From a candidate division LCP-89 bacterium B3_LCP (GTDB lineage Bacteria > Electryoneota > B3-LCP), in the NCBI GenBank assembly GCA_005223185.1, contig NJBN01000003.1, forward strand, positions 124,001-188,000: a stretch of 64,000 nt of DNA, read 5' to 3'. Below are positions 1 to 64,000 of the stretch, in pieces (the stretch's first letter is position 1; each line of letters begins with the position of its first letter). The notes under the pieces were generated by a model that ran no database searches, was not told where the DNA came from, and saw nothing but the letters and a program-made list of their open reading frames with translations. A program made the position numbers and the translations under genes.

Positions 1-233
1 GGTTCTGTAAGGTTACCCAAGTATTGTCCGTCTTTTTCAATCCATACTTTTACCGAATCGTATCCGGGAGTTCGCAAATTCCCCGAGATATCCACTATAG
101 AGGAATCCTGCAAATCCCGGGGATAAAGCTGGTAGGATTGCGGGAAAGAGGTAATTTGGACGTTTTGACCGTGTGCGGGAATGTTTCCTGCTGTGATGAC
201 AATAAATATCAATAGAGAACGTATCCTGTTCAT
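1..233 (-). CDS. N-terminal fragment of a secreted protein, cut by the window edge
   Basis: An ATG at 233 opens a frame that runs off the left edge without a stop (77 codons seen). It begins MNRIRSLLIFIVITAGNIPA, a typical signal peptide with a hydrophobic core, followed by a beta-rich segment containing DISGNLRTPGYDSVKVWIE. A GGAG Shine-Dalgarno lies about ten bases upstream of the ATG. The gene follows the gingipain-like gene on the same strand with a 65-base gap. The product is probably exported, but the fragment is too short to name; the visible part could be the first beta-sandwich domain of an esterase or surface protein. Confidence 0.7.
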   Translation of the reverse strand, partial: MNRIRSLLIFIVITAGNIPAHGQNVQITSFPQSYQLYPRDLQDSSIVDISGNLRTPGYDSVKVWIEKDGQYLGNLTE

Positions 234-298
234 AGTGGTAAATCTCCTGGTTTTGCTACGAATAGAGGTTTAAGTCTATTCGAATTATCTGCTGACAA

Positions 299-3200
299 TT
301 ATTTTATCAGCGCCATCTTTTTGACAGCAGTGAATTCCTTTGCCACCATGTGGTAGAAGTAGATGCCGGAAGGTAGATCAGAGGCGTCGAAGGTCACTTC
401 GTGGATACCGGCTGTACGCCTACCGTTGACTAATTCAGCGATTTCTCTTCCCTGTACGTCGAAAACGGTTAAAGTGATCTGTGATGTTTCTGGTAGAGCA
501 AAACTAATTGACGTTGTTGGATTGAATGGATTGGGGTAGTTCTGACGTAGAGCAGATGTTAGTGGAAGGGCTACTTCATCTGCATTGGTTGTCAGCCATT
601 GGTCGAAGGATTCGCCCGTGTTTGACCAGTTGCCAATCAGGTTATCATCTCCCGATGAGAGCTTCTCAAAGGTGAAACTGTTGCTATCCCAGATGAAGTC
701 GGGATAGGTACCAACTCGCCCCTCATAGGTATAAGTACCAGCGGGTGCGCTGCCGGGAACAGTTTGACTCCGGTCACGATCCAGTGTGTTGCCAGCTGGC
801 AGCGAGAGATCAACGGGACCCAATACTGGGCCGTACCAGTTCTGGTTCGGTAACTGCACCATAATCCAGGTGCTGAAGGCAAGTGATGTAGGTTCATTAT
901 TTGTCAATGCAATATTAAAGTCGAAGCTGCCTCCCTGACCTGGAATCGTAACGGGAGTTACAGCAGGAGTCATCGCGATCGTCACCTCCGGGATGGTGAT
1001 CGGCGTGGAGAAGAGTATTGCGGACTGATCTTCCAGGGTCGCAGCCGTGGCGGGGTAAATGTTTCCATTGCGATAGAGGAGTCCGTCGTCCTCATCGTGA
1101 TTTTCAATTCCAGTGGGGCCCCAGCTCTCAAATTCCTTGAACTGGAATTTTATCTGACCATCACCCGTTGAAGTTGGGTAGAATTCAGGATCATACAAGA
1201 TTATTTCATAGGTTGTGTGACCATCATAAGCCAAAGCATACCAGGGAACATAATTGTATTCTATCACAAAATAATGACCGGTTTGACTGTATTGATACCA
1301 GACACCGCCGGCATCCCCTCCGACAGTTGCTCCTGAAGGATCCAAATCACCCCAGATGGCGCTAACCATCGCTGGCGGGCCATCTTCATTGGGGATGGAG
1401 GATGAAGTATAGTCGATCTCATTTGTCACACCCATGCAGATGTGTCCCGGAGTGGTAACGGTTAAACTGTCATAAGTAATGCCGTAATACTGGAAATCGA
1501 ATGGTAAGGCCAGATGATGAACCTGATCGATTTGCGTGAAGGGGATGCGATTGCCAACACCGCCGGAATCGGGGACCAGTTCTATCCAGTCGTATTCAGT
1601 GAAGAACGGGTAATCATACCGGTCATAGGCCATGTAGCCGTAATTATCAGGACCGGTGGGCATGGAGTTGGCATTTCCTATGGTTGTTGAAAAGCCCGTC
1701 TCATTGGTATAGCCATGATCACCGCTAATATTTATAGTGAATTCGGGGAAGCTTCCCGGTGGATAGAAATCCGGTTCTATGGTAACGTTGAAGGTGATTC
1801 TTGTTTCTGATCCAGCCGGCATATCGCCGCAGCTTACCATGCCACTGTTTATGATCACCTGTGTATTCTCACAAGCCAGGACGGCTTCGATATTTTCACC
1901 TGTATATGACCCTGCATTCCCCAGAGTAATGATCAGATTAGCGTTCTCCCCAGGTGCTAAAAGGCTGTCTCCGTTGCCGCCAACTGAATCGTCGATGAAT
2001 AGATCGGAGAACACAACATCAGGAGCATGAACAATCACGCTGAAACTGGACTCCCAGATATCTATGCCGTTGGTGGTGGTAAGGAGGAAAGTAACGGGCT
2101 GCAAATCCTCGATTTGTGGATTGACACTGAATTCAAAGGCGCGATCAACAGTGGTAGTCGATCCAGCGGCTATAGCGCCTATCCAGACGGAATCCCGGTT
2201 AACTGTCACCAACGGATTGTCAGTCGTGATGGTACCGCTGATATTGCTCGCTGCAGAAGCGCCATCGTTTAAGACTACGATGCCCAGTTCGATGGTTTCG
2301 TAGAATTCTAATTGACCGTTGCCGTTGCCGGTAAGATCGTCCTGTATGATATGATCTTCATAGATTACATATGCAGTAGAAGGATCGATGATATCGAGAT
2401 CGATAGTATAGGGAATCATATCTCCACCGGAAACCGTCAGCGTCAAAGAACCGGGACTGGAGATCGGTGGATCGAAGGTTAAGGTGGCCTGTCCAGAAGC
2501 GTTGGTCACAGCCGTAGCATAGACGTCTTGATTCATGCCGCAAACCATGGCTCCCTTGACTGCACCATATGGTGATGTGACACTAACGTAAAAAGAAGAG
2601 GTCCCCACCGGGACTTCCGGATTGTGTGATACCAACGGCGAATAAGGAACACCACCGCGTAGACTAACAGACGGATCACCGAAGATAGTCAGATTGGCGA
2701 ATTCCCACGGTCCGACGTCGGGGTAGGGGTAGTTATCCATCATCAGCATTGAACCGCTGAAACAGATCCCTCCCAGGGTCAGCATCGAATCGGCAACAAG
2801 CACATCTATCGCTTCATCCTGCATATCCAGCGGAGGCGCTCCGGTCATTCCTTCTACGCTGCCGTAGAATCCAATTCCGCCAGTCGGTAACCCGGTCGAT
2901 TCATGAGTCGCTCTCAGCCAGGCTTCACCCAGACAGGTATATTCCACGAACTGACCTGTATTGCAGGCGACACTGTTCACGTGCGGAAGCATGTTGCTGT
3001 TTACAAACCTATCCACTTCCGCTGTGGATATGCCTGATGTACCCCAACCCTCCGGGCCGCCGTGGCCTGTATAAAATAGAATACTTTTACCATCATTGAT
3101 GAAGTCAACAGCCATCTCCATCGTGCACCAGGGATCATAAGCACTGTCAACCTGAGTATAGGTATGATCCAGAAGTTTATAGGCAATGTTGGTCATATGG

Positions 3201-4369
3201 GTGTAATCATATTCACCATAATGCTCAGGAAACGGACCTTCAGTGCTGGCAATGCCAAATCCTTTGTCATACCAACTGCCAGATGGATCTGGATATCTTT
3301 CATAATCAATCGTCCGCTGCACCTGCGTGGCAACCTGCGCAATGTTTTCAGCGGAGAACCTCCCCACGAATATATCAGGGTAGCTGTCAGTGCCTACCAA
3401 CTGAGAATAGATGGGATCGGAATCCAAATCTCTTGAGAACGTAGGTATCTGAGCAGCATCACCGACAAACAGCACATAGCATAAATCATGGCTATGATAA
3501 TAGTCTTGAATGTAGCTTTTTATCTGTTCAGGAGTATTCCCTGCTTCCGAAGCAGGCACCAATTCGGTCGGGATACCGCGCTGAATTTTCCAAGCGACAA
3601 AATCGGACATCTCATCGATAAATTCATCGTAGCAGATGATCAGCATTTCGCCCGATTCGCACAGAGTGGGATAGTCCAGGCCGGAGAAGTTAGCAAAACG
3701 CCGCTGGTAAATCTTCTTGAATTGGGGATCGATCCTTGTCAAGGATCGACTGCGTACCAGTGTATTCTCTCCGCCGGACACGGTCTTCTTCACTTCTATG
3801 GTAATATCAGTGTATATTCTTAAAACACGAGCAACAGGATTGTACTGGAATGCATTCATTTCGACCACGGCACCGCGGTAATCGCGCATGATGTACGGCT
3901 TGCGGATATTGGCAATTTCAGCAGGGAAAAAGGCATCCTTCTGATAGACTTCGGCGAATGTGTAGGGCACCGTATTAGGATCTACAGAACGCAGGAGATG
4001 TCCTTTAGATGGCGCTATATCGATATTTTTAATCTCGATATAGTTCGATGAAATGATTTCGAAGCTCATGATACCATCATCAGGAATGCGTAGGGAACGG
4101 TTGATACGAGGCAGACGGGGAAATCCCTTCTCCCCTATCATGCTCTCCTTCGGATAACCTTGTATCAAGGTGAAGATTTTACTATCTATCGCGATCTCAT
4201 CGAAAGTATAGCCGTTGATGGTGTAGTTAAGTACCGTTCGATTATTTTCGCTTTCCAGTACTGTAACAGCGAAAGGTTCGATGGAATCGTTGAAGTTCAC
4301 AATTTCTGCGGTTGACTCCAAACCGCAGACTGAAATCAGTATTATCAGGGATAGATATATATTACGCAT
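299..4369 (-). CDS. Gingipain-like C25 cysteine peptidase with T9SS sorting domain
   Basis: 1,356 residues. A signal peptide (about 1-22) is followed by a gingipain-type propeptide (to about 235) and a C25 peptidase domain (about 240-590). That domain carries the catalytic pair: the His in YTGHGG near residue 434 and the Cys in NSVACNTGQ near 469. A gingipain-associated Ig-like domain and CARDB-like beta domains follow. Next comes a GPDxYGY domain shared with the next gene, then a pre-sorting beta-sandwich (about 1165-1270). The C-terminus is a classic T9SS sorting domain starting at QNYPNPFNPTT and ending MALIK. The protein is predicted to cross the outer membrane through SprA and be anchored or released at the cell surface as a protease. 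Promoter hexamers are visible at 4445-4473. The frame is intact. Confidence 0.93.
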   Translation of the reverse strand: MRNIYLSLIILISVCGLESTAEIVNFNDSIEPFAVTVLESENNRTVLNYTINGYTFDEIAIDSKIFTLIQGYPKESMIGEKGFPRLPRINRSLRIPDDGIMSFEIISSNYIEIKNIDIAPSKGHLLRSVDPNTVPYTFAEVYQKDAFFPAEIANIRKPYIMRDYRGAVVEMNAFQYNPVARVLRIYTDITIEVKKTVSGGENTLVRSRSLTRIDPQFKKIYQRRFANFSGLDYPTLCESGEMLIICYDEFIDEMSDFVAWKIQRGIPTELVPASEAGNTPEQIKSYIQDYYHSHDLCYVLFVGDAAQIPTFSRDLDSDPIYSQLVGTDSYPDIFVGRFSAENIAQVATQVQRTIDYERYPDPSGSWYDKGFGIASTEGPFPEHYGEYDYTHMTNIAYKLLDHTYTQVDSAYDPWCTMEMAVDFINDGKSILFYTGHGGPEGWGTSGISTAEVDRFVNSNMLPHVNSVACNTGQFVEYTCLGEAWLRATHESTGLPTGGIGFYGSVEGMTGAPPLDMQDEAIDVLVADSMLTLGGICFSGSMLMMDNYPYPDVGPWEFANLTIFGDPSVSLRGGVPYSPLVSHNPEVPVGTSSFYVSVTSPYGAVKGAMVCGMNQDVYATAVTNASGQATLTFDPPISSPGSLTLTVSGGDMIPYTIDLDIIDPSTAYVIYEDHIIQDDLTGNGNGQLEFYETIELGIVVLNDGASAASNISGTITTDNPLVTVNRDSVWIGAIAAGSTTTVDRAFEFSVNPQIEDLQPVTFLLTTTNGIDIWESSFSVIVHAPDVVFSDLFIDDSVGGNGDSLLAPGENANLIITLGNAGSYTGENIEAVLACENTQVIINSGMVSCGDMPAGSETRITFNVTIEPDFYPPGSFPEFTINISGDHGYTNETGFSTTIGNANSMPTGPDNYGYMAYDRYDYPFFTEYDWIELVPDSGGVGNRIPFTQIDQVHHLALPFDFQYYGITYDSLTVTTPGHICMGVTNEIDYTSSSIPNEDGPPAMVSAIWGDLDPSGATVGGDAGGVWYQYSQTGHYFVIEYNYVPWYALAYDGHTTYEIILYDPEFYPTSTGDGQIKFQFKEFESWGPTGIENHDEDDGLLYRNGNIYPATAATLEDQSAILFSTPITIPEVTIAMTPAVTPVTIPGQGGSFDFNIALTNNEPTSLAFSTWIMVQLPNQNWYGPVLGPVDLSLPAGNTLDRDRSQTVPGSAPAGTYTYEGRVGTYPDFIWDSNSFTFEKLSSGDDNLIGNWSNTGESFDQWLTTNADEVALPLTSALRQNYPNPFNPTTSISFALPETSQITLTVFDVQGREIAELVNGRRTAGIHEVTFDASDLPSGIYFYHMVAKEFTAVKKMALIK

Positions 4370-4444
4370 TTTTCGTGTCCCGCTTTATAGCATTGGAGGT
4401 ACTTCTCTTCTGTAGTGTAATCATGAGTCTGAATTCTACATACT

Positions 4445-4473
4445 AATATACACAATATTTTCAGAATTATCAA
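4445..4473 (-). promoter_or_regulatory. Sigma70-type promoter of the gingipain-like gene
   Basis: On the minus strand: TTGATA, a 17-base spacer, TATATT. It lies about 75 bases upstream of the start codon at 4369. Confidence 0.6.
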
Positions 4474-4507
4474 GTGATTTGTTTTTTTTGGGGGGGATTC
4501 AATAAAT

Positions 4508-4533
4508 AAAGGGCGCAGTACGCTACGCCCTTT
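4508..4533 (-). terminator. Rho-independent terminator
   Basis: Perfect 8-bp arms AAAGGGCG/CGCCCTTT with a 10-base loop. On the minus strand they are followed by a T-rich tail (ATTTATTG). The hairpin sits 25 bases after the stop codon of the gene ending at 4558. Confidence 0.75.
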
Positions 4534-4557
4534 CTGTCATCGGTTCACGGTAAACGG

Positions 4558-6795
4558 TCACTTCATCAACACCATCTTACCCGTATCCGTAAACTCACCA
4601 GCAGTCAACCGGTACAAGTACACTCCCGAAGTTAAACCGGATGCATCGAATGTAACCTCATGAACACCAGCATCCCGCCAGCTGTTGACAAGTTCTGCAA
4701 CCAAACGACCAGAAATGTCGAACACCGATAGGTTTACCCGACTTGCATCTTGCAGCTTGTAGCTAAGAACTGTTGTTGGGTTGAAAGGGTTAGGGTGAGC
4801 GCCGTTCAATCCGAAGGTGGAGGGTAGCTCTGTTGTTGTCTCAACATTTTCATTAAGCCAATCCCCGAAGCTACTGACCTGCCATTGAGCCGATCCCTGG
4901 TACCCATCCGGTGGGATGATGATATCGAACGGGAAGCTGTCGGACGCCCAGATCGTGTTGGTCTCGTAATCCCCCAGATAACCGTCATATGTATAGCTAT
5001 TCGATGGTGCTCCAGGTGGAATCTGCTGAGTGAACGTCCTCATTCCAGGAGTCATATTGCCGGGTATTTCTCTGGTAGCGGGACCGAAGATCAAGAGTGC
5101 TTCATTCACCAGCACCCATAAATCGAATTCAACCGTAAAGCTCTCTCGATTAGCTATCTGCAAAGTCCAATCGAAAGAACCGCCTGGTGAAACGATAACC
5201 GGCAGTCCACCAACAGGTTCGATGTCTATGGTCATGTTATAGATAGCTGCCTCTCCGCTTATGCCCGTACGAATCATCACATCATGAGTTTCTGCATTGC
5301 GGAAGGGAGCCCAGACGCCGGTATATTCCCAACTGCGGCGCGAACCTACCTGTGTCGCCGAACTATCGTTGCCTATTCCCGGGCTGTTTTCTCCGGTCAT
5401 GTGCCAGGAAACGTAGAAGCCGCCTTCGGTGATTTCGATATTCTGTCCAGAAACGTCAACGGAGTACCACTGGTTTCCGGTCGGCGCGTTGACCTGCTGA
5501 GAGAACAGTCCTGTTCCCGGAGCTCCATAGGTGCCGTCATCGTCGGAAATCCGGGCTTCAAAAGGCAGCGTAGCTGAACCTGAAGTAATGTAGAACTGGA
5601 TATCATCGATAGTAACCGGATATGTCGGCGGGATGAAATACTGACCCAAGCCGCCGTCTCCGCCCATCCAGGTCCAACCCTGTTCGGATGAACCATCGTC
5701 ATACATCATATCGCCCGGTAAAGTCATCACCCGCGCTTCTGTGACGACATCATCGTTATTGGGATTCATGTCGCCGGGTAAATTAGCCATTATAGTATAG
5801 AAGTACTGCCCATCCGACGTAGGCGTCCAGCTTTGAGTGAAGGTAACCTCCAGCTCCTCACCTGGATTTAGAGGACCAGCATCCACATATTCATAGTACA
5901 CAGGTATCCCCAATTCCGATTCGATCAGACAGCGCACCTGGAAGCTGCTTTCCGCCTGATTACCGGCGTTCTTTACCTTACCCCAGGGCTGTACCGATTC
6001 GCCATTCAAAGTGAAGAAACCACCGGACTGATCATTAGCACTGGCGATTGTCGCCAGGTCATGAACGATGTAGGTGACATTGTCCGGATATTCGAACCGA
6101 ACCACGTAGTTGCTGGGTATATAAGTGTCCGCCGAATGCAGCAGACCTACCTGACCATTGATGTTCTCAATGCCAACCAGTAAGTCTGTATTGGACACTG
6201 TGCCGTTCTGCGGACCGTACTGGTAGGTGATAGAGCTATCGGTATCGGTCAGTATCACCTGGAAATAGTGTGAACCGATAGTTGACCACGCCGGAATGTC
6301 AATGAAGGACACTATCAAGCTATCAGCGTCATTCGTCCAGTAATATACGCTGCCTTGACCGGACTGTCCGGGATACCAATCCCCCACATAGACAGCCAGA
6401 AAGTCATTGGGCGGCGACGTTAAAGGAATGGTTGCAGGAAACGGCTGCGCCATGTTGAAGGGCGCTCCGAATTCCAGATAACCATTCGATCCGATATAGA
6501 ACTGTTCCACATCGTACCAGTAGTAGTGAAAGGGGAATCCGGTACTGAAGGGACCCACCCAGTTGTCATCTCCCAGACCTCCTACCAGAGTGCCTGTGGT
6601 AGTTATATCGATCCAGCTGAGAACCGGTCCGCCCGGTTCATTAGAATCGATCCAGGTGTAGCCGTAGGCATCTGGTCCACCAGTAGCATCGATACCGGGG
6701 GTTATGGCGCCTCCCCATTCTCCTAATGGAACTCCAGCCAGGGCCATACTGACTGTGACCAGCATTATCATCATACCAAACATTACACTTCGCAT
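4558..6795 (-). CDS. Secreted multi-domain beta-sandwich protein with T9SS sorting domain
   Basis: 745 residues. A clear signal peptide (1-20, ending ALAG) precedes a domain starting GGPDAYGYTWIDS. This resembles the GPDxYGY...PFxFxYY...NGYLxFG domain found inside the neighbouring gingipain-like protein. A CARDB-like segment (about 245-355) and a jelly-roll-like region follow. A roughly 105-residue domain (about 520-630) is shared with two other T9SS cargos here. The T9SS tail starts HPNPFNPTT and ends MVLMK. No catalytic motif is recognised. A GAGGAGG Shine-Dalgarno seven bases upstream fixes the start. The protein probably acts at the cell surface as an adhesin or scaffold, but its function is unknown. 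Confidence 0.88.
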   Translation of the reverse strand: MRSVMFGMMIMLVTVSMALAGVPLGEWGGAITPGIDATGGPDAYGYTWIDSNEPGGPVLSWIDITTTGTLVGGLGDDNWVGPFSTGFPFHYYWYDVEQFYIGSNGYLEFGAPFNMAQPFPATIPLTSPPNDFLAVYVGDWYPGQSGQGSVYYWTNDADSLIVSFIDIPAWSTIGSHYFQVILTDTDSSITYQYGPQNGTVSNTDLLVGIENINGQVGLLHSADTYIPSNYVVRFEYPDNVTYIVHDLATIASANDQSGGFFTLNGESVQPWGKVKNAGNQAESSFQVRCLIESELGIPVYYEYVDAGPLNPGEELEVTFTQSWTPTSDGQYFYTIMANLPGDMNPNNDDVVTEARVMTLPGDMMYDDGSSEQGWTWMGGDGGLGQYFIPPTYPVTIDDIQFYITSGSATLPFEARISDDDGTYGAPGTGLFSQQVNAPTGNQWYSVDVSGQNIEITEGGFYVSWHMTGENSPGIGNDSSATQVGSRRSWEYTGVWAPFRNAETHDVMIRTGISGEAAIYNMTIDIEPVGGLPVIVSPGGSFDWTLQIANRESFTVEFDLWVLVNEALLIFGPATREIPGNMTPGMRTFTQQIPPGAPSNSYTYDGYLGDYETNTIWASDSFPFDIIIPPDGYQGSAQWQVSSFGDWLNENVETTTELPSTFGLNGAHPNPFNPTTVLSYKLQDASRVNLSVFDISGRLVAELVNSWRDAGVHEVTFDASGLTSGVYLYRLTAGEFTDTGKMVLMK

Positions 6796-6908
6796 TTTCG
6801 CCTCCTCTTTTGGTAGTGTTGGAAAATAAGAAATCCCAGGAAGTACCCCCCCGGGATGTTGTCATTTTTTAGTTCCTAAACCGTACAGAGCAGACAGTGA
6901 TTATTGTG

Positions 6909-6937
6909 AATGTAAGTACTTTTTATGGCAAAAGCAA
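6909..6937 (-). promoter_or_regulatory. Probable promoter of the 745-residue T9SS protein
   Basis: On the minus strand: TTGCTT, a 17-base spacer, TACATT, about 115 bases upstream of the start at 6795. The hexamers are weaker than others in this window. Confidence 0.4.
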
Positions 6938-7045
6938 GGACTTTTTCAAATTGGTGATCTTTTCTGCACAGAATTGTCAATGATACAAATAATTCAGCGA
7001 TATTCTAAGGTATATTTTTAACGATTGATTCGGGCATCTAAATCT

Positions 7046-7417
7046 CTAACCCCGGGTTCTCGCAAAAACAGCTATAGCTACCGGAATCGGCCAGACCAAA
7101 ACCATCATTACTCGTCCAACAGGGTTAGGACAAACGAAGAAGCTAATACCTATAAAAACCGTTGCCAGGATTACCATACGCCATTTGGCTTTTTTGGTTA
7201 GACCTTCCCCGGCTTCCCAGCCCCGCAGGGTATCTCCAAAATAACGGTTACTGCGCAGCCATTCGTGATATCTCTTGTTGCTGCGAGCCAAAAACCATGC
7301 GGCTAAAAGCACAAACGGAGTGGTGGGAAGCAAGGGAATAAAGATTCCCACCAACCCTAGACCCAGAATGGCAAACCCTAAGCTTAAGAAAACCTTATTT
7401 TTAATTTCCCGCCACAT
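7046..7417 (-). CDS. YbaN/DUF454 family inner-membrane protein
   Basis: 123 residues, the usual length for the DUF454 (YbaN) family. The signature LLPTTPFVLLAAWFLARSN follows the first hydrophobic segment (about 10-30), and a second membrane region covers about 80-118. Family members are small inner-membrane proteins of unknown function. The gene lies downstream of the malic enzyme gene on the same strand but beyond its terminator (7456-7490), so it probably has its own promoter. No strong Shine-Dalgarno was seen. Confidence 0.85.
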   Translation of the reverse strand: MWREIKNKVFLSLGFAILGLGLVGIFIPLLPTTPFVLLAAWFLARSNKRYHEWLRSNRYFGDTLRGWEAGEGLTKKAKWRMVILATVFIGISFFVCPNPVGRVMMVLVWPIPVAIAVFARTRG

Positions 7418-7455
7418 TATTGGTGATACTTTTGCATTTATATGTTATCAATACG

Positions 7456-7490
7456 AAAAGCGCATCCAGAAATACAGCGGATGCGCTTCG
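7456..7490 (-). terminator. Rho-independent terminator of the malic enzyme gene
   Basis: Ten-bp perfect stem AAGCGCATCC/GGATGCGCTT with an 11-base loop, followed on the minus strand by TTCGTATTG, about 20 bases after the stop at 7510. Confidence 0.75.
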
Positions 7491-7509
7491 ATTATTATCA
7501 TAATATGTA

Positions 7510-9786
7510 CTATTCCGCATTGGATTGCGCATCGACTACGGCGATGGAAGCAATGTTGACGATATCATCCACCGAACAGCCGCGTTGAAGCACATGAACG
7601 GGTTTGCTAATGCCCTTCAGGATAGGTCCTATAGCGGTAGCACCGCCCAGTTTTCCCACTAATTTATAGGCAATATTACCGGATTGCATATCGGGGAAGA
7701 TGAGGATGTTCGCTTCACCGCCAAGTTCACAGAAGGAATAATTCTCTTCTTGTATCAATCTATCCACAGCAGTATCAGCCTGCATCTCACCATCTATAAT
7801 CAGGTCAGGATACCGCCCCTTGACAATTTCCACAGCTTTGCGAACTTTGGCGGATTCCTTATGTTTTACACTGCCGAAATTCGAGAAGGAAAGCATGGCA
7901 ATCTTCGGTTCGATATCCATTGATTTTGCCACTTCCGCAGCGCTTATAGCGATTTCTGCAAGATCTTCCGGAGCGTCATTATCTACATTTACCGTCGTAT
8001 CAGCGAAGAATACAACTCTATTGGGGAATACCATCATATAAACGCCGCAACAAAGGCGGTTGCCTTTTTTTGTCCTCACGATTTGCAGCGCTGGTCGAAT
8101 GGTCTCCGGATAGTTCTGTGAAACTCCCGCAACCAGACAATCGGCATCACCCATGTGAACCATCATCATACCAAAATAATTGCGCTGGTGCATAAATTTC
8201 TCTGCTGCAGTCGGAGTGATTCCATGACGCTGTCTCAAACGTAAAAATTCCAGCTTGTATTCCTCCAGTTTGGGATAGTGGAAGTTATCTACTATTTCAG
8301 CGCTTTTGAGGTCCAGACCAAGCTCACTGACACGTTTTTCAATCGATTCCTTTGGACCCAGAATTATGGGAGTCCCGATGCCTTCATCTACAATAATCTG
8401 CGCAGCTCGCAGAATCTTGTCTTCGGTGCCTTCGGGAAAGACAATCTTCTTAGGTTCTGCTTTGGCTTTGTAGATGACTTTGCGCATGATAGTGTGGGAA
8501 GCGCCGAAATGACTTTCCAGAGAATCGCGGTACTGGTCAAAATCTTCATAAGGAATCAGAGCCACACCGGTTTCCACGGCTGCTTTGGCTACTGCCGGAG
8601 CTTCCCATAGAAGAACACGCGGATCGAAAGGTTTAGGAATGATGTATTCCGGGCCAAAAGTAAAATTAGCGACACCATAGGCCCGGCATACACTATCGGG
8701 TACATCTTGTTTAGCCAGGTTTGCCAGAGCATAAGCCGCCGCGACTTTCATGGGCTCGTTTATAGCAGTAGCCCTGACGTCAAGTGCGCCGCGGAAAATG
8801 AACGGGAAACCCAGCACGTTATTGACCTGGTTGGGAAAATCGGAACGTCCCGTAGCCATGATTACGTCTTTACGTACATCAACGGCGTCGGGATAGGTGA
8901 TTTCCGGATCGGGATTCGCCATGGCAAAAATAATGGGGTCTTTAGCCATGGATTTGACCATGTCCTTGGTTACTGTATCCTTGACCGATACACCGCAAAA
9001 TACGTCCGCATCTTTCATGGCGTCATCCAGCGTGCGGCAATCAGTCTTCCTGGCAAAACGCGCCTTGTATTTGTTGTAGCGCGGGTGGAAAGGATCCATA
9101 TCCTCCCTGCCCTCGTAAATAACGCCCTTGGAATCGCAAAGCAGCATATTCTCAGGATTTATCCCTAATTCGATGTAAAAAGCCGCGCAGGCGATACCGG
9201 CAGCACCAGCGCCATTGTACACCACGCGCATCTTATCCAGATCCTTATCCACCAACTCCGCAGCGTTCAGGAGCGCCGCGCCTGAAATGATGGCAGTCCC
9301 GTGCTGATCATCATGGAAAACCGGAATGCGCATCGTTTCTTTTAAGGTTTCTTCGATGTAGAAACAATCCGGCGCTGCTATGTCTTCTAAGTTAATGCCT
9401 CCAAAAGTTGGTTCTAATAGCTGGCAGGTTTTGATAATTTCATCAGCATCTCTGGTGTCCAACTCGATATCAAAGACGTCAACATTGGCGAACTTCTTAA
9501 AGAGAACTCCCTTCCCTTCCATCACCGGTTTGCCAGCCAGAGCGCCGATTTTCCCTAAACCCAGGACGGCAGTGCCGTTGGTGATAACCGCTACCAAATT
9601 GCCCTTGGCGGTGTACTTGTAAGCGTCTTCGGGGTTCTTCTCTATTTCAAGGCATGGATCAGCCACGCCCGGCGTGTATGCCAGGGAAAGATCACGCTGG
9701 GTTAGACACGGCTTAGTTGGCGTGACTTCCACCTTTCCCGGTTTGCCCATCGAATGGTAATCGAGGGCATCCTGTTTGCGAATCAT
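7510..9786 (-). CDS. maeB: NADP-dependent malic enzyme fused to a phosphotransacetylase-like domain
   Basis: 758 residues, the standard length of the MaeB-type malic enzyme. Residues 1-430 form the malic enzyme: [10 protein letters not shown] contains the catalytic Tyr, FHDDQHGTA is a metal/substrate segment, and [11 protein letters not shown] is the nucleotide-binding loop. Residues about 435-758 are a phosphate acetyl/butyryltransferase-like domain ([13 protein letters not shown] near its start). In known MaeB proteins this domain is regulatory, sensing acetyl-CoA, rather than catalytic. The enzyme converts malate to pyruvate, CO2 and NADPH, linking the TCA cycle to biosynthesis. The gene is monocistronic: a promoter is visible at 9852-9880 and a terminator at 7456-7490. 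Confidence 0.95.
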
Positions 9787-9851
9787 ATTAACTCCAGATG
9801 ATTATTTCATAGACGGAAAACGATTTGTTTAAGATCGCTTTAGAAGCTTTC

Positions 9852-9880
9852 AATATAAACACTAAAAAATGCATTTTCAA
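9852..9880 (-). promoter_or_regulatory. Promoter of the malic enzyme gene
   Basis: On the minus strand: TTGAAA, a 17-base spacer, TATATT, about 65 bases upstream of the start codon at 9786. Confidence 0.6.
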
Positions 9881-9918
9881 TTGAATTATGGGCTTTTTAT
9901 CAGTAAACACAAAATACA

Positions 9919-9940
9919 AAGCCCCGCATCCACAGGGCTT
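9919..9940 (-). terminator. Rho-independent terminator
   Basis: AAGCCC/GGGCTT stem with a 10-base loop, followed on the minus strand by TGTATTTTG. It lies downstream of the split T9SS protease unit that ends at 10066. Confidence 0.6.
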
Positions 9941-9995
9941 GTCTCTATAATTGTTTAACCGTTGCGTCAGAAAAACGGTGTGCCGTGATACGGCT

Positions 9996-10057
9996 GGGGA
10001 GATCGGACATTCCTGTCTGACCTCACTCAATGACAGGCAGGAATGCCTATCCTCCCC
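9996..10057. repeat. Long imperfect inverted repeat downstream of the split T9SS gene
   Basis: Two arms of about 26 bases each run from GGGGAGATCGGACATTCCTG to its near-complement ending CCTATCCTCCCC, around a loop of about 9 bases. The arms differ at only a few positions. The element sits between the stop at 10066 and the terminator at 9919-9940 and contains no gene. It looks like a palindromic intergenic repeat unit rather than a terminator. Confidence 0.6.
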
Positions 10058-10065
10058 GCATATTC

Positions 10066-10386
10066 TTACTTCAGCAACACCAACTTCTGCGTTTGAGTGT
10101 AATCCTCCGCGGTCATGCGGGCAAAATAGATACCCGACGGCAGATCCGATCCATCGAAGGTGATGTTGTGCTGTCCAGCCTCCATCCAGCCATCGCGTAG
10201 GGGTCGGTCTTGTGCCGACCCGACGTTACGCCCATTTATATTAAACACCTCCAGATTAACCAATCCCGCAACTGGCAGACTGAAACTAATAACTGTCGTG
10301 GGGTTGAACGGATTGGGGTAATTCTGACTAATAGCGAACTCATTAGGTGTGATCATGATCTCTTGGTCTGGAGAGTTTCCAAATGC
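10066..10386 (-). pseudogene. Detached T9SS sorting domain, separated by an in-frame TAA
   Basis: Reading on in the same frame after the TAA at 10387-10389 gives AFGNSPDQEI, then MITPNEFAISQNYPNPFNPT and a complete T9SS sorting domain ending LVLLK at 10066. It has no signal peptide and cannot be exported by itself, so it is best read as the cut-off tail of the protease upstream. Either a nonsense mutation, a sequencing error or stop-codon readthrough would explain it. Inside the tail, NVGSAQDRPLRDG is encoded by a small GC-rich palindrome (10201-10221) that adds residues absent from the other sorting domains here. Confidence 0.75.
10201..10221. repeat. Small palindrome inserted inside a coding frame
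   Basis: GGGTCGG, a 7-base loop, then CCGACCC. It falls within the loop of the T9SS sorting domain between GRNV and EAGQHNITF and is translated in frame as GSAQDRPL or similar. Other sorting domains in this window have only an A/E-L-V-N-x stretch at this place. Confidence 0.55.
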
Positions 10387-13300
10387 TTAATCTCCGAAAA
10401 ATCCGGGATGTAAGCGAAAAAAAACAATATCGTACGGGCCAAACTCACGCCACTGTTTAGTTTCACCTGTAACAACAAACCCGCCATCATAAGTTTGTTC
10501 AACACAATGACCCCAGTCATGATATTCATCACCCCAGACGTATTGTCCAATCATATGTCCCACTTCATCAGTACGGACAACTAAAATATCACGGAGTCCA
10601 TCCCCATAAGAACATGTCCACCCAGTCATGACATAACCACCATCACTGTTCTTATCAACACCCTGGCCTACTTCCCCTAATTCTCCGCCATAGTTTCGAC
10701 TCCACTCAACATTGCCAACGGTGTCAGTTTTAACCAAGTAAAAGTCCCCATTTTCTTCGTCAATATTAATAGAACCGGAAATTATATACCCTCCATCATA
10801 AGTTTGCTGCACATCAAAACCAGAAGCACCATTTTGGCCTCCATACAGACCACTCCATTCCTCTAAACCATTTTCATCTGTTTTAAACAAGCATGCGTAA
10901 TGTAGACCTCCAACTGTGTCCTGATAAGTACCTGCAACAATGTAACCACCATCGTATGTCTGTCTAACTTTCCCCCCAGTGTCTTGAAGCGGTCCTCCAA
11001 AAGTCTGGCTCCAAACCTCCTCGCCCAGTTCATTGGTTTTTATTAAATATATATCATCTGAACCAGCACCAAATGAAGTTGTATTTCCTGATATTATATA
11101 TCCTCCATCTGTAGTCTGCTGTACACAACCTCCACCATCAGCATTTGCACCTCCGAAAGTTCGGGTCCATTGTATTGTACCAGAACCGTTGGTTTTAATG
11201 AGATAAACATCGCTGACAGTCGAGGCGGTAGAACCAGCAATAATATATCCTCCGTCACTTGTCACCTGAACGCTGCTTCCATAGTCGCCGTTTGTATCAC
11301 CATAGGTACGATCCCAAACAAGGCTACCTGTTTGATTGGTTTTAATAAGGTATATATCCGAATTATCCGGCGAAGAAGATGTGGTTGAGCCTACTATTAT
11401 ATAACCTTCTCCAAAAACTTCATGACCTTCTGAACCGAATTCGTGCTCATCTCCACCAAAAAAGCTAAGAAAACTCCCTGTTGGGGGACGGAGCGTTACT
11501 TCATAATCGAATTCGTTTGGAGGGATATTATATTCTGTATCCAATCTTGCAACAGCAACGATATAGAGTACTGGCCATTCAAATGCTGTTCCCACCTGCC
11601 AAGTGGGTTCACCAGGATGAATATAGAATGAGCTTTCGTCCATCACATAAGGTGTTTCAGTGTGCCAAATCTTCATAACATGTACATAAAAACTGGCCAT
11701 ATTCCCATCATTATCGGGATCTCCATCGAATTGAAGTGAGGCGGTTTTGGGTGTAGTGGAACTATGAAAAGCCAAATAATCTATGCAAAATGGGTACGGA
11801 ATTTCATTGTTATACGTTCGTGTTCCTCCAGTGTAAACTTCATTTTCTTTGAGACGCGGATCGACAAAGAAACTGTCGCTTGGACAAGGATTCCATTGTC
11901 CATATTCAGGATCGTTGAGCCAGGCTCGTCGTGCAAATTCGGCAATTGCTTCATCCATAGAAGAATAGGTACCATTTCCTTCTGATAATTTCAGATTCAT
12001 AAATGTCTCTATGTCACTCAAGTTTATTGCTGAATTCCCAATACAAGTTTCTCTAATTATAGCCAGCTTCTCTGCTTCTGTTCCATTGATGTAATTTTCG
12101 TATAGAAAACGCCAAAAAATACAGAATTCATAATCCATTGCTTCATCTATAAGGCTTATATTGAGCATATTTACATAAGGGTCACTATTATTGAGATATT
12201 CGTTTGAATCTTGTTGGTAGCGTCGTCCCCACTCGAATTCTTCGTTTGGGTCACTGTAGTACTCCATAAAAACTGTTTGAATAAACCTCGCCTGACCCTC
12301 CAACATCCAGCGATTTTCTTCCGGTCCCCAAGTATTTTGCCATCCCTGATTATGTGACCACTGTATACCATGGTAGAATTCATGAGATATTACCGAATTG
12401 ATTAAATCACTTTCTGGCCAATATTGCCAGTAGTTGGCATTTTGCCACATTAAACTACCAATTCCAATTCTTCGCTCCGATCCTGCAATAGCCCCAGTTC
12501 TATCAGTACCATGGTAATTGAGAGTAGAAATACCCTCCGCATCATTTATAAATACCTGATAGTTACCATCATCGTCACGGGGACGGCCTGATGGTATACC
12601 TTCACACAATTCCCATCGCACTACCTCTTCACTCCACGAAGCTTCCGCTGCACTTCTAACTCTTTCAGCAAAATTCGGCCCATGTGGCATACCATTTGGA
12701 TGCCCCTGGAAGAAACCATCACAATAGTAAACCGTGTAACCATACCCTTGCCAAAACCTGTTGGTTAAATGGTTTTCGGGGATAAGACGATCTGGGAATT
12801 GGTACCAAGTTCCCTCTACCTGAATTTGAACTTCACATATACCTGTTTCATTGTCAATGGGTGTCCAGTTAATGGGGATTAAGTTTCCCAATGTATCAGT
12901 TTCTCCTTGAATGTTCAAAAAGATACGAGAATACGGTTCTATTTCGTTAATTTTTACCTGCACGATTGTATCTGGTGGTAATCCGGAAGCTGATATTGTA
13001 AATGAGTTTCCTGTTGTTAATCCATTCTCTTCTACTATCAGATAGTTGTAAAATTCTGGCGACCACGGACATATTTCTATGTCTCCATATATGTCAAGAT
13101 TTATTTCATCAAGCCCTATTTTTCCATAATAATGGAGTGGCAAAGAATGCTGTAATTTACCATCACAGTACACTATATTTTTCATCACTAAATTGCTTTT
13201 ATAAACTATGAAGATGTCATATTCCTTAATTTGTTTACTATAGTTCATCATTCTGATTACAGTTCGATGATTCATTGTTATATCGCGTTTTTCCACTTCT

Positions 13301-13677
13301 ACCTCTTCCTGCTTAATCACCTTTAAAACAGGATCCTGCAGCCAGTAGCCTAACCGTATGAAAGCCTCGATCCTCTCGTTCACATTAGCCTTAGAACTGT
13401 CCACAACCTTTGCATAGAGAAAATTAAACTCATTCGTCATTAGAAACATCTCGTCTTCAAACAGTCCGATAATTTTCTTCGCCTTAGGTGTAATCGATCG
13501 ATCTTCCGCAATTCTGAATTCCACTCCGGGGAATACTTTCTCAAATATCGGATGTTCGATCTTTTCGGCTAATCTAAGCGAGTTTTTGTATCTGTCCCAG
13601 TAGTCATCTGCCAACGCTATCTGCGTCACGGCACAGAGACATACAACTAGCAATGGAATTAAGAGCTGCTTTTTCAT
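10387..13677 (-). CDS. Secreted HExxH metallopeptidase with seven DGGYI beta-repeats, lacking its sorting tail
   Basis: The start is taken at ATG 13677: an AGGAGG Shine-Dalgarno overlaps the possible GTG two codons earlier. A signal peptide ends near ALAD. Zinc-site residues HEFYH lie near 432-436, with a likely third ligand Glu in WMLEGQARF near 460. This is the arrangement of MXAN_6640-type putative metalloproteases. From about residue 765 there are seven repeats of about 51 residues containing D-x-G-x-x-V-x-x-T-x-DGGYI-I-x-G, probably a beta-propeller or solenoid. Translation ends FFGD-TAA at 10387, and the same frame then continues into a T9SS sorting domain. The product as read would lack its secretion signal. 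A very strong promoter lies at 13711-13739. Confidence 0.85.
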   Translation of the reverse strand: MKKQLLIPLLVVCLCAVTQIALADDYWDRYKNSLRLAEKIEHPIFEKVFPGVEFRIAEDRSITPKAKKIIGLFEDEMFLMTNEFNFLYAKVVDSSKANVNERIEAFIRLGYWLQDPVLKVIKQEEVEVEKRDITMNHRTVIRMMNYSKQIKEYDIFIVYKSNLVMKNIVYCDGKLQHSLPLHYYGKIGLDEINLDIYGDIEICPWSPEFYNYLIVEENGLTTGNSFTISASGLPPDTIVQVKINEIEPYSRIFLNIQGETDTLGNLIPINWTPIDNETGICEVQIQVEGTWYQFPDRLIPENHLTNRFWQGYGYTVYYCDGFFQGHPNGMPHGPNFAERVRSAAEASWSEEVVRWELCEGIPSGRPRDDDGNYQVFINDAEGISTLNYHGTDRTGAIAGSERRIGIGSLMWQNANYWQYWPESDLINSVISHEFYHGIQWSHNQGWQNTWGPEENRWMLEGQARFIQTVFMEYYSDPNEEFEWGRRYQQDSNEYLNNSDPYVNMLNISLIDEAMDYEFCIFWRFLYENYINGTEAEKLAIIRETCIGNSAINLSDIETFMNLKLSEGNGTYSSMDEAIAEFARRAWLNDPEYGQWNPCPSDSFFVDPRLKENEVYTGGTRTYNNEIPYPFCIDYLAFHSSTTPKTASLQFDGDPDNDGNMASFYVHVMKIWHTETPYVMDESSFYIHPGEPTWQVGTAFEWPVLYIVAVARLDTEYNIPPNEFDYEVTLRPPTGSFLSFFGGDEHEFGSEGHEVFGEGYIIVGSTTSSSPDNSDIYLIKTNQTGSLVWDRTYGDTNGDYGSSVQVTSDGGYIIAGSTASTVSDVYLIKTNGSGTIQWTRTFGGANADGGGCVQQTTDGGYIISGNTTSFGAGSDDIYLIKTNELGEEVWSQTFGGPLQDTGGKVRQTYDGGYIVAGTYQDTVGGLHYACLFKTDENGLEEWSGLYGGQNGASGFDVQQTYDGGYIISGSINIDEENGDFYLVKTDTVGNVEWSRNYGGELGEVGQGVDKNSDGGYVMTGWTCSYGDGLRDILVVRTDEVGHMIGQYVWGDEYHDWGHCVEQTYDGGFVVTGETKQWREFGPYDIVFFRLHPGFFGD

Positions 13678-13710
13678 TTTCACCTCCTTTGATTATTTAA
13701 GGTTAAAGGT

Positions 13711-13739
13711 AATATACAAACTTTTTCCCACATTGTCAA
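13711..13739 (-). promoter_or_regulatory. Strong promoter of the HExxH metallopeptidase gene
   Basis: On the minus strand: TTGACA, a 17-base spacer, TATATT, about 35 bases upstream of the chosen ATG at 13677. It nearly matches the sigma70 consensus. Confidence 0.7.
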
Positions 13740-13907
13740 TAGGATAAGTAACTTTTCTAAAAATAATTTCAATTAGATAGCCTGAATCCCTTCAACCGTT
13801 AAGCGAATCCTTTTCTCTTTTCCTGCATCTAACTGTTCAAGAAGGGAAAAACAGTGCGTTCACGGCAACAATGTCAAGTCTTGAGCGTACATCATATAAA
13901 AGGGAAA

Positions 13908-14027
13908 ATGAAAGATAACAGAAAGAAAAAACCGATGGGATTGGATACCTTATTAATCCTCCTTCTCTTCGTAGCCTGGTTCGCTCTGCAAGCGTGGGTG
14001 CTGCCCCGCATGGGCGTGAAGACTTGA
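13908..14027 (+). CDS. One-helix small membrane protein; candidate selenoprotein continuing to 14129
   Basis: ATG at 13908 (preceded by AGGGA) encodes 39 residues: a basic start (MKDNRKKKPMG), one membrane helix (LDTLLILLLFVAWFALQAWV) and LPRMGVKT, then TGA at 14025-14027. The frame stays open after the TGA as MSSACEPEDRAK and on for 33 codons to TAG at 14127, six bases before trxA. If TGA were read as selenocysteine, the motif would be GVKT-U-MSSAC with a nearby Cys, a plausible redox pair. A weak hairpin (14043-14055, CC-UGA-GG apex) lies about 20 bases after the TGA, the distance expected of a bacterial SECIS. Its position directly ahead of thioredoxin suggests a thiol-redox role. The plain 39-residue protein remains the conservative reading. 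Confidence 0.5.
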   Translation: MKDNRKKKPMGLDTLLILLLFVAWFALQAWVLPRMGVKT

Positions 14028-14134
14028 ATGTCAAGCGCTTGTGAGCCTGAGGATCGGGCGAAGTATCAAACTGAAGAGATCGATGGGAACAATCGTGAGA
14101 TAAATGAGATAAAACAAACGGAGCAATAGACATC

Positions 14135-14470
14135 ATGGAAAAAGAGATAACCTTAACCGATAGCACATTCGTGCAGGAAATAGATAACAGCACAGAACCA
14201 GTTTTAGTGGATTTCTGGGCGCCCTGGTGTGGACCGTGTCAAATGGTTGGACCGATTCTTTCCGAACTGGCTGAAGAATATGACGGCAGTCTCAAAATCG
14301 GTAAACTCAACGTAGATGAAAACCAGCAAACTGCGGCGCGTTTCGGCATCACCGGCATTCCCACTATGCTTCTGTTCAAAGATGGCAAAATGGTGGAACG
14401 CTGGGTGGGCGCGCTGCCTAAACCAGCGCTGGAAACGGCTCTCAAACCACATTTAGCCGAAAAAGTCTAA
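14135..14470 (+). CDS. trxA: Thioredoxin
   Basis: 111 residues, the normal thioredoxin size. The active site WCGPC is at 31-35 inside VDFWAPWCGPCQMVGPIL. The cis-proline loop GITGIPTMLLF and the C-terminal glycine region (ERWVGALPK) are present. It is a cytoplasmic protein-disulfide reductase. It lies second in a plus-strand operon: small membrane peptide, trxA, ECF sigma factor, zinc anti-sigma factor, DUF1858 protein. Only 12 bases separate it from the sigma factor start. Co-transcription with a sigma/anti-sigma pair suggests control by thiol stress. Confidence 0.97.
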   Translation: MEKEITLTDSTFVQEIDNSTEPVLVDFWAPWCGPCQMVGPILSELAEEYDGSLKIGKLNVDENQQTAARFGITGIPTMLLFKDGKMVERWVGALPKPALETALKPHLAEKV

Positions 14471-14482
14471 AAGGGATAATCA

Positions 14483-15094
14483 ATAGGATCACAACGGGAT
14501 AAAGACTTAGTCACCCGGGCGGTTTCCGGAGATGTACCGGCAAAAACTGAAATCGTCAGCCGCCATCAAGACCTGGTTTACAACCTGGCTCTGAAGCTTG
14601 TTGGGAACCAGGAAGAGGCGGAAAATATCCTGCAGGAAACCTTCTTGAAAATATTCGAAAAGCTGGATACTTTCAGGGGAGATTCTTCCCTGCAAACCTG
14701 GATATACCGCATCGCCACTAACGCCGCTTTGATGTCTATCAGGCAGCGCAAGGGAGGCGTTATCACATTCGATGAGGAAGTCGATTTCACCCCCACGGCG
14801 AAGTATGAACGGATGCTTAGATCCCTATCATCCGATCCGTTGGATCAGCTATTGGACGCCGAATTTAAAGGAGCCCTGCAGAAAGCTATGGATGACCTGC
14901 CGGATTCCTGGCGCATCCCTTTCGTATTGAAAGATATCGAAGGGCTTTCCCTAAAAGAGATATCCGACCAGTTGGATACCACTGTACCGTCAGTGAAGGC
15001 TGCGCTTCATCGTGGCAGGAATGCTCTGCGGGACAGTCTGGCGGATTTCATAGACAGTTATAAAGGCAATTCTGAAAAGGAGAAATCCCTATGA
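14483..15094 (+). CDS. ECF-type RNA polymerase sigma factor with apparent ATA start
   Basis: The frame starts after a TAA at 14477-14479. Homology-like content begins at once: QRDKDLVTRAVSGDVPAKTE, HQDLVYNLALKLVGNQEEAE, then sigma region 2 (FRGDSSLQTWIYRIATNAAL) and sigma region 4 (DLPDSWRIPFVLKDIEGLSL...PSVKAALHRGR). No ATG, GTG or TTG occurs before TTG at 14645, which would delete most of region 2. An AAGGGA Shine-Dalgarno at 14471-14476 is correctly spaced from ATA at 14483, giving 203 residues, typical of ECF sigma factors. An unusual ATA start, or an ATG-to-ATA mutation or error, is inferred. The end overlaps the anti-sigma gene by 4 bases. Confidence 0.85.
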   Translation: MGSQRDKDLVTRAVSGDVPAKTEIVSRHQDLVYNLALKLVGNQEEAENILQETFLKIFEKLDTFRGDSSLQTWIYRIATNAALMSIRQRKGGVITFDEEVDFTPTAKYERMLRSLSSDPLDQLLDAEFKGALQKAMDDLPDSWRIPFVLKDIEGLSLKEISDQLDTTVPSVKAALHRGRNALRDSLADFIDSYKGNSEKEKSL

Positions 15095-15348
15095 GTAAAG
15101 ATTGCCGCCCCATAATGGAAAGGCTATGTGAAGCGCTTGATGAGGATGTTTCTTCTCCAATATGCCAGGAACTTCAAGCGCACTTAGACGCCTGCCCGGA
15201 CTGTTCCCTGCAGGTTGACACCATAAAACGCACTGTAGAGATTTACCGGTCACTGCCTATAGAGAACGTCCCCGAAGAGGTGGAAGAGCGGCTACTGGTA
15301 AGACTGAACTTGCCCTGCAGTGGAAAGGAAAGCGGAGAAAGAACGTGA
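15091..15348 (+). CDS. Soluble zinc-binding anti-sigma factor (zf-HC2/ZAS type)
   Basis: 85 residues with the ZAS motif H31-x3-C35-x2-C38 (AHLDACPDC), plus C25, C13 and C5 before it. There is no membrane segment, so it is a cytoplasmic anti-sigma factor. The start overlaps the ECF gene stop (ATGA), implying coupled translation and equal amounts of partner. RsrA of Streptomyces, which holds sigmaR until disulfide formation expels zinc, has the same size class and motif and also belongs to a thioredoxin regulon. The adjacent trxA here supports, but does not prove, an RsrA-like redox switch. Confidence 0.85.
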   Translation: MSKDCRPIMERLCEALDEDVSSPICQELQAHLDACPDCSLQVDTIKRTVEIYRSLPIENVPEEVEERLLVRLNLPCSGKESGERT

Positions 15349-15536
15349 TAGATAAAGACATATATGTCGAAGACCTGGTCAAGGATCATCCTCAGACAGT
15401 GCCTGTTCTAACCAGATACGGGGTAATCTGCATCCAATGCGGTGAACCGGTCTGGGGAACGTTGGGGGAGGCAATCGAGCGAGCGGGCATTGATGATAAA
15501 AGCGATCTTATGGAGGAGCTGAACAGGGCCTCATAG
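15345..15536 (+). CDS. DUF1858 domain protein
   Basis: 63 residues beginning at GTG 15345, which overlaps the anti-sigma stop codon by 4 bases. The whole protein is a DUF1858 domain: DLVKDHPQTVPVLTRYGV, then the C29-x2-C32 pair, then GTLGEAIERAG. Family members are small helical proteins related to the N-terminal ScdA/RIC domain and often occur near redox or iron-sulfur genes. The exact role is unknown. It is the last gene of the trxA operon, with a terminator about 50 bases on. Confidence 0.85.
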   Translation: MIDKDIYVEDLVKDHPQTVPVLTRYGVICIQCGEPVWGTLGEAIERAGIDDKSDLMEELNRAS

Positions 15537-15585
15537 CCTATCACTGCAACCCTGTTGGACGTAAATGGGGACACCAACACAAAGA

Positions 15586-15627
15586 AACCGGAATGCCTGT
15601 AGAATTTGGGTATTCCGGTTTTATATT
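15586..15627 (+). terminator. Rho-independent terminator of the trxA-sigma operon
   Basis: AACCGGAAT/ATTCCGGTT, a perfect 9-bp stem with a 17-base loop, followed by TTATATTGTT. Confidence 0.7.
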
Positions 15628-15658
15628 GTTCATAATAAAAGAAAAGTAAAATATCAAC

Positions 15659-15687
15659 TTGACAATTAGATGTCATACGGCTATCTT
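15659..15687 (+). promoter_or_regulatory. Promoter of the 290-residue T9SS protein
   Basis: TTGACA, a 17-base spacer, TATCTT, about 50 bases upstream of the ATG at 15738. Confidence 0.65.
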
Positions 15688-15737
15688 ATACAGCAAAATA
15701 ACCTGCGAATGAAATTCGATCTATCCCGGAGGATCTC

Positions 15738-16610
15738 ATGGCCTGTAAACCCACCTCTTTCATAATTTTGCTGATCACAACCCTGATGGTTTTCTCAGCT
15801 TCTCATGCACAGGATTTACTCGAAATAAGCATAGATAGTACATCAGTAGTTTTCGGGGAAACTTGCTTTGCTATTAATGTGATTATGAATTCGCAGTTGA
15901 GCGAGACTGTCTATTTCTACACTGCAGATGATACAGTATATTATAAAGCTTACCAGGAAGTAGGTGAGAACCCAGTCCTGGTTGATTCGATCTTTTGCCC
16001 ATTCTTTCCTACAGTTGGAACTTCGTGGGGAGGCTTTAATGATGGACCAGCAATAATATCTGTAGTGGATAATTTCATAATTGATATCCCTGTGGGGAGT
16101 TTTGAGGTCTTTAAGCTGGAAGCTCGTGATGCCCATACACTTGACTTGCAAGGAGGGTGGACTTTCGGTGAAAGTATAGGATTAGCAAGTCAATTCTGGC
16201 TTAGTAGCCATGACACGTCTAACTATGTCACAGATTCTTACACTGTTGTTGGTGGAACCGGTATATTTCCTTTGGCAGTAGGAAATCAGTGGACCCAAAT
16301 CCAGGGTGAATACACAGGCATTGTCGGAGATTTTGCTCATATTCCAGCCAGCCTTTCTTTTGACCAGAACTACCCTAACCCCTTCAATCCAAGCACCAAT
16401 ATCCGGTTCAGCATCCCCAAGGCACAGTATGTAACTATTTCCATTTACAATTCCCAGGGTAAGCTGGTGGAAAATCTATTGGGGGGCTTTCATCCAGCCG
16501 GGAATTACGATCTGTCTTTCAACGGATCTCTTCTGCCCAGTGGAATATACTTTGCAAACTTGAAAGCTGGAGATCAGCGAGAGACCATCAAAATGCTGCT
16601 GATGAAATAG
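15738..16610 (+). CDS. Small secreted protein with T9SS sorting domain
   Basis: 290 residues. A signal peptide (1-24, ending SHAQ) is followed by a region of about 180 residues of beta-rich sequence without a recognised family. It contains VDNFIIDIPVGSFEVFKLEA, which recalls lipoprotein-like beta-sandwich domains. The T9SS sorting domain starts QNYPNPFNPST at about 208 and ends MLLMK. A GGAGG Shine-Dalgarno stands six bases from the ATG. It is probably surface-attached or released; its function is unknown. Confidence 0.85.
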   Translation: MACKPTSFIILLITTLMVFSASHAQDLLEISIDSTSVVFGETCFAINVIMNSQLSETVYFYTADDTVYYKAYQEVGENPVLVDSIFCPFFPTVGTSWGGFNDGPAIISVVDNFIIDIPVGSFEVFKLEARDAHTLDLQGGWTFGESIGLASQFWLSSHDTSNYVTDSYTVVGGTGIFPLAVGNQWTQIQGEYTGIVGDFAHIPASLSFDQNYPNPFNPSTNIRFSIPKAQYVTISIYNSQGKLVENLLGGFHPAGNYDLSFNGSLLPSGIYFANLKAGDQRETIKMLLMK

Positions 16611-16628
16611 GACATCTTACCGATAGAA

Positions 16629-16657
16629 TAAAAGCCCCTTCACGGGGCTTTTTTCTT
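16629..16657 (+). terminator. Rho-independent terminator between convergent genes
   Basis: AAAAGCCCC, a short loop, then GGGGCTTTTTTC. The T-run serves the plus-strand T9SS gene, and the A-run on the other side may serve the converging minus-strand gene. Confidence 0.85.
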
Positions 16658-16674
16658 TCAAAATTCCACCACCA

Positions 16675-17316
16675 TCAAAATATCCGATACGTCAGAGTAA
16701 ACGTCGGTTCCAGCCAGTAGGGATTTCTTATACCATCGATCAAAAGATGAACCTGAACACCTACGTCTAAGTACATCTTCCTGTTTAAGACGATGAACAT
16801 CCCCGGAGTGATATGTGCACCTCCACACAATGCAGGAACGCGCTCATCAATCAGTGTGCCTTTCTGAGGAAGTCCGCTACCGTATATCTCATACTTTCCC
16901 TGTATCGTGTCAAAGAAGAACAGATCCGGACCGCCGCCGATATAGAGGAAATTCATAGCATCCGTGGGAAACATCCTACGAAATTCCACCGAAACGGTAA
17001 AAAGCTGCGCTTTGACCCGCCACACATTGAAAACTTCACCCGGCGCCAATTTTTCCGCCCAGTAACTGTCATTCGCTTTCAGTTTAGAATAACTGGCTCG
17101 CAATACTATCTGTGTTTGGAACTTGTACCAGTAAAGCGCAGAAATCCCCCACCCCATACTCGCCTGAAATATATCCCCATCGGAACTCCCCGGAGAAAGC
17201 GCACTCGCCGATCCCGATATCCCCAATCTCTGATGCCAGATTACAGGTTTCATTGCATCGACTGTTGAAGATACAACTAGCACTAAAAGCAGGCTGCAAA
17301 CTATTACTTTTCTCAT
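16675..17316 (-). CDS. Predicted outer-membrane beta-barrel protein
   Basis: The start is set at ATG 17316 because GGAG lies six bases upstream and the signal peptide MRKVIVCSLLLVLVVSSTVDA begins there. The 213-residue product has alternating amphipathic strands (FQTQIVLRASYSKLK, KAQLFTVSVEFRRMF, MNFLYIGGGPDLFFF) and ends in an aromatic residue (TLTYRIF), as outer-membrane barrels do. No specific family is recognised. It follows dprA after 34 bases and may be transcribed with it. The shared bidirectional terminator at 16629-16657 ends the unit. Confidence 0.7.
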   Translation of the reverse strand: MRKVIVCSLLLVLVVSSTVDAMKPVIWHQRLGISGSASALSPGSSDGDIFQASMGWGISALYWYKFQTQIVLRASYSKLKANDSYWAEKLAPGEVFNVWRVKAQLFTVSVEFRRMFPTDAMNFLYIGGGPDLFFFDTIQGKYEIYGSGLPQKGTLIDERVPALCGGAHITPGMFIVLNRKMYLDVGVQVHLLIDGIRNPYWLEPTFTLTYRIF

Positions 17317-17350
17317 TGTTACTCCATCAAGTGGTCCATCTGCCCAAAAA

Positions 17351-18292
17351 TCAACATCGGGGATCAACACCCCGGGTGCTTAAATCTCCTGCCTCCTCTT
17401 TCCCTCTTACAACCTCAACTATCTTCGTTAGATCATCAACCGTATTGATAACTCCCGCACCCTCCTTACGCAGCATCTCATTACCCATTACTTTTTCTGA
17501 AACAGTACCGAAGCTCTGTACGAACACGGGTCTCCCTAATTTTTTAGCATGGGATACTGTATCAAGAGTACTCGAATGCAATTTCGCCTCCATAACCAGA
17601 ACTGCTTTAGCTTGCGCGGCAACTAACCTGTTGCGCGCAGTACATGCCTGCCCCATCCAATCTGATTCCGGTGGCTGTTCAGAAATTACAACTACCTTAT
17701 CTCCCAAGTTTGTCCAATCGCTGACACCAACATCTTTCAGCGGCCCAATGTCAAATTTATTGATCCCACAACCGGGAATGATCAGTGTTCTCCCCTCGCC
17801 TTTCAATGCTCCCAGGTGACCGTTGATGTCAACACCGGTCGCATATCCGGAAACAACGGTAACTTGATTCCCTGCGAAAAATTCCGCATATTCCTGCGCT
17901 CGTCTTTGTGATACCTCGCTGCAATCTCGACTGCCGATAATAGCCACAGCGGAGTCATCCTGCGGTTTCAAATCACCTACCTGATACAGCAACGGTGAAG
18001 GATTAGTTGCCTCTCGTAGCCTGCCGGGATATTCCGCATCCAGGTTGGTGATTATCTTAACCCCTTTCCCGGTGAGCTCCTTTACTTTCGCTTCGGTTGC
18101 ATCCAACGTCTGTCCGGCGCGGCAGATAGCCTCGGCGGTTCGTTCATCCAATCCAGGTATATCCTGAATCTCATTTAAGGGAGCTTCCAGAGCACGCTTC
18201 AGACTGCCAAAACGTCTGACCAACTGATCGAAAATGGCTCCGCCTAATCCTTCTATGGAAGCCAGATGAACCCAGTAAATCTTCTCTTCCAT
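17351..18292 (-). CDS. dprA: DNA-processing protein DprA/Smf
   Basis: 313 residues. An N-terminal helix-hairpin-helix-like region (IPGLDERTAEAIC, near 45-60) precedes the Rossmann-like DprA core. The core contains VAIIGSRDCSEVSQRRAQEYA, VVSGYATGVDINGHLGAL, RTLIIPGCGI and RNRLVAAQAKAVLVMEA. DprA loads RecA on incoming single-stranded DNA during natural transformation and is also widespread in non-competent bacteria. The stop is only one base from recO, so the two recombination genes are probably one unit. A ComEA-like protein is encoded at 24.9 kb. Confidence 0.88.
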   Translation of the reverse strand: MEEKIYWVHLASIEGLGGAIFDQLVRRFGSLKRALEAPLNEIQDIPGLDERTAEAICRAGQTLDATEAKVKELTGKGVKIITNLDAEYPGRLREATNPSPLLYQVGDLKPQDDSAVAIIGSRDCSEVSQRRAQEYAEFFAGNQVTVVSGYATGVDINGHLGALKGEGRTLIIPGCGINKFDIGPLKDVGVSDWTNLGDKVVVISEQPPESDWMGQACTARNRLVAAQAKAVLVMEAKLHSSTLDTVSHAKKLGRPVFVQSFGTVSEKVMGNEMLRKEGAGVINTVDDLTKIVEVVRGKEEAGDLSTRGVDPRC

Positions 18293-18293
18293 G

Positions 18294-19061
18294 CTATTTA
18301 CCTTTTCCCCAGTAAACCTCGTCCAATATTTTCCAGCTTTCGAAACTTCTGATGGTCGGAACGTGATACCTGAAATATCGCAAAAAAAGTGCCTCTATCT
18401 TACGACCCGTTATGGCATTGACCACCATGCGCGGCGCAGCCTCAAAAGGACATTGCCCCAAAAACCGTAAGACACCCCAGACCTCTCCGCTCGAAGGTAC
18501 AACGTGAGAAGGGTCAATTTTGTGTTTATCACAGAGGAAGCCACCTGCAGAAAGGTCGAAGGACTTAATAGTGCCCTTTTTATCACAACCTATACATCCA
18601 CCTAAGCTGAAACCGAAACCCAGGCTGCGGGAAACATCCAGTAAACTTTTCCACCGCAATGTCCAGGGATTGTTGGGATACAGATTCAGCGCCTCGAACG
18701 TTTGAATTAAATAATTATAAAGATCAGCATTTTCCTCTTCATCTGCAGTTGTCCGCAGAATCGTTTCGCCTATTGAGAGGGCTGTGTACATCCGCGAAAA
18801 GTCAGCCCGCATATCCGAAAAAGTATCAATCAGGTCAAAACTCTTGAAGTTCTGCAGGTTTCTGCTGTCCTTATGATAATATTGCAGTTCAACCCGGTTC
18901 AGAGTCTCCAATCCCCCGGGAAATTTCTTAACGCCCTTTCTGCCACCCTTAAAGAGGAGGGACACTTTGCCTTTATTCCCCGTATATGCAACTAAGATTT
19001 TTGAAGTTTCACTAAAGGGGCGCTGCTGTAAAATGATTCCTTCGGTTTTTATCAGGGGCAT
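18294..19061 (-). CDS. recO: DNA repair protein RecO
   Basis: 255 residues. The N-terminal OB-fold is MPLIKTEGIILQQRPFSETS...GKVSLLFKGGRKG. A central helical region follows. The zinc site is formed by C-I-G-C near 150 and the later LCDKH segment. RecO anneals DNA and mediates RecA loading with RecR in the RecFOR pathway. The gene lies between mgtE and dprA on the minus strand. Confidence 0.93.
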   Translation of the reverse strand: MPLIKTEGIILQQRPFSETSKILVAYTGNKGKVSLLFKGGRKGVKKFPGGLETLNRVELQYYHKDSRNLQNFKSFDLIDTFSDMRADFSRMYTALSIGETILRTTADEEENADLYNYLIQTFEALNLYPNNPWTLRWKSLLDVSRSLGFGFSLGGCIGCDKKGTIKSFDLSAGGFLCDKHKIDPSHVVPSSGEVWGVLRFLGQCPFEAAPRMVVNAITGRKIEALFLRYFRYHVPTIRSFESWKILDEVYWGKGK

Positions 19062-19096
19062 ATTTGCTTGAAAATTCGTGCGATAATCCGGATAGA

Positions 19097-20449
19097 TCAG
19101 GTCAATACCATCATGGCAAACCCTAAATAGATCAGCAAACCCAGTATATCGATAGCTGTCGTGACAAAAGGTCCCATTGCCAGAGCAGGATCTATTTTGA
19201 TCCGTTTCATTAAGATCGGGGCAGACGCGCCTAACACTGATGCGATGCAGATATTTATAAGCAGAATAAATCCCAGCAGTATCCCTAAATTAAATTCCTG
19301 CAACCAGAATGAAACAATTCCCCCCAGTACTATCCCCAGTACCAGACCGTTCAACAAAGCAACGCGAATCTCTTTAAAGATGCGAGGTAATAAATCCCTC
19401 AAACCGATCTCGCCTGTTGCCAGTCCTCTGACCACAATGGAAGAAGATTGAATTGCGGTGCTTCCCGCCATGGCAGTAATCACCGGCACGAAGAAAGCCA
19501 GAGCTATTACTTCCAGTAACGTTGCCTGAAAATGGTGCATAACGGTCGCTGCGATCAGCCCTCCTGCTAACCCTGTTAACAACCAGGGGAAGCGTTCTCG
19601 AAACACTTTGAAAGTTGACCTTTCACCAGGATCCTCATCCCTGGTACCAGCGATAATGGACAGGTCTTCTTCCGCCTCTTCTGTCAAAACGTCAACAATG
19701 TCATCAACTGTGATGCGGCCGACCAATCTGCTATAATCATCTATAACAGGCAGTGAAACGAGATCATATTTACGGAAAATATTGGCAACGTCTTCCTGGT
19801 CCAACGAAGTCGGCACCGCTATCATATCATCCTCTATGAGTTCACTAACGGGGGTTTTCGGGGGAGCAAGTATAAACTGCCTCAAGTTTAACACCCCACG
19901 AAGAATGCCATCCGCTGAAACAATATAGACGTTATAAATATCTTCGACGCCCTCATTCTCCACTAAGTCCCGCAATTCCTGCACCGCTTGACGAACAGTT
20001 GAATCCTCCTTGACAGAAGCCACTTCCAGCGCCATGATGCCGCCAGCGGTGTCTTCTTCATAGGTTAAAAGGCGGCGTACGTCGCGTTGTGATTCAACAT
20101 CAAGAGTATCCAGGACTTTTTGTGCTTTTTCATCATCCAGGGAGCCGATGACATCCGCAGCATCATCAGAATCAAGTTCATCGACCAGACGACCTATTTC
20201 CCCTTCCGACAGAGCGTCTAACAACTCCTCTTGTGCAGGTTCATCAAGTTCCACAAGAACTTCCGGAGTGATCTCTTCGGGTAAGAGATCCCAGACGAAG
20301 TTCTGCCCTTGACGATCCAATCGCAGAAATAGTGAAGCGATGTCCGAAGGGTGAAGACTACCTAAAACTTCCCGGAGTTTGTCCACTTCCCCATCGTGAA
20401 CCAACTGCTGAATTCTGCGGTGAAATTCTGTCAGACTGCTTTCTGTCAT
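19097..20449 (-). CDS. mgtE: Magnesium transporter MgtE
   Basis: 450 residues, the family length. The order is the cytoplasmic MgtE N domain (about 5-130, repeated acidic LDELDSDDAADVIGSLDDEK), a CBS pair (about 135-255, with VSLPVIDDYSRLVGRITVDD), and five membrane helices (about 285-450) with AMAGSTAIQSSSIVVRGLATG. MgtE is an Mg2+ channel gated by Mg2+ binding to the N and CBS domains. It is 13 bases downstream of rsmA and probably co-transcribed. No magnesium riboswitch was seen in this short gap. Confidence 0.95.
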   Translation of the reverse strand: MTESSLTEFHRRIQQLVHDGEVDKLREVLGSLHPSDIASLFLRLDRQGQNFVWDLLPEEITPEVLVELDEPAQEELLDALSEGEIGRLVDELDSDDAADVIGSLDDEKAQKVLDTLDVESQRDVRRLLTYEEDTAGGIMALEVASVKEDSTVRQAVQELRDLVENEGVEDIYNVYIVSADGILRGVLNLRQFILAPPKTPVSELIEDDMIAVPTSLDQEDVANIFRKYDLVSLPVIDDYSRLVGRITVDDIVDVLTEEAEEDLSIIAGTRDEDPGERSTFKVFRERFPWLLTGLAGGLIAATVMHHFQATLLEVIALAFFVPVITAMAGSTAIQSSSIVVRGLATGEIGLRDLLPRIFKEIRVALLNGLVLGIVLGGIVSFWLQEFNLGILLGFILLINICIASVLGASAPILMKRIKIDPALAMGPFVTTAIDILGLLIYLGFAMMVLT

Positions 20450-20462
20450 TCGGTGGTTGTCA

Positions 20463-21293
20463 CTAATTTCTTATCAAATTAAATAACCTGATGAATTCTT
20501 CTGCCGATAAATCTTCCGGTCTTTGGGTGAAATCAAAGCTTGTGTTTGCCCAATCCTGCCGGATCCACGTTAATCCTTTTAGGGTGTTCTTCAGCATCTT
20601 CCGCCGCTGGCGAAATACAGTGTGAACGAGATCTCTGAAAAGATGATAATCTGCTACTTTATATTTCTCTTGCGGGAAGAATGTCAACCTAATCACAGAA
20701 GACATAACCTTAGGCGGCGGAACGAATGCATTCGGCGGTACGTCGAAGAGAACCTCTGCCTCCGCCACAAGGGAACGAAACACGGTAATCCCACCGTAAT
20801 CACGTCCCCCCGGCCCGGCGCATATTCTGTAAGCAACCTCTCGCTGTAACATTAATGTTGCCGAATCTAAGTTGTGATCACCAGTCTTCTGAATATCGCC
20901 AGCAATTTCAAATATATAAAATAGAATCGAACTGGATAGCGAATAGGGAATATTACCAACGATTTTAACCCGGGATACATCTTCTGAAAGGTATTTACGC
21001 AGGTCATATTCTAAAAAATCACCGAAGATCAGGTTTAAACCCGGATGCCCGCCGAAAGCACTCGTTAAGGACTTCATTAACCTTGCGTCCAATTCGACAG
21101 CAGTTACCTTATGACTCTGTTTTAAGAGAAATCGCAATAGCACCCCACGTCCAGGCCCGATCTCCACAACCCTGTCTTCCCACCTGAGCCTCAAGGATTC
21201 GACTATTTGCGATGCTATCTCTTCATCCTGAAGAAAATGCTGCCCCAATTCTTTCAAGGGTCTGGGACCGTGCAATCGCGGCGCATTACGCAC
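20463..21293 (-). CDS. rsmA: 16S rRNA dimethyladenosine transferase RsmA/KsgA
   Basis: 276 residues. The N-terminal signature LKELGQHFLQDEEIA, SAM-binding motif I VVEIGPGRGVLL, motif IV NIPYSLSSSILF and the C-terminal helical domain are all present. The enzyme dimethylates two adjacent adenines near the 3' end of 16S rRNA during small-subunit maturation. Its start overlaps the end of rsmD by 8 bases, so two rRNA methyltransferase genes are translationally coupled. Confidence 0.96.
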   Translation of the reverse strand: MRNAPRLHGPRPLKELGQHFLQDEEIASQIVESLRLRWEDRVVEIGPGRGVLLRFLLKQSHKVTAVELDARLMKSLTSAFGGHPGLNLIFGDFLEYDLRKYLSEDVSRVKIVGNIPYSLSSSILFYIFEIAGDIQKTGDHNLDSATLMLQREVAYRICAGPGGRDYGGITVFRSLVAEAEVLFDVPPNAFVPPPKVMSSVIRLTFFPQEKYKVADYHLFRDLVHTVFRQRRKMLKNTLKGLTWIRQDWANTSFDFTQRPEDLSAEEFIRLFNLIRN

Positions 21294-21849
21294 GGCTGTT
21301 TTTCCGATGATGTGAATCTGATCTTCCTATAAAATAAACCACAGTATCACCGAACTGCCGTCTGTCTATCTGAATCAAATCATCTATGATCGCGATAGTA
21401 TGAAACCGGTCCGTTTCAAGCACTAACATGGTTTCCGGTCCAACAGCTTTCGAAACTGAAAATACATCGATCAATTGACCTAAGTTCACATTGGCGTATG
21501 GTGGATCGCAGAAGATCCAGTCGAAGGTGATATCAATACTTCGCAGAAATTTTATGCTATCCTGCTTGATTACCTGTACCTGTGGTAATTCCTTTCCTGC
21601 CAGATTATCTTTAATGCAGGCAATAGATCTCTTCGAGATATCCACGAACCATGCTTCCTTAGCGCCGCGAGACAGGGCTTCGATACCAAGTGATCCCGAC
21701 CCTGCGTACAGATCTAAAATTCTTAAGTCTGCTGCGCTTCCCAAAATGGAAAAAACTGCTTCCTTAACTCGGTCAGTAGTAGCGCGCACACCGTCACAAG
21801 CCCGCAAGGGCTGACTGCGCCATATTCCGGAAATAACTCGCATAGGCAT
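21286..21849 (-). CDS. rsmD: 16S rRNA (guanine-N2)-methyltransferase RsmD
   Basis: Motif I is ILDLYAGSGSLGIEALSRGA and the catalytic motif is FCDPPYAN. The N-terminal MRVISGIWRSQPL is the normal RsmD beginning. The frame is open to an ATG at 21885, but that ATG lies inside the terminator hairpin of the preceding gene (21862-21883). The start is therefore placed at MPMRVISG (21849) or MRVISG (21843). The enzyme methylates G966 of 16S rRNA. About 187 residues, family-typical. Confidence 0.92.
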   Translation of the reverse strand: MPMRVISGIWRSQPLRACDGVRATTDRVKEAVFSILGSAADLRILDLYAGSGSLGIEALSRGAKEAWFVDISKRSIACIKDNLAGKELPQVQVIKQDSIKFLRSIDITFDWIFCDPPYANVNLGQLIDVFSVSKAVGPETMLVLETDRFHTIAIIDDLIQIDRRQFGDTVVYFIGRSDSHHRKNSRA

Positions 21850-21883
21850 AAATGAGAAAAAGGGGACCCGTAGAAAGGTCCCC
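21850..21883 (-). terminator. Rho-independent terminator between the 430-residue gene and rsmD
   Basis: GGGGACC/GGTCCCC stem with an 8-base loop, followed on the minus strand by TTTTTCTCATT. It ends the gene whose stop is at 21911 and sits directly before the rsmD start. Confidence 0.8.
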
Positions 21884-21910
21884 ATCGTGATTTTTTAGGG
21901 ACGACAGAAT

Positions 21911-23203
21911 CTACAGTTCTAATACGGTGCGGTATTGATCTTCACCCCAGGGGACTAAAATAAACCTGTATATAGCGTATTTCTTGAGAGCAATATCACC
22001 TAAGAACTGCATCACCGATGATTCCGCACCGGTGAAGATGAGTTCCTCGTTCTTCAACCCAAGCTTCTTACCCAGGGCAATAATGTCAGCTTTGACAGGC
22101 GTTATTGAAGCATCCCCTGATTCGCTTACTAACCGCCCGCTGACAATTCCGTGCACTAAGCCATCGTACGGCGGTACTTTCTGTGTCTTTGCTTCCTTCA
22201 GAGAACCGCCCTTCGCGATATGCTCAAGGGCTTCCTGTAAACGGAGCTCTTCGCCATTGGCTAACTGGCAAAGGAAGCGATCTCCGGTGAAGGAGATTAA
22301 GTCTAACTTCCCCCCTGCATTGATAGTCATAAACATTTCTGAAACAAGTTCCATGCGTTTACTCATAACCGCCCATGGACTTGCTGTCAAGACATCATCC
22401 TGAGTCGCTTCCGCAGGCGTTTCAGCAATGTGTTGGGCTATATCTGGGGGCGTTTCCGCTTGGGTCTGTTCCTCTAAGTGCGTAACCGGTTCAGGAAATC
22501 CTTCCTGTCCCGGAGGTGGAGTAAGCTTTAACCATACGAAATATATTGCCACCACTAACGCGACGAGGAGTAATATTCCGACAAACCAACTCGGCCGGGA
22601 ACCACGCGCACGATCCTTAGGAATCGGTTTTGATTTTTTAGCTCTTCGTGCCGGAGTTTTTCTTTCAGGCGTTCGTTTTTCTGGCCCAGGAAGGGACCTC
22701 TCAGGTGATTCCAGCAGGTTAATCCCTTCCCAGGGATCGCCAGCCAGAAAGAGACCGGAAAGCTTGAACCCAGCCTTCTGAGCCACCTCTTCAAGAGAAT
22801 TCAGCAAACGAAGACGTAACGCGGCAACTATGATTTTGTCATCAGCGCTGAAGGCAAAGTTAAAGCGGTAGTTATCCTTAGAATCTATCAACGCTTTGGA
22901 TAACTCCCACTGCAGGTGTTCCTGCAGATCCTCATCGGAAAGAGTGGGGTCCGGAACGCTGTGAGTAACCCCCCATAACTCGGGAATAATCAGGTCAACC
23001 TGGGACTCAGGGACGCCTGAATCGGCATAGAGCTGAGCTAAGGCAACCAACAGCCGATGCCTGTCTTCTTCTTCGATCAGCACGAGCGGGTTGAGCTCGA
23101 AATCCAATTCAATCTTACCGATCGGTACACCTTCCGCCTCAGATACACCCTTCTTTTCAGAGAGGGTGATCTCGTTTAATTGCATTCTTAGGGAAAGCGG
23201 CAT
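21911..23203 (-). CDS. Unrecognised single-pass membrane protein, possibly pilus/secretion-assembly like
   Basis: 430 residues. An N-terminal cytoplasmic part (about 1-195) has an alternating pattern reminiscent of PilM/GspL actin-like domains (LVALAQLYADSGVPESQVDL, LQWELSKALIDSKDNYRFNF). A basic Pro-rich linker (about 165-200), one membrane helix (about 203-225, FVGILLLVALVVAIYFVWL) and an extracytoplasmic acidic/Pro linker follow. The C-terminal domain (about 275-430) contains an SLKEAKTQKVPPYDGLV segment, similar in layout to PilN/GspL periplasmic domains. The layout suggests an inner-membrane platform component, but no family signature is certain. The gene directly follows another unrecognised membrane-anchored protein and ends in a terminator. 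Confidence 0.6.
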   Translation of the reverse strand: MPLSLRMQLNEITLSEKKGVSEAEGVPIGKIELDFELNPLVLIEEEDRHRLLVALAQLYADSGVPESQVDLIIPELWGVTHSVPDPTLSDEDLQEHLQWELSKALIDSKDNYRFNFAFSADDKIIVAALRLRLLNSLEEVAQKAGFKLSGLFLAGDPWEGINLLESPERSLPGPEKRTPERKTPARRAKKSKPIPKDRARGSRPSWFVGILLLVALVVAIYFVWLKLTPPPGQEGFPEPVTHLEEQTQAETPPDIAQHIAETPAEATQDDVLTASPWAVMSKRMELVSEMFMTINAGGKLDLISFTGDRFLCQLANGEELRLQEALEHIAKGGSLKEAKTQKVPPYDGLVHGIVSGRLVSESGDASITPVKADIIALGKKLGLKNEELIFTGAESSVMQFLGDIALKKYAIYRFILVPWGEDQYRTVLEL

Positions 23204-23250
23204 AATGTCACCCAGTGGCAGATGGAACGTTGAAGGCGATTTCGAACAGA

Positions 23251-24777
23251 TTATTTCTGTTCACTCCAGGATAAATCGCCATTTTCTACATGCCCGTGAT
23301 TCTCAGTCGGACCTACACCGAAGATTTTCTGGATAAGAGAGCGGTCCGGTTTATGATACACTGAATCTATCGGACAGCGGATTGTTACACCGATTGTATC
23401 TACTTTAGCTATATAATACGATTCCTCGTAGCTGACTCGCGTTGTCAGAAGCTGAAATTCTTCCAGGCTTTTCAGAACCATACTTAATGAATCAACATGC
23501 GCCAGAAAAACCGCTTGACGAATACGCAGTGAGTCCTGCCAATTTGCCATTGTATCAGCGGGCACGGTAATGGTATAATCGCCGCTCACTTCGAACTCGT
23601 CTTTACGCTTAACTTCGGAGACCTTCTTGATAAAGTGGGAAACCAGCAGGGAATCTTTCTTTTCTATTAACGATGAATCTTCAGCAACGATGACCAGGAC
23701 TTCCGCCAATGCGTCGGTTTTTAAGTTATGATTGAAAAGGTCAACCATCAGAGTGTCGCGGGAAATATTCGTTTCCAGGGAATCCTTATGTACCAGGAAC
23801 TTGGCAACGCCTTCCAACCTGGATCGTACATTGACATTAAGCTTATATGGCATTCTGGACGTGGTACAGAGTTCCAGGGAATCCACCGGAAGTGAAATGA
23901 CAGCATCTGACGCCTTCATTAAAACAGGTTCCGGCATAATCCAGCTATAATTGATATGGCTGTTTGCCCAGATCAGCATGGCGTGATCTGTGACATTCTT
24001 TTCACGTGCCATTACGGTGATAGGAGTCTCTGCCGTTAAAACCAGAATGGATACCGGTATCTTGATGAATTCCCTATGAGGCACCACATATACATGAACG
24101 GAATCCAACAGGAGAGAATCCCTTTCCATCACCACAAGTCTGGTGGTATCAGCTTTGAAATGCGACAGGTGAAACTCATCGCTGAAATCCAGCAGCAATG
24201 AATCGCGGCCCTCGCTGGCGTCACGTGTCAACCTTTCAATTTCATAGCGTGCCTGATCTATAAGCACAGAATCCGTACGAATAAATTCGAGATATTCTCC
24301 TAAATCATCTACGTAACCCTGATTCTTGAGGCCGTGTTCACGCACCACATATACATGAATGGAATCCAACAGGAGAAAAACCCATTCCATCACCACACGT
24401 CTGATGGTATCAGCCTTGAAATGAGACAGGTGAAACTCATCGCTGAAATCCAGCAGCAATGAATCGCGGCCCTCGCTGGCATCGCGCACTAAACTCTCGA
24501 TTTCATAGCGTGGCGGATCCACAAGTACCGAATCCGTACGAATAAATTCGAGATATTCTCCCAAACTGTCAACGTAACCCTGATGCTTGTAACTGTATTC
24601 ACGCACCACGTAGGATAGGTTTTCCATCTGAAGCTGGCAAGTAATCTTCTCTTCATCCTGAACCTTCCACTCAGCTCTAGGGAACAGAATGCTGACCATC
24701 ATCAGGAAGAGAAAAACCACTATCAGAAGCTTAAAGATTATTGATCCTTTAGGATGTAGAGCTTTATCCACCGCCAT
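23251..24777 (-). CDS. Unrecognised membrane-anchored protein with an 87-residue tandem duplication
   Basis: ATG 24777 is chosen because GGAGG lies five bases upstream; an ATG nine codons earlier lacks such a site. The 508-residue product starts MAVDKALHPKGS, then one membrane helix (IIFKLLIVVFLFLMMVSILF). Two nearly identical 87-residue units follow, containing QGYVDSLGEYLEFIRTDSVL and DASEGRDSLLLDFSDEFHLS. The remainder is beta-rich, with the words DSLLL/DSLE recurring. The product is probably periplasmic and anchored in the inner membrane. It is 47 bases upstream of the 430-residue membrane protein, and both may belong to one envelope complex. No known family was recognised. Confidence 0.65.
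   Translation of the reverse strand: MAVDKALHPKGSIIFKLLIVVFLFLMMVSILFPRAEWKVQDEEKITCQLQMENLSYVVREYSYKHQGYVDSLGEYLEFIRTDSVLVDPPRYEIESLVRDASEGRDSLLLDFSDEFHLSHFKADTIRRVVMEWVFLLLDSIHVYVVREHGLKNQGYVDDLGEYLEFIRTDSVLIDQARYEIERLTRDASEGRDSLLLDFSDEFHLSHFKADTTRLVVMERDSLLLDSVHVYVVPHREFIKIPVSILVLTAETPITVMAREKNVTDHAMLIWANSHINYSWIMPEPVLMKASDAVISLPVDSLELCTTSRMPYKLNVNVRSRLEGVAKFLVHKDSLETNISRDTLMVDLFNHNLKTDALAEVLVIVAEDSSLIEKKDSLLVSHFIKKVSEVKRKDEFEVSGDYTITVPADTMANWQDSLRIRQAVFLAHVDSLSMVLKSLEEFQLLTTRVSYEESYYIAKVDTIGVTIRCPIDSVYHKPDRSLIQKIFGVGPTENHGHVENGDLSWSEQK
24082..24603 (-). repeat. 261-bp tandem repeat, two units
   Basis: Two direct repeats with a 261-base period: the word CACCACATATACATGAA starts at 24082 and 24343, and CACCACGTA begins the flank at 24604. 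The units differ by scattered substitutions only and keep the reading frame, encoding the 87-residue duplication in the surrounding gene. Confidence 0.85.
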
Positions 24778-24890
24778 ATTTCCTCCAGGTATTTCAACCT
24801 TCAATAATGCGCATAAAGGTCATTACACCTGATCGAATCCCTAAGTACCGTTATCGCTTTCTAGATTCGATCTTTCGGTATGTTATTGAT

Positions 24891-25340
24891 TTATTTATCC
24901 TGATTTTCTGAAAAACAGAGAACCAGAGGTTTTATTTTTTCAAATCTCTTGGGGCCGATGCCCTTAACCTGTAGAAGATCTTCGATCTTGCTGAACCCGC
25001 CGCTTGCATCACGCGCCATTAATATTCTTTCAGCTAAAACCGGTCCTATTCCCGGGAGATTTTCAAGCTGATAGCGCGTGGCGGTGTTAAGTTCGATGAG
25101 CCCCCCTTCTACCAGTGTATCATTATAAACTACAGTATGATCAGCGCTGCTGCTTCTTTCAAAAGCCAGTCTGATTGATTCAACAGCCGCCGAATCCTCC
25201 GCATTCAGTTCGACTGTCGAAGGCAATGAACTCTGCTGATAATACCGGTAAACAGTCCCGACGATTACTGCCGCGCAGATGAGAATGACAGCTCTTCTCT
25301 CCCCCGGCGTGAATCCCCACGACAAGAATCCTTTTTTCAT
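24891..25340 (-). CDS. ComEA-like helix-hairpin-helix protein
   Basis: 149 residues. A short cytoplasmic start and one membrane helix (about 14-32, [15 protein letters not shown]) are followed by a linker. A C-terminal double helix-hairpin-helix domain (about 82-140) contains [20 protein letters not shown], then [20 protein letters not shown]. This is the ComEA architecture: a membrane-anchored DNA receptor for transformation, or a related DNA-binding envelope protein. The start overlaps the dnaJ stop by 4 bases, an odd partnership that implies co-transcription with the heat-shock genes. dprA is also present nearby. Confidence 0.85.
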
Positions 25341-26491
25341 GACCGGAAAGCTTCCTTAACCTTTCCGAAAAACGACCTTTCCCCCTCTTTTGGATTAACC
25401 CCTTCACACTCAGCTAATTCCTGAAATATCTTGCGCTCATCGGGGGTGAGTTTCGTCGGTGTGTAAAGGTTTACCACAACTAATTGGTCACCGGAACCAG
25501 CGCCATTTAAATGCTTAATCCCTTTACCTTTAAGCCTCAAGACTTTCCCGTGCTGCACACCTGATGGAACGGTAATTTTAACCCTGCCACTCAGAGTGGG
25601 AACTTCAATATCATCTCCCAGAGCAGCTTGTGGGAAAGACAGTAGCAGGTTGTAAACAACATCATCCCGGTGTCTTTCAAACGTCTTATGCTGCTGTTCC
25701 TCTATTACTATAAATACATCTCCATTGGGACCGCCCCTTAAGCCTGCATTACCCTGACCGCGCAGCGTCAGGTAATTCCCGCTCTGTACGCCAGCCGGAA
25801 TATTTACGGATAGGGTTACATCCCCCTTTTGACGACCTTCACCGCCGCATTGGGAGCATTTATTCTCAATGACCTCCCCTGTACCACTACACTGCGGACA
25901 GGTGGAAGCTTGTACAAACTGCCCCAAAAATGACCTGGACACACGCCGCACTTCACCTCTGCCCTGGCAGGTGGGACACCTGCTTGGTGAAGCTCCCTTG
26001 GCAGCACCGGAACCGCTGCATTCATCGCAAGTCTTAAGTTTGGAAATCTTTATCTTCTTCGTGGTTCCAGTAGCGATATCCTCAAGTTTTAATTTCAATG
26101 ATATCTGGAGATCGCTGCCCCGGTAAGCGCGCCTTCCCCCCTGAAAGCCGTGTCCACCACCGCCGAAAAGATCACTGAAATTCCCGAATCCGCCCTCCAT
26201 GAATATGCGCAGAGCATCGGACAGATCGAAATCGAAACCACCGCCGCCGCCAAATCCACTCATATTGCCAGGATCTACGTGACCAAAACGGTCGTAGCGG
26301 GCACGCTTCTCAGGATCGGACAAAACAGCGTACGCCTCTCCAACTGTTTTGAAACTCTCCTCAGCGGTTTTGTCGTCTTTATTCTTATCCGGGTGGTACT
26401 TGATCGCCAATTTACGGTAAGCCTTCTTGATCTCTTCGGCGTCCGCCTGGCGATCCACCCCTAAAACTTCGTAGTAATCTTCTTTAGCCAC
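25337..26491 (-). CDS. dnaJ: Chaperone protein DnaJ
   Basis: 384 residues with full type-I DnaJ architecture. The J-domain (1-70) has the HPD motif in YHPDKNKDD, followed by a Gly/Phe-rich linker (75-125). Four zinc repeats follow ([32 protein letters not shown]), then the C-terminal peptide-binding domain. It stimulates DnaK ATPase and delivers clients. It follows grpE after 11 bases. dnaK itself is not in this window. Confidence 0.97.
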
Positions 26492-26502
26492 GATTATCCA
26501 TA

Positions 26503-27093
26503 TTAAGCAGAAACAACCACTTTCGCATGACGAATTACCCTATCACCTAACAGGTAGCCGCGCTGGTGTTCCTGCAGAACTATACCTGCTTCTGTCCCGT
26601 CTTCTTCCTGCTGCATCAGCGCCTCGTGATATTCAGGATCGAAGGGATGCCCAACCGCATCGATCGGTTTTAAACCGCGGGCTTCTAAACTTTCCCACAG
26701 TTTCTCCCGGATGAGTTTTGCCCCTTCTAAAAGGCTGGTTTCATCGTCCTCTTCACCGCTCGCTAAAAGACGGTCAAAATCATCCAATACAGGCAGAATG
26801 TCATTTATGAGGGCTTCTCCGGCGCTCCTGATCAGTGATTGGAATTCCTGCTGTTTCCGCTTCTTGAAATTCTCAAATTCCGCCGCTTTACGCAGGTACA
26901 GGTTCTTATATTCGTCTAACTCAAGCTTGAGGTTTTGACGTTCATCGTCCTCATCCAATATCACCTCATCCACAGGTTCAGTAACCTTCTCATCATCTGC
27001 GGATTCTTCCGGAAATTGCTCCTCTGAATCAACTAGATTTTCATCCGGATGATTAGATTTCTGCAACTCTTCTTTATCTCTATCTTCAGCCAT
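26503..27093 (-). CDS. grpE: Nucleotide exchange factor GrpE
   Basis: 196 residues. An acidic disordered N-terminus (1-55), a long coiled coil ([31 protein letters not shown]) and the C-terminal beta-domain are present. The beta-domain contains the GrpE signature [20 protein letters not shown]...[17 protein letters not shown]. It exchanges ADP on DnaK. It lies between hrcA and dnaJ. Confidence 0.97.
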
Positions 27094-27132
27094 ACTCTAA
27101 AATTGCCAGAAGCTTATTTTATATCTAAACGG

Positions 27133-28161
27133 TTAATCACCGATGGTTGTATCTATTTTTCTCGATGCATATTCCACAATGGATACCGCTTTGGGATAGT
27201 TCATGCGCATCGGTCCGATAATACCAATTACCCCGGTGAGATTGTGGAATTTATAAGGCGCGGTAACGATCGAAAGTGACGATAACGATTTTACCGCGTT
27301 TTCGCGGCCGATCTTTACCTGAATTCCATCTGTCTCACGAGCGAAAAGATGAAGGAATAGCGATTTATCTTCCAGTAATGTAAGCACCTTCCGCAATTCT
27401 TCCACATTGTAAAATTCAGGCTGGGAAGCCAAACTTCGCACTCCCCCGACTAAGTATTCATCCTTCTCACTGAAATCGAAGACTTCCTGCGCTTTATCCA
27501 GCATTGTCTGTAATACCGGTGATTTGCGCGCTTCTTTACCAGCAAGCCTCTCATGAACCGAACTTCGAACCTCGGATAACTTCAATCCGGAAAGACGCTG
27601 ATTCAAAAAAGTTGTCAGCCATTCTATCTCTTCGCGCGTAACAGGAGAATTCACTTCCAGGAACATGCTGCGCACAAAACCGGACTGGATAGTTATTACC
27701 AGTAAGATTTTATCACCGCCGATCCCTATGAGATCTATACGGTGTAACACGCCTTCGCGCAACGGCGGGGACATCACCACGCATAACAGATTGGCTATAT
27801 CTCCCAACAACTGAGCGGTCTGTTCTAATACGCCGCGCACGTCACTGGAACTTATTCGGGTGATCTCCCTGTCTAATAGTTTGCGTTCCCGGGGCGTGGG
27901 CTGACCTAATTCCATGAGGCTGTCCACAAAAAGGCGGTACCCCTGTTCTGTCGGGATTCTACCTGCAGATGTGTGAGGCTGATAGAGTAAGCCCAACTCC
28001 TCCAGATCAGCCATCACATTGCGTATGGTGGCGGGTGAAAACCTGCCGCCTAACCGCTTGGACAGTGTCCTGGAACCTATGGGCGCAGCATTCAATATGT
28101 ACTGAGCGATTACCTCGCGCAGAATCAGCCTCTCTCTATCTGTCAGATCTCTCTTACTCAT
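27133..28161 (-). CDS. hrcA: Heat-inducible transcription repressor HrcA
   Basis: 342 residues. The N-terminal winged helix (LTDRERLILREVIAQYILNA, FSPATIRNVMADLEELGLLY) and the GAF-like and dimerisation regions are typical of the family. HrcA normally represses groE and dnaK genes by binding CIRCE inverted repeats. I looked for TTAGCACTC-N9-GAGTGCTAA between 28162 and 28266 and found none, so autoregulation through CIRCE is not visible here. A promoter is at 28213-28241. The operon order is hrcA-grpE-dnaJ-comEA-like. Confidence 0.95.
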   Translation of the reverse strand: MSKRDLTDRERLILREVIAQYILNAAPIGSRTLSKRLGGRFSPATIRNVMADLEELGLLYQPHTSAGRIPTEQGYRLFVDSLMELGQPTPRERKLLDREITRISSSDVRGVLEQTAQLLGDIANLLCVVMSPPLREGVLHRIDLIGIGGDKILLVITIQSGFVRSMFLEVNSPVTREEIEWLTTFLNQRLSGLKLSEVRSSVHERLAGKEARKSPVLQTMLDKAQEVFDFSEKDEYLVGGVRSLASQPEFYNVEELRKVLTLLEDKSLFLHLFARETDGIQVKIGRENAVKSLSSLSIVTAPYKFHNLTGVIGIIGPMRMNYPKAVSIVEYASRKIDTTIGD

Positions 28162-28212
28162 TGTCGTAACTGAATAACAACATCCAGTAAATTTGGTCAG
28201 CTATATCCTGAT

Positions 28213-28241
28213 AAGATAATGAATATGTACCGAATTGTCAA
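28213..28241 (-). promoter_or_regulatory. Promoter of the hrcA-grpE-dnaJ operon
   Basis: On the minus strand: TTGACA, a 17-base spacer, TATCTT, about 50 bases upstream of the hrcA start. Confidence 0.65.
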
Positions 28242-28266
28242 GTGAAATCAGTTGCTTTAATGGAGT

Positions 28267-29184
28267 TCAGGGGGTAAGCAATCCGTAGCGGAGTCCTCTC
28301 TCTGAAGTGTAATAATGGTTACGGTCGATGGCATCTAAAAAAGTTGTAATTAAGATAGTACCCGGCAGGATTATCTCCGCCCGGCGCTTTCCGATACCGG
28401 GGATCAATCGGCGCTGTTCCAGTGTACAGTTCTGGAATTGATCGATGAATTCAAAGAGACGGGAACGCGTCATAACATGACCGGATATCTTCTCAGGATT
28501 GTAGGAAGACAATCCTAAATCCGCAGCAGCTAATGAAGAAGCGGTTCCACCGCAGATAACCAGACGATTTTCACCCTCTAAGAGGCTCGCCGGCAACTCC
28601 GATAATACTTCTTTCGAATATGCGCGCATTTTCTCTATCTGCCCGTCAGTTGGCAGATTGTCTCGAACGAACATGCTGTCCAAAAGCACTGCGCCCACTT
28701 TCAATGAAGTTGAATACAGGATTTCATCTCCCCTGCCTAATATTATTTCAGAAGATCCCCCACCCACGTCAGCAGCTAAAATGGTATCATCTTCAATATC
28801 AATTCCGGAAATTACTCCCTGGTAGGTTAATAGAGCTTCTTCCTCGCCTGAAATAATGCGTACATCGAGTCCCAATTCCTCCTTAGCTCTTCTTATCAGA
28901 ACTTCCGAGTTACCTGCCTGCCTCAAAGCCTCAGTAGCGGCTATCCGGATACATTTCGCTCCATATTCTTCCGCCTTCTTATTAAAAGCTCCTAGTAAAT
29001 TTATGTTGAGATCGATGGTCTCCCGGGTCAGATTCCCACTGCGATCGATCCCCCTTCCCAGATCATTGGTGCGCACGTCATGCAGAATCGGGCGAATCAC
29101 CCCATGCCTGTCAACTTCAGCCAGCAGAAAAAGGGTAGAATTCGTGCCAATATCCAGAGCAGCGCAGATCTCGCCCTTATCCAT
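28267..29184 (-). CDS. Ppx/GppA family phosphatase
   Basis: 305 residues, the short single-domain-pair form. ASKHA-fold motifs are AALDIGTNSTLFLLAEVDRH, ALRQAGNSEVLIRRAKEELG, ISGEEEALLTYQG and AADVGGGSSEIILG. The family hydrolyses polyphosphate from the end or pppGpp to ppGpp; this short form could do either. It lies 45 bases downstream of the M28 peptidase gene on the same strand. Confidence 0.9.
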   Translation of the reverse strand: MDKGEICAALDIGTNSTLFLLAEVDRHGVIRPILHDVRTNDLGRGIDRSGNLTRETIDLNINLLGAFNKKAEEYGAKCIRIAATEALRQAGNSEVLIRRAKEELGLDVRIISGEEEALLTYQGVISGIDIEDDTILAADVGGGSSEIILGRGDEILYSTSLKVGAVLLDSMFVRDNLPTDGQIEKMRAYSKEVLSELPASLLEGENRLVICGGTASSLAAADLGLSSYNPEKISGHVMTRSRLFEFIDQFQNCTLEQRRLIPGIGKRRAEIILPGTILITTFLDAIDRNHYYTSERGLRYGLLTP

Positions 29185-29229
29185 GAGTCTCTTTACCTGA
29201 TAGCGTTATAACTATTGGGTGTAAAACGC

Positions 29230-30147
29230 TCACCGCTGCTCTCCACGTTTGTAAATCCAGGCTAAAATTACCCGACCCACCGAACCTAAAGATTCGACTG
29301 AACATTGGTCAACGTCATCAGCCAGGGTATGCCAGAATTCATAATCAAAATCAATGATGTTCACCGCTTCGATACCCGCTTCTATAAAGGCGATATGGTC
29401 GTCGTAAACGCCTACTCCCCCGTGAGGATCAAAAGCGCTTTCTCCCAACTGTACAGCTACGGCGAATATCTCATTTAACAATCCCGGCGAAGTCATACGT
29501 GAATACAGTTCCTGGGAAATATGCAACTGTGCATCTCCCACCATGTCAAGCAATATCACCGCTTCAGGATAGGGATAAGACATGTTCTCAGCGTACCACT
29601 TTGAACCTAAGCAATATTCATCTAAATGCCCTTCACGTCCCATGTCTTCACCATCAAACAGCACGATATCCACACCGATTCCTGGATCTTTCAGAGATAG
29701 ACATCGGGCTAATTCCAGCAATACCGCCACCCCGGAAGCCCCATCATTGGCGCCGATAATGGGGTCTTGCCGCCTCTCTGAATCAGGGTCGTGATCAGCC
29801 CAGGGGCGAGTGTCCCAGTGAGCACAGAGGAGTACCCGGCGGGATCTTATTGGCCCGAGTTTCCCAATTATATTATGAAGATTATAAACTTCTCCGGAAG
29901 CACGGTTTTCACCCATGAAAGCCTGCAAGTGGACTGTATCACAAAATTTCGTCAGTTCAGATTGCAGATATTCCAGGCATTTCTGATGAGCCTTACTTCC
30001 CGGAGGGCGCGGCCCCAGTTCGCATTGCCCAAGCAGATAACTCCAGGCGCGGGTTTCATCAAATTCCACGTCCTGCGCCGATGTTGAGCCAATTTGAATG
30101 ATGAAGACAACACAAATTATGGACACTGAATAAACTGCAAATCTCAC
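29230..30147 (-). CDS. Secreted M28 family peptidase / glutaminyl cyclase-like
   Basis: 305 residues with a signal peptide (1-24, ending TSAQ). The M28 zinc-site pattern is visible: LLCAHWDTRPWAD, GANDGASGVAVLLELAR, IVLFDGEDMG, VILLDMVGDA and DYEFWHTLADD. The GANDGASG/FDGED/WHT pattern is closest to the glutaminyl-peptide cyclotransferase-like branch. That enzyme makes N-terminal pyroglutamate, which in T9SS-bearing Bacteroidetes commonly caps proteins after signal-peptide removal. Periplasmic location is inferred. It is adjacent to sprA. Confidence 0.9.
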   Translation of the reverse strand: MRFAVYSVSIICVVFIIQIGSTSAQDVEFDETRAWSYLLGQCELGPRPPGSKAHQKCLEYLQSELTKFCDTVHLQAFMGENRASGEVYNLHNIIGKLGPIRSRRVLLCAHWDTRPWADHDPDSERRQDPIIGANDGASGVAVLLELARCLSLKDPGIGVDIVLFDGEDMGREGHLDEYCLGSKWYAENMSYPYPEAVILLDMVGDAQLHISQELYSRMTSPGLLNEIFAVAVQLGESAFDPHGGVGVYDDHIAFIEAGIEAVNIIDFDYEFWHTLADDVDQCSVESLGSVGRVILAWIYKRGEQR

Positions 30148-30167
30148 TGTTTCTCACCAGTTTTAGT

Positions 30168-33100
30168 CTAACCGCGTATGGCAATATTTACATTTATCCC
30201 AAATTCCTGGAAGTTAGAATCCTGGGTCTTACTCTTGTTGGCGCCGTATTCGAAATGCATCCCGCCAGTAACCGTATTGGAAAAAGTATAGTCCAAACTG
30301 GGTTTGATGGACCAGGTGGTGGTGGCATTGGTTTCCACAAACTCACTCTCAGTGGCTTGTTCAGCTAACGTATTGGAATAGTTAAAGGCGAGGGAAATAG
30401 TAGTGCTGTTTTTAAAGCGCTTATTTTTAAAGGGCCAGACCGGTATCGGTATCTTAAATCCGGTTTTCATGGTGTAACTTGCGGAAAACTGTGCGCCCTT
30501 CTGCACATTACGGGATATCGAAGCTGTGGGGTAAAACTGCACTGTGCCGGTTTCCGTCCAATTGTAGCGTAAACTGGATGTAATACCGCCTTTCCAGGTG
30601 ATATTAATACCAAATAGCGGGCTGAAATTACGCTGGAAATCATGCTGCCTTATGTTATCCTTGGAATTCTGCCAGCTCGATGATTTTGAACCGGAAAAGC
30701 TGTTTTCCAACGATACCGACTGCGCGATGTTCTCGAACATGGGCATCTTTTCCAATCCGGACAGCGTAACTGACCAATCGGGTATGGGCAGCTCAAAAAC
30801 GTCTATAGAATCCCCGCCGGTTTTGAAAAAATATAACCGGGACTGCTGTATATCCCCGGAAATACTCGCTGATTCGCTGCGGCTCCAGCCGTAATCGTAA
30901 GTTAGACTTATCTTGAAATTATTAGTGAAATCCAACCCCGATTTGAAGGTGTAGTCATCGTTGCGTGAACGCGTCGAATAACCCGTGTAGAAAGCGGCTG
31001 AATCCATCCTGGTGTAAGCATGTGAATCGAAACCGAACTGATAACCGATTCCTGCCTGTCCTTCAACTAATGGATCTGACCAGTTCTTCTGTTGTGTGTA
31101 GGTTATGTCAACGTCACGAAGCCGTGAAAATATGTATCTTATAGCATACCATGAATCACCGATGAAGCTCTGACCCTTGGGCTTGGCTATCGTGGCTAAC
31201 ACACGCGTTGTGTCTTCACCCACACCTTCTTCTTCACCACCGGTCTGGCTCTGTGAGGGATCGCCTTCTTCCCCTCCGACCTGCTCACCACCTTCAGGCT
31301 CTCCATCTTTCGCTTCACCGCCCGCATCAGGTTCAGGCTGTTGTTCCTGCTGTCCGGCAACGCCGGATTCACCTTCCTGACCCGGTTCCGATTTCTGTCG
31401 CGTTGGCGGCACGAAGATCTCAGTTAACCGCAACTTACCCGATGCCGTGATGGTATTACTGTTCGTTATGGTCTGCGCGCTGCTGATATATCCCTGTCCC
31501 CACGACCAGTGATAGCTGGTATTATAACGGAAGTCTGTATCCAGTAGCGAGATCAACCTCGGGTTGTATTGCGCAGTGAACGTCTGGTTGACGTCTATGT
31601 CTTCAGCCCAGCCAAAATCACCCTGCAGTATGTTTGCCACGTCTTTGGGCTTTTCCGGATTCATCAACATATCCGCCTTGTGAGTTCGGCTTAAATCAAA
31701 CGACAAGCTTTCAAACGGGCGGTAACCGGTTGAAAGGCTCTTCGTTAAGTAGAAAGTATGACTGAAGGTCTTATTGCCTGCCCGATACCGGGTTTGTGTT
31801 ACGCTTTCACTACCCTGCATGGAGAGATTCATATTGGTCAACATCCAGAAGAAGCTGGCTTCTGCGTATTTGTTTAACACCGGCACGCCTTTAAGCCACG
31901 ACAAATACTTTAACGACGGTCGTCCGAAGTTCAGAGCATACGCCATGTCAGCACTGTGGCTAACAGTATTGGACAATAACGTTGTCGGGTTCGATGATTC
32001 CTGATAGGAATAATCATAGCCGCCTGAAAGATTATCTACAGTATATTTGAGGATCGGATTCGCTGATGGAATGCTCTTGGAAGCGCTTATCCCCCCTCCA
32101 TAACCCCGGCTGTAAGTTTTGACCGAATCGACGTGTTCCGGATTACCCTGATCAACCAGGATATCGCTGTTGGGGAAGTAATAAGGAACCGATTCAGATT
32201 GGGAAAAATTACCGCTTACCGGTATGGATAGTCCCCATTGAGGATTTAAGAATTTGTCAACTTTGAAGTTTCCGGTAGCGGAACCCGAAATCGAGTTCGA
32301 CCTGCTGCCCACGCGCGTATTGACGTTGTGAAAATCGCCATCCTTGGCGTCAACATTGGCGCTGAATGATGCTAAATCAGCTAAGGTTAGGTTAGCTGAA
32401 GCGCGCACTGCGCGTCCTATATCACGCTTGACGTCGCTCAAGCGCAATTCATCCAGCCATATCTCAAGATTATCCTCCTTCTCGACATTTCGATTCACGG
32501 GCACAACACCCGCGGTGAACTGGCGAATTTGTGAGAGAGAGGGATTACCCACTACTCTAATCGTGTCATCGTTAATTACTTCCATGCTGTCCGGGTCAAT
32601 TTTCAGGCTGGTCAACTCCGCCAGATCAATTTCTATGTTGTTACGCGAATCCCAATTCGCCCAGACGCGCTGCTTATATTCATAATAGTTACGCGTAGTA
32701 TCCGAACCAAAGCGGAAGTACATCCATATCTCTGTATCCGTATCATTGAAAACCTGCCCGTTATTCACTTCATCGACGCCGCCGCCGTGCACGAACATCT
32801 TAAGCTTTCGGTATTCCAGAAAATCCATGTAATCGTAAAGACGCCGCACAACCATACCGGTGCTATCCATGGCAATGTCATTCATGCGCAGCAGTAGAGA
32901 TTGTTCCTGAGCGACGATATCCGTTACCGGATCACGGTAACCGGCGACTCCCGGCGGAGAATTATACAGGGGATTATCGTATGTATTGATGATTTCAACT
33001 GAAAGCGGTTCGGTAGCAACGCCGCCTGTAGTATCCGGGACGGCTTCCCATTCGTTGCCCACTATTTCCAGCGTAGCGATGGAAACCTCAAATGTATCTG

Positions 33101-36100
33101 CATCAGCGAAACCATCCATCCAGACGCGTGCGTATTCGATCTGTGTCAGGTTCGGATTTCCGATAGCTTCGCCGGCATCTAAAGGAATACGGTAGAGCTT
33201 CCATTCATTTTCGTTGCGGTCTATTAAAAAGCGCGGATTGGGATTCCATGATCCTCCAGGGTTCAGCCCATACTGAGCACCGGGGACCGTTTCGGAAAGG
33301 TCTATCGTATAACGGAAAAAGTTATTCTGGGTGTCCAGAAAATTATCTCTGTCCAGGTCTTCTGTGTCAGGGTAGCGCCCACCTTCATCATCGTAGTTAC
33401 CTTCAGTCCCGTTGATCCCCCAGACGTTATAGGGATCTGATGGACTATAGTACCAATTATCGTTGTAATTGGAATCGTGCAAACTATCTCCGTCAAAATC
33501 ATAAAAATCGTTGGGATCTCCCAACCCGTCCAAACCTAAATCTTCATCACGATCACAGAAACCATCGCCATAAGGCAAACCTTCTATATTCTGATCCTCC
33601 GTATCGAGTACTCCATTAGGGAGAACGTCTTCACTGATCTGCCCTAAATCGATATGCAATTTCCCATCAGGATTGTAATATGAGCTGTTTCGTTTGCGCA
33701 CACTCAACATTATTTCAATATACTCTGAGTTTTCCTGATTATGATAACCGGCGGACAGGGAACGTATCACACCACCCCATGAATTGGCAACCTCCGGTTC
33801 CTTTGTTGCCAGATAAGCGCTGTCTGCAAGCTGAGGACCGAAATACATGGTCATAACGTGTGTTCGCTGAGCCACGTTGGCGTTGGTTGGGCGCGAGGGC
33901 CAGATATCTTCAATGGGAACCTGATCGTAGGGGTTGAACCAGACAAACGTCCCTCGGCTTTTCCCTTCGGGTTCGCCATGAGGATAAGAGGATATAGTCC
34001 ACTGCTTGCGCATAATGCCTAAGGGACTGGTCTTCTTGATGGATTCGAAATCATCCACGTAAGCGACACCATTGGGATCACCAGTGCCATCATTACCCAG
34101 CGAATTGGGATTGGGATGCACCTGGGCGTATTCCATTTCAACTTTGAATTCCGACGGGGCTTCGGTTTCCACTAAAGGTATATAATCAACCGCTTGAGTT
34201 AAGAACTTGGGCTTGAACACCAGCCTCGTATTGATATCCCAGAGGAAGTTGCGTAGAGGCTCGTTGCCCACACGCACCCTATCCTGGAGCGGCTTCTCAT
34301 TCAGGTAAAGAGCGGTCGCTCCGATAAACGAATCTTCCCAAAGATGATATTCACCTCGTACACCTAACAGTGTCTTCTTATCGAGTTGGAACAATTCGCC
34401 TGACTCATATAAGATCTCCAGGCTCGCTGACGGCGACAATGCAGACTGATTCAGCACAGTCAATCGCCCGGAATAGTAGTCAATCACGTAATCGCTGCCG
34501 CGCTGCAGGAGACGTCCCCCTAAATATACCTCTTCAGAACCTTCCAGAACGTTAAATCCTAATTCATAGACCGCCTGTACGCTTTTGAATTCCGCTTTAA
34601 TGCTGAAATTGGTGGAGATAACCTGCGTGGAATCGTATATGGATGGATGGCGCAGAGAATCGGGATATTTAGCAGGATCGCCAAAGTTAACAGGTGAGGG
34701 ACGGGAATTATTTACATAATAACCACTATCAGGGTCAAATGGTCTCAGCGCCGGGAATATAAGTTCACCGTAACTGTAATTTATCAATGCAGGATTATCA
34801 TCCACTAAACCATCAGGGGAACCTCCGCCTGTTTCGTTCTTCGTATCCAATCCGAATAGCGTCAGGAAGGTCTGCTGCTGCCCCTCGAATTCCATGGTCT
34901 CCTGTTCGGTTGCACCGGAAGGATTATAAGTAATCTTAAGCGAGAAACCTTCCTTTTCAATGCTCACGCCTTGCAGGCTGTAAACGTTCTGCCACTTCAG
35001 AGGCCAGGTATCATCATCCGGATGGGGGCTTTCTGGGCTGATGAGCTTCAAGATAGCTGTATCACCCTGTGCAGGAGCTAAGTCTCCGAATGTGGTTCCA
35101 TTGTTGAGAATGTACGCTACCGCCAGGACGTCTGTGGACATCAAGGGTGTATTAAGGCGGATATAGCCTAATTGTGGATCGAACGTGTATTGTGACTGAT
35201 TCAGGAGTACGTAGTTACCTGGTTGAAAATTTCTATCGGAAAGAGTACTATCAGCCCTGAATTCGTCAACTTTTTCCTTAGTATAGAACTGGGTTGGATC
35301 TAATTCATACGATGATGAATCACTGTATACTGAATACGCATAAATCATATCAGGGGGCAGTGTTCCCGACCCCAGAGTATAGCGTTTATAAACGTAAAAA
35401 TCGTTAGCGTCAATCTGAAAATCATGAAAAACTGCATTATGTAACATTGATTCTGTGAATTTATTATAATCCTCTCGGTAATTTTTCGAAAGGAAAAAAT
35501 AGCGCCCCATGGAAGGCAGGTTCACCGGTATATCCACGCTGGTTTCCTGTGCTCCTCCGGTGATGGCTATTTTGTTCTTTTCACCCTTTTCCAGACTCGC
35601 TATGCCGGTTAATTCAAACGCCCCTATTTTCAGTTCCGTCTTCAAACCGAAAAGACCTTTGTTCTGCCCGGAGAAAGTCGCCAGTTGCGTTCCGGCTAAT
35701 TGCAGGCTTATGTTTCCCGCTTCGATCTTCTGGATTATTTCATCTTCATAACCGGTATAAGTCAGTTTCAGATTATTCTCGAATTCGAAAGCGCGTTCAC
35801 TGCTCTGGTCAACGTCAACCTCCACCTTATCCCCAATCTGACCAGTGATCTTAAAACTCTGCCGCTGGTCTATGTGGAAGCTGTAATCAGCTTGCTGCCC
35901 ATAAACTGTGGTCACCTGTGCTTGGTCTTCCCTACGAAATCCTCCTTCGATTGTGATGTTACCGGATATCCGCAGTCTTACCCGGTCTCCGCCGAAAATC
36001 TTGTTAAAAGTCTTCGATTTGATCTTGAAGGGGATCTCAATGGTGAGGGCATCACCACCACCCTCAGCTTGGCTGATTTCCAGATTTTTTAGGCTTGCTT

Positions 36101-36515
36101 CAAGCAGTTGGGAACTGAGGTCATTCCGCAAGCGGAACCGAGTATATTGCTCCCGGTTGAAGACTACTGGCGGATACCAATCCTCATCCATCAGCACGTA
36201 GCGGAATTTGAATACCTGTACCGTCGAATCGATCTCGGTTATCTGCTTGAAATACTGGGCTTCTGTGGATAAAAGCGCATTGGTGGTATCGGCTAAAATC
36301 GCCTGAGTAAAAGCAAAGGGACGATCCCAGGCGCGCAAATCCAGAACGTCAGTGAATTTCAGATCGATACTCACCGAGAAAGAATCTGCAGGCATCGCAT
36401 TGCTGATCGTGGGAATCAGCATGAGAAGAAGCAGTATGAGGGAAATATGTCGTAAAACAGAGATAGAGCCGTCCTCCCCGGCTGAACGGACGATAGAATA
36501 ACTAAAGCCGATCAA
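30168..36515 (-). CDS. sprA: SprA, type IX secretion outer-membrane translocon
   Basis: 2,115 residues. A hydrophobic export signal (LILLLLMLIPTISNA) is followed by SprA-N repeats. These include the segment around RLRISGNITIEGGFRREDQ, VDVDQSSERAFEFENNLKLT and GLFGLKTELKIGAFELTGIA. A very long series of amphipathic beta-strands continues to the end (FGINVNIAIRG). A low-complexity Pro/Glu/Gly stretch lies near residue 1,700. SprA forms the 36-strand barrel that exports proteins carrying C-terminal sorting domains, so it is the export route for the cargos in this window. The start is uncertain: TTG at 36515 is used and no good Shine-Dalgarno is visible. Confidence 0.93.
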   Translation of the reverse strand: MIGFSYSIVRSAGEDGSISVLRHISLILLLLMLIPTISNAMPADSFSVSIDLKFTDVLDLRAWDRPFAFTQAILADTTNALLSTEAQYFKQITEIDSTVQVFKFRYVLMDEDWYPPVVFNREQYTRFRLRNDLSSQLLEASLKNLEISQAEGGGDALTIEIPFKIKSKTFNKIFGGDRVRLRISGNITIEGGFRREDQAQVTTVYGQQADYSFHIDQRQSFKITGQIGDKVEVDVDQSSERAFEFENNLKLTYTGYEDEIIQKIEAGNISLQLAGTQLATFSGQNKGLFGLKTELKIGAFELTGIASLEKGEKNKIAITGGAQETSVDIPVNLPSMGRYFFLSKNYREDYNKFTESMLHNAVFHDFQIDANDFYVYKRYTLGSGTLPPDMIYAYSVYSDSSSYELDPTQFYTKEKVDEFRADSTLSDRNFQPGNYVLLNQSQYTFDPQLGYIRLNTPLMSTDVLAVAYILNNGTTFGDLAPAQGDTAILKLISPESPHPDDDTWPLKWQNVYSLQGVSIEKEGFSLKITYNPSGATEQETMEFEGQQQTFLTLFGLDTKNETGGGSPDGLVDDNPALINYSYGELIFPALRPFDPDSGYYVNNSRPSPVNFGDPAKYPDSLRHPSIYDSTQVISTNFSIKAEFKSVQAVYELGFNVLEGSEEVYLGGRLLQRGSDYVIDYYSGRLTVLNQSALSPSASLEILYESGELFQLDKKTLLGVRGEYHLWEDSFIGATALYLNEKPLQDRVRVGNEPLRNFLWDINTRLVFKPKFLTQAVDYIPLVETEAPSEFKVEMEYAQVHPNPNSLGNDGTGDPNGVAYVDDFESIKKTSPLGIMRKQWTISSYPHGEPEGKSRGTFVWFNPYDQVPIEDIWPSRPTNANVAQRTHVMTMYFGPQLADSAYLATKEPEVANSWGGVIRSLSAGYHNQENSEYIEIMLSVRKRNSSYYNPDGKLHIDLGQISEDVLPNGVLDTEDQNIEGLPYGDGFCDRDEDLGLDGLGDPNDFYDFDGDSLHDSNYNDNWYYSPSDPYNVWGINGTEGNYDDEGGRYPDTEDLDRDNFLDTQNNFFRYTIDLSETVPGAQYGLNPGGSWNPNPRFLIDRNENEWKLYRIPLDAGEAIGNPNLTQIEYARVWMDGFADADTFEVSIATLEIVGNEWEAVPDTTGGVATEPLSVEIINTYDNPLYNSPPGVAGYRDPVTDIVAQEQSLLLRMNDIAMDSTGMVVRRLYDYMDFLEYRKLKMFVHGGGVDEVNNGQVFNDTDTEIWMYFRFGSDTTRNYYEYKQRVWANWDSRNNIEIDLAELTSLKIDPDSMEVINDDTIRVVGNPSLSQIRQFTAGVVPVNRNVEKEDNLEIWLDELRLSDVKRDIGRAVRASANLTLADLASFSANVDAKDGDFHNVNTRVGSRSNSISGSATGNFKVDKFLNPQWGLSIPVSGNFSQSESVPYYFPNSDILVDQGNPEHVDSVKTYSRGYGGGISASKSIPSANPILKYTVDNLSGGYDYSYQESSNPTTLLSNTVSHSADMAYALNFGRPSLKYLSWLKGVPVLNKYAEASFFWMLTNMNLSMQGSESVTQTRYRAGNKTFSHTFYLTKSLSTGYRPFESLSFDLSRTHKADMLMNPEKPKDVANILQGDFGWAEDIDVNQTFTAQYNPRLISLLDTDFRYNTSYHWSWGQGYISSAQTITNSNTITASGKLRLTEIFVPPTRQKSEPGQEGESGVAGQQEQQPEPDAGGEAKDGEPEGGEQVGGEEGDPSQSQTGGEEEGVGEDTTRVLATIAKPKGQSFIGDSWYAIRYIFSRLRDVDITYTQQKNWSDPLVEGQAGIGYQFGFDSHAYTRMDSAAFYTGYSTRSRNDDYTFKSGLDFTNNFKISLTYDYGWSRSESASISGDIQQSRLYFFKTGGDSIDVFELPIPDWSVTLSGLEKMPMFENIAQSVSLENSFSGSKSSSWQNSKDNIRQHDFQRNFSPLFGINITWKGGITSSLRYNWTETGTVQFYPTASISRNVQKGAQFSASYTMKTGFKIPIPVWPFKNKRFKNSTTISLAFNYSNTLAEQATESEFVETNATTTWSIKPSLDYTFSNTVTGGMHFEYGANKSKTQDSNFQEFGINVNIAIRG

Positions 36516-36567
36516 TCGGAATCATGGCTGTTCGCAGCGCAATTTATGAAAAGTTGTACTTTCTACT

Positions 36568-36596
36568 TGTAAACGAACTGTATAATTTCGTATATT
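36568..36596 (+). promoter_or_regulatory. Promoter of the 356-residue T9SS protein
   Basis: TTGTAA (36567-36572), an 18-base spacer, TATATTTG at 36591. The downstream part also fits the Bacteroidetes-type TAnnTTTG -7 element. It lies about 100 bases upstream of the ATG at 36700. Confidence 0.5.
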
Positions 36597-36699
36597 TGGG
36601 AACTTAATGGACGGACAGAGAGTCGAATCCTCGGACGTTTGAACTATACCAACCCCGATTTTGATCCACATTCATCCGACCTTTTAACATGGAGCAGTT

Positions 36700-37770
36700 A
36701 TGTCTGGCAATAAAGCGGCAATTTGTGCGTTGATTGCGGCACTATGTATCTCTTCAGCAGCTTTTTCAGGTGACAGTCCCAAAGGACCGCCACCGAAGAT
36801 GTTCCACAACGATTTGGGAACGCTATCCCAGCCTACCTTTGAAGATTCCCTGCTCTGGCTGGATTACGTCAATGGCACACCGGAATATGCCTTTTCTCTG
36901 CCCGATGAATATAATGACCACTACCACAACGTGCGTTTCTACAGCAGTGATTCATGCAAATTGATCAAAGCCGCCTTCTGCTTTTTTAAGAACCATCCCG
37001 ATCTGGATAGCACCGGAATTCCCGGTATTCACATCCTGATATGGGAAAACGACCCCAACAATTCCCTCTACCCCGTTCATCCCGGCGATCCCGGAGCGCT
37101 GGATTCAGTCATCGTGGATTCATCGGAGATCGAAGCCAGCTTGAACAGACCGGATTCCGCATACACCTATCCCATACCCTTATCCGCACTTTTGCCTTTT
37201 GACACACTGTTTGTAGAACTGGATACCTTAAACTTAGCTTTTTCACCAAACAGTTCCTTTCACGTAGGTTGGGAACCGGAAGAGACCAGTCCTGTGGACT
37301 CGATCGCCCTCATCGCCGATGACGGCTGGCCCTCCACCGATAAGAGCATCGAATGGTGGGACAGCACTTCGGCTTATCAGGAACCGGAATGGCGTACCAT
37401 TGAATCATCATGGGGAATCGGAGCCGACTTCTACATATCCGTACAGGTTGAAGTCTATTACGATACCACTACCGCCTACGTCTGGCTGGAACCTGACCGC
37501 CTGCCCGTCAGCTTCGATTTTTCAGGTCCTTACCCCAATCCTTTCAACCCGGAAACAACACTTTTAATATCCCTCCAGCAACCGATGGAAATCAGCCTCA
37601 ACGCCTATGACCTTACCGGCAGACTGATTGATGAGATCGCTTCTGGTCTGTTCCCCGCAGGTCAACACCCACTGCAATGGCAACCGCAAAACCTTGCTTC
37701 GGGAACATATATTTTACAAATGAAAGCAGATGATCAGATTCTGCAAACAAAGGCAGTATTGATTAAATAA
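36700..37770 (+). CDS. Secreted protein with T9SS sorting domain
   Basis: 356 residues. A signal peptide (1-23) is followed by a beta-sandwich region that fits a peptidase- or surface-layer-associated jelly roll (FSLPDEYNDHYHNVRFYS, FHVGWEPEE). No known catalytic motif was found. The C-terminal T9SS sorting domain starts at PYPNPFNPETT and ends AVLIK. GGAG lies six bases before the ATG. It is transcribed divergently from sprA. The cell-surface role is unknown. Confidence 0.85.
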   Translation: MSGNKAAICALIAALCISSAAFSGDSPKGPPPKMFHNDLGTLSQPTFEDSLLWLDYVNGTPEYAFSLPDEYNDHYHNVRFYSSDSCKLIKAAFCFFKNHPDLDSTGIPGIHILIWENDPNNSLYPVHPGDPGALDSVIVDSSEIEASLNRPDSAYTYPIPLSALLPFDTLFVELDTLNLAFSPNSSFHVGWEPEETSPVDSIALIADDGWPSTDKSIEWWDSTSAYQEPEWRTIESSWGIGADFYISVQVEVYYDTTTAYVWLEPDRLPVSFDFSGPYPNPFNPETTLLISLQQPMEISLNAYDLTGRLIDEIASGLFPAGQHPLQWQPQNLASGTYILQMKADDQILQTKAVLIK

Positions 37771-37837
37771 TAGCTACGACAGACCGCAGCAAACACACTT
37801 CGGGCTGACTATAACTTTAGAAACATAGCCCACCACC

Positions 37838-37955
37838 GCCAGGAAATAAATTTCCTGGCTAATATCATGCTGTCCCGCAAAGCGGGACGCTTTAATAATT
37901 TACACGTCCCGTAGGGACAGAAATTAAATCGCACGGGAATTCATTCCCGTGCGAT
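37838..37955. repeat. Array of four palindromic hairpins
   Basis: Within 118 bases there are four perfect inverted repeats: 37838-37859 (GCCAGGAAAT arms), 37872-37888 (GTCCCGC/GCGGGAC), 37906-37918 (GTCCC/GGGAC) and 37928-37955 (13-bp arms beginning ATCGCACGGGAAT). None is followed by a good T-run except weakly the last. The array occupies part of a 495-base stretch without genes (37771-38265). The rest of that stretch shows only an upstream hairpin before prkA (38201-38221). Confidence 0.7.
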
Positions 37956-38200
37956 ATTACCTAATCTGCCTCAGACTGGTTTAATTATAATACTTCCACA
38001 TCCTCCTCCAAACCCATTCAGGAACCCTTCCTTATGATAACTGGTAAAATATAGTGGAGGAGGCACTATTTACCCGCTGATAACCTACCGCCCCAGGATT
38101 AACTTGAAAGACGCTGGATAACCCGCTTTATTCGATTTACTTTATAGCGTTCGCTTTTAAGGTGATCGTTCATTCCTTTTAAACTATTCGATTAACACCT

Positions 38201-38221
38201 TTGGGCACTGTTTTTGCCCAA
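38201..38221 (+). promoter_or_regulatory. Hairpin in the prkA leader
   Basis: TTGGGCA/TGCCCAA with a 7-base loop, 45 bases upstream of the prkA ATG and followed by TAAAAATT. It could be a leader structure or an attenuator-like element; there is no proper T-run. Confidence 0.35.
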
Positions 38222-38265
38222 TAAAAATTGATGACTACTCGGGTTAAGACGGAGGAGACTGCATT

Positions 38266-40203
38266 ATGACACCTAAAACAGCCGATTTCGCCAGCATTAT
38301 CCAGAAGGATAAGGAATCCCGCCAACAGGATCAATGGGAAGGTACGCTTCTGGATTACCTAGATAAAGTCAAGAAAAACCCGGACATAACCAAGTTAGCC
38401 CATGAACGGTTATACGACGCCATCATGGAAGCTGGAATGACCACCATCGAAGAGTGCCATAATCCCAAACTTAAACGTCTCTTCAAGGGGAATGGTGTCA
38501 AAATATACAACTTCTTCGCTGATGAATTTTTTGGCATGGAGCACACCGTTGAAGCTATCGTGCGCTATTTCAAATCCGCATCCATGCGCGGCGAAGAATC
38601 ACGCCAGGTGCTTTATCTCATGGGACCGGTAGGCTCTGGGAAATCCTCTCTGGTGGAAAAACTCAAGCGCTGTCTGGAACTAGGGACACCGATGTACGTC
38701 ATCAAGAATTGTCCCATGCATGAAGAACCCCTTCATCTCATCCCCAGACACCTGCGCAAAAAGTTTGAAAAATTGCTGAATGTCAAAATCGAAGGCGATC
38801 TCTGCCCAGTATGCCGCTTCCGCTTGACCGAAGAGTACAGCGGCAATTACGAGCAGTTCCCGGTCATCACCAAAGACTTCTCCAAGAGAAGCCGTACCGG
38901 TATCGGAGTGGTTCCACCTGTGGATCCCAACAACCAGGATACTTCAGTTCTAATCGGCGGTGAAGACATCTCCAAGCTGGATATGTATTCCGAAAATGAT
39001 CCGAGGGTACTGGATTTGAACGGCGCTCTGAATGTTGGTAACCGTGGTATGGTGGAATTTATCGAGGTATTTAAGAACGAAACCGAATATCTCCATGCCA
39101 TGATAACAGCCACACAGGAAAAGATGATCCCCGCGCCCGGACGTCATGGGATGATATACGTGGACACCGTCATCGTGGCTCATTCCAATGAAGCTGAGTG
39201 GCGTAAGTTTAAGGCTGACCACACCAACGAGGCTATTCTGGACCGTATAGTTGTAGCCAAGGTTCCCTACAACTTAGAAGTCTCAGAAGAGGTGAAGATT
39301 TACAGGAAAATTCTAAACGCCTCGAACTTTAGAGCACATATAGCGCCGCATACCATTGAACTCATCAGCATGTTTGCGATTCTTACACGTCTGGAAAAGA
39401 CCAACAAGTGCGATTTACTGACGAAACTGAAGATATTTAACGGCGATGAAGTTCTGGAAAAAGGCAGAACCAAGAAGATCGACATTGACGAACTACGCGA
39501 AGATGGCAAGCGCGAAGGCATGGATGGAATCTCCACACGCTTCATCATGAAAGCTCTGGATAATGCACTTTCAGAGAACTTAGAAGGCAACTGCATCAAT
39601 CCCATTAACGTCATGGAATCACTTTCGCGCATGTTGAAGGAAGCGGACTTTGCCGATGACATACGCAAAGAGTACCTGGAATTCCTGCAGGATACTCTGC
39701 ATAAGGAGTACCTGGAAATTCTGGAAAAGGAGATCACCAGAGCCTTCGTTTACAGTTACTCTGAACAAGCAGAATCCCTCTTCCAGAATTACTTAGATCA
39801 TGCAGAAGCGTACGTTAATAAGACCAAGGTGAAAGACTATAACACCCGGGAAGACTTAGAACCTGATCTGGCTTTCATGGGAAGCATTGAAGAGCAGGTT
39901 GGCATTGTGGGATCCGCCGCCGACGGATTCCGGCAGGAAGTTATCGCGTTTCTCTGGTCCATGTCGAGGCGGGACAACAATGTAGATTATAAATCATATG
40001 AACCATTAAAAGAGGCAATTGAGAAAAAACTTTTAACCTCAGTCAAAGATATGTCCCGTGTCGTGACCAAGGCACGCACCCGCGATCAATCACAGACGAA
40101 GAAATATAACCAGATGGTTGAAACCATGCTGGAAAACAACTACTGCCCGCAGTGCGTGGATGTGGTGCTTAAATATGCTGCCAACAACCTCTGGAAAGAT
40201 TGA
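38266..40203 (+). CDS. prkA: PrkA/YeaG AAA-type serine protein kinase
   Basis: 645 residues. The PrkA AAA domain has Walker A GPVGSGKSS near residue 120, and NCPMHEEPLHLIP and ALNVGNRGMVEFIEVFKNE downstream. The C-terminal PrkA kinase-like region covers about 400-640. The family acts in stationary-phase and stress adaptation in E. coli (YeaG) and in sporulation-linked processes in Bacillus. It is first of a three-gene operon with the DUF444 and SpoVR genes. A GGAGGAG Shine-Dalgarno precedes the ATG. Confidence 0.95.
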   Translation: MTPKTADFASIIQKDKESRQQDQWEGTLLDYLDKVKKNPDITKLAHERLYDAIMEAGMTTIEECHNPKLKRLFKGNGVKIYNFFADEFFGMEHTVEAIVRYFKSASMRGEESRQVLYLMGPVGSGKSSLVEKLKRCLELGTPMYVIKNCPMHEEPLHLIPRHLRKKFEKLLNVKIEGDLCPVCRFRLTEEYSGNYEQFPVITKDFSKRSRTGIGVVPPVDPNNQDTSVLIGGEDISKLDMYSENDPRVLDLNGALNVGNRGMVEFIEVFKNETEYLHAMITATQEKMIPAPGRHGMIYVDTVIVAHSNEAEWRKFKADHTNEAILDRIVVAKVPYNLEVSEEVKIYRKILNASNFRAHIAPHTIELISMFAILTRLEKTNKCDLLTKLKIFNGDEVLEKGRTKKIDIDELREDGKREGMDGISTRFIMKALDNALSENLEGNCINPINVMESLSRMLKEADFADDIRKEYLEFLQDTLHKEYLEILEKEITRAFVYSYSEQAESLFQNYLDHAEAYVNKTKVKDYNTREDLEPDLAFMGSIEEQVGIVGSAADGFRQEVIAFLWSMSRRDNNVDYKSYEPLKEAIEKKLLTSVKDMSRVVTKARTRDQSQTKKYNQMVETMLENNYCPQCVDVVLKYAANNLWKD

Positions 40204-40252
40204 TCCCTTACCCCGATGACTTAAGCGGGGGTATATTCAAGACGGCTGGATA

Positions 40253-41491
40253 ATGGGTACTTTCTCCGACTACGATAAAAGCTTCGAACGCAGTGACCGA
40301 TCTGCCCGAGACCGCCAGAGACACCGGCAAAAAGTCCGGCAGGCGATCAAGGACAACATCGCTGACATTATCTCTGAAGAAGCTATAATCGGGAAATCCC
40401 GGGACAAGATTATCAAGGTTCCCATCAAGGGTGTCAAGGAATACCGTTTTGTTTACGGGCAGAATAACCCTGCAGCAGGTCAGGGCGATGGTGATACAGA
40501 GCCCGGTGACGTTGTCGGTAGAACCGGCGACCAGGGGCAGGGTCCGGCAGATCAGGCAGGCGATCAGCCCGGTGAAGATTACTACGAAACTGACGTAACT
40601 TTAGAAGAACTGATAGATATCGTTTTCGAAGACCTGGAACTGCCCTTTTGGGAGCGAAAGAAATTCCGTCAGGTCGAATCGAAGCGGCTCTTCAAGAGGA
40701 AAGGTTATCGCCGCAAGGGCATCCGCCCTCGCCTGGATAAGAGAAAGTCCGCTAAATCCCGCATCCGCCGCAGACACGCCACCATCGGTCCCCGCCGCGT
40801 GAATAACAACTCCAACGGCAGCCTAAACGGCAACATTCAAAACGGTCAGGAAGAGAGCGAAGAGAGACGTTTCCCTTTTCATTATGACGACCTCAAATAC
40901 CGCCATTTGGTAGAGGATATCAAGTTAGAGTCCAACGCCGTTGTCATCTGCATTATGGATACTTCCGGTTCCATGGATACGGTCAAGAAATATCTGGCGC
41001 GCAGTTTCTACTTTCTCCTGTACCAATTCGTCAATCAACGCTATGAAAACACCGAACTGGTCTTCATCGCCCATCACACCGAAGCCCGCGAAGTGGATGA
41101 AGACGAATTCTTCTACAAAGGAGAATCAGGCGGGACCTTCGTCTCCTCCGGCTATAAAAAGGCTCTGGAGATCATCGAAGCACGATACCATCCGGCATTG
41201 TGGAATATCTACGCCTTCCATACGTCCGACGGTGATAACTTCACATCGGACAACGATGCGGCATTGGAATCTGCTAAGGAACTCTGTGAGATATGCAACC
41301 TGTTCGGTTACGGCGAAATAAAGCCCACTGGTTCCTGGGATTGGGGCGCGCCTCTATATAAACTGTTCCAGTCTATAGATGCTGAAAACTTCTGTATGGT
41401 GAAAATTGAGAAGAAGGAAGACCTCTGGTCCGGCTTCCGCAGATTGATTTCGGTTGACAAAATCGAGGATGAAGAACTGGGTGAAGAATAA
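40253..41491 (+). CDS. YeaH/YhbH family protein (DUF444)
   Basis: 412 residues. The N-terminal segment DRQRHRQKVRQAIKDNIADI and basic middle (KRKGYRRKGIRPRLDKRKSA) precede a von Willebrand A-like domain. That domain starts VICIMDTSGSMDTVKKYLAR, whose DxSGS is a metal-site motif. This is the standard partner of PrkA (YeaG-YeaH). A Gly/Gln-rich acidic linker lies around 80-115. It lies 49 bases after prkA and 14 before the SpoVR gene. Confidence 0.94.
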   Translation: MGTFSDYDKSFERSDRSARDRQRHRQKVRQAIKDNIADIISEEAIIGKSRDKIIKVPIKGVKEYRFVYGQNNPAAGQGDGDTEPGDVVGRTGDQGQGPADQAGDQPGEDYYETDVTLEELIDIVFEDLELPFWERKKFRQVESKRLFKRKGYRRKGIRPRLDKRKSAKSRIRRRHATIGPRRVNNNSNGSLNGNIQNGQEESEERRFPFHYDDLKYRHLVEDIKLESNAVVICIMDTSGSMDTVKKYLARSFYFLLYQFVNQRYENTELVFIAHHTEAREVDEDEFFYKGESGGTFVSSGYKKALEIIEARYHPALWNIYAFHTSDGDNFTSDNDAALESAKELCEICNLFGYGEIKPTGSWDWGAPLYKLFQSIDAENFCMVKIEKKEDLWSGFRRLISVDKIEDEELGEE

Positions 41492-41505
41492 GCAAAGCTG
41501 GCATC

Positions 41506-42933
41506 ATGAATTATTCAGTGGAAGACCTGCAGAAATGGGATGAGAAGATCCTCGCCAAAGTCGAGGAATTCGGGCTCGATCCCTTCCCGCAACACTTTGA
41601 AATTTGTGATCATTTCCAGATGCTGGGTTACATGTCCTATTCCGGCATGCCTTCGCGCTATCCTCACTGGTCCTTCGGTAAGGCTTACGAAAAGCAGAAA
41701 ACCCTCTACGACTACGGCGTCAGCGGATTGCCTTATGAAATGGTCATCAACAGCAATCCCAGCTTGGCTTACCTCATGAGGGATAATTCCCTGCTTCTGC
41801 AAATTCTAACCATCGCCCACGTCTATGCGCATAATGATTTCTTCAAGAACAACTTCACCTTCCGTCATTCAAACAACCAATACACTATTGAGAAATTCAA
41901 GACGCACGCCGACAGAGTCCGGGATTACGTAGAAGCCCCCGGTATAGGGCAGACCAAAGTCGACGAAATCTTAGATGCAGCGCATGCTCTTTCACTGCAG
42001 TGCCGCCGCAACCTGGAAATCCGCAAGCTGAACCGTGAAGAACAGGAAGATTTAGCCTGGGAAAGGTCACAACCCAGGTATGATCCCTACCAGGCGATTC
42101 ACAAACGCGAAGAATGGAAACCGCCGGACACCAGCCGTGTTCCTTTAGAACCGGATGAGGATCTCCTACTCTTCATCCGCGACCACAACTTCAACCTTTC
42201 GGAATGGGAGAAAGATCTTTTAACCATCATTCACCAGGAAACCCAATATTTCCTGCCTCAGATCGAAACCAAGATCATGAACGAAGGGTGGGCTTCCTTC
42301 TGGCATAAACGCATTCTGGATTCACTGGAACTACCTCAGGAATTACATATCGAATTCATGGTACGCCACAATCAGGTGCTGAGACCCACCCCGGGTCAGA
42401 TCAACCCCTACCACTTAGGTTACAGGATATATGAGGATATCGAAAGCCGCTGGGATGATCCCACTGATGAAGAAAAAACTGAATCCGGGCGTAAGAACGG
42501 AGAAGGCAGAGAGAAAATCTTCCAGGTGCGTAAAATCGACCGGGACAGCAGTTTCCTGCGCCAGTATTTAACTGAAGAACTGGTGAGAGATATGGACCTT
42601 TTCCGGCATGAAAAACAGGGCAATGACCGAGTCGTTTCGGAAATCGCAGATGAGGACAACTGGGAAAAGATTAAGCAAACCCTGATTAAACAGGTGGGAA
42701 CCACCTCCATACCGGTAATCAAGATTTTCGATTCTGACCATTTAGGAGAGCGCACCCTCTATCTGAAACACGACTACGATGGCAGGGAATTGGACCTCGA
42801 ATATGCCGAAAAAACCATCGCCTACGCCCAGCAACTCTGGGGACACCCGGTTATGCTGGAAACGCTATTAGACGACAAAGAGCACCATCTCGTTCACGAC
42901 GGGCAGCAGTTCAAGACCGTGAAAGCTGGGTAG
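41506..42933 (+). CDS. SpoVR family protein (YcgB)
   Basis: 475 residues, normal for SpoVR/YcgB. The early PHWSFGKAYEKQKTLYDYG, MVINSNPSLAYLMRDN, the IMNEGWASFWHKRIL motif and the C-terminal GRELDLEYAEKTIAYAQQLW are all characteristic. In Bacillus the family affects spore cortex formation; in non-sporulating bacteria it travels with prkA and yeaH. The whole triad here is complete and collinear, consistent with a stress-response kinase module. No sporulation genes accompany it. Confidence 0.95.
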   Translation: MNYSVEDLQKWDEKILAKVEEFGLDPFPQHFEICDHFQMLGYMSYSGMPSRYPHWSFGKAYEKQKTLYDYGVSGLPYEMVINSNPSLAYLMRDNSLLLQILTIAHVYAHNDFFKNNFTFRHSNNQYTIEKFKTHADRVRDYVEAPGIGQTKVDEILDAAHALSLQCRRNLEIRKLNREEQEDLAWERSQPRYDPYQAIHKREEWKPPDTSRVPLEPDEDLLLFIRDHNFNLSEWEKDLLTIIHQETQYFLPQIETKIMNEGWASFWHKRILDSLELPQELHIEFMVRHNQVLRPTPGQINPYHLGYRIYEDIESRWDDPTDEEKTESGRKNGEGREKIFQVRKIDRDSSFLRQYLTEELVRDMDLFRHEKQGNDRVVSEIADEDNWEKIKQTLIKQVGTTSIPVIKIFDSDHLGERTLYLKHDYDGRELDLEYAEKTIAYAQQLWGHPVMLETLLDDKEHHLVHDGQQFKTVKAG

Positions 42934-43005
42934 GGACACATACCAATCTTACCATTTAGTTTTGTAGTCTCGCATAGGCGGGACGCAGGCTACCATAATA
43001 CAAAC

Positions 43006-43044
43006 GGTGGACTGCGTTGCGACTTCGTCTTCACTTAGTCCACC
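43006..43044. repeat. Inverted repeat in the spoVR-fmdB gap
   Basis: GGTGGACT (43006-43013) and AGTCCACC (43037-43044) are exact 8-bp arms around a 23-base loop. The rest of the 270-base gap holds no open frame. Confidence 0.5.
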
Positions 43045-43124
43045 CTACAGTTACTGTGAAATCAAATCGCGAACCGATTAATCGGTTAATTACTTAAGAT
43101 TTTAAATACTCACACTCCCTTCCC

Positions 43125-43153
43125 TTGACATCTGCCTCTGATTTTCGTATATT
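43125..43153 (+). promoter_or_regulatory. Strong promoter of the FmdB-type gene
   Basis: TTGACA, a 17-base spacer, TATATT, about 50 bases upstream of the ATG at 43204. Confidence 0.7.
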
Positions 43154-43203
43154 TAGGAAATACATTCATACGTTCCCATACAACATATAAACCTTATTAT
43201 TTC

Positions 43204-43428
43204 ATGCCCATCTACGAATTCGAATGCAGCAAATGCCAGAATAAGTTCGATGAACTGGTATCCCTATCCGTGGATCTTTCCCATGTAGTATGCCCTCAAT
43301 GCGGCACCAATTCACCGCGCAAACTGATGTCAGCTTTTGGATTTTCATCAGGCGGAAAGACGGTATCATCCGGATCAAATTCTGATTGTTCCGGCTGCCA
43401 TGCCACTTCCTGCAAAACCTGCCACTGA
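43204..43428 (+). CDS. FmdB-family zinc-ribbon protein
   Basis: 74 residues. The start MPIYEFECSKCQNKFDELVS and the second C-P-Q-C pair form the FmdB zinc ribbon (C-x2-C ... C-x2-C). A Ser/Gly linker and a Cys-rich end (C-x2-C-x5-C-x2-C) follow. Family members are small putative regulators of unknown target. The gene is monocistronic and convergent with the next gene, with a shared terminator. Confidence 0.9.
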   Translation: MPIYEFECSKCQNKFDELVSLSVDLSHVVCPQCGTNSPRKLMSAFGFSSGGKTVSSGSNSDCSGCHATSCKTCH

Positions 43429-43459
43429 CGATTCTCAATCTTCTACTATAGCATATAAA

Positions 43460-43484
43460 AAGGCGCCTCAATTTGAGACGCCTT
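43460..43484 (-). terminator. Terminator between convergent genes
   Basis: AAGGCG/CGCCTT outer stem and CTCA/TGAG inner stem. On the minus strand a TTTTATATG tail follows, serving the 577-residue gene; it may also end the plus-strand FmdB gene. Confidence 0.75.
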
Positions 43485-43514
43485 CTGTTATTACTAACCG
43501 CTAACAGCTAACTG

Positions 43515-45248
43515 CTATTTCATCAACACCATCTTACGGATAGCTGTGTAATCACCGGCTACCATGCGATAGAAATAGATTCCGGATACGAGATTACTAC
43601 CGTCAAATGTAACATTATATTTGTCCGCCGGTTGAAATTGGTTCACCAGCTTCTTTACCAGAGTGCCGCGCACGTCATATACCGTTAAGTTGACGAATCC
43701 AGCTTCCGGCACCGTGTAAATTATCGTAGTTTCGGGGTTGAAGGGATTCGGAGTATTCTGCGCCAGATCGTGGACCAACAACCTTATCGTGCCTGTTGCT
43801 GAAATTTCCGAATGACCGTCAATGAAGTAGGTTTGCAAGGCATATGTGTATGTGTTACCCACCTGCACGTCGGGATCGCTGAAAGTGTAGGTCGCGGTCG
43901 TGTATTGACCGCCCTGGCACGGTATCATCTCCGGGTTGATCTGCACCCAGCCTTCTCCGGTATCGCGTAAAATGTTATATCCGTAGGCGTTCAGTTCGCT
44001 CGCCGTCGTCCAGGTGATCTCCATGCAGCCGTTCTCGTAACTTCCGCTTATGTCAGCCAGGAATATAGGCGTTGCGCCGCCTTCTCCGGGAATAACGTCG
44101 ACAAATCCATCCACCGTACCATCGTAAGCTATCCAGGGTTCATTGGTATTGGGCGGCCAGTTGTCGTGTACCTGGATCATCTGAGAAGGTGTGTCATTGA
44201 AGCCCACCACCGTCATGGCGTGATTACCGTAATATGGGTGATTATAAATCCCAACCACACCTGGTCGTCCGGCATTCACGGCATTTGCAAAAGTAGAATA
44301 ATCCGGCCAGTTGTACAATGTCACGGTGAAATTGTAGTTGTTTGCGTAAGCGGCATCGTTGCACACCGCTTGGATGCCATCCCGGATTTCCATCATGGTT
44401 ACACCACTGCCGGATACCCAGCCCATGGCTGCACGCATCTCGTCGCGTAAACCCCAAAAGTCCACATCTATCAGTAGATCAAAAGGGCCCATGGAAAGAT
44501 ATTCATGATCATCCCAGTATCCTGTCGCCTGTGCCGATGCATGAGGTCCACAGTCTGTGTCTTCCTGGTTATAGTTAGGCACATCGGGGATATAACCGCT
44601 TTCATCCATTACCATCGGCTGAGTATGTATCGCCTGATTCCAATATTCGGGAGCGGTGGGATTTCCGGGTAAATCGTACATGACCTCGAACGTTTCGAAA
44701 ACGTCAGGGGTCACCTGAATCCGCCGCCTGGGATTGAGAACCAAGCTTTCAGAACCATCTGTCACCATGTACCAGTTTTCCAGAGGAAACAGATAGTAAT
44801 TTTCGACTATTTGGGCAGCAGAACCCAAAGCAGCTCTACCCTGCGCTCTGACGTCTTCGGTGAAAATCATATGTGTTGGCAAACCATCGCACATTTCCAG
44901 TACAGGACCGTACTGATCATCAACTGCCATGTAAACATAAGCGTAGTTCTCGGCATTCATGGCGATTTCCCAGCCTTCTACTATCGAACCGCTCTGGCGA
45001 ACTTCATATCCAACTTTCACTCCGGTTAAATCCAGTTCTTCCACGCCATTACGCCCATAGGTAAAGCAATATGTCGCAGCAGATCCATCCGGCAGGTAAA
45101 GCGTCTCTCTTTCGATCAGATTCAATGAACCCCATTTTGATTCAGCAACCCAGGTTGCTGCTACTTGTGCGTCACCCAAGGGCACTGGTGCAGCGTATGC
45201 GGACATTGCCAGAATCAGAATTGTCATGCAGAAGCCAACTAATTTCAT
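43515..45248 (-). CDS. C39-like cysteine peptidase domain protein with T9SS sorting domain
   Basis: 577 residues. A signal peptide (1-19) and a beta-rich prodomain (about 30-215) are followed by a C39-like papain fold (about 220-395). Its catalytic Cys lies in EDTDCGPHASAQA, the His in YGNHAMTVVGF and the Asp/Asn in VHDNWPP. A fibronectin-like segment (STASELNAYGYNILR type) precedes the T9SS tail starting NTPNPFNPET and ending MVLMK. An AAGGAGG Shine-Dalgarno and a strong promoter (45320-45348) are present. Predicted surface protease or peptidase-like binding protein; substrate unknown. Confidence 0.88.
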   Translation of the reverse strand: MKLVGFCMTILILAMSAYAAPVPLGDAQVAATWVAESKWGSLNLIERETLYLPDGSAATYCFTYGRNGVEELDLTGVKVGYEVRQSGSIVEGWEIAMNAENYAYVYMAVDDQYGPVLEMCDGLPTHMIFTEDVRAQGRAALGSAAQIVENYYLFPLENWYMVTDGSESLVLNPRRRIQVTPDVFETFEVMYDLPGNPTAPEYWNQAIHTQPMVMDESGYIPDVPNYNQEDTDCGPHASAQATGYWDDHEYLSMGPFDLLIDVDFWGLRDEMRAAMGWVSGSGVTMMEIRDGIQAVCNDAAYANNYNFTVTLYNWPDYSTFANAVNAGRPGVVGIYNHPYYGNHAMTVVGFNDTPSQMIQVHDNWPPNTNEPWIAYDGTVDGFVDVIPGEGGATPIFLADISGSYENGCMEITWTTASELNAYGYNILRDTGEGWVQINPEMIPCQGGQYTTATYTFSDPDVQVGNTYTYALQTYFIDGHSEISATGTIRLLVHDLAQNTPNPFNPETTIIYTVPEAGFVNLTVYDVRGTLVKKLVNQFQPADKYNVTFDGSNLVSGIYFYRMVAGDYTAIRKMVLMK

Positions 45249-45319
45249 CAGAAACCTCCTTATATCAGCATTATATCATATTTTTCATTGGTAACCATAA
45301 AAGGCACAATATCTGCATA

Positions 45320-45348
45320 AATCTAAACATTAAATAACGTCTTGTCAA
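45320..45348 (-). promoter_or_regulatory. Promoter of the C39-like T9SS gene
   Basis: On the minus strand: TTGACA, a 17-base spacer, TAGATT, about 70 bases upstream of the start at 45248. Confidence 0.6.
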
Positions 45349-45421
45349 GCAGTATCCTCTTCAAAACGAGGCCCTAATCGACCTGATCTTGCATCAGGAA
45401 AAACGTTATCCGCAGGTATTT

Positions 45422-46849
45422 TCAGCCAATATTTCTGATAGCATGACCTATTCTCCGCAGACAGGTTTCCTTCCCTAACAAAGTCATCACAGCAAATATC
45501 CCCGGGCTCGCTGTTCCACCTGTAAGCGCCAGTCTGACTGGTTGTATCACCTTCCCTCTTTTTACGTTAAATTCCTCCGCGACTATGTCAATGGCAGCTT
45601 CCAACGCCTCTTCGAACCATTCCTCTGTTCTCTCAAGTTCCTCAAGCAATCTTTTCATCTGCTCAGGCGTATCTTCTTTCCAGTGTTTTCTGACACCTTT
45701 TTCGTCCCGCGTAGCGGGATCACTGAGAAAAAACGCCATTTTCTCTGGTGCTTCGTTCAAATACTTCAATCGCTCCCCATACAAATCGGCAAGCTGCAGC
45801 CCAAGGGAACGCTCCGGCATTTCTAGATTGTTCTCTGTACAGTAAGATTGCGTAACAGGAGCGATTTTGTCCCAGAGCTCACTAGCTGAAAAGCTGGCAA
45901 TATACTGCCCATTCATCCACTCTAACTTGGTCTCATCAAATATCGCACCAGCAACGTTGATTCCCTTAAGATCGAAAACCTCGATAAGTTCATCGATGCT
46001 CATGATTTCCTTGTCATCCCCGGGTGACCAGCCTAACAGTGCCAGGAAATTCACCATAGTCTGAGCCAGTATTCCCTTGTCACGGTACTCAGTAACCGAG
46101 GTCGCTCCATGCCGCTTGGAAAGCCTCTTCTTGTCAGCTCCTAAAATCAACGGCACATGTGCGAACTGCGGCACCGGTAATCCCAGCGCTTTGTACAGAA
46201 GCACCTGTTTGGGTGTGTTGGTTATATGGTCATCGCCGCGAATGACGTGCGTGATCTTCATATCGCTGTCATCAGCAACGACGGCTACCTGATACACCGG
46301 CGTACCATTACGCCGCAACAGTATGAAATCGTCTATCTCCTCATTATTGATCTCAATCGAGCCGTGAACAATATCATCAAACTGAGTTACGCCTTCCGTC
46401 GTCCTAAAGCGAACGGCGAAGGGATCTCCAGCACTTAGTTTATCTTTTACCTGATCCTTTGTGAGTTCTCTGCAGGTACCAGGATAGCCCCATTTGCTAC
46501 CACTCTTCTGTAGCTCTTTCTGTTTTTGGGCTAACACTTCCGGATCGCAGAAACAACGATAAGCCGTTCCGCTCGATAGTAGTTCTTCGACCACCATCTG
46601 GTGTTTCTCTCGCTGCTGGAACTGGAACAGCGGCTCTTCATCCCAATCAATGCCCAGCCATCGTAAACCATCGAATATAGCTTTCTCCGCTTCTGGTGTT
46701 GACCTCACCCTGTCTGTATCTTCGATGCGTAACAGCATTTTACCGCCGTGATGTCTGGCAAATAACCAGTTGAAAAGAGCAGTACGCGCTCCTCCAACGT
46801 GTAGATAACCGGTTGGGCTGGGGGCAAATCGAACTCGTACTTTAGACAT
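45422..46849 (-). CDS. gltX: Glutamyl-tRNA synthetase
   Basis: 475 residues. The class-I HIGH-type signature is RFAPSPTGYLHVGGARTALF and the KMSKS-type loop is DKKRLSKRHGATSV near residue 240. The C-terminal anticodon-binding helical domain is complete. It charges tRNA-Glu in the cytoplasm. The start overlaps the preceding membrane protein gene by 8 bases. Confidence 0.97.
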   Translation of the reverse strand: MSKVRVRFAPSPTGYLHVGGARTALFNWLFARHHGGKMLLRIEDTDRVRSTPEAEKAIFDGLRWLGIDWDEEPLFQFQQREKHQMVVEELLSSGTAYRCFCDPEVLAQKQKELQKSGSKWGYPGTCRELTKDQVKDKLSAGDPFAVRFRTTEGVTQFDDIVHGSIEINNEEIDDFILLRRNGTPVYQVAVVADDSDMKITHVIRGDDHITNTPKQVLLYKALGLPVPQFAHVPLILGADKKRLSKRHGATSVTEYRDKGILAQTMVNFLALLGWSPGDDKEIMSIDELIEVFDLKGINVAGAIFDETKLEWMNGQYIASFSASELWDKIAPVTQSYCTENNLEMPERSLGLQLADLYGERLKYLNEAPEKMAFFLSDPATRDEKGVRKHWKEDTPEQMKRLLEELERTEEWFEEALEAAIDIVAEEFNVKRGKVIQPVRLALTGGTASPGIFAVMTLLGKETCLRRIGHAIRNIG

Positions 46850-47240
46850 GGTCGGATTCTCCGGTGTTAGATGGTGGATTCTGCGGTGGTGTCGGCATCA
46901 CCGTTTGCTGGTAACCTACCGGTACTGCATCCATTTCCAGTCTTAAACCGCCTATAAATCCGGCTAAGACATTGTAAATCCCCGCTACGATAACCGTTAT
47001 AATCGACCAGATCACCGCCATGAAGATCGCCATGAAGAATGCCAGTACTATAGCTCCAATGAAACTGACCTGACCGATTCCTTCGAACATTCCATTTCCA
47101 ATCAGCGGCCCGAATGAAGCGATCATTTTCATGATAATCAGTGAATAGAACAGACCCATCAGAAAGCCCGCTGCCAGATAGATCAGAAAGCAGATTTTGA
47201 ACACACTTAATAGGTCAAACCGTTTGATCTCATATGTCAT
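46842..47240 (-). CDS. Small integral membrane protein, DUF3566-like
   Basis: 132 residues with two long hydrophobic regions: FKICFLIYLAAGFLMGLFYS and, after a glycine-rich turn, FIGAIVLAFFMAIFMAVIW plus VIVAGIYNVLAGFIGGL. A short Pro-rich hydrophilic tail follows. The pattern of an N-terminal IKRFDLLSVFKIC and a loop between two hairpins resembles DUF3566, but this is a weak match by eye. Its end overlaps gltX by 8 bases. Confidence 0.7.
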   Translation of the reverse strand: MTYEIKRFDLLSVFKICFLIYLAAGFLMGLFYSLIIMKMIASFGPLIGNGMFEGIGQVSFIGAIVLAFFMAIFMAVIWSIITVIVAGIYNVLAGFIGGLRLEMDAVPVGYQQTVMPTPPQNPPSNTGESDHV

Positions 47241-47320
47241 GGTAACTCCCCTTTTCCAATGTTTACGATTTTCTTTACGTACTGAATTTAAACCACTTTG
47301 TAATCTAAGGAAATTTACTC

Positions 47321-49495
47321 ATGAATAGATATAATTTCAAGTCAATAATTGCCGGATTGCTACTTACACTGCTGTCATCCGGAAATATGGCGCCAACTTT
47401 CGCCAGCATTGACGTTACCTTTACGGATGTGGCGGCTGAAGCAGGCATTGAACTGAATATTCTCTCACAAGGCGCTGCTTTCTTCGATGAAAATGGAGAT
47501 GGCAAGGAAGACCTTTATCTGGCAGTAGGTGGTTTCATTTCCGGTGACAATGTGTATTACCGTTCCCGAGGAGATCTGACCTTTGAAATTGCCACTGCCG
47601 AAGTGAACCTGATAGATTCAGGACCTTCCACCATGGATCTGGTTGCCGACTTCAATAATGATGGACTTATGGACGTCTATGTAACCAGTCATGATTACTT
47701 AGGAATCCCCAACCACATGTATTACCGCCAGGCGGGAGGTAGTTACTTAGACGTAACAGCCTCCACTGGAACCGGTCACCAGTATGAATCGCACGACGCT
47801 ATGGCATTCGATTACGATGGTGACGGCTGGTTGGACCTCTTCGTTGCCAGCGCCAATCACATGGGTATCGAACCTAACGCTCTCTACCATAACAACGGCG
47901 ACGGTACCTTCACCGACATGGCTGTGGTGCTGGGATTGGATCTTTCTGAATTCTATGGTATGGGCGGTTCTGCCGGCGATTATGACAACGACGGTGATCC
48001 TGACATCTACATAGCTAACGAATTCACCGACAACGTCCTCTTTCGCAATGATGGTGGCACGTTCACAGATGTAACCGCCACAGCCGGTGTAGCAGCCGCA
48101 GGAGCCAGCAAGTCTGCCTATTTCGAGGACTACGATGCTGATGGCTGGTTGGATATCTACTTAGTGAGTCGTTTTGGAACAAATCAGCTCTTCCGTAACA
48201 ACGGCGATGGCACATTTTCGGATGTAACTGTCAGTGCAGGCGTAACTGACAGTCAACAGGGTCGCACTATGGGTTGGGCGGATTTCGACAATGACGGCTG
48301 GTTGGATATCTTCGTCTGTAATAGTGATCTCCCCGGCAGCAATGAGTTCCTCTGGCACAACCAGGGGGATGGAACCTTTATAGACGAAGCCATAGCGGTG
48401 GGGATCAATGATCCGTACTATTCGGATGGCTTATCCATCGGAGATCCCAACGGTGACGGATTCATGGATATCTACATTTCCAACCAGGCCGCCATGGATC
48501 GGTTGTATGTCAATTCCGGTAACAGCAATCACTGGATTTCCATAGCCCCCAGTGGCAGAACTTCCACAAACCAGGCTGGCGTGGGCGTCAGAGTAACTGT
48601 CGTAACCGATACGCACCGTCAGTTCAGAGAAGTGCAATCCGGGGGAGGTTACCAATCCCACATGAGTCTGCCGGTGGAATTTGGAATGGGAAGTTCAACC
48701 TCCGCCGATTCAATCATCATCCGCTGGACGGACGGTCATGAAGAGATATACACCAATGTAGCTGCCGATTTGTACTACATCGCAGTTGAAGACAGCACCC
48801 TATATCCTTTCTCTCTGCCAGAATTAGCTATATCAGCCACGCCGTCAGGATCGGTGATTATTCCCTCACAGGGTGGAACGATTGACTTCAATATCACTTT
48901 AGAAAACATGTCGGGAAACACGCTCTCATTCGATATATGGACGGAGATTCGCCTGCCTAATAACATCAGCTTCGGTCCCACTATAAACCGAGCTCTTAAT
49001 CTGCCGCCTACTATAATCTCTCGTGATTTGACTCAAGGAGTTCCTGCGGGAGCGCCTGCGGGAACTTACACCTATTACGCTTTCGTGGGTGATCAATCGC
49101 AGCAGTCAGTGTGGACTTACGGCAGTTTCGATTTCACTAAGAGTGGAATTGATGGCAGTACCAGCGGCTTCGTGTTCCCCGATTGCCAGGAGATAGAAAT
49201 CTTCGGTTCGGTAGATGAAACCAAAACGGTTATCTCACCCGAAATGAAGCCACCCTCACCCAATCCCTTCAACCCCACAACTGTGGTGGAATTCGCCATC
49301 CCCAAACCGGATCATGTGAAACTGGCACTCTTCAATTCTATGGGGCGGAAAGTTCTGGATATAGTTGACGGTTACAGGCAGGCTGGTCAACACCAGTTGA
49401 CCGTAAATGCGGGGCATCTGCCTTCCGGAGTTTACTTCCTGCGCTTTGAAGCTTCAGGTATTTCTCAGGTATCAAAAGCGTTGCTGGTGAAATAG
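47321..49495 (+). CDS. FG-GAP/VCBS repeat protein with ASPIC/UnbV domain and T9SS sorting domain
   Basis: 724 residues. The signal peptide (1-28) is followed by about seven FG-GAP/VCBS repeats with the D-x-D-x-D-G-x-x-D-I/L-F/Y calcium loop (DYDGDGWLDLFVA, DFDNDGWLDIFVC). An ASPIC/UnbV domain (about 405-490, NHWISIAPSGRTSTNQAGVG) and the shared pre-sorting beta domain (about 505-605) come next. The T9SS tail starts PSPNPFNPTT and ends ALLVK. The repeats probably form a calcium-bound beta-propeller. Likely a surface binding protein; ligand unknown. Confidence 0.92.
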   Translation: MNRYNFKSIIAGLLLTLLSSGNMAPTFASIDVTFTDVAAEAGIELNILSQGAAFFDENGDGKEDLYLAVGGFISGDNVYYRSRGDLTFEIATAEVNLIDSGPSTMDLVADFNNDGLMDVYVTSHDYLGIPNHMYYRQAGGSYLDVTASTGTGHQYESHDAMAFDYDGDGWLDLFVASANHMGIEPNALYHNNGDGTFTDMAVVLGLDLSEFYGMGGSAGDYDNDGDPDIYIANEFTDNVLFRNDGGTFTDVTATAGVAAAGASKSAYFEDYDADGWLDIYLVSRFGTNQLFRNNGDGTFSDVTVSAGVTDSQQGRTMGWADFDNDGWLDIFVCNSDLPGSNEFLWHNQGDGTFIDEAIAVGINDPYYSDGLSIGDPNGDGFMDIYISNQAAMDRLYVNSGNSNHWISIAPSGRTSTNQAGVGVRVTVVTDTHRQFREVQSGGGYQSHMSLPVEFGMGSSTSADSIIIRWTDGHEEIYTNVAADLYYIAVEDSTLYPFSLPELAISATPSGSVIIPSQGGTIDFNITLENMSGNTLSFDIWTEIRLPNNISFGPTINRALNLPPTIISRDLTQGVPAGAPAGTYTYYAFVGDQSQQSVWTYGSFDFTKSGIDGSTSGFVFPDCQEIEIFGSVDETKTVISPEMKPPSPNPFNPTTVVEFAIPKPDHVKLALFNSMGRKVLDIVDGYRQAGQHQLTVNAGHLPSGVYFLRFEASGISQVSKALLVK

Positions 49496-49498
49496 TAA

Positions 49499-49517
49499 AA
49501 TCCCGCCATAGCGGGAT
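49499..49517. terminator. Hairpin after the VCBS gene
   Basis: ATCCCGC/GCGGGAT with a 4-base loop just after the stop at 49495. The tail is A-rich on the plus strand (GAAAAAGG) and T-rich on the minus strand (TTTACTATTT). It may end the converging cysS transcript as well. Confidence 0.45.
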
Positions 49518-49523
49518 GAAAAA

Positions 49524-49597
49524 GGTAGCGCGGGGGCTTGCCCCCGCTGATGGGTGGCATGCTTCCGGATCGCCAAAGGCGAGACGAAGCATGTTCT
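49524..49597 (+). repeat. 74-bp two-hairpin dispersed repeat, copy 1
   Basis: Starts GGTAGCGCGGGGGCTTGCCC and ends GAAGCATGTTCT. A first hairpin (GCGGGGGC/GCCCCCGC) is followed by a second (CATGCTTC/GAAGCATG enclosing CGCC/GGCG). A second copy at 60427-60500 differs at 3 of 74 positions. Confidence 0.85.
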
Positions 49598-49694
49598 AAT
49601 AAGCAGCAGACAAGCTACTTGAAATTTGCGGCGGGTCCTGATTCCCTTTAGGGAAGTGTGACCTGACGCTTCTTAACCCTTGCGATATTTATGT

Positions 49695-49718
49695 TCAGCC
49701 CGCTTTAGCGGGCTTTCC
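49695..49718. terminator. Hairpin between the VCBS gene and cysS
   Basis: AGCCCGC/GCGGGCT with a 4-base loop, then TTCC on the plus strand. It lies 45 bases after the cysS stop. A weak terminator or repeat remnant. Confidence 0.4.
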
Positions 49719-49760
49719 AATATCCGTAGCTCAGTGCTTCAGCGCTGGGCATGTCCCCCC

Positions 49761-51200
49761 CTACTTCTTCCTCCACCTCACTCCCCCAGGCGTATCCTGT
49801 ATGATAATCCCTTCGGAAGCTAACAGGTCGCGGATTTCATCAGAACGGGCGAAATCTTTGGCTTGGCGGGCTTGTTTCCGCTCTTCTATCAGCGCTTCGA
49901 TCCGTTCAACATCTATCTCTCCCCTTTCTTCAGGCCGAATCACGCCCAGCACCCTGTCCCAATCCATGAGAAGATCATCGAGCGCTACCGCATCAACGGC
50001 AGTGACTTGCGCTTCATCCAGCAAACGGTTCACATCCTTTATCATTCCGAAGAGCGCCCCTAACGCTCCTGATATGTCCAGGTCATTACCTAACGCTCCT
50101 TTGAATGAGGAACGAGCCTTATCAATAATATCCAGTATATCATCACCTGCTTCTCCGCTGTCTTCCCCCTGTTTCTGCAGTTCCGCTAATTTAGTTCGAA
50201 ATTCATCTATGCGATCCAGTGCCCCGGAAGCCGCATCGAAGCTGTCAGTAATGTTATTATCAGGGTCATACACTAAGTTCAGAGGTTGCCGGTAATGCGC
50301 AGATAGCAGGAAATACCTCACTGCCCGCGGTGAAATACCGGTTGAAGTGACCTCTTTCAGTTTGAAGAAATTGTTCAACGATTTCGACATCTTCTCACTA
50401 TTAACCATCAAGTGTGCATTGTGCATCCACACGTTGACGAAATCACCACCGTAACCACAAAGGGACTGCGCTATCTCATTTTCGTGATGCGGAAAGATGT
50501 TGTCAACACCACCGCTATGTATGTCGAAATGTTCTCCCAAATACTTTGTGGACATGGCGGAACACTCAATGTGCCAGCCGGGTCTCCCTTTTCCAATTGA
50601 AGTATCCCAGAAGACGTCGCCGTCATCAGGTGTCCAGCTCTTCCATAAGGCAAAATCCCGCACGTCCTCCTTCTCATATTCATCCGAATCCACACGCACC
50701 CCGGATCTCAAGTCATCCAATTTCACATTAGCCAAACGACCATATGCAGGAAAACTGCTGATCCTGAAGTAGATAGACCCGTCAGTTTCATAGGTATGTC
50801 CATTGGCGATGAGCTTCTCTATCAATTCCACCATCTCAGGAATATGTTTGGTGGCTTCCGGATAGAATTCAGCCCTCTCGATCCGCAGTGCATCTAAATC
50901 CTCAAAGAAGGATTCTGTATATTCCCTGGTGTATTCCTGTAAAGTTACCCCCCTTTCCCGGCTCTTTCTGATAGTTTTATCATCCACGTCAGTCAGGTTC
51001 ATCACCTGGATAACACTGTAACCGAAGAACTTCAGCGTCCGTCTTAAGATATCTTCGAAAATATAGGCGCGGTAATTACCTAAGTGAGCAAAATCATGCA
51101 CGGTCGGTCCGCACGTGTACATCCGCACTTCGTCGGCAATTATGGGCTTGAATGGCTCCTTTCGCCGCGTAAATGTATTGTAGAATCGTAACTCTTCCAT
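49761..51200 (-). CDS. cysS: Cysteinyl-tRNA synthetase
   Basis: 479 residues. The zinc Cys is C30 in MYTCGPTVHDF, the HIGH-type motif is AHLGNYRAYIFED, other zinc ligands are in WHIECSAMS and FPHHENEIAQS, and the KMSKS motif is SEKMSKSLNNF near residue 270. It charges tRNA-Cys. It is downstream of the CDP-alcohol transferase gene by about 107 bases. Confidence 0.97.
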   Translation of the reverse strand: MEELRFYNTFTRRKEPFKPIIADEVRMYTCGPTVHDFAHLGNYRAYIFEDILRRTLKFFGYSVIQVMNLTDVDDKTIRKSRERGVTLQEYTREYTESFFEDLDALRIERAEFYPEATKHIPEMVELIEKLIANGHTYETDGSIYFRISSFPAYGRLANVKLDDLRSGVRVDSDEYEKEDVRDFALWKSWTPDDGDVFWDTSIGKGRPGWHIECSAMSTKYLGEHFDIHSGGVDNIFPHHENEIAQSLCGYGGDFVNVWMHNAHLMVNSEKMSKSLNNFFKLKEVTSTGISPRAVRYFLLSAHYRQPLNLVYDPDNNITDSFDAASGALDRIDEFRTKLAELQKQGEDSGEAGDDILDIIDKARSSFKGALGNDLDISGALGALFGMIKDVNRLLDEAQVTAVDAVALDDLLMDWDRVLGVIRPEERGEIDVERIEALIEERKQARQAKDFARSDEIRDLLASEGIIIQDTPGGVRWRKK

Positions 51201-51307
51201 TCTCAGTTGTTTATAAGTGAAAAATGTAAATTGACTCGACTATCAATGGAGGTATTCAGACAGACGGGGCTACTGTTTTTTTCTGAGCATAAATGGATTC
51301 AAATGGA

Positions 51308-51961
51308 TCAAGCTTTACCCTCACTTCGGTTTGACCCGGTGCTTTGTCCCGCGCTGTCAGGCTTCATCACTCTGGACCCGATTGAACCTTCACTGGTAAA
51401 GAAAGCTCTGTAGAACCGCACTCCGTATGAAGTAGTGGAAACTATGATGAAGGAAAAGGAGAGCCACAGCAGGAAATTGTAATTCAGCCATGACAGCCAG
51501 ATAATGGCGGGCTGTAACTGGAGCATATAACTGAAGAGCATCAAAGCTAACACAAATGATGTGCTTTTCCCCCATATATTAGATTTAACCACCACCCTTT
51601 TACGCCGGTATATCAAATAACCGCCGCTTACAACTATAAACTCCCGCACGACTAAAACCCATAGCAGCCAACTGGGAACAGGATTCTCCCTTATGGGCGA
51701 CGCTAGCATCAAACATACCGCAAAGATGCATATCTTATCAGCTACCGGATCTAATAATCTTCCCCAATCGCTTTCCTGTTGCAGTTTACGAGCTAAGTAA
51801 CCATCGAAATAATCAGATAGAACCGCCAATAACATGAAGTTGAGCGCCCACAGATTACCAGAAGCCGTATTCTGGCTCAGCCCCAGATAAATCGGTCCCA
51901 GGAGGAGTACCCTGAAGATACTCATCGCATTGGATAGAGTGAAAGCTTTTCCCTCAGGCAT
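51308..51961 (-). CDS. CDP-alcohol phosphatidyltransferase
   Basis: ATG 51961 is chosen because GGAGG lies seven bases upstream and MPEGKAFTLSNAMSIFRVLL is a typical start. The 217-residue product carries the family motif D-x2-D-G-x2-A-R-x8-G-x3-D-x3-D as SDYFDGYLARKLQQESDWGR then LLDPVADK, followed by five to six membrane helices. Members make phosphatidylglycerol phosphate (PgsA) or related lipids, and archaeal ether-lipid versions use CDP-archaeol. It is 17 bases downstream of a geranylgeranyl-reductase family gene. That makes an isoprenoid-lipid substrate possible, but an ordinary PgsA cannot be excluded. Confidence 0.88.
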   Translation of the reverse strand: MPEGKAFTLSNAMSIFRVLLLGPIYLGLSQNTASGNLWALNFMLLAVLSDYFDGYLARKLQQESDWGRLLDPVADKICIFAVCLMLASPIRENPVPSWLLWVLVVREFIVVSGGYLIYRRKRVVVKSNIWGKSTSFVLALMLFSYMLQLQPAIIWLSWLNYNFLLWLSFSFIIVSTTSYGVRFYRAFFTSEGSIGSRVMKPDSAGQSTGSNRSEGKA

Positions 51962-51978
51962 TTTGGCACCTCCTGCTT

Positions 51979-53151
51979 TCAGAGAAAACATCTCGCTATG
52001 TCTATCAGTATTTTGGGATGCCGCGCTAAAGTTGTGCGAAAAACCTGCTTTAAAGTTATCTGTTCCGACGGTATCTCAGCTAATATGTGCGCGGCATTAT
52101 TAAGCGTCACGTCACTTAACTTATTAACAACTTCTTTGATTCGGTATAACCGCCTGTGCTCTCCCCCCCATTGATCCTCCCACTTTTTCGTATAGACGGC
52201 AAGATTCTTCTCGAGATACGATCCGTTCTTGAGACTTTCGCAAGCTATTTCACCAGCCAATTTCCCGGCAGCGATGGCGTTGGTAATACCGCCTCCGGTT
52301 AAAGGGCTAGCCTGCCCTGCCGCATCGCCGGCTAATAAAATACCGTCTCCGTGCACCTTTTTAAAAGGCTTGGTGTTGGGGACTCCCCCCGCTACGCATG
52401 CTAAAACAGATGCTCCAGGAAAGCGCTTTTCTACAAAACGCTCTAAATAATCCTGGGCCTTTAATTCTTCACTGCGATTAGCAGAAATACCTAAACCAAC
52501 ATTAGCGGTATCCTCATCCTTGGGAAACACCCAGGCGTATCCACCCGGCGCGACGTTCGTACCAAAATAACAGCTCACATAATCAGTATTTACAGAAATC
52601 CCACCCAGCGTCATCTGGTAACAGCTTTCCAGATCCTTGGGAACGTGATGAGTTCTAATGCCAGCCCACCGGCCCACTCTCGATTCCACACCATCGGCTG
52701 CGATAATGATCTTAGCTTTAATCTCTTTATTCCCATCAGGTAAACTAACCTTAACCCCCCCAATTTTACCCGATTGAAAAACCAGACCGTTCACGTATGC
52801 ACGAGTTATAATTCGAGCCCCAGCTTGTGCCGCCATTCTCCCCAAATCATGATCAAAAATCCGCCTGTTTAGAATGCAGCCGACATCATCAGTTTTAAAA
52901 ACGAATTCAGTTCCATCTGGAGCAATAAATCGCACCGAGTTCAGCTTTACGGTAACAGCCTGTGGATTCGGTTGGACGTACTTTAAGAGAGTCTTCCACC
53001 CAACTGCCTCAGCACAGCGAACCGGTATCCCCAGTTCACGATCCTTTTCTAACAAAAGAACAGAAGCACCACCCAAAGCAGCCCACCTTGCCGCTGTAGT
53101 TCCTGCGGGACCACCCCCCACGACAATGATATCGTAGCTATCGTTTATCAT
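51979..53151 (-). CDS. Geranylgeranyl reductase family FAD-dependent oxidoreductase
   Basis: The start at 53151 overlaps the ferredoxin stop (ATGA); the longer frame to 53214 lies inside the ferredoxin gene. 390 residues. The FAD-binding motif is IIVVGGGPAGTTAAR, then PVRCAEAVGW with the family Cys, PGGYAWVFPKDEDTANVGLG with the GGR signature Y-x-W-x-F-P, and LLAGDAAGQASPLTGGGI. The family reduces isoprenoid double bonds in archaeal lipids, chlorophyll phytol or menaquinone tails. Some archaeal members are fed electrons by a ferredoxin encoded next door, as is the case here. Confidence 0.92.
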   Translation of the reverse strand: MINDSYDIIVVGGGPAGTTAARWAALGGASVLLLEKDRELGIPVRCAEAVGWKTLLKYVQPNPQAVTVKLNSVRFIAPDGTEFVFKTDDVGCILNRRIFDHDLGRMAAQAGARIITRAYVNGLVFQSGKIGGVKVSLPDGNKEIKAKIIIAADGVESRVGRWAGIRTHHVPKDLESCYQMTLGGISVNTDYVSCYFGTNVAPGGYAWVFPKDEDTANVGLGISANRSEELKAQDYLERFVEKRFPGASVLACVAGGVPNTKPFKKVHGDGILLAGDAAGQASPLTGGGITNAIAAGKLAGEIACESLKNGSYLEKNLAVYTKKWEDQWGGEHRRLYRIKEVVNKLSDVTLNNAAHILAEIPSEQITLKQVFRTTLARHPKILIDIARCFL

Positions 53152-53378
53152 GCGGTTTCCCCCACTAATGCGCTGACCGGGCAGGCATAAGGACAATTGC
53201 CGCACAATGTACACTTAATCATATCGATAGATATTTTCTTCTCTTCAAGTTCAATACAATCAACGGGACAAACCGCTACACAGCAACCGCAATAATCGCA
53301 ATTTTCTTCCTTTATAATAAGTGAGGTAAGTTCGGTGCGTTTTCCTTTTCTTTTCGCTCTATAGTTCATCACACTCAA
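53148..53378 (-). CDS. Two-cluster [4Fe-4S] ferredoxin
   Basis: 76 residues. Two complete C-x2-C-x2-C-x3-C-P sets are seen: CDYCGCCVAVCPVDC and CTLCGNCPYACPV. A basic N-terminal extension (YRAKRKGKRTEL) precedes them. It starts by overlapping the UbiA gene stop by 4 bases and ends overlapping the GGR gene by 4 bases. The strict coupling suggests it is the dedicated electron donor for the reductase. Confidence 0.95.
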   Translation of the reverse strand: MSVMNYRAKRKGKRTELTSLIIKEENCDYCGCCVAVCPVDCIELEEKKISIDMIKCTLCGNCPYACPVSALVGETA

Positions 53379-54334
53379 ATTGTCTCAATCTCCTCCATCT
53401 GCCTTTTTTGGACAATAACGCTCTCTTCTGGCGTCACCTTAGAATCAAAGCCAGGGTAATTTAAGCCTAATCTTTCGCGGTGATACCAACGTGCAAAAGG
53501 ATAATAAAGGGCGATAATCACCAGAAAGGGAATCCAGGTCAATCCTACCCCTATAGCTATACAGAATATGGATATTTTAACCGCAAATTGCGCTGTTTCA
53601 CTGCTCTTTAATAGATAGTACCTGATGAAGAACGGCAGAGATATCAGGGAAGCTGCCAGCAGAATGTAATCACGCAGGAAATAGGTTAATATAGCGCATA
53701 ATCCAACCAGACCGCAAGCCCATGCTCCCGTTTTCGTTAGACCATAAACCGCCGGGAAAGTGCGCACACCCGCCTGACGATCACCTTTTATATCTGGCAC
53801 ATGAGTGAGCAGAGTTACAGCCGCCCCCGCCAAAGCATAAGGCAAACCATAAACTAAACCTGGTAGCAGAGCACCCTCTCCTGCGCGCATTCCAATAAGA
53901 AAGAAGAGCCAAACACCTATACCGCAGGCAATAATACCCGATATGGGTCTCGCTTTCAAGCGAAATGGTGGAAAATTATAAAAATATCCGCCGATTAGAA
54001 AATATGCAGTTAACAGAAGAGAAAGTTCTAATCCAGCCCAGATTCCACCGACAACCGCTGCCGCGATCAGTAGAACGAGTTCGGCATATATGGTTCTGGT
54101 CGATAAGTATTTTCCCCAGAGTGCCCAGAGCTTGCTGTTTAATCTGTCCTCCTGCCTATCACTCAACTGGTTGAGTAAAAAAGAAGCCCCCATCCCAGCA
54201 GCGAGCCACAGCATTAATAAAGCAGGATTACTCCCATTGCCTCGACTATAACCAGCCAGGAAGAACGTCCAGGCAGGGAAAAACAGCGTAGGGCGCAGGA
54301 TGAAGAATGTATCGAACCAGCCGGGCTTGACCAT
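53375..54334 (-). CDS. UbiA-family prenyltransferase
   Basis: 319 residues with about eight membrane helices. The first Asp-rich motif is NQLSDRQEDR (N-x-x-x-D-x-x-x-D) near 55-65, and the second is VPDIKGDRQAGVRTFPAVYG near 190. UbiA enzymes transfer prenyl groups to quinone rings, chlorophyllide, haem or, in archaea, to geranylgeranylglyceryl phosphate (DGGGP synthase). The following genes (ferredoxin, GGR, CDP-alcohol transferase) fit the lipid branch best. A quinone function remains possible. Confidence 0.9.
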   Translation of the reverse strand: MVKPGWFDTFFILRPTLFFPAWTFFLAGYSRGNGSNPALLMLWLAAGMGASFLLNQLSDRQEDRLNSKLWALWGKYLSTRTIYAELVLLIAAAVVGGIWAGLELSLLLTAYFLIGGYFYNFPPFRLKARPISGIIACGIGVWLFFLIGMRAGEGALLPGLVYGLPYALAGAAVTLLTHVPDIKGDRQAGVRTFPAVYGLTKTGAWACGLVGLCAILTYFLRDYILLAASLISLPFFIRYYLLKSSETAQFAVKISIFCIAIGVGLTWIPFLVIIALYYPFARWYHRERLGLNYPGFDSKVTPEESVIVQKRQMEEIETI

Positions 54335-54408
54335 GTTAATGATAAATTAGTAGTTACTTACAGCTAAATGTACGGAAAATCAACTCTTTCCTGAAACGAA
54401 AACAATAT

Positions 54409-55854
54409 TTATTCCTTATCATCCTTGAATTCAAGTTCCATGATGTGAGTAGTATGTTCTAAAAGATGCTTATCGCAAGCCTCCTTGATCTCTACCGGAT
54501 AATCACCGGTAAAACAACAGGTGCAATATCCGCATCTCCCCACCGGAACGGCGCGAAGTAAACCCTCTATAGAGAGATAATTAAGTGAATCGACGCCTAA
54601 GAAACTGCGCACTTCTTCCACATCCTTGTGCGAAGCAACCAATTCCTTGCTGGTGGGAAAATCCATACCGAAGAAGCAAGGATAGCGAATCGGCGGTGAA
54701 CTGATGCGCAGGTGCACTTCAGAGGCGCCTGCGTGGCGGATCAACGAAGTCAACTTCTTCAGAGTTGTCCCCCGCACTATAGAATCATCCACAACCACCA
54801 CACTTCTACCTCGAAGCACCCCGCCAACGGTATTGAATTTCACCCTGACGTTATAGTCCCTCATAACCTGAGACGGATGAATAAAAGTGCGCCCGATATA
54901 GTGGTTGCGTATTAAGGCAAGTTCATAAGGCAACCCCGCTTTCTGAGCATACCCTAACGCCGCAGTATTCGACGAATCAGGCACTGAAATGACTATATCA
55001 GCCCCGGGAGTGGGGCTCTCTTCAGCCAAAACTTTGCCCAATTTCCGGCGCGTTTTATCCACATACTCGCCAAATATGCGGCTGTCAGGTCGAGAAAAAT
55101 AGATGAATTCAAATATGCATTGCGTTACGCTATCGACGGGCGGCAGGTGATGGCTTTTTACACCATCTTCGCTTACTACTACGATTTCTCCGGCGTCGAC
55201 GTCACGGATATAAGTTGCTTCAACCAGATCCAGAGCACACGATTCACTAGCGAAAACAACCGTACCGTCTTTACTGCCCATGCACAACGGTCGAAACCCA
55301 TGCGGATCCCGAACTGCGATTATAGAATCCTCAGTCAAAATAACCAGGGCATAGGCGCCCTCGATCTGCCCTAAAGCATCGCGTAGTTGACCGATCAAAT
55401 CCGATTTTCTCGATCTCGCCAATAAATGCAGGATCACTTCGCTGTCAGCCGATGAAGAGAAAATACTACCCGCGCGTTCTAATTGCTGACGCAGAGACCC
55501 TGAATTAACCAGGTTACCATTATGAGCCAGCGCCAAAGCTCCACCATGGTAGTTGATCGCCATTGGTTGCGTATTGGCAACTGAGGTCGAACCAGTGGTC
55601 GAATAACGGTTATGACCAATCGCTAAGTGACCCTTTAATTTCTTCAAGTTATGCGGGTTGGCAAAGACGTCCGCTACTAAACCTAAGTCTGCATGGCGAT
55701 AGAGATTTTCGCCATCAGAACTGACTATCCCGGTTGATTCCTGCCCACGATGCTGAAGAGCATGCAAACCCATGAAGGTCATCTCCGCAGCGTTGGGACT
55801 GTTAAAGACGGCAAAAATACCGCAGAATTCTTTTTTTCCGGAAGGTTGGCTCAT
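54409..55854 (-). CDS. purF: Amidophosphoribosyltransferase PurF
   Basis: The start MSQPSGKKEFCGIF (ATG 55854) gives 481 residues. A longer open frame reaching 56043 is rejected because it contains the promoter at 55894-55922 and overlaps the upstream gene. A nine-residue propeptide precedes the catalytic Cys of CGIFAVF. LQHRGQESTGI, the PRPP loop VVVVDDSIVRGTTL and the four Cys of the Bacillus-type 4Fe-4S site (CIFEFIYF, YPCFFGMD, CGYCTCCF) are seen. It catalyses the first step of purine synthesis. Confidence 0.95.
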   Translation of the reverse strand: MSQPSGKKEFCGIFAVFNSPNAAEMTFMGLHALQHRGQESTGIVSSDGENLYRHADLGLVADVFANPHNLKKLKGHLAIGHNRYSTTGSTSVANTQPMAINYHGGALALAHNGNLVNSGSLRQQLERAGSIFSSSADSEVILHLLARSRKSDLIGQLRDALGQIEGAYALVILTEDSIIAVRDPHGFRPLCMGSKDGTVVFASESCALDLVEATYIRDVDAGEIVVVSEDGVKSHHLPPVDSVTQCIFEFIYFSRPDSRIFGEYVDKTRRKLGKVLAEESPTPGADIVISVPDSSNTAALGYAQKAGLPYELALIRNHYIGRTFIHPSQVMRDYNVRVKFNTVGGVLRGRSVVVVDDSIVRGTTLKKLTSLIRHAGASEVHLRISSPPIRYPCFFGMDFPTSKELVASHKDVEEVRSFLGVDSLNYLSIEGLLRAVPVGRCGYCTCCFTGDYPVEIKEACDKHLLEHTTHIMELEFKDDKE

Positions 55855-55893
55855 TTTATCAGTTCTTAGGAAAATTGCAGGTCTTAACGTAGT

Positions 55894-55922
55894 ATTATAA
55901 AGGATTATCAACCTAAAAACAA
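55894..55922 (-). promoter_or_regulatory. Promoter of purF
   Basis: On the minus strand: TTGTTT, a 17-base spacer, TATAAT, about 40 bases upstream of the purF ATG at 55854. Confidence 0.6.
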
Positions 55923-55969
55923 CAGAAATTTTCAGAAACGTACCATGATGAAGTTGCCAATTCCTAAAA

Positions 55970-57022
55970 CTACGGCTCAATAACGATCGGATTGGAAAAA
56001 ATAAAGGCGCGACGGCGGCGCCGCGCTTCCACGCGATAAACACCGGAACCGATACTGCGAAATGACCCTTCGGCGTCCTTCCAGTGGCAGATCTGCTGAC
56101 TGTCCTTCAACAGAACAGCGTGAGTTACATCCGGCGGCAGGTTTACGTGAAAAGTTAGCTGACTGACTGCTGGCAATCGGTCACCCATCTGGTATATTTT
56201 GCTGTCTTCTACACCTTCAGCCCAGAACCGAAATCCCCTGGCTTGACCGACATAACGGTTAGCCACAAACGCGCGGCCTTGGCGTAGAGTCTGAAATAGT
56301 TGTGTCAAAGCTGCATCATCATTCCCCTCTTCGGGAGGTTCATCAAATAGCACGTGCATGTGAATGGAACGAAAGGCTATCTTATACGGGAAGATGGAGG
56401 CGTTGACGTTTCTCCAGATGGAATAGTGATGCGCATGAGCATCGACACCGCCCAAACCGACAACCCTACGCTTTAGATTTAATCGATCCCAGGTCTTCAA
56501 AGTCCATTCTGTCGGTGTTATCACGGATCGCCTGGGATTGATGTAGAGCCAGTATTTATTGCGGTTAGTCAGCCTCTCCATCCATTCCGACAGATGATTC
56601 CAGATCTCCATCGCCTGGAAATCTTCGCTATCCCAGGTTGTCCACGGATAAGCAGGAAATTCGGGCAGAGCATCACGCCGTTCATCAGGGTGAGCTACAA
56701 CCGCCCAGCCTCCCATTTCGACGACCTTCTTAGTATATTCAAGAGGATCAATTCCCGCTTTAATCTCTTCATCTATTTGGAACGCTAACAGGTGATTTCG
56801 TCCCTTACTGTCATTTAATTCACAGCCAATTCCAACTAAAATGCCATTGTGGAAGCCTTCCCTTCCCTGTTGCTTCGGTTTCAGCGTCCAGTGATCGGAA
56901 AACAGAAGAAATTCCAATCCGGCGTCGGTTGCATCCTGAATCACCTGGTCATAATGACCGGAGCCATCTGAAAATACCGTATGTATATGAACCGCTCCGA
57001 CTTTTTCGTATAATCGCTGCAT
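55970..57022 (-). CDS. PHP-domain metal-dependent hydrolase
   Basis: 350 residues. The PHP metal site is seen in VGAVHIHTVFSDGSGHYDQV (H-x-H and later D/H), LLFSDHWTLK and WAVVAHPDERRDA, with a later G-x-DAHAHHYS segment. Members hydrolyse phosphoesters or act as phosphatases; the substrate is unknown. A C-terminal beta-domain (about 260-350) follows the PHP core. It lies 20 bases after the YfiM-like gene. Confidence 0.85.
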   Translation of the reverse strand: MQRLYEKVGAVHIHTVFSDGSGHYDQVIQDATDAGLEFLLFSDHWTLKPKQQGREGFHNGILVGIGCELNDSKGRNHLLAFQIDEEIKAGIDPLEYTKKVVEMGGWAVVAHPDERRDALPEFPAYPWTTWDSEDFQAMEIWNHLSEWMERLTNRNKYWLYINPRRSVITPTEWTLKTWDRLNLKRRVVGLGGVDAHAHHYSIWRNVNASIFPYKIAFRSIHMHVLFDEPPEEGNDDAALTQLFQTLRQGRAFVANRYVGQARGFRFWAEGVEDSKIYQMGDRLPAVSQLTFHVNLPPDVTHAVLLKDSQQICHWKDAEGSFRSIGSGVYRVEARRRRRAFIFSNPIVIEP

Positions 57023-57042
57023 TAACCTACCACAGGATCAGT

Positions 57043-57483
57043 TTACAGAGCGTGCACCACCAATACTCCTAAAGCAGCTCCGATAGCGTCAACTATTAGG
57101 TCCTTCCAACTCGCCTGACGATGGGGATGATGGCTGTCGTAAATCTCTTTAGCGCCACCCAGACCTACGGTGATACCAAAACTTGAAATCATTGATTGTT
57201 GTGGATCATTGTGAGTACTTTCCAATGCCCAGAGACCCATACCGCTTATAAACGCAGAAGCGAACAGGTGATAAAACTTATCGCAAGAAGTCCAGGAATC
57301 GACTTCAGATTGGGACTGCTGGTAACGATTTAAGGAAATAGTCCGATTAATTAGGCTAAACGATTCGTGAAGAATTGCGCAGGAATTGTCCGTTTGCTTG
57401 TATAGAACCAGCCCCGTTTGTGCACTGCTGGTTGTTGATAAAAGGAGAGAGGCTAATAAACAGCAAAAGATGGTTTTCATCAT
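57043..57483 (-). CDS. YfiM/DUF2279-like exported protein
   Basis: 146 residues. A signal peptide (1-21, ending SSAQ) is followed, from about residue 65, by the YfiM pattern: DKFYHLFASAFISG, SFGITVGLGGAKEIYD and ASWKDLIVDAIGAALG. Family members are outer-envelope proteins of unknown function. It lies 9 bases after the HD gene and 20 before the PHP gene. Confidence 0.85.
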   Translation of the reverse strand: MMKTIFCCLLASLLLSTTSSAQTGLVLYKQTDNSCAILHESFSLINRTISLNRYQQSQSEVDSWTSCDKFYHLFASAFISGMGLWALESTHNDPQQSMISSFGITVGLGGAKEIYDSHHPHRQASWKDLIVDAIGAALGVLVVHAL

Positions 57484-57492
57484 CCTTGATCC

Positions 57493-58041
57493 TTAAAAAC
57501 CCAATTCAGAGGCAAAATCGCGCATACCATCAAGACCGTATTGAATAAACTCTCCTAACTCCAAACCTAAGTCACTGCATGAACTGATTTGTTCCCGGTT
57601 CGCTCCGGCAGCAAAACGCTTCTCCTTGAATCGGCGAGTAACGAATTCAACGTCAAGTGCAGACAATTTCTTCTCAGGATGCATCAACACGGCTGCTACG
57701 ATTAGTCCTGTCAAGGGGTCAATCGCGTAAAGAGCTTTATCCATATCCGTTTCGCGCTGTACGTGCCCAGGGTGCGCTTTGATGGCGTGAAGCACTTCTG
57801 ATGGTACGTCCGCATCTTCCAATATCTCCACCGTCCGGAATCCATGTCGGTCGAAGTTATCGACAGTTTCCATATAATCCAGATCATGCAGTAATCCTGC
57901 CAGTCCCCAAACTTCCGCATCCTCACCGAATCTACCTGCCAGTCTGCGCATCACGCCTTCCACAGCGATCATGTGCTTGACCAGGTTCTTATTGGGAACG
58001 TGCTTTTTGACTAACTGTAAAGCTTCATCTCTACTGAGCAT
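57493..58041 (-). CDS. HD-domain phosphohydrolase
   Basis: 182 residues. The HD metal motif is GLAGLLHDLDYMETV (H-D), with further His in DNFDRHGFRTVEIL and HAIKAHPGHVQ. HD proteins hydrolyse nucleotides or other phosphomonoesters; the specific substrate is not visible. First gene of a run leading through YfiM-like and PHP genes. Confidence 0.87.
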   Translation of the reverse strand: MLSRDEALQLVKKHVPNKNLVKHMIAVEGVMRRLAGRFGEDAEVWGLAGLLHDLDYMETVDNFDRHGFRTVEILEDADVPSEVLHAIKAHPGHVQRETDMDKALYAIDPLTGLIVAAVLMHPEKKLSALDVEFVTRRFKEKRFAAGANREQISSCSDLGLELGEFIQYGLDGMRDFASELGF

Positions 58042-58144
58042 AAACGTTATGGCTTATTATTTATCAAGTTGACACTTATTATCCCAGACTATCCTGAGTG
58101 ATCAGACTAGTGGATTTATCCACTTTGAGTTAAAAATTGGGCAT

Positions 58145-58162
58145 AGGATTTTAATCCTGTGG
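58145..58162 (-). terminator. Possible terminator of the DUF5683-like gene
   Basis: AGGATT/AATCCT short stem, extended by one mismatch. On the minus strand the sequence after it contains AATTTTTAAC. The gap 58042-58194 also holds AGTGGAT/ATCCACT at 58109-58124. Confidence 0.35.
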
Positions 58163-58194
58163 CAATGTCAAGGTATTTAGTTAAAGCCATCACT

Positions 58195-58956
58195 TCAATT
58201 TAAGTTAATCGGAAAGCGAACCTGAAAGCCGAAAGTTTTGTATTCTGGGAAATAGGTCGGTTCAAAGGTGATATCGGGCGACACGTCCCAATCCCGCAAA
58301 TGACAATCCACAAATGCGTCAACTGCGCTTAATATCATTGCGCCTACTGACCACCAGATTAAACGGTTGCGATTATCTTTGTAAAAGCGAGCTTGACTCT
58401 CTTCCCCCAAAGCGTCGTGAAAGAGGTGGTTTTCATGCTGATAGAACGCTGAAAATGCCAGGCTGGTCTGCCCGATGAATACAACAGCTGCTTTCCAGGG
58501 TTTACCGTTGGCTAACTGTCCCCATCCCGGAAATATCACCGATCTAAGCGCTGCCAAAGTGGGGTTTTTCGCAGTATATCCTCTGTCGATGTATAAAGCG
58601 TCTAAAGCGGTAAAAGCAGCACCTGCTCCGTACCAAACAACCAGTCCGCGCGCCATATCGCGGTCAAAGACTCTCCCCGCATCATCCCAGGAAGCCTTAT
58701 TGTACTGATTTTCCCAATAATAATAAGCGTCACCTATCAGAAACCCCTCTGCCACGGCGAAAAATCCGCCCCGCAGCCATTCTCCCTTAGCCATCTGCCC
58801 CAATCCAGGCACAAACAATGAAGCCGTCGCAGGCAACAGATTCGACGATGCCGGTCGATTATTCAGACTATCCTGAGCCGATAATTCGGATACTAAGCAG
58901 AAGGAAAATACAACAGCTAATAATATACAGTATATACTACGTTCAAAATATCGCAT
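58195..58956 (-). CDS. DUF5683-like exported protein
   Basis: ATG 58956 starts a good signal peptide (MRYFERSIYCILLAVVFSFC...LSAQ). The longer frame to 59103 overlaps the RidA gene and is rejected. 253 residues. Repeated motifs SLFVPGLGQMAKGEWLRGG and VIFPGWGQLANGKPWKAA are the DUF5683 pattern (small helical units at the envelope). The family is of unknown function and common in FCB bacteria. It follows ridA by about 30 bases. Confidence 0.8.
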   Translation of the reverse strand: MRYFERSIYCILLAVVFSFCLVSELSAQDSLNNRPASSNLLPATASLFVPGLGQMAKGEWLRGGFFAVAEGFLIGDAYYYWENQYNKASWDDAGRVFDRDMARGLVVWYGAGAAFTALDALYIDRGYTAKNPTLAALRSVIFPGWGQLANGKPWKAAVVFIGQTSLAFSAFYQHENHLFHDALGEESQARFYKDNRNRLIWWSVGAMILSAVDAFVDCHLRDWDVSPDITFEPTYFPEYKTFGFQVRFPINLN

Positions 58957-58987
58957 TGATCGGGGAAGTTTAAATCGCTTCTGGTAA

Positions 58988-59371
58988 TCAATCGACCAGA
59001 GCCACCGCTTCAATTTCAACCAGTACCCCCTTGGGAAGTTTTGCCACTTCCACAGCAGATCTTGCCGGTGGAACCTCACCGAAGAAACTGGCATAGACCT
59101 CATTCATGGCGGCGAAATCGTCCATATCCTGCAGAAAAACTGTGGTCTTTACAACATTCTGTAGTGAAGATCCCGCTGCTTCCAGTACAGCGTCCAGATT
59201 CTGTATAGCCCTTTTCGTCTGGGAAACGATGTCATCCCCCGCCACTTCGCCACTAACTGGATCTATAGGAATTTGACCGGCGGTGAACACTAAGGTTCCT
59301 TCGGCAATTATCCCCTGGCTGTAGGGACCTATTGCTGCTGGCGCTTTATCTGTTGATACGACTCGTCTCAT
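58988..59371 (-). CDS. ridA: RidA family enamine/imine deaminase
   Basis: 127 residues. [57 protein letters not shown] and the active-site region [15 protein letters not shown] with its Arg are characteristic. Family members form trimers and hydrolyse reactive enamines from PLP enzymes such as threonine dehydratase. The gene lies 23 bases after the small membrane protein gene and upstream of the DUF5683-like gene. Confidence 0.95.
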
Positions 59372-59394
59372 TAAGACTCCGGCAATATGCAGCT

Positions 59395-59622
59395 TTATTC
59401 TTTATTTCCAGATTGTCTCTTTTTCTCGTTTTCATTATTGACGGTCTCATCCGGTGGCAGTTCAGTATAACTGACGTCCTCAATGTCAGCACCTTCGAAA
59501 GGATTAACCTTCTGCCGAGTTCGACCCCTCTTTATCCTGGACTTCTTCTTGGAGCCCAACAACCCGAATACTCTGAGAATCCAGTACAGTAACAAACCAA
59601 TTAATAAAATGCGGAAAAGCAT
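59395..59622 (-). CDS. Small membrane-anchored hypothetical protein
   Basis: 75 residues. One N-terminal membrane helix ([20 protein letters not shown]) is followed by a basic stretch ([14 protein letters not shown]) and an acidic, polar tail ([20 protein letters not shown]). Similar small proteins (DUF4834-like in layout) are common in FCB bacteria. It lies 10 bases after the deoxynucleoside kinase gene and 23 before ridA, so it is in an operon. Function unknown. Confidence 0.65.
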
Positions 59623-59632
59623 GATAAATACC

Positions 59633-60277
59633 TTAAACTATCATCGGGTTAAAGAAAACTACGCCCCCGGGATGGTTGTCGATCTGTTCTTTTAAAGTGT
59701 TCAGATCCTCCTCCCGCTTGACAAAATCCAGATTGGTCGCGTTCACCACCAACAGAGGCGACTCATAGTAATGAAAGAAGAAGTGATTGTAGGCTTCCAT
59801 CAGTGCTTCAAGATATTCTTCCGTAATATATTTCTCATAAGAGCGACCCCGCCTGCGTATATTCTTCATCAGACGATCTAAAGTGGATTGCAGATAGATA
59901 ATCAGGTCCGGCTTAGTTATGTTCTTCTCCAGAGTCGAACTGACCTGTTCGTATAATTTAAGTTCCCTGTCTTCCAGATTCAGATAGGCAAATATCTTAT
60001 CCTTGGCGAATATGTAATCGGAAATCGTATGAGGATGAAAAACGTCCTGTTGCAGGAGTTCCTGTTGCTGCTGGAAGCGCGACAGCAGAAAGAACATTTG
60101 AGTCTGGAATGCGTAGTGCGCCGGGTCGCGATAAAAATCCTCTATGAAGGGGTTGGCATCGTGCGTTTCCAGAACCAATCGAGCATCAATATCCCTCGCC
60201 AGCCTGCGGGCTAAGCTGGTCTTCCCCACACCGATAACTCCCTCTATCGCTAAATATCCAATATCTTTCAGTGGCAC
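59633..60277 (-). CDS. Deoxynucleoside kinase
   Basis: 214 residues. The P-loop is AIEGVIGVGKTSLARRLA. SDYIFAKDKIFAYLNL stands at the family D/E-R-S region, DLIIYLQSTLDRLMKNIRRR is the lid region, and RGRSYEKYITEEYLEAL follows. It phosphorylates deoxyadenosine/deoxyguanosine or deoxycytidine for dNTP salvage. Start of an operon with the small membrane protein and ridA genes. Confidence 0.9.
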   Translation of the reverse strand: MPLKDIGYLAIEGVIGVGKTSLARRLARDIDARLVLETHDANPFIEDFYRDPAHYAFQTQMFFLLSRFQQQQELLQQDVFHPHTISDYIFAKDKIFAYLNLEDRELKLYEQVSSTLEKNITKPDLIIYLQSTLDRLMKNIRRRGRSYEKYITEEYLEALMEAYNHFFFHYYESPLLVVNATNLDFVKREEDLNTLKEQIDNHPGGVVFFNPMIV

Positions 60278-60328
60278 TTTTCTATCTCATTTAATTCCAA
60301 GTTTAACAGTTGAATAACTTCTTTTTAT

Positions 60329-60365
60329 CGTCATTGCGAGGGGCGCAGCCCCGAAACAATCTCAT
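60329..60365. repeat. CGTCATTGCGAG-type intergenic repeat, copy 1
   Basis: CGTCATTGCGAGGGGCGCAG through CAATCTCAT, with a GGGGC/GCCCC core. This is a common type of short palindromic repeat in many bacterial genomes. A related copy lies at 61391-61450. The 228-base gap 60278-60505 holds this and the 74-bp repeat, no gene. Confidence 0.75.
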
Positions 60366-60426
60366 CTGTCCAATTGGATTTGAGGTGGTTTCATCCCAAT
60401 AATAGCAATTAACTAATGACCTATAA

Positions 60427-60500
60427 GGTAGCGCGGGGGCTTGCCCCCGCTGATGGGTGGCATGCTTCCGAATCGCCACAGGCGAGACGAAGCATGTCCT
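60427..60500 (+). repeat. 74-bp two-hairpin dispersed repeat, copy 2
   Basis: Same orientation and structure as 49524-49597, with 71 of 74 identical positions. It ends 5 bases before the folK stop. Confidence 0.85.
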
Positions 60501-60505
60501 GACCT

Positions 60506-60994
60506 TCAGTGCATCTTTAGTACTTTTCCCTCATCAGCACATTGCGCCAGCATTTCCTTAACGGTCAACTCTAACAAAGGATGCCTGAAATCAGGAGCGA
60601 TTTCCGCTAAAGGTTCCAGCACAAACCGCCTCTGCTCAATATGAGGATGCGGCACTATCAGATCGTCACTGTTAATGACTTTAGCTCCCCAGAAGAGAAT
60701 ATCCAGATCAAGCGGACGAGGTGAGTTGGGCTGATCTTCCAAGTCACGTCCTAAGTCAACTTCAATTTGCTTGAGTGCCTTAAGCAACTCATGCGGATCA
60801 TCAAAGTTCGGGGAAATCAGACATACCATATTGAGGAAGTCCGGCTGATCGCCTCCGCCCCACGCCTGAGTTTCATATATCGAAGAGACCTTATCTATTT
60901 GGCTCAAACGCGCCAACCGCTCCATACCGCTTTTAAGGTTAGCCTCACGATCACCCTGGTTCGATCCCAGTCCTATTATAACTTCAGGGCCCAT
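60506..60994 (-). CDS. folK: 2-amino-4-hydroxy-6-hydroxymethyldihydropteridine pyrophosphokinase
   Basis: 162 residues, the family length. GLGSNQGDREANLKSG, YETQAWGGGDQPDFLNMVC, the signature PRPLDLDILFWGAK and VPHPHIEQRRFVLEPLAEIA are seen. It transfers pyrophosphate to the pterin in folate synthesis. The start overlaps folB by 11 bases, so the two steps are coupled. Confidence 0.96.
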   Translation of the reverse strand: MGPEVIIGLGSNQGDREANLKSGMERLARLSQIDKVSSIYETQAWGGGDQPDFLNMVCLISPNFDDPHELLKALKQIEVDLGRDLEDQPNSPRPLDLDILFWGAKVINSDDLIVPHPHIEQRRFVLEPLAEIAPDFRHPLLELTVKEMLAQCADEGKVLKMH

Positions 60995-61355
60995 GAGTAA
61001 TCTCTGCTTCCATGACCCCCTGAACCAATCCGGGTAATGGAGGATTCAGTTTGCGCACGCGCACTGTAACAGATTGCACTCGACCGAGGGATACCAATTC
61101 AGAGGATATATCCGCCGCCAGTGTCTCAATCAAGTTTTTTGGTTCACCTTCAATTGTGCGTCTGACGACTTCATACACTTCCTCCAGATCGACACTTTCC
61201 TCGAGGCGATCGGTCTTAATGGCATCGGTCAGGTCAACTTTGAGGTCAATGTCAACCTCGAAGCGATTCCCCAATTCGCGCTCTTGCGGATAGTGTCCGT
61301 GTTTCCCCCTAAAAACTAGATTGCTCAACCGCAGGTGACCGTAATCGTTCTTCAT
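60984..61355 (-). CDS. folB: Dihydroneopterin aldolase
   Basis: 123 residues. LVFRGKHGHYPQERELGNRF is the N-terminal signature with the active-site Tyr/Glu region, followed by VDIDLKVDL and IETLAADISSELVSL. It makes the substrate for FolK in folate synthesis. It precedes folK with an 11-base overlap. Confidence 0.95.
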   Translation of the reverse strand: MKNDYGHLRLSNLVFRGKHGHYPQERELGNRFEVDIDLKVDLTDAIKTDRLEESVDLEEVYEVVRRTIEGEPKNLIETLAADISSELVSLGRVQSVTVRVRKLNPPLPGLVQGVMEAEITHGP

Positions 61356-61390
61356 CTACTTCTCAAGAATCTTAAACAAGTATGCTCTAC

Positions 61391-61450
61391 CGTCATTGCC
61401 CCATAGGGGTCCCTTCGGGACGAGGAACGAAGTGACGAAGCAATCTCATG
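61391..61450. repeat. CGTCATTGC-type intergenic repeat, copy 2
   Basis: Starts CGTCATTGCCCCATAGGGGT and ends GACGAAGCAATCTCATGA. It has CCCC/GGGG and TCCC/GGGA internal stems. Outer ends match the copy at 60329-60365 (CGTCATTGC and CAATCTCAT). Confidence 0.75.
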
Positions 61451-61511
61451 ATTTATTTGAGTCCAAGATCGCAGTGGCTTATACAAGCTAATAAAATAAC
61501 TTCACGAAAGA

Positions 61512-63815
61512 TTATTTCAGATAAAGCACCTTATGTATCTGCACATCACTGCCATCTTCCAGACGTAGGAAATATATCCCGGACGGGTTCTCCATATTCG
61601 CCTTCCATGTCAACCGGGTCTGCCCAGAATTTAGATCGCCTTGATAGACCTGGTCAACCAACCTGCCGGATACATCCCACAGTGATATCCCCACATATTC
61701 AGGATTCGGCAGACTGATCAGTAAATTCAACTGCGCATTGAAGGGATTGGGAAAAGCCGAAAGAAGCGTATAATCATGCGGTATTTGCGTATCCGGCTGC
61801 ACGGACACCACAGTATCCGCCGCCATGACTTCAACTTCATCGATGCGCCAACCCTGTTCTTCTAAGCTCTCATCCGAAAAGATCAGCCAGCGGAAACGCA
61901 CGTCGCCGGAACCACAATAGGGAGTTAGATTTGTATAGCAACTCCCCCATCCTACATCCTGATCCTCAAAAGGTCCTGCAAGGGTTTCCCAACTGCCGCC
62001 GCCATCCGTGCTCACCTGCACTTCACCGAAATCATATCCCGGCTCGAAATACTGCCAATGAACGAAGCTCAGCGATGCAGTAACGAAACTGGAAAGATCG
62101 AAAGGTGTCGTTATCTCCAGCCAATTTTCCGAAAACGGCTCGTATGGCGTTAAATGAGGACTCGAAGCAGCTATCATACCAGTCCATAACGAATCCGCTA
62201 GTTCCGTGCACCACTGATCGTATGTGCCATCCGATACCCAATAACTTAAACCGCCATCAAAATCATCAGAGAACAACTGTATGCCTCCTGATAGCTGAAA
62301 TTCTATGTACTGGTTCTGATCCAGGCTCACACTATCGTGTTTGACTACAAACCCCTGACTGTCCATGATCAAACCGTACTGACCTTCCGGTAAACAGCAT
62401 GAATACTGCCCGTCGGGATTAATCACCAGTGTATCCTGAACGTCCTCCCCGAAAATATACATCGTACAGGGCAGCGTACCGCCTCCCACCTCCCTGATCT
62501 CCCCGTGGAAGAGGTATTCAGGTTTCGGCTCCAGATCGAAATCCTCATCTATCGGGCCCGAAGGATTAGCAAAGACGCCCGTACGCATCTGCGGATAATA
62601 TCCCCTCATCCTCACTTCAATATCATAGGTTCCGGGCATAACCATGCGCCGGTAGCGCCCATAAGTAGGATCACATGTTCTGGGCTTTAGATAAGCTCCA
62701 TTTAGCTGTGGAATTATCACTTCCGCTGAAAGTGGGAGCCCAGTAACCGCATCCGTAACGATTCCGGTTAACTGTGAATGAATCATATCCGTCCATTCAC
62801 TGGCTCTGTTGAGCAAATAACCTGCAGCATCGATGTTTACATCGACTACCTCTTCGACAATAGTATAGGGTTCTTGGATGCCTGGTCCGGCCTCTATAAG
62901 GAAACCAAGCGTACCGAAGTAAGCATAAAAACTGTCATGCTGGTTTCCTACTGGATTGGAAGTAGGGACTGGTATATAATAACCAGTGCCTATTTTGGGA
63001 AGCAGCCAGTGAACTTCTTCAGCAATATAGTCGATAACTTCAAAATCCGGACTGGTTTTGGTTTCATCAGCCCATCCCCACGGGTAAAACAACTGTTCTG
63101 AAACACCGGGATCTTGGCGTGAACTATGCCAGAAGATGGAAAACGAGAATTTCTCTTGTTCGCCGAGTTCCCATATGGTTTGCGTTTCGTTCTCACCCAA
63201 AGGTGAGAATCCCCGAAAATAGTCATAATACTCCGCATGTCCTGGATAAAGGAAAGAGTCACCATGCACCCAATTCAGCGGGAAATTCCGATTCAGATCG
63301 ACACCGTCAATATCGCCGCCCATTCCGGATTGGTAATCGAATATTCCATTCAGGTTACAGTCACGTTTATTCTTGCGGTAGGAATTGTCCATGCTGTCAG
63401 TCATGACAACCGCATGCCCCTCGGGATTTAATGTAGGCACTATCCATATTTCCAGTTCCCGCAGCCAGGCTTTCCAGGGGTACTGAAAGCGGTGTTCCAA
63501 AATATCCGTGATCAAGGCCAGCGTAATTTCCACGCCAATCAGCTCCTCAGCATGAACCTGACCTACAAATAATACGGTCGGTTCATCCTCGTCCTGATGA
63601 ACGTTATCGGATATTTTTACAGCCCAGATTGGCAGTCCATCTTCTTGAGAATACCCGATGGTATCCACTCGGACAGTATCCGGATATAGTTCCTGCCAGG
63701 CTACTATTTCATCGTATATTTCCTGATTATCGTGATATCCTGGATCAATATAAGCGTTAGCCAGACAGGTGAATCCGGCTATGATCAACCCCATTAGAAA
63801 CAGTCTATATGACAT
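61512..63815 (-). CDS. Secreted M14 zinc carboxypeptidase with T9SS sorting domain
   Basis: 767 residues. A signal peptide (1-21) is followed by the M14 peptidase domain (about 25-350): zinc ligands in GQVHAEELIGVE, IVPTLNPEGH, the GVDLNRNFP Asn-Arg, the later zinc His of IFWHSS and the catalytic Glu of LIEAGPG. A carboxypeptidase-regulatory-like domain (about 355-500), an immune-inhibitor-A/MAM-like beta domain (about 515-670) and the T9SS tail (FPNPFNAQ to VLYLK) follow. The sorting motif has Asn-Ala-Gln instead of Asn-Pro-x. Predicted to trim C-terminal residues from peptides at the cell surface. Confidence 0.93.
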   Translation of the reverse strand: MSYRLFLMGLIIAGFTCLANAYIDPGYHDNQEIYDEIVAWQELYPDTVRVDTIGYSQEDGLPIWAVKISDNVHQDEDEPTVLFVGQVHAEELIGVEITLALITDILEHRFQYPWKAWLRELEIWIVPTLNPEGHAVVMTDSMDNSYRKNKRDCNLNGIFDYQSGMGGDIDGVDLNRNFPLNWVHGDSFLYPGHAEYYDYFRGFSPLGENETQTIWELGEQEKFSFSIFWHSSRQDPGVSEQLFYPWGWADETKTSPDFEVIDYIAEEVHWLLPKIGTGYYIPVPTSNPVGNQHDSFYAYFGTLGFLIEAGPGIQEPYTIVEEVVDVNIDAAGYLLNRASEWTDMIHSQLTGIVTDAVTGLPLSAEVIIPQLNGAYLKPRTCDPTYGRYRRMVMPGTYDIEVRMRGYYPQMRTGVFANPSGPIDEDFDLEPKPEYLFHGEIREVGGGTLPCTMYIFGEDVQDTLVINPDGQYSCCLPEGQYGLIMDSQGFVVKHDSVSLDQNQYIEFQLSGGIQLFSDDFDGGLSYWVSDGTYDQWCTELADSLWTGMIAASSPHLTPYEPFSENWLEITTPFDLSSFVTASLSFVHWQYFEPGYDFGEVQVSTDGGGSWETLAGPFEDQDVGWGSCYTNLTPYCGSGDVRFRWLIFSDESLEEQGWRIDEVEVMAADTVVSVQPDTQIPHDYTLLSAFPNPFNAQLNLLISLPNPEYVGISLWDVSGRLVDQVYQGDLNSGQTRLTWKANMENPSGIYFLRLEDGSDVQIHKVLYLK

Positions 63816-63851
63816 GGTTCAGCCCTTGTATCTTTGACATTTCATATAATT

Positions 63852-63880
63852 AAGATACAAAATTCCCCCGAAAAAGTCAA
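63852..63880 (-). promoter_or_regulatory. Promoter of the M14 carboxypeptidase gene
   Basis: On the minus strand: TTGACT, a 17-base spacer, TATCTT, about 35 bases upstream of the start at 63815. The remaining 120 bases to the window end hold no visible gene. Confidence 0.6.
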
Positions 63881-64000
63881 GCTCATAGAGGGGTAAAGAG
63901 TGAAAGGAAAGATTTGCCAGTAATGAAAAGCAACATTACTATTCGGTGATGTTCTGTAGCTATCGCATTTTTCAGTTTGCAATTCGACAGCTAATAATAC

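Follow-up and report, generated by a model that had tools for sequence, protein, structure and literature searches.

A conserved UbiA–ferredoxin–geranylgeranyl reductase–CDP-alcohol transferase cluster in an LCP-89 bacterium and related phyla, with a possible role in archaeal-type lipid synthesis

INTRODUCTION

Part of the 'lipid divide' question is whether archaeal-type membrane lipids are produced by any bacterium alive today. Archaeal lipid genes have already been described in FCB bacteria: Villanueva et al. (2020, PMC7852524) propose an archaeal-lipid route for Candidatus Cloacimonetes and other FCB bacteria, report that GGGP synthase (GGGPS) and DGGGP synthase (DGGGPS) from Ca. Cloacimonetes made PG-archaeol in E. 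coli, and indicate that bacterial CdsA can replace CarS. We found in that paper no description of a cluster of the kind treated here or of a second lipid-linked UbiA. In Methanosarcina, Thermoplasma and Archaeoglobus the geranylgeranyl reductase (GGR) adjoins a small [4Fe–4S] ferredoxin, and the M. acetivorans GGR depends on the ferredoxin encoded beside it at that locus (PMC10821996). GGRs are promiscuous in vitro, accepting isoprenols, GGPP and phospholipids (PMC9385802). Some GGR-family enzymes, such as AF_PR, reduce menaquinone (PMC10821996), which we count against a lipid role for the genes below. Grouping of UbiA enzymes according to their acceptor has also been reported (PMC9385802).

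The window, a 64 000-nt stretch from the uncultured candidate division LCP-89 bacterium B3_LCP, lies on contig C16 of a genome of 18 contigs and 3.79 Mb that is 95.8% complete. This genome resembles the pathway of PMC7852524 in having GGGPS, a DGGGPS homologue, an archaeal-type GGR and bacterial headgroup enzymes, with no G1P dehydrogenase or CarS found. It differs in that its GGGPS and DGGGPS homologue genes are scattered, while the clustered genes encode a UbiA of another clade, a ferredoxin, the GGR and a second PgsA-like enzyme. Unlike the archaeal GGR loci, this one is bacterial and belongs to a cluster that also encodes a UbiA and a CDP-alcohol transferase, and in one relative the ferredoxin and GGR are fused. 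We regard as new both the conservation of this cluster and the additional UbiA clade linked to lipid genes, having found no description of them in the openly accessible literature.

RESULTS

Layout of the cluster

The preliminary description reported four minus-strand ORFs at 51308–54334, and all four are there with their motifs intact. They encode a membrane prenyltransferase, here called UbiAx, that belongs to a UbiA clade of its own (53375–54334; Pfam UbiA, 85.8 bits); a 2x[4Fe–4S] ferredoxin (53148–53369); a GGR of the DGGGPL-reductase type (51979–53151; Pfam GGR_cat, 90.2 bits); and a second PgsA-like CDP-alcohol phosphotransferase (51308–51991; 107.9 bits). Tight packing, with 4-base overlaps among the first three, had also been claimed. 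The ferredoxin and GGR genes do overlap by 4 bases (ATGA), but the other junctions depend on the start codon chosen: UbiA and ferredoxin overlap by 4 bases only with a ferredoxin TTG start at 53378 and are separated by a 5-base gap with the ATG at 53369, and the transferase overlaps the GGR by 13 bases from its ATG at 51991 or lies 14 bases apart from it with the ATG at 51964. The neighbours on the same strand, both outside the pathway, are purF upstream (54409–56043, minus strand), which is conserved, and cysS downstream (49761–51200, minus strand), which is conserved in close relatives. Also beside the cluster, on the plus strand at 47321–49495, is a gene for a large protein that has FG-GAP/UnbV_ASPIC repeats and a Por secretion-system sorting tail.

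The prenyltransferase UbiAx

Both Asp-rich motifs ascribed to the window UbiA are present, as NQLSDRQED (NxxxDxxxD) and DIKGD (DxxxD), and its structural model (pLDDT 90) has the UbiA fold, which together place it in the UbiA superfamily. NxxxDxxxD occurs in 50/50 members of the UbiAx family, as does the N-terminal signature F..RP....P, and the C-terminus has a conserved R.Y...R....YP. The best fold match is AfUbiA (4TQ3) of Archaeoglobus fulgidus (TM 0.63, E 2e-7, 21% identity), followed by MjDGGGPS (6M31; TM 0.60). AfUbiA groups with UbiAx at 100/94 in a 65-protein tree, where its branch is very long and its placement unsure, and it is without the UbiAx end signatures; we found no acceptor stated for it in PMC4106721.

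The genome encodes four UbiA proteins: P0005 (DGGGPS-like), P0006 (MenA-like), P0007 (DPPR-synthase-like) and the window UbiA. In the 65-protein tree UbiAx forms one clade (95/96), to which neither MenA (100/99) nor the archaeal DGGGPS belong; the latter sit with P0005. A 36-protein tree groups P0005 with archaeal DGGGPS at 96/96; forcing archaeal DGGGPS together with UbiAx was rejected (AU p 0.002), while forcing UbiAx to be sister to MenA was not (AU p 0.27). The DGGGPS motif GRExxKDxEDxxGD is found in 0/50 UbiAx, in 13/24 P0005-type proteins and in 1/4 archaeal rows; the third motif D-x2-D-x3-D within it is missing in the window UbiA, which reads LLTHVPDIKGD. UbiAx thus shares the UbiA fold and the Mg-binding Asp motifs with MjDGGGPS but belongs to a separate clade without the DGGGPS motif, and P0005 is the DGGGPS-type protein of this genome. 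The earlier suggestion that the window UbiA is DGGGP synthase is contradicted by the tree, the AU test and the motif. Assignment as MenA, DPPR synthase, ChlG, EboC, UbiA or CyoE was likewise rejected, as the protein falls outside those groups in the tree; in particular the MenA clade (100/99) does not include it, and E. coli UbiA lies elsewhere.

UbiAx is a distinct UbiA clade in LCP-89/Electryoneota, KSB1, Fidelibacterota and Calditrichota. Since UbiA enzymes reportedly group by acceptor, this separation suggests an acceptor different from that of DGGGPS. The cluster also points to a UbiA acceptor for which we found no assignment in the accessible literature.

Ferredoxin and GGR

The small protein between UbiAx and GGR has the two CxxCxxCxxxCP motifs expected of a 2x[4Fe–4S] ferredoxin. 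The GGR, sole GGR_cat protein of the genome, carries the GGYAWVFPK signature noted before, together with PVRCAE and YAWVFPKDEDTANVGLG (YxWxFP-x8-GxG), which matches the archaeal pattern YxWxFP-x7–8-GxG. Its closest solved structure is the T. acidophilum DGGGPL reductase 3OZ2 (E 3e-67), with which it groups in a tree (98/92) that leaves Sulfolobus GGR and BchP outside; MenJ was left out of this tree and compared by model score. The scores were 232 bits for DGGGPL reductase, 126 for BchP-ChlP and 58.6 for MenJ, and the protein is above the TIGR02032 superfamily cut-off and below equivalog cut-offs. The phylogenetic check thus came out on the archaeal side, and MenJ and ChlP-BchP were set aside as identities by their lower scores and by the position of BchP outside the clade.

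In a genome of another phylum (G041, L118:6052–7470) ferredoxin and GGR form a natural fusion of 472 residues, which supports the ferredoxin as the likely electron donor to the GGR. For reduction of DGGGP-type lipids by the pair, which is predicted, adjacency and fusion are circumstantial evidence.

The CDP-alcohol transferase

As had been described, the transferase has the full catalytic motif (DYFDGYLARKLQQESDWGRLLDPVAD), here D-x2-DG-x2-AR-x8/9-G-x3-D-x3-D. It scores 94.5 bits with TIGR00560 against a cut-off of 109.1, whereas the canonical PgsA of this genome scores 131 bits, adjoins pgpA elsewhere and forms a 100/99 group with E. coli PgsA that leaves out the window enzyme. The plain PgsA, which the preliminary description had raised as a test of its proposal, is this other protein of the genome; the transferase has the PgsA motif with a score below the PgsA cut-off, and the best reading is that of a second, specialised PgsA paralogue with predicted substrates. 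Both canonical pairs, pgsA-pgpA and psd-pssA, lie elsewhere in the genome. Two CDP-alcohol transferase-like proteins of other types are encoded in the same genome (L154:1327–2196 and L155:1309–2094), beside methyltransferase genes.

The remainder of the pathway

A search of the genome for GGGPS, G1P dehydrogenase and a CarS-like transferase had been proposed. PcrB-type GGGPS is present (149 bits with PF01884; 304 bits with the NCBIfam model, above cut-off). P0005, encoded outside the window, matches MjDGGGPS at E 1e-30 and is below the PRK12882 equivalog cut-off; its sequence fits the DGGGP synthase role. The genes for these two proteins are scattered in the genome, away from the cluster. G1P dehydrogenase (EgsA/AraM) was not found in the 95.8% complete genome, the hits being aroB and a gene of the purE type, nor was there a PF01864 match for the CDP-archaeol synthase CarS; we count both results against a lipid role. 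About 4 kb from the GGGPS gene are two squalene/phytoene-synthase family genes (L009:3562–5398).

Gene order across phyla

We compared 59 named UbiAx loci from LCP-89, KSB1, Fidelibacterota, Calditrichota and others, 52 of which have at least 1.5 kb downstream. The search used a 13-row alignment and the single pattern FxLRPTLxFP; it misses divergent members and says nothing on absence in archaea or Bacteroidota. UbiAx is followed by ferredoxin in 48 loci, by GGR in 46 and by a CDP-alcohol transferase in 25, and preceded by purF in 49; several of the remaining loci end at contig edges. The UbiA–ferredoxin–GGR order itself recurs in 46/59 named genomes, so it is not a chance arrangement, and purF–UbiAx–ferredoxin–GGR–(CDP transferase) is kept in LCP-89, KSB1, Fidelibacterota and Calditrichota. 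At three loci of relatives (L101, L102 and L107) UbiAx adjoins the CDP-alcohol transferase and GGR is absent. The phylum of G046 has another order, uppS–cdsA–UbiAx, with cdsA (CTP_transf_1) encoding a CTP-transferase that activates lipids. Two unrelated gene orders thus place UbiAx beside CDP-lipid genes. For the Fidelibacterota, a carrier phylum that has been cultured, the lipid record of Fidelibacter multiformis is a fatty-acid methyl ester profile (PMC11652737), and ethers generally go unreported by this method. A search for UbiAx and GGR on plasmids found none.

Co-occurrence across genomes

Counts are given as both/UbiAx only/other only/neither for 61 relatives, with Fisher tests that ignore shared ancestry. 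For UbiAx and PcrB they are 23/2/0/36, so that 23/23 PcrB genomes have UbiAx (p 8e-15, shared ancestry ignored); for P0005-type proteins they are 24/1/1/35, and for strong GGR 20/5/0/36. Family f5 has both in three genomes and neither in four. The joint occurrence of UbiA and GGR with PcrB and the DGGGPS homologue is consistent with a role in lipid synthesis. Counted against that role are the five UbiAx-positive genomes without a strong GGR; a second phylum of 133 genomes, where UbiAx and PcrB are weakly linked (85/25/13/10, p 0.07); and the family of G180–G183 (phylum of G046), where PcrB is kept throughout and UbiAx is absent. Given the weak link in the second phylum and that family, UbiAx is associated with GGGPS and not needed for it.

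DISCUSSION

The archaeal-type lipid module of the preliminary description holds in part. GGGPS, the affinity of the GGR, the ferredoxin–GGR pair (conserved, and fused in another phylum), the second PgsA, the two gene orders and the co-occurrence favour it; the assignment of the window UbiA as DGGGPS fell, and G1P dehydrogenase and CarS were not found in the genome. In our view the cluster more likely than not supplies the last part of an archaeal-type isoprenoid ether-lipid route, and the FCB bacterium that carries it has headgroup enzymes of bacterial type as well. The genes, their families, trees, order and co-occurrence are what we observe, and from them all enzymatic steps, their sequence and the product are predicted. 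GGGP would be made by the PcrB/GGGPS encoded elsewhere, probably from G3P or G1P, and DGGGP by P0005, so the first two ether bonds would come from genes outside the cluster. The window GGR would saturate the geranylgeranyl chains with electrons from the adjacent ferredoxin, and the second PgsA-like enzyme would put a glycerol-phosphate-type headgroup onto a CDP-activated isoprenoid lipid. UbiAx would be a further lipid prenyltransferase of the route, with an acceptor different from that of DGGGPS. More tentatively, and with considerable doubt, UbiAx might transfer a prenyl group, in a reaction so far undescribed, to a glycerolipid that bears phosphate but is not GGGP. The product would be either a third isoprenoid ether or a lipid combining acyl and isoprenoid chains, and the reaction would be a standard step in a bacterial branch of the archaeal-type pathway in several phyla.

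The preliminary description named a quinone-side function as the main alternative. UbiAx would then add the tail to a quinone precursor and GGR with ferredoxin would partly saturate it in the manner of MenJ and the A. fulgidus prenyl reductase, leaving the CDP-alcohol enzyme a mere neighbour. The UbiA and GGR families both include quinone enzymes (PMC10821996), and the trees tolerate UbiAx as sister to MenA (AU p 0.27). This alternative is weakened by the genome's own MenA-type protein, P0006, in a separate clade (100/99), and it does not sit well with the way UbiAx and GGR track GGGPS across the 61 genomes, with the GGR scores (232 bits for DGGGPL reductase against 58 for MenJ) or with CDP-lipid gene neighbours in two independent gene orders; we consider it unlikely, although quinone reduction by the GGR is still compatible with its sequence. 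The window UbiA might be DGGGP synthase after all, by convergence within UbiA, with P0005 having another role. In favour are the link of UbiAx to GGGPS, its position next to lipid genes and a fold near that of MjDGGGPS (TM 0.60). We nevertheless judge this quite improbable, given that P0005 both matches MjDGGGPS (E 1e-30) and groups with archaeal DGGGPS at 96/96, with the alternative rejected at p 0.002, that the DGGGPS motif is in 0/50 UbiAx against 13/24 P0005-type proteins, and that G180–G183 have PcrB and no UbiAx.

A broader function is suggested by the in vitro promiscuity of GGRs (PMC9385802), by the squalene/phytoene synthase genes near PcrB and by the failure to find G1P dehydrogenase and CarS: the substrates saturated by the GGR would be prenyl diphosphates, polyprenyl carriers or isoprenoids of another kind, and the genes would form a general isoprenoid-lipid set in a bacterium making no archaeal-type membrane lipids. 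The co-occurrence with GGGPS and the DGGGPS homologue and the affinity of the GGR to DGGGPL reductase make this improbable in our view.

In the ether-lipid route that we prefer, the conserved cluster ties ferredoxin–GGR, an additional headgroup enzyme and the new clade of UbiA proteins to GGGPS and DGGGPS in several FCB-related phyla, and it offers small expressible gene sets with which the 'lipid divide' question can be tested. The natural loss of UbiAx in G180–G183 could help find what UbiAx depends on. In the cluster of G028 (L113:5051–7792) two GGR genes stand on either side of the ferredoxin, the second without the strict YxWxFP-GxG pattern.
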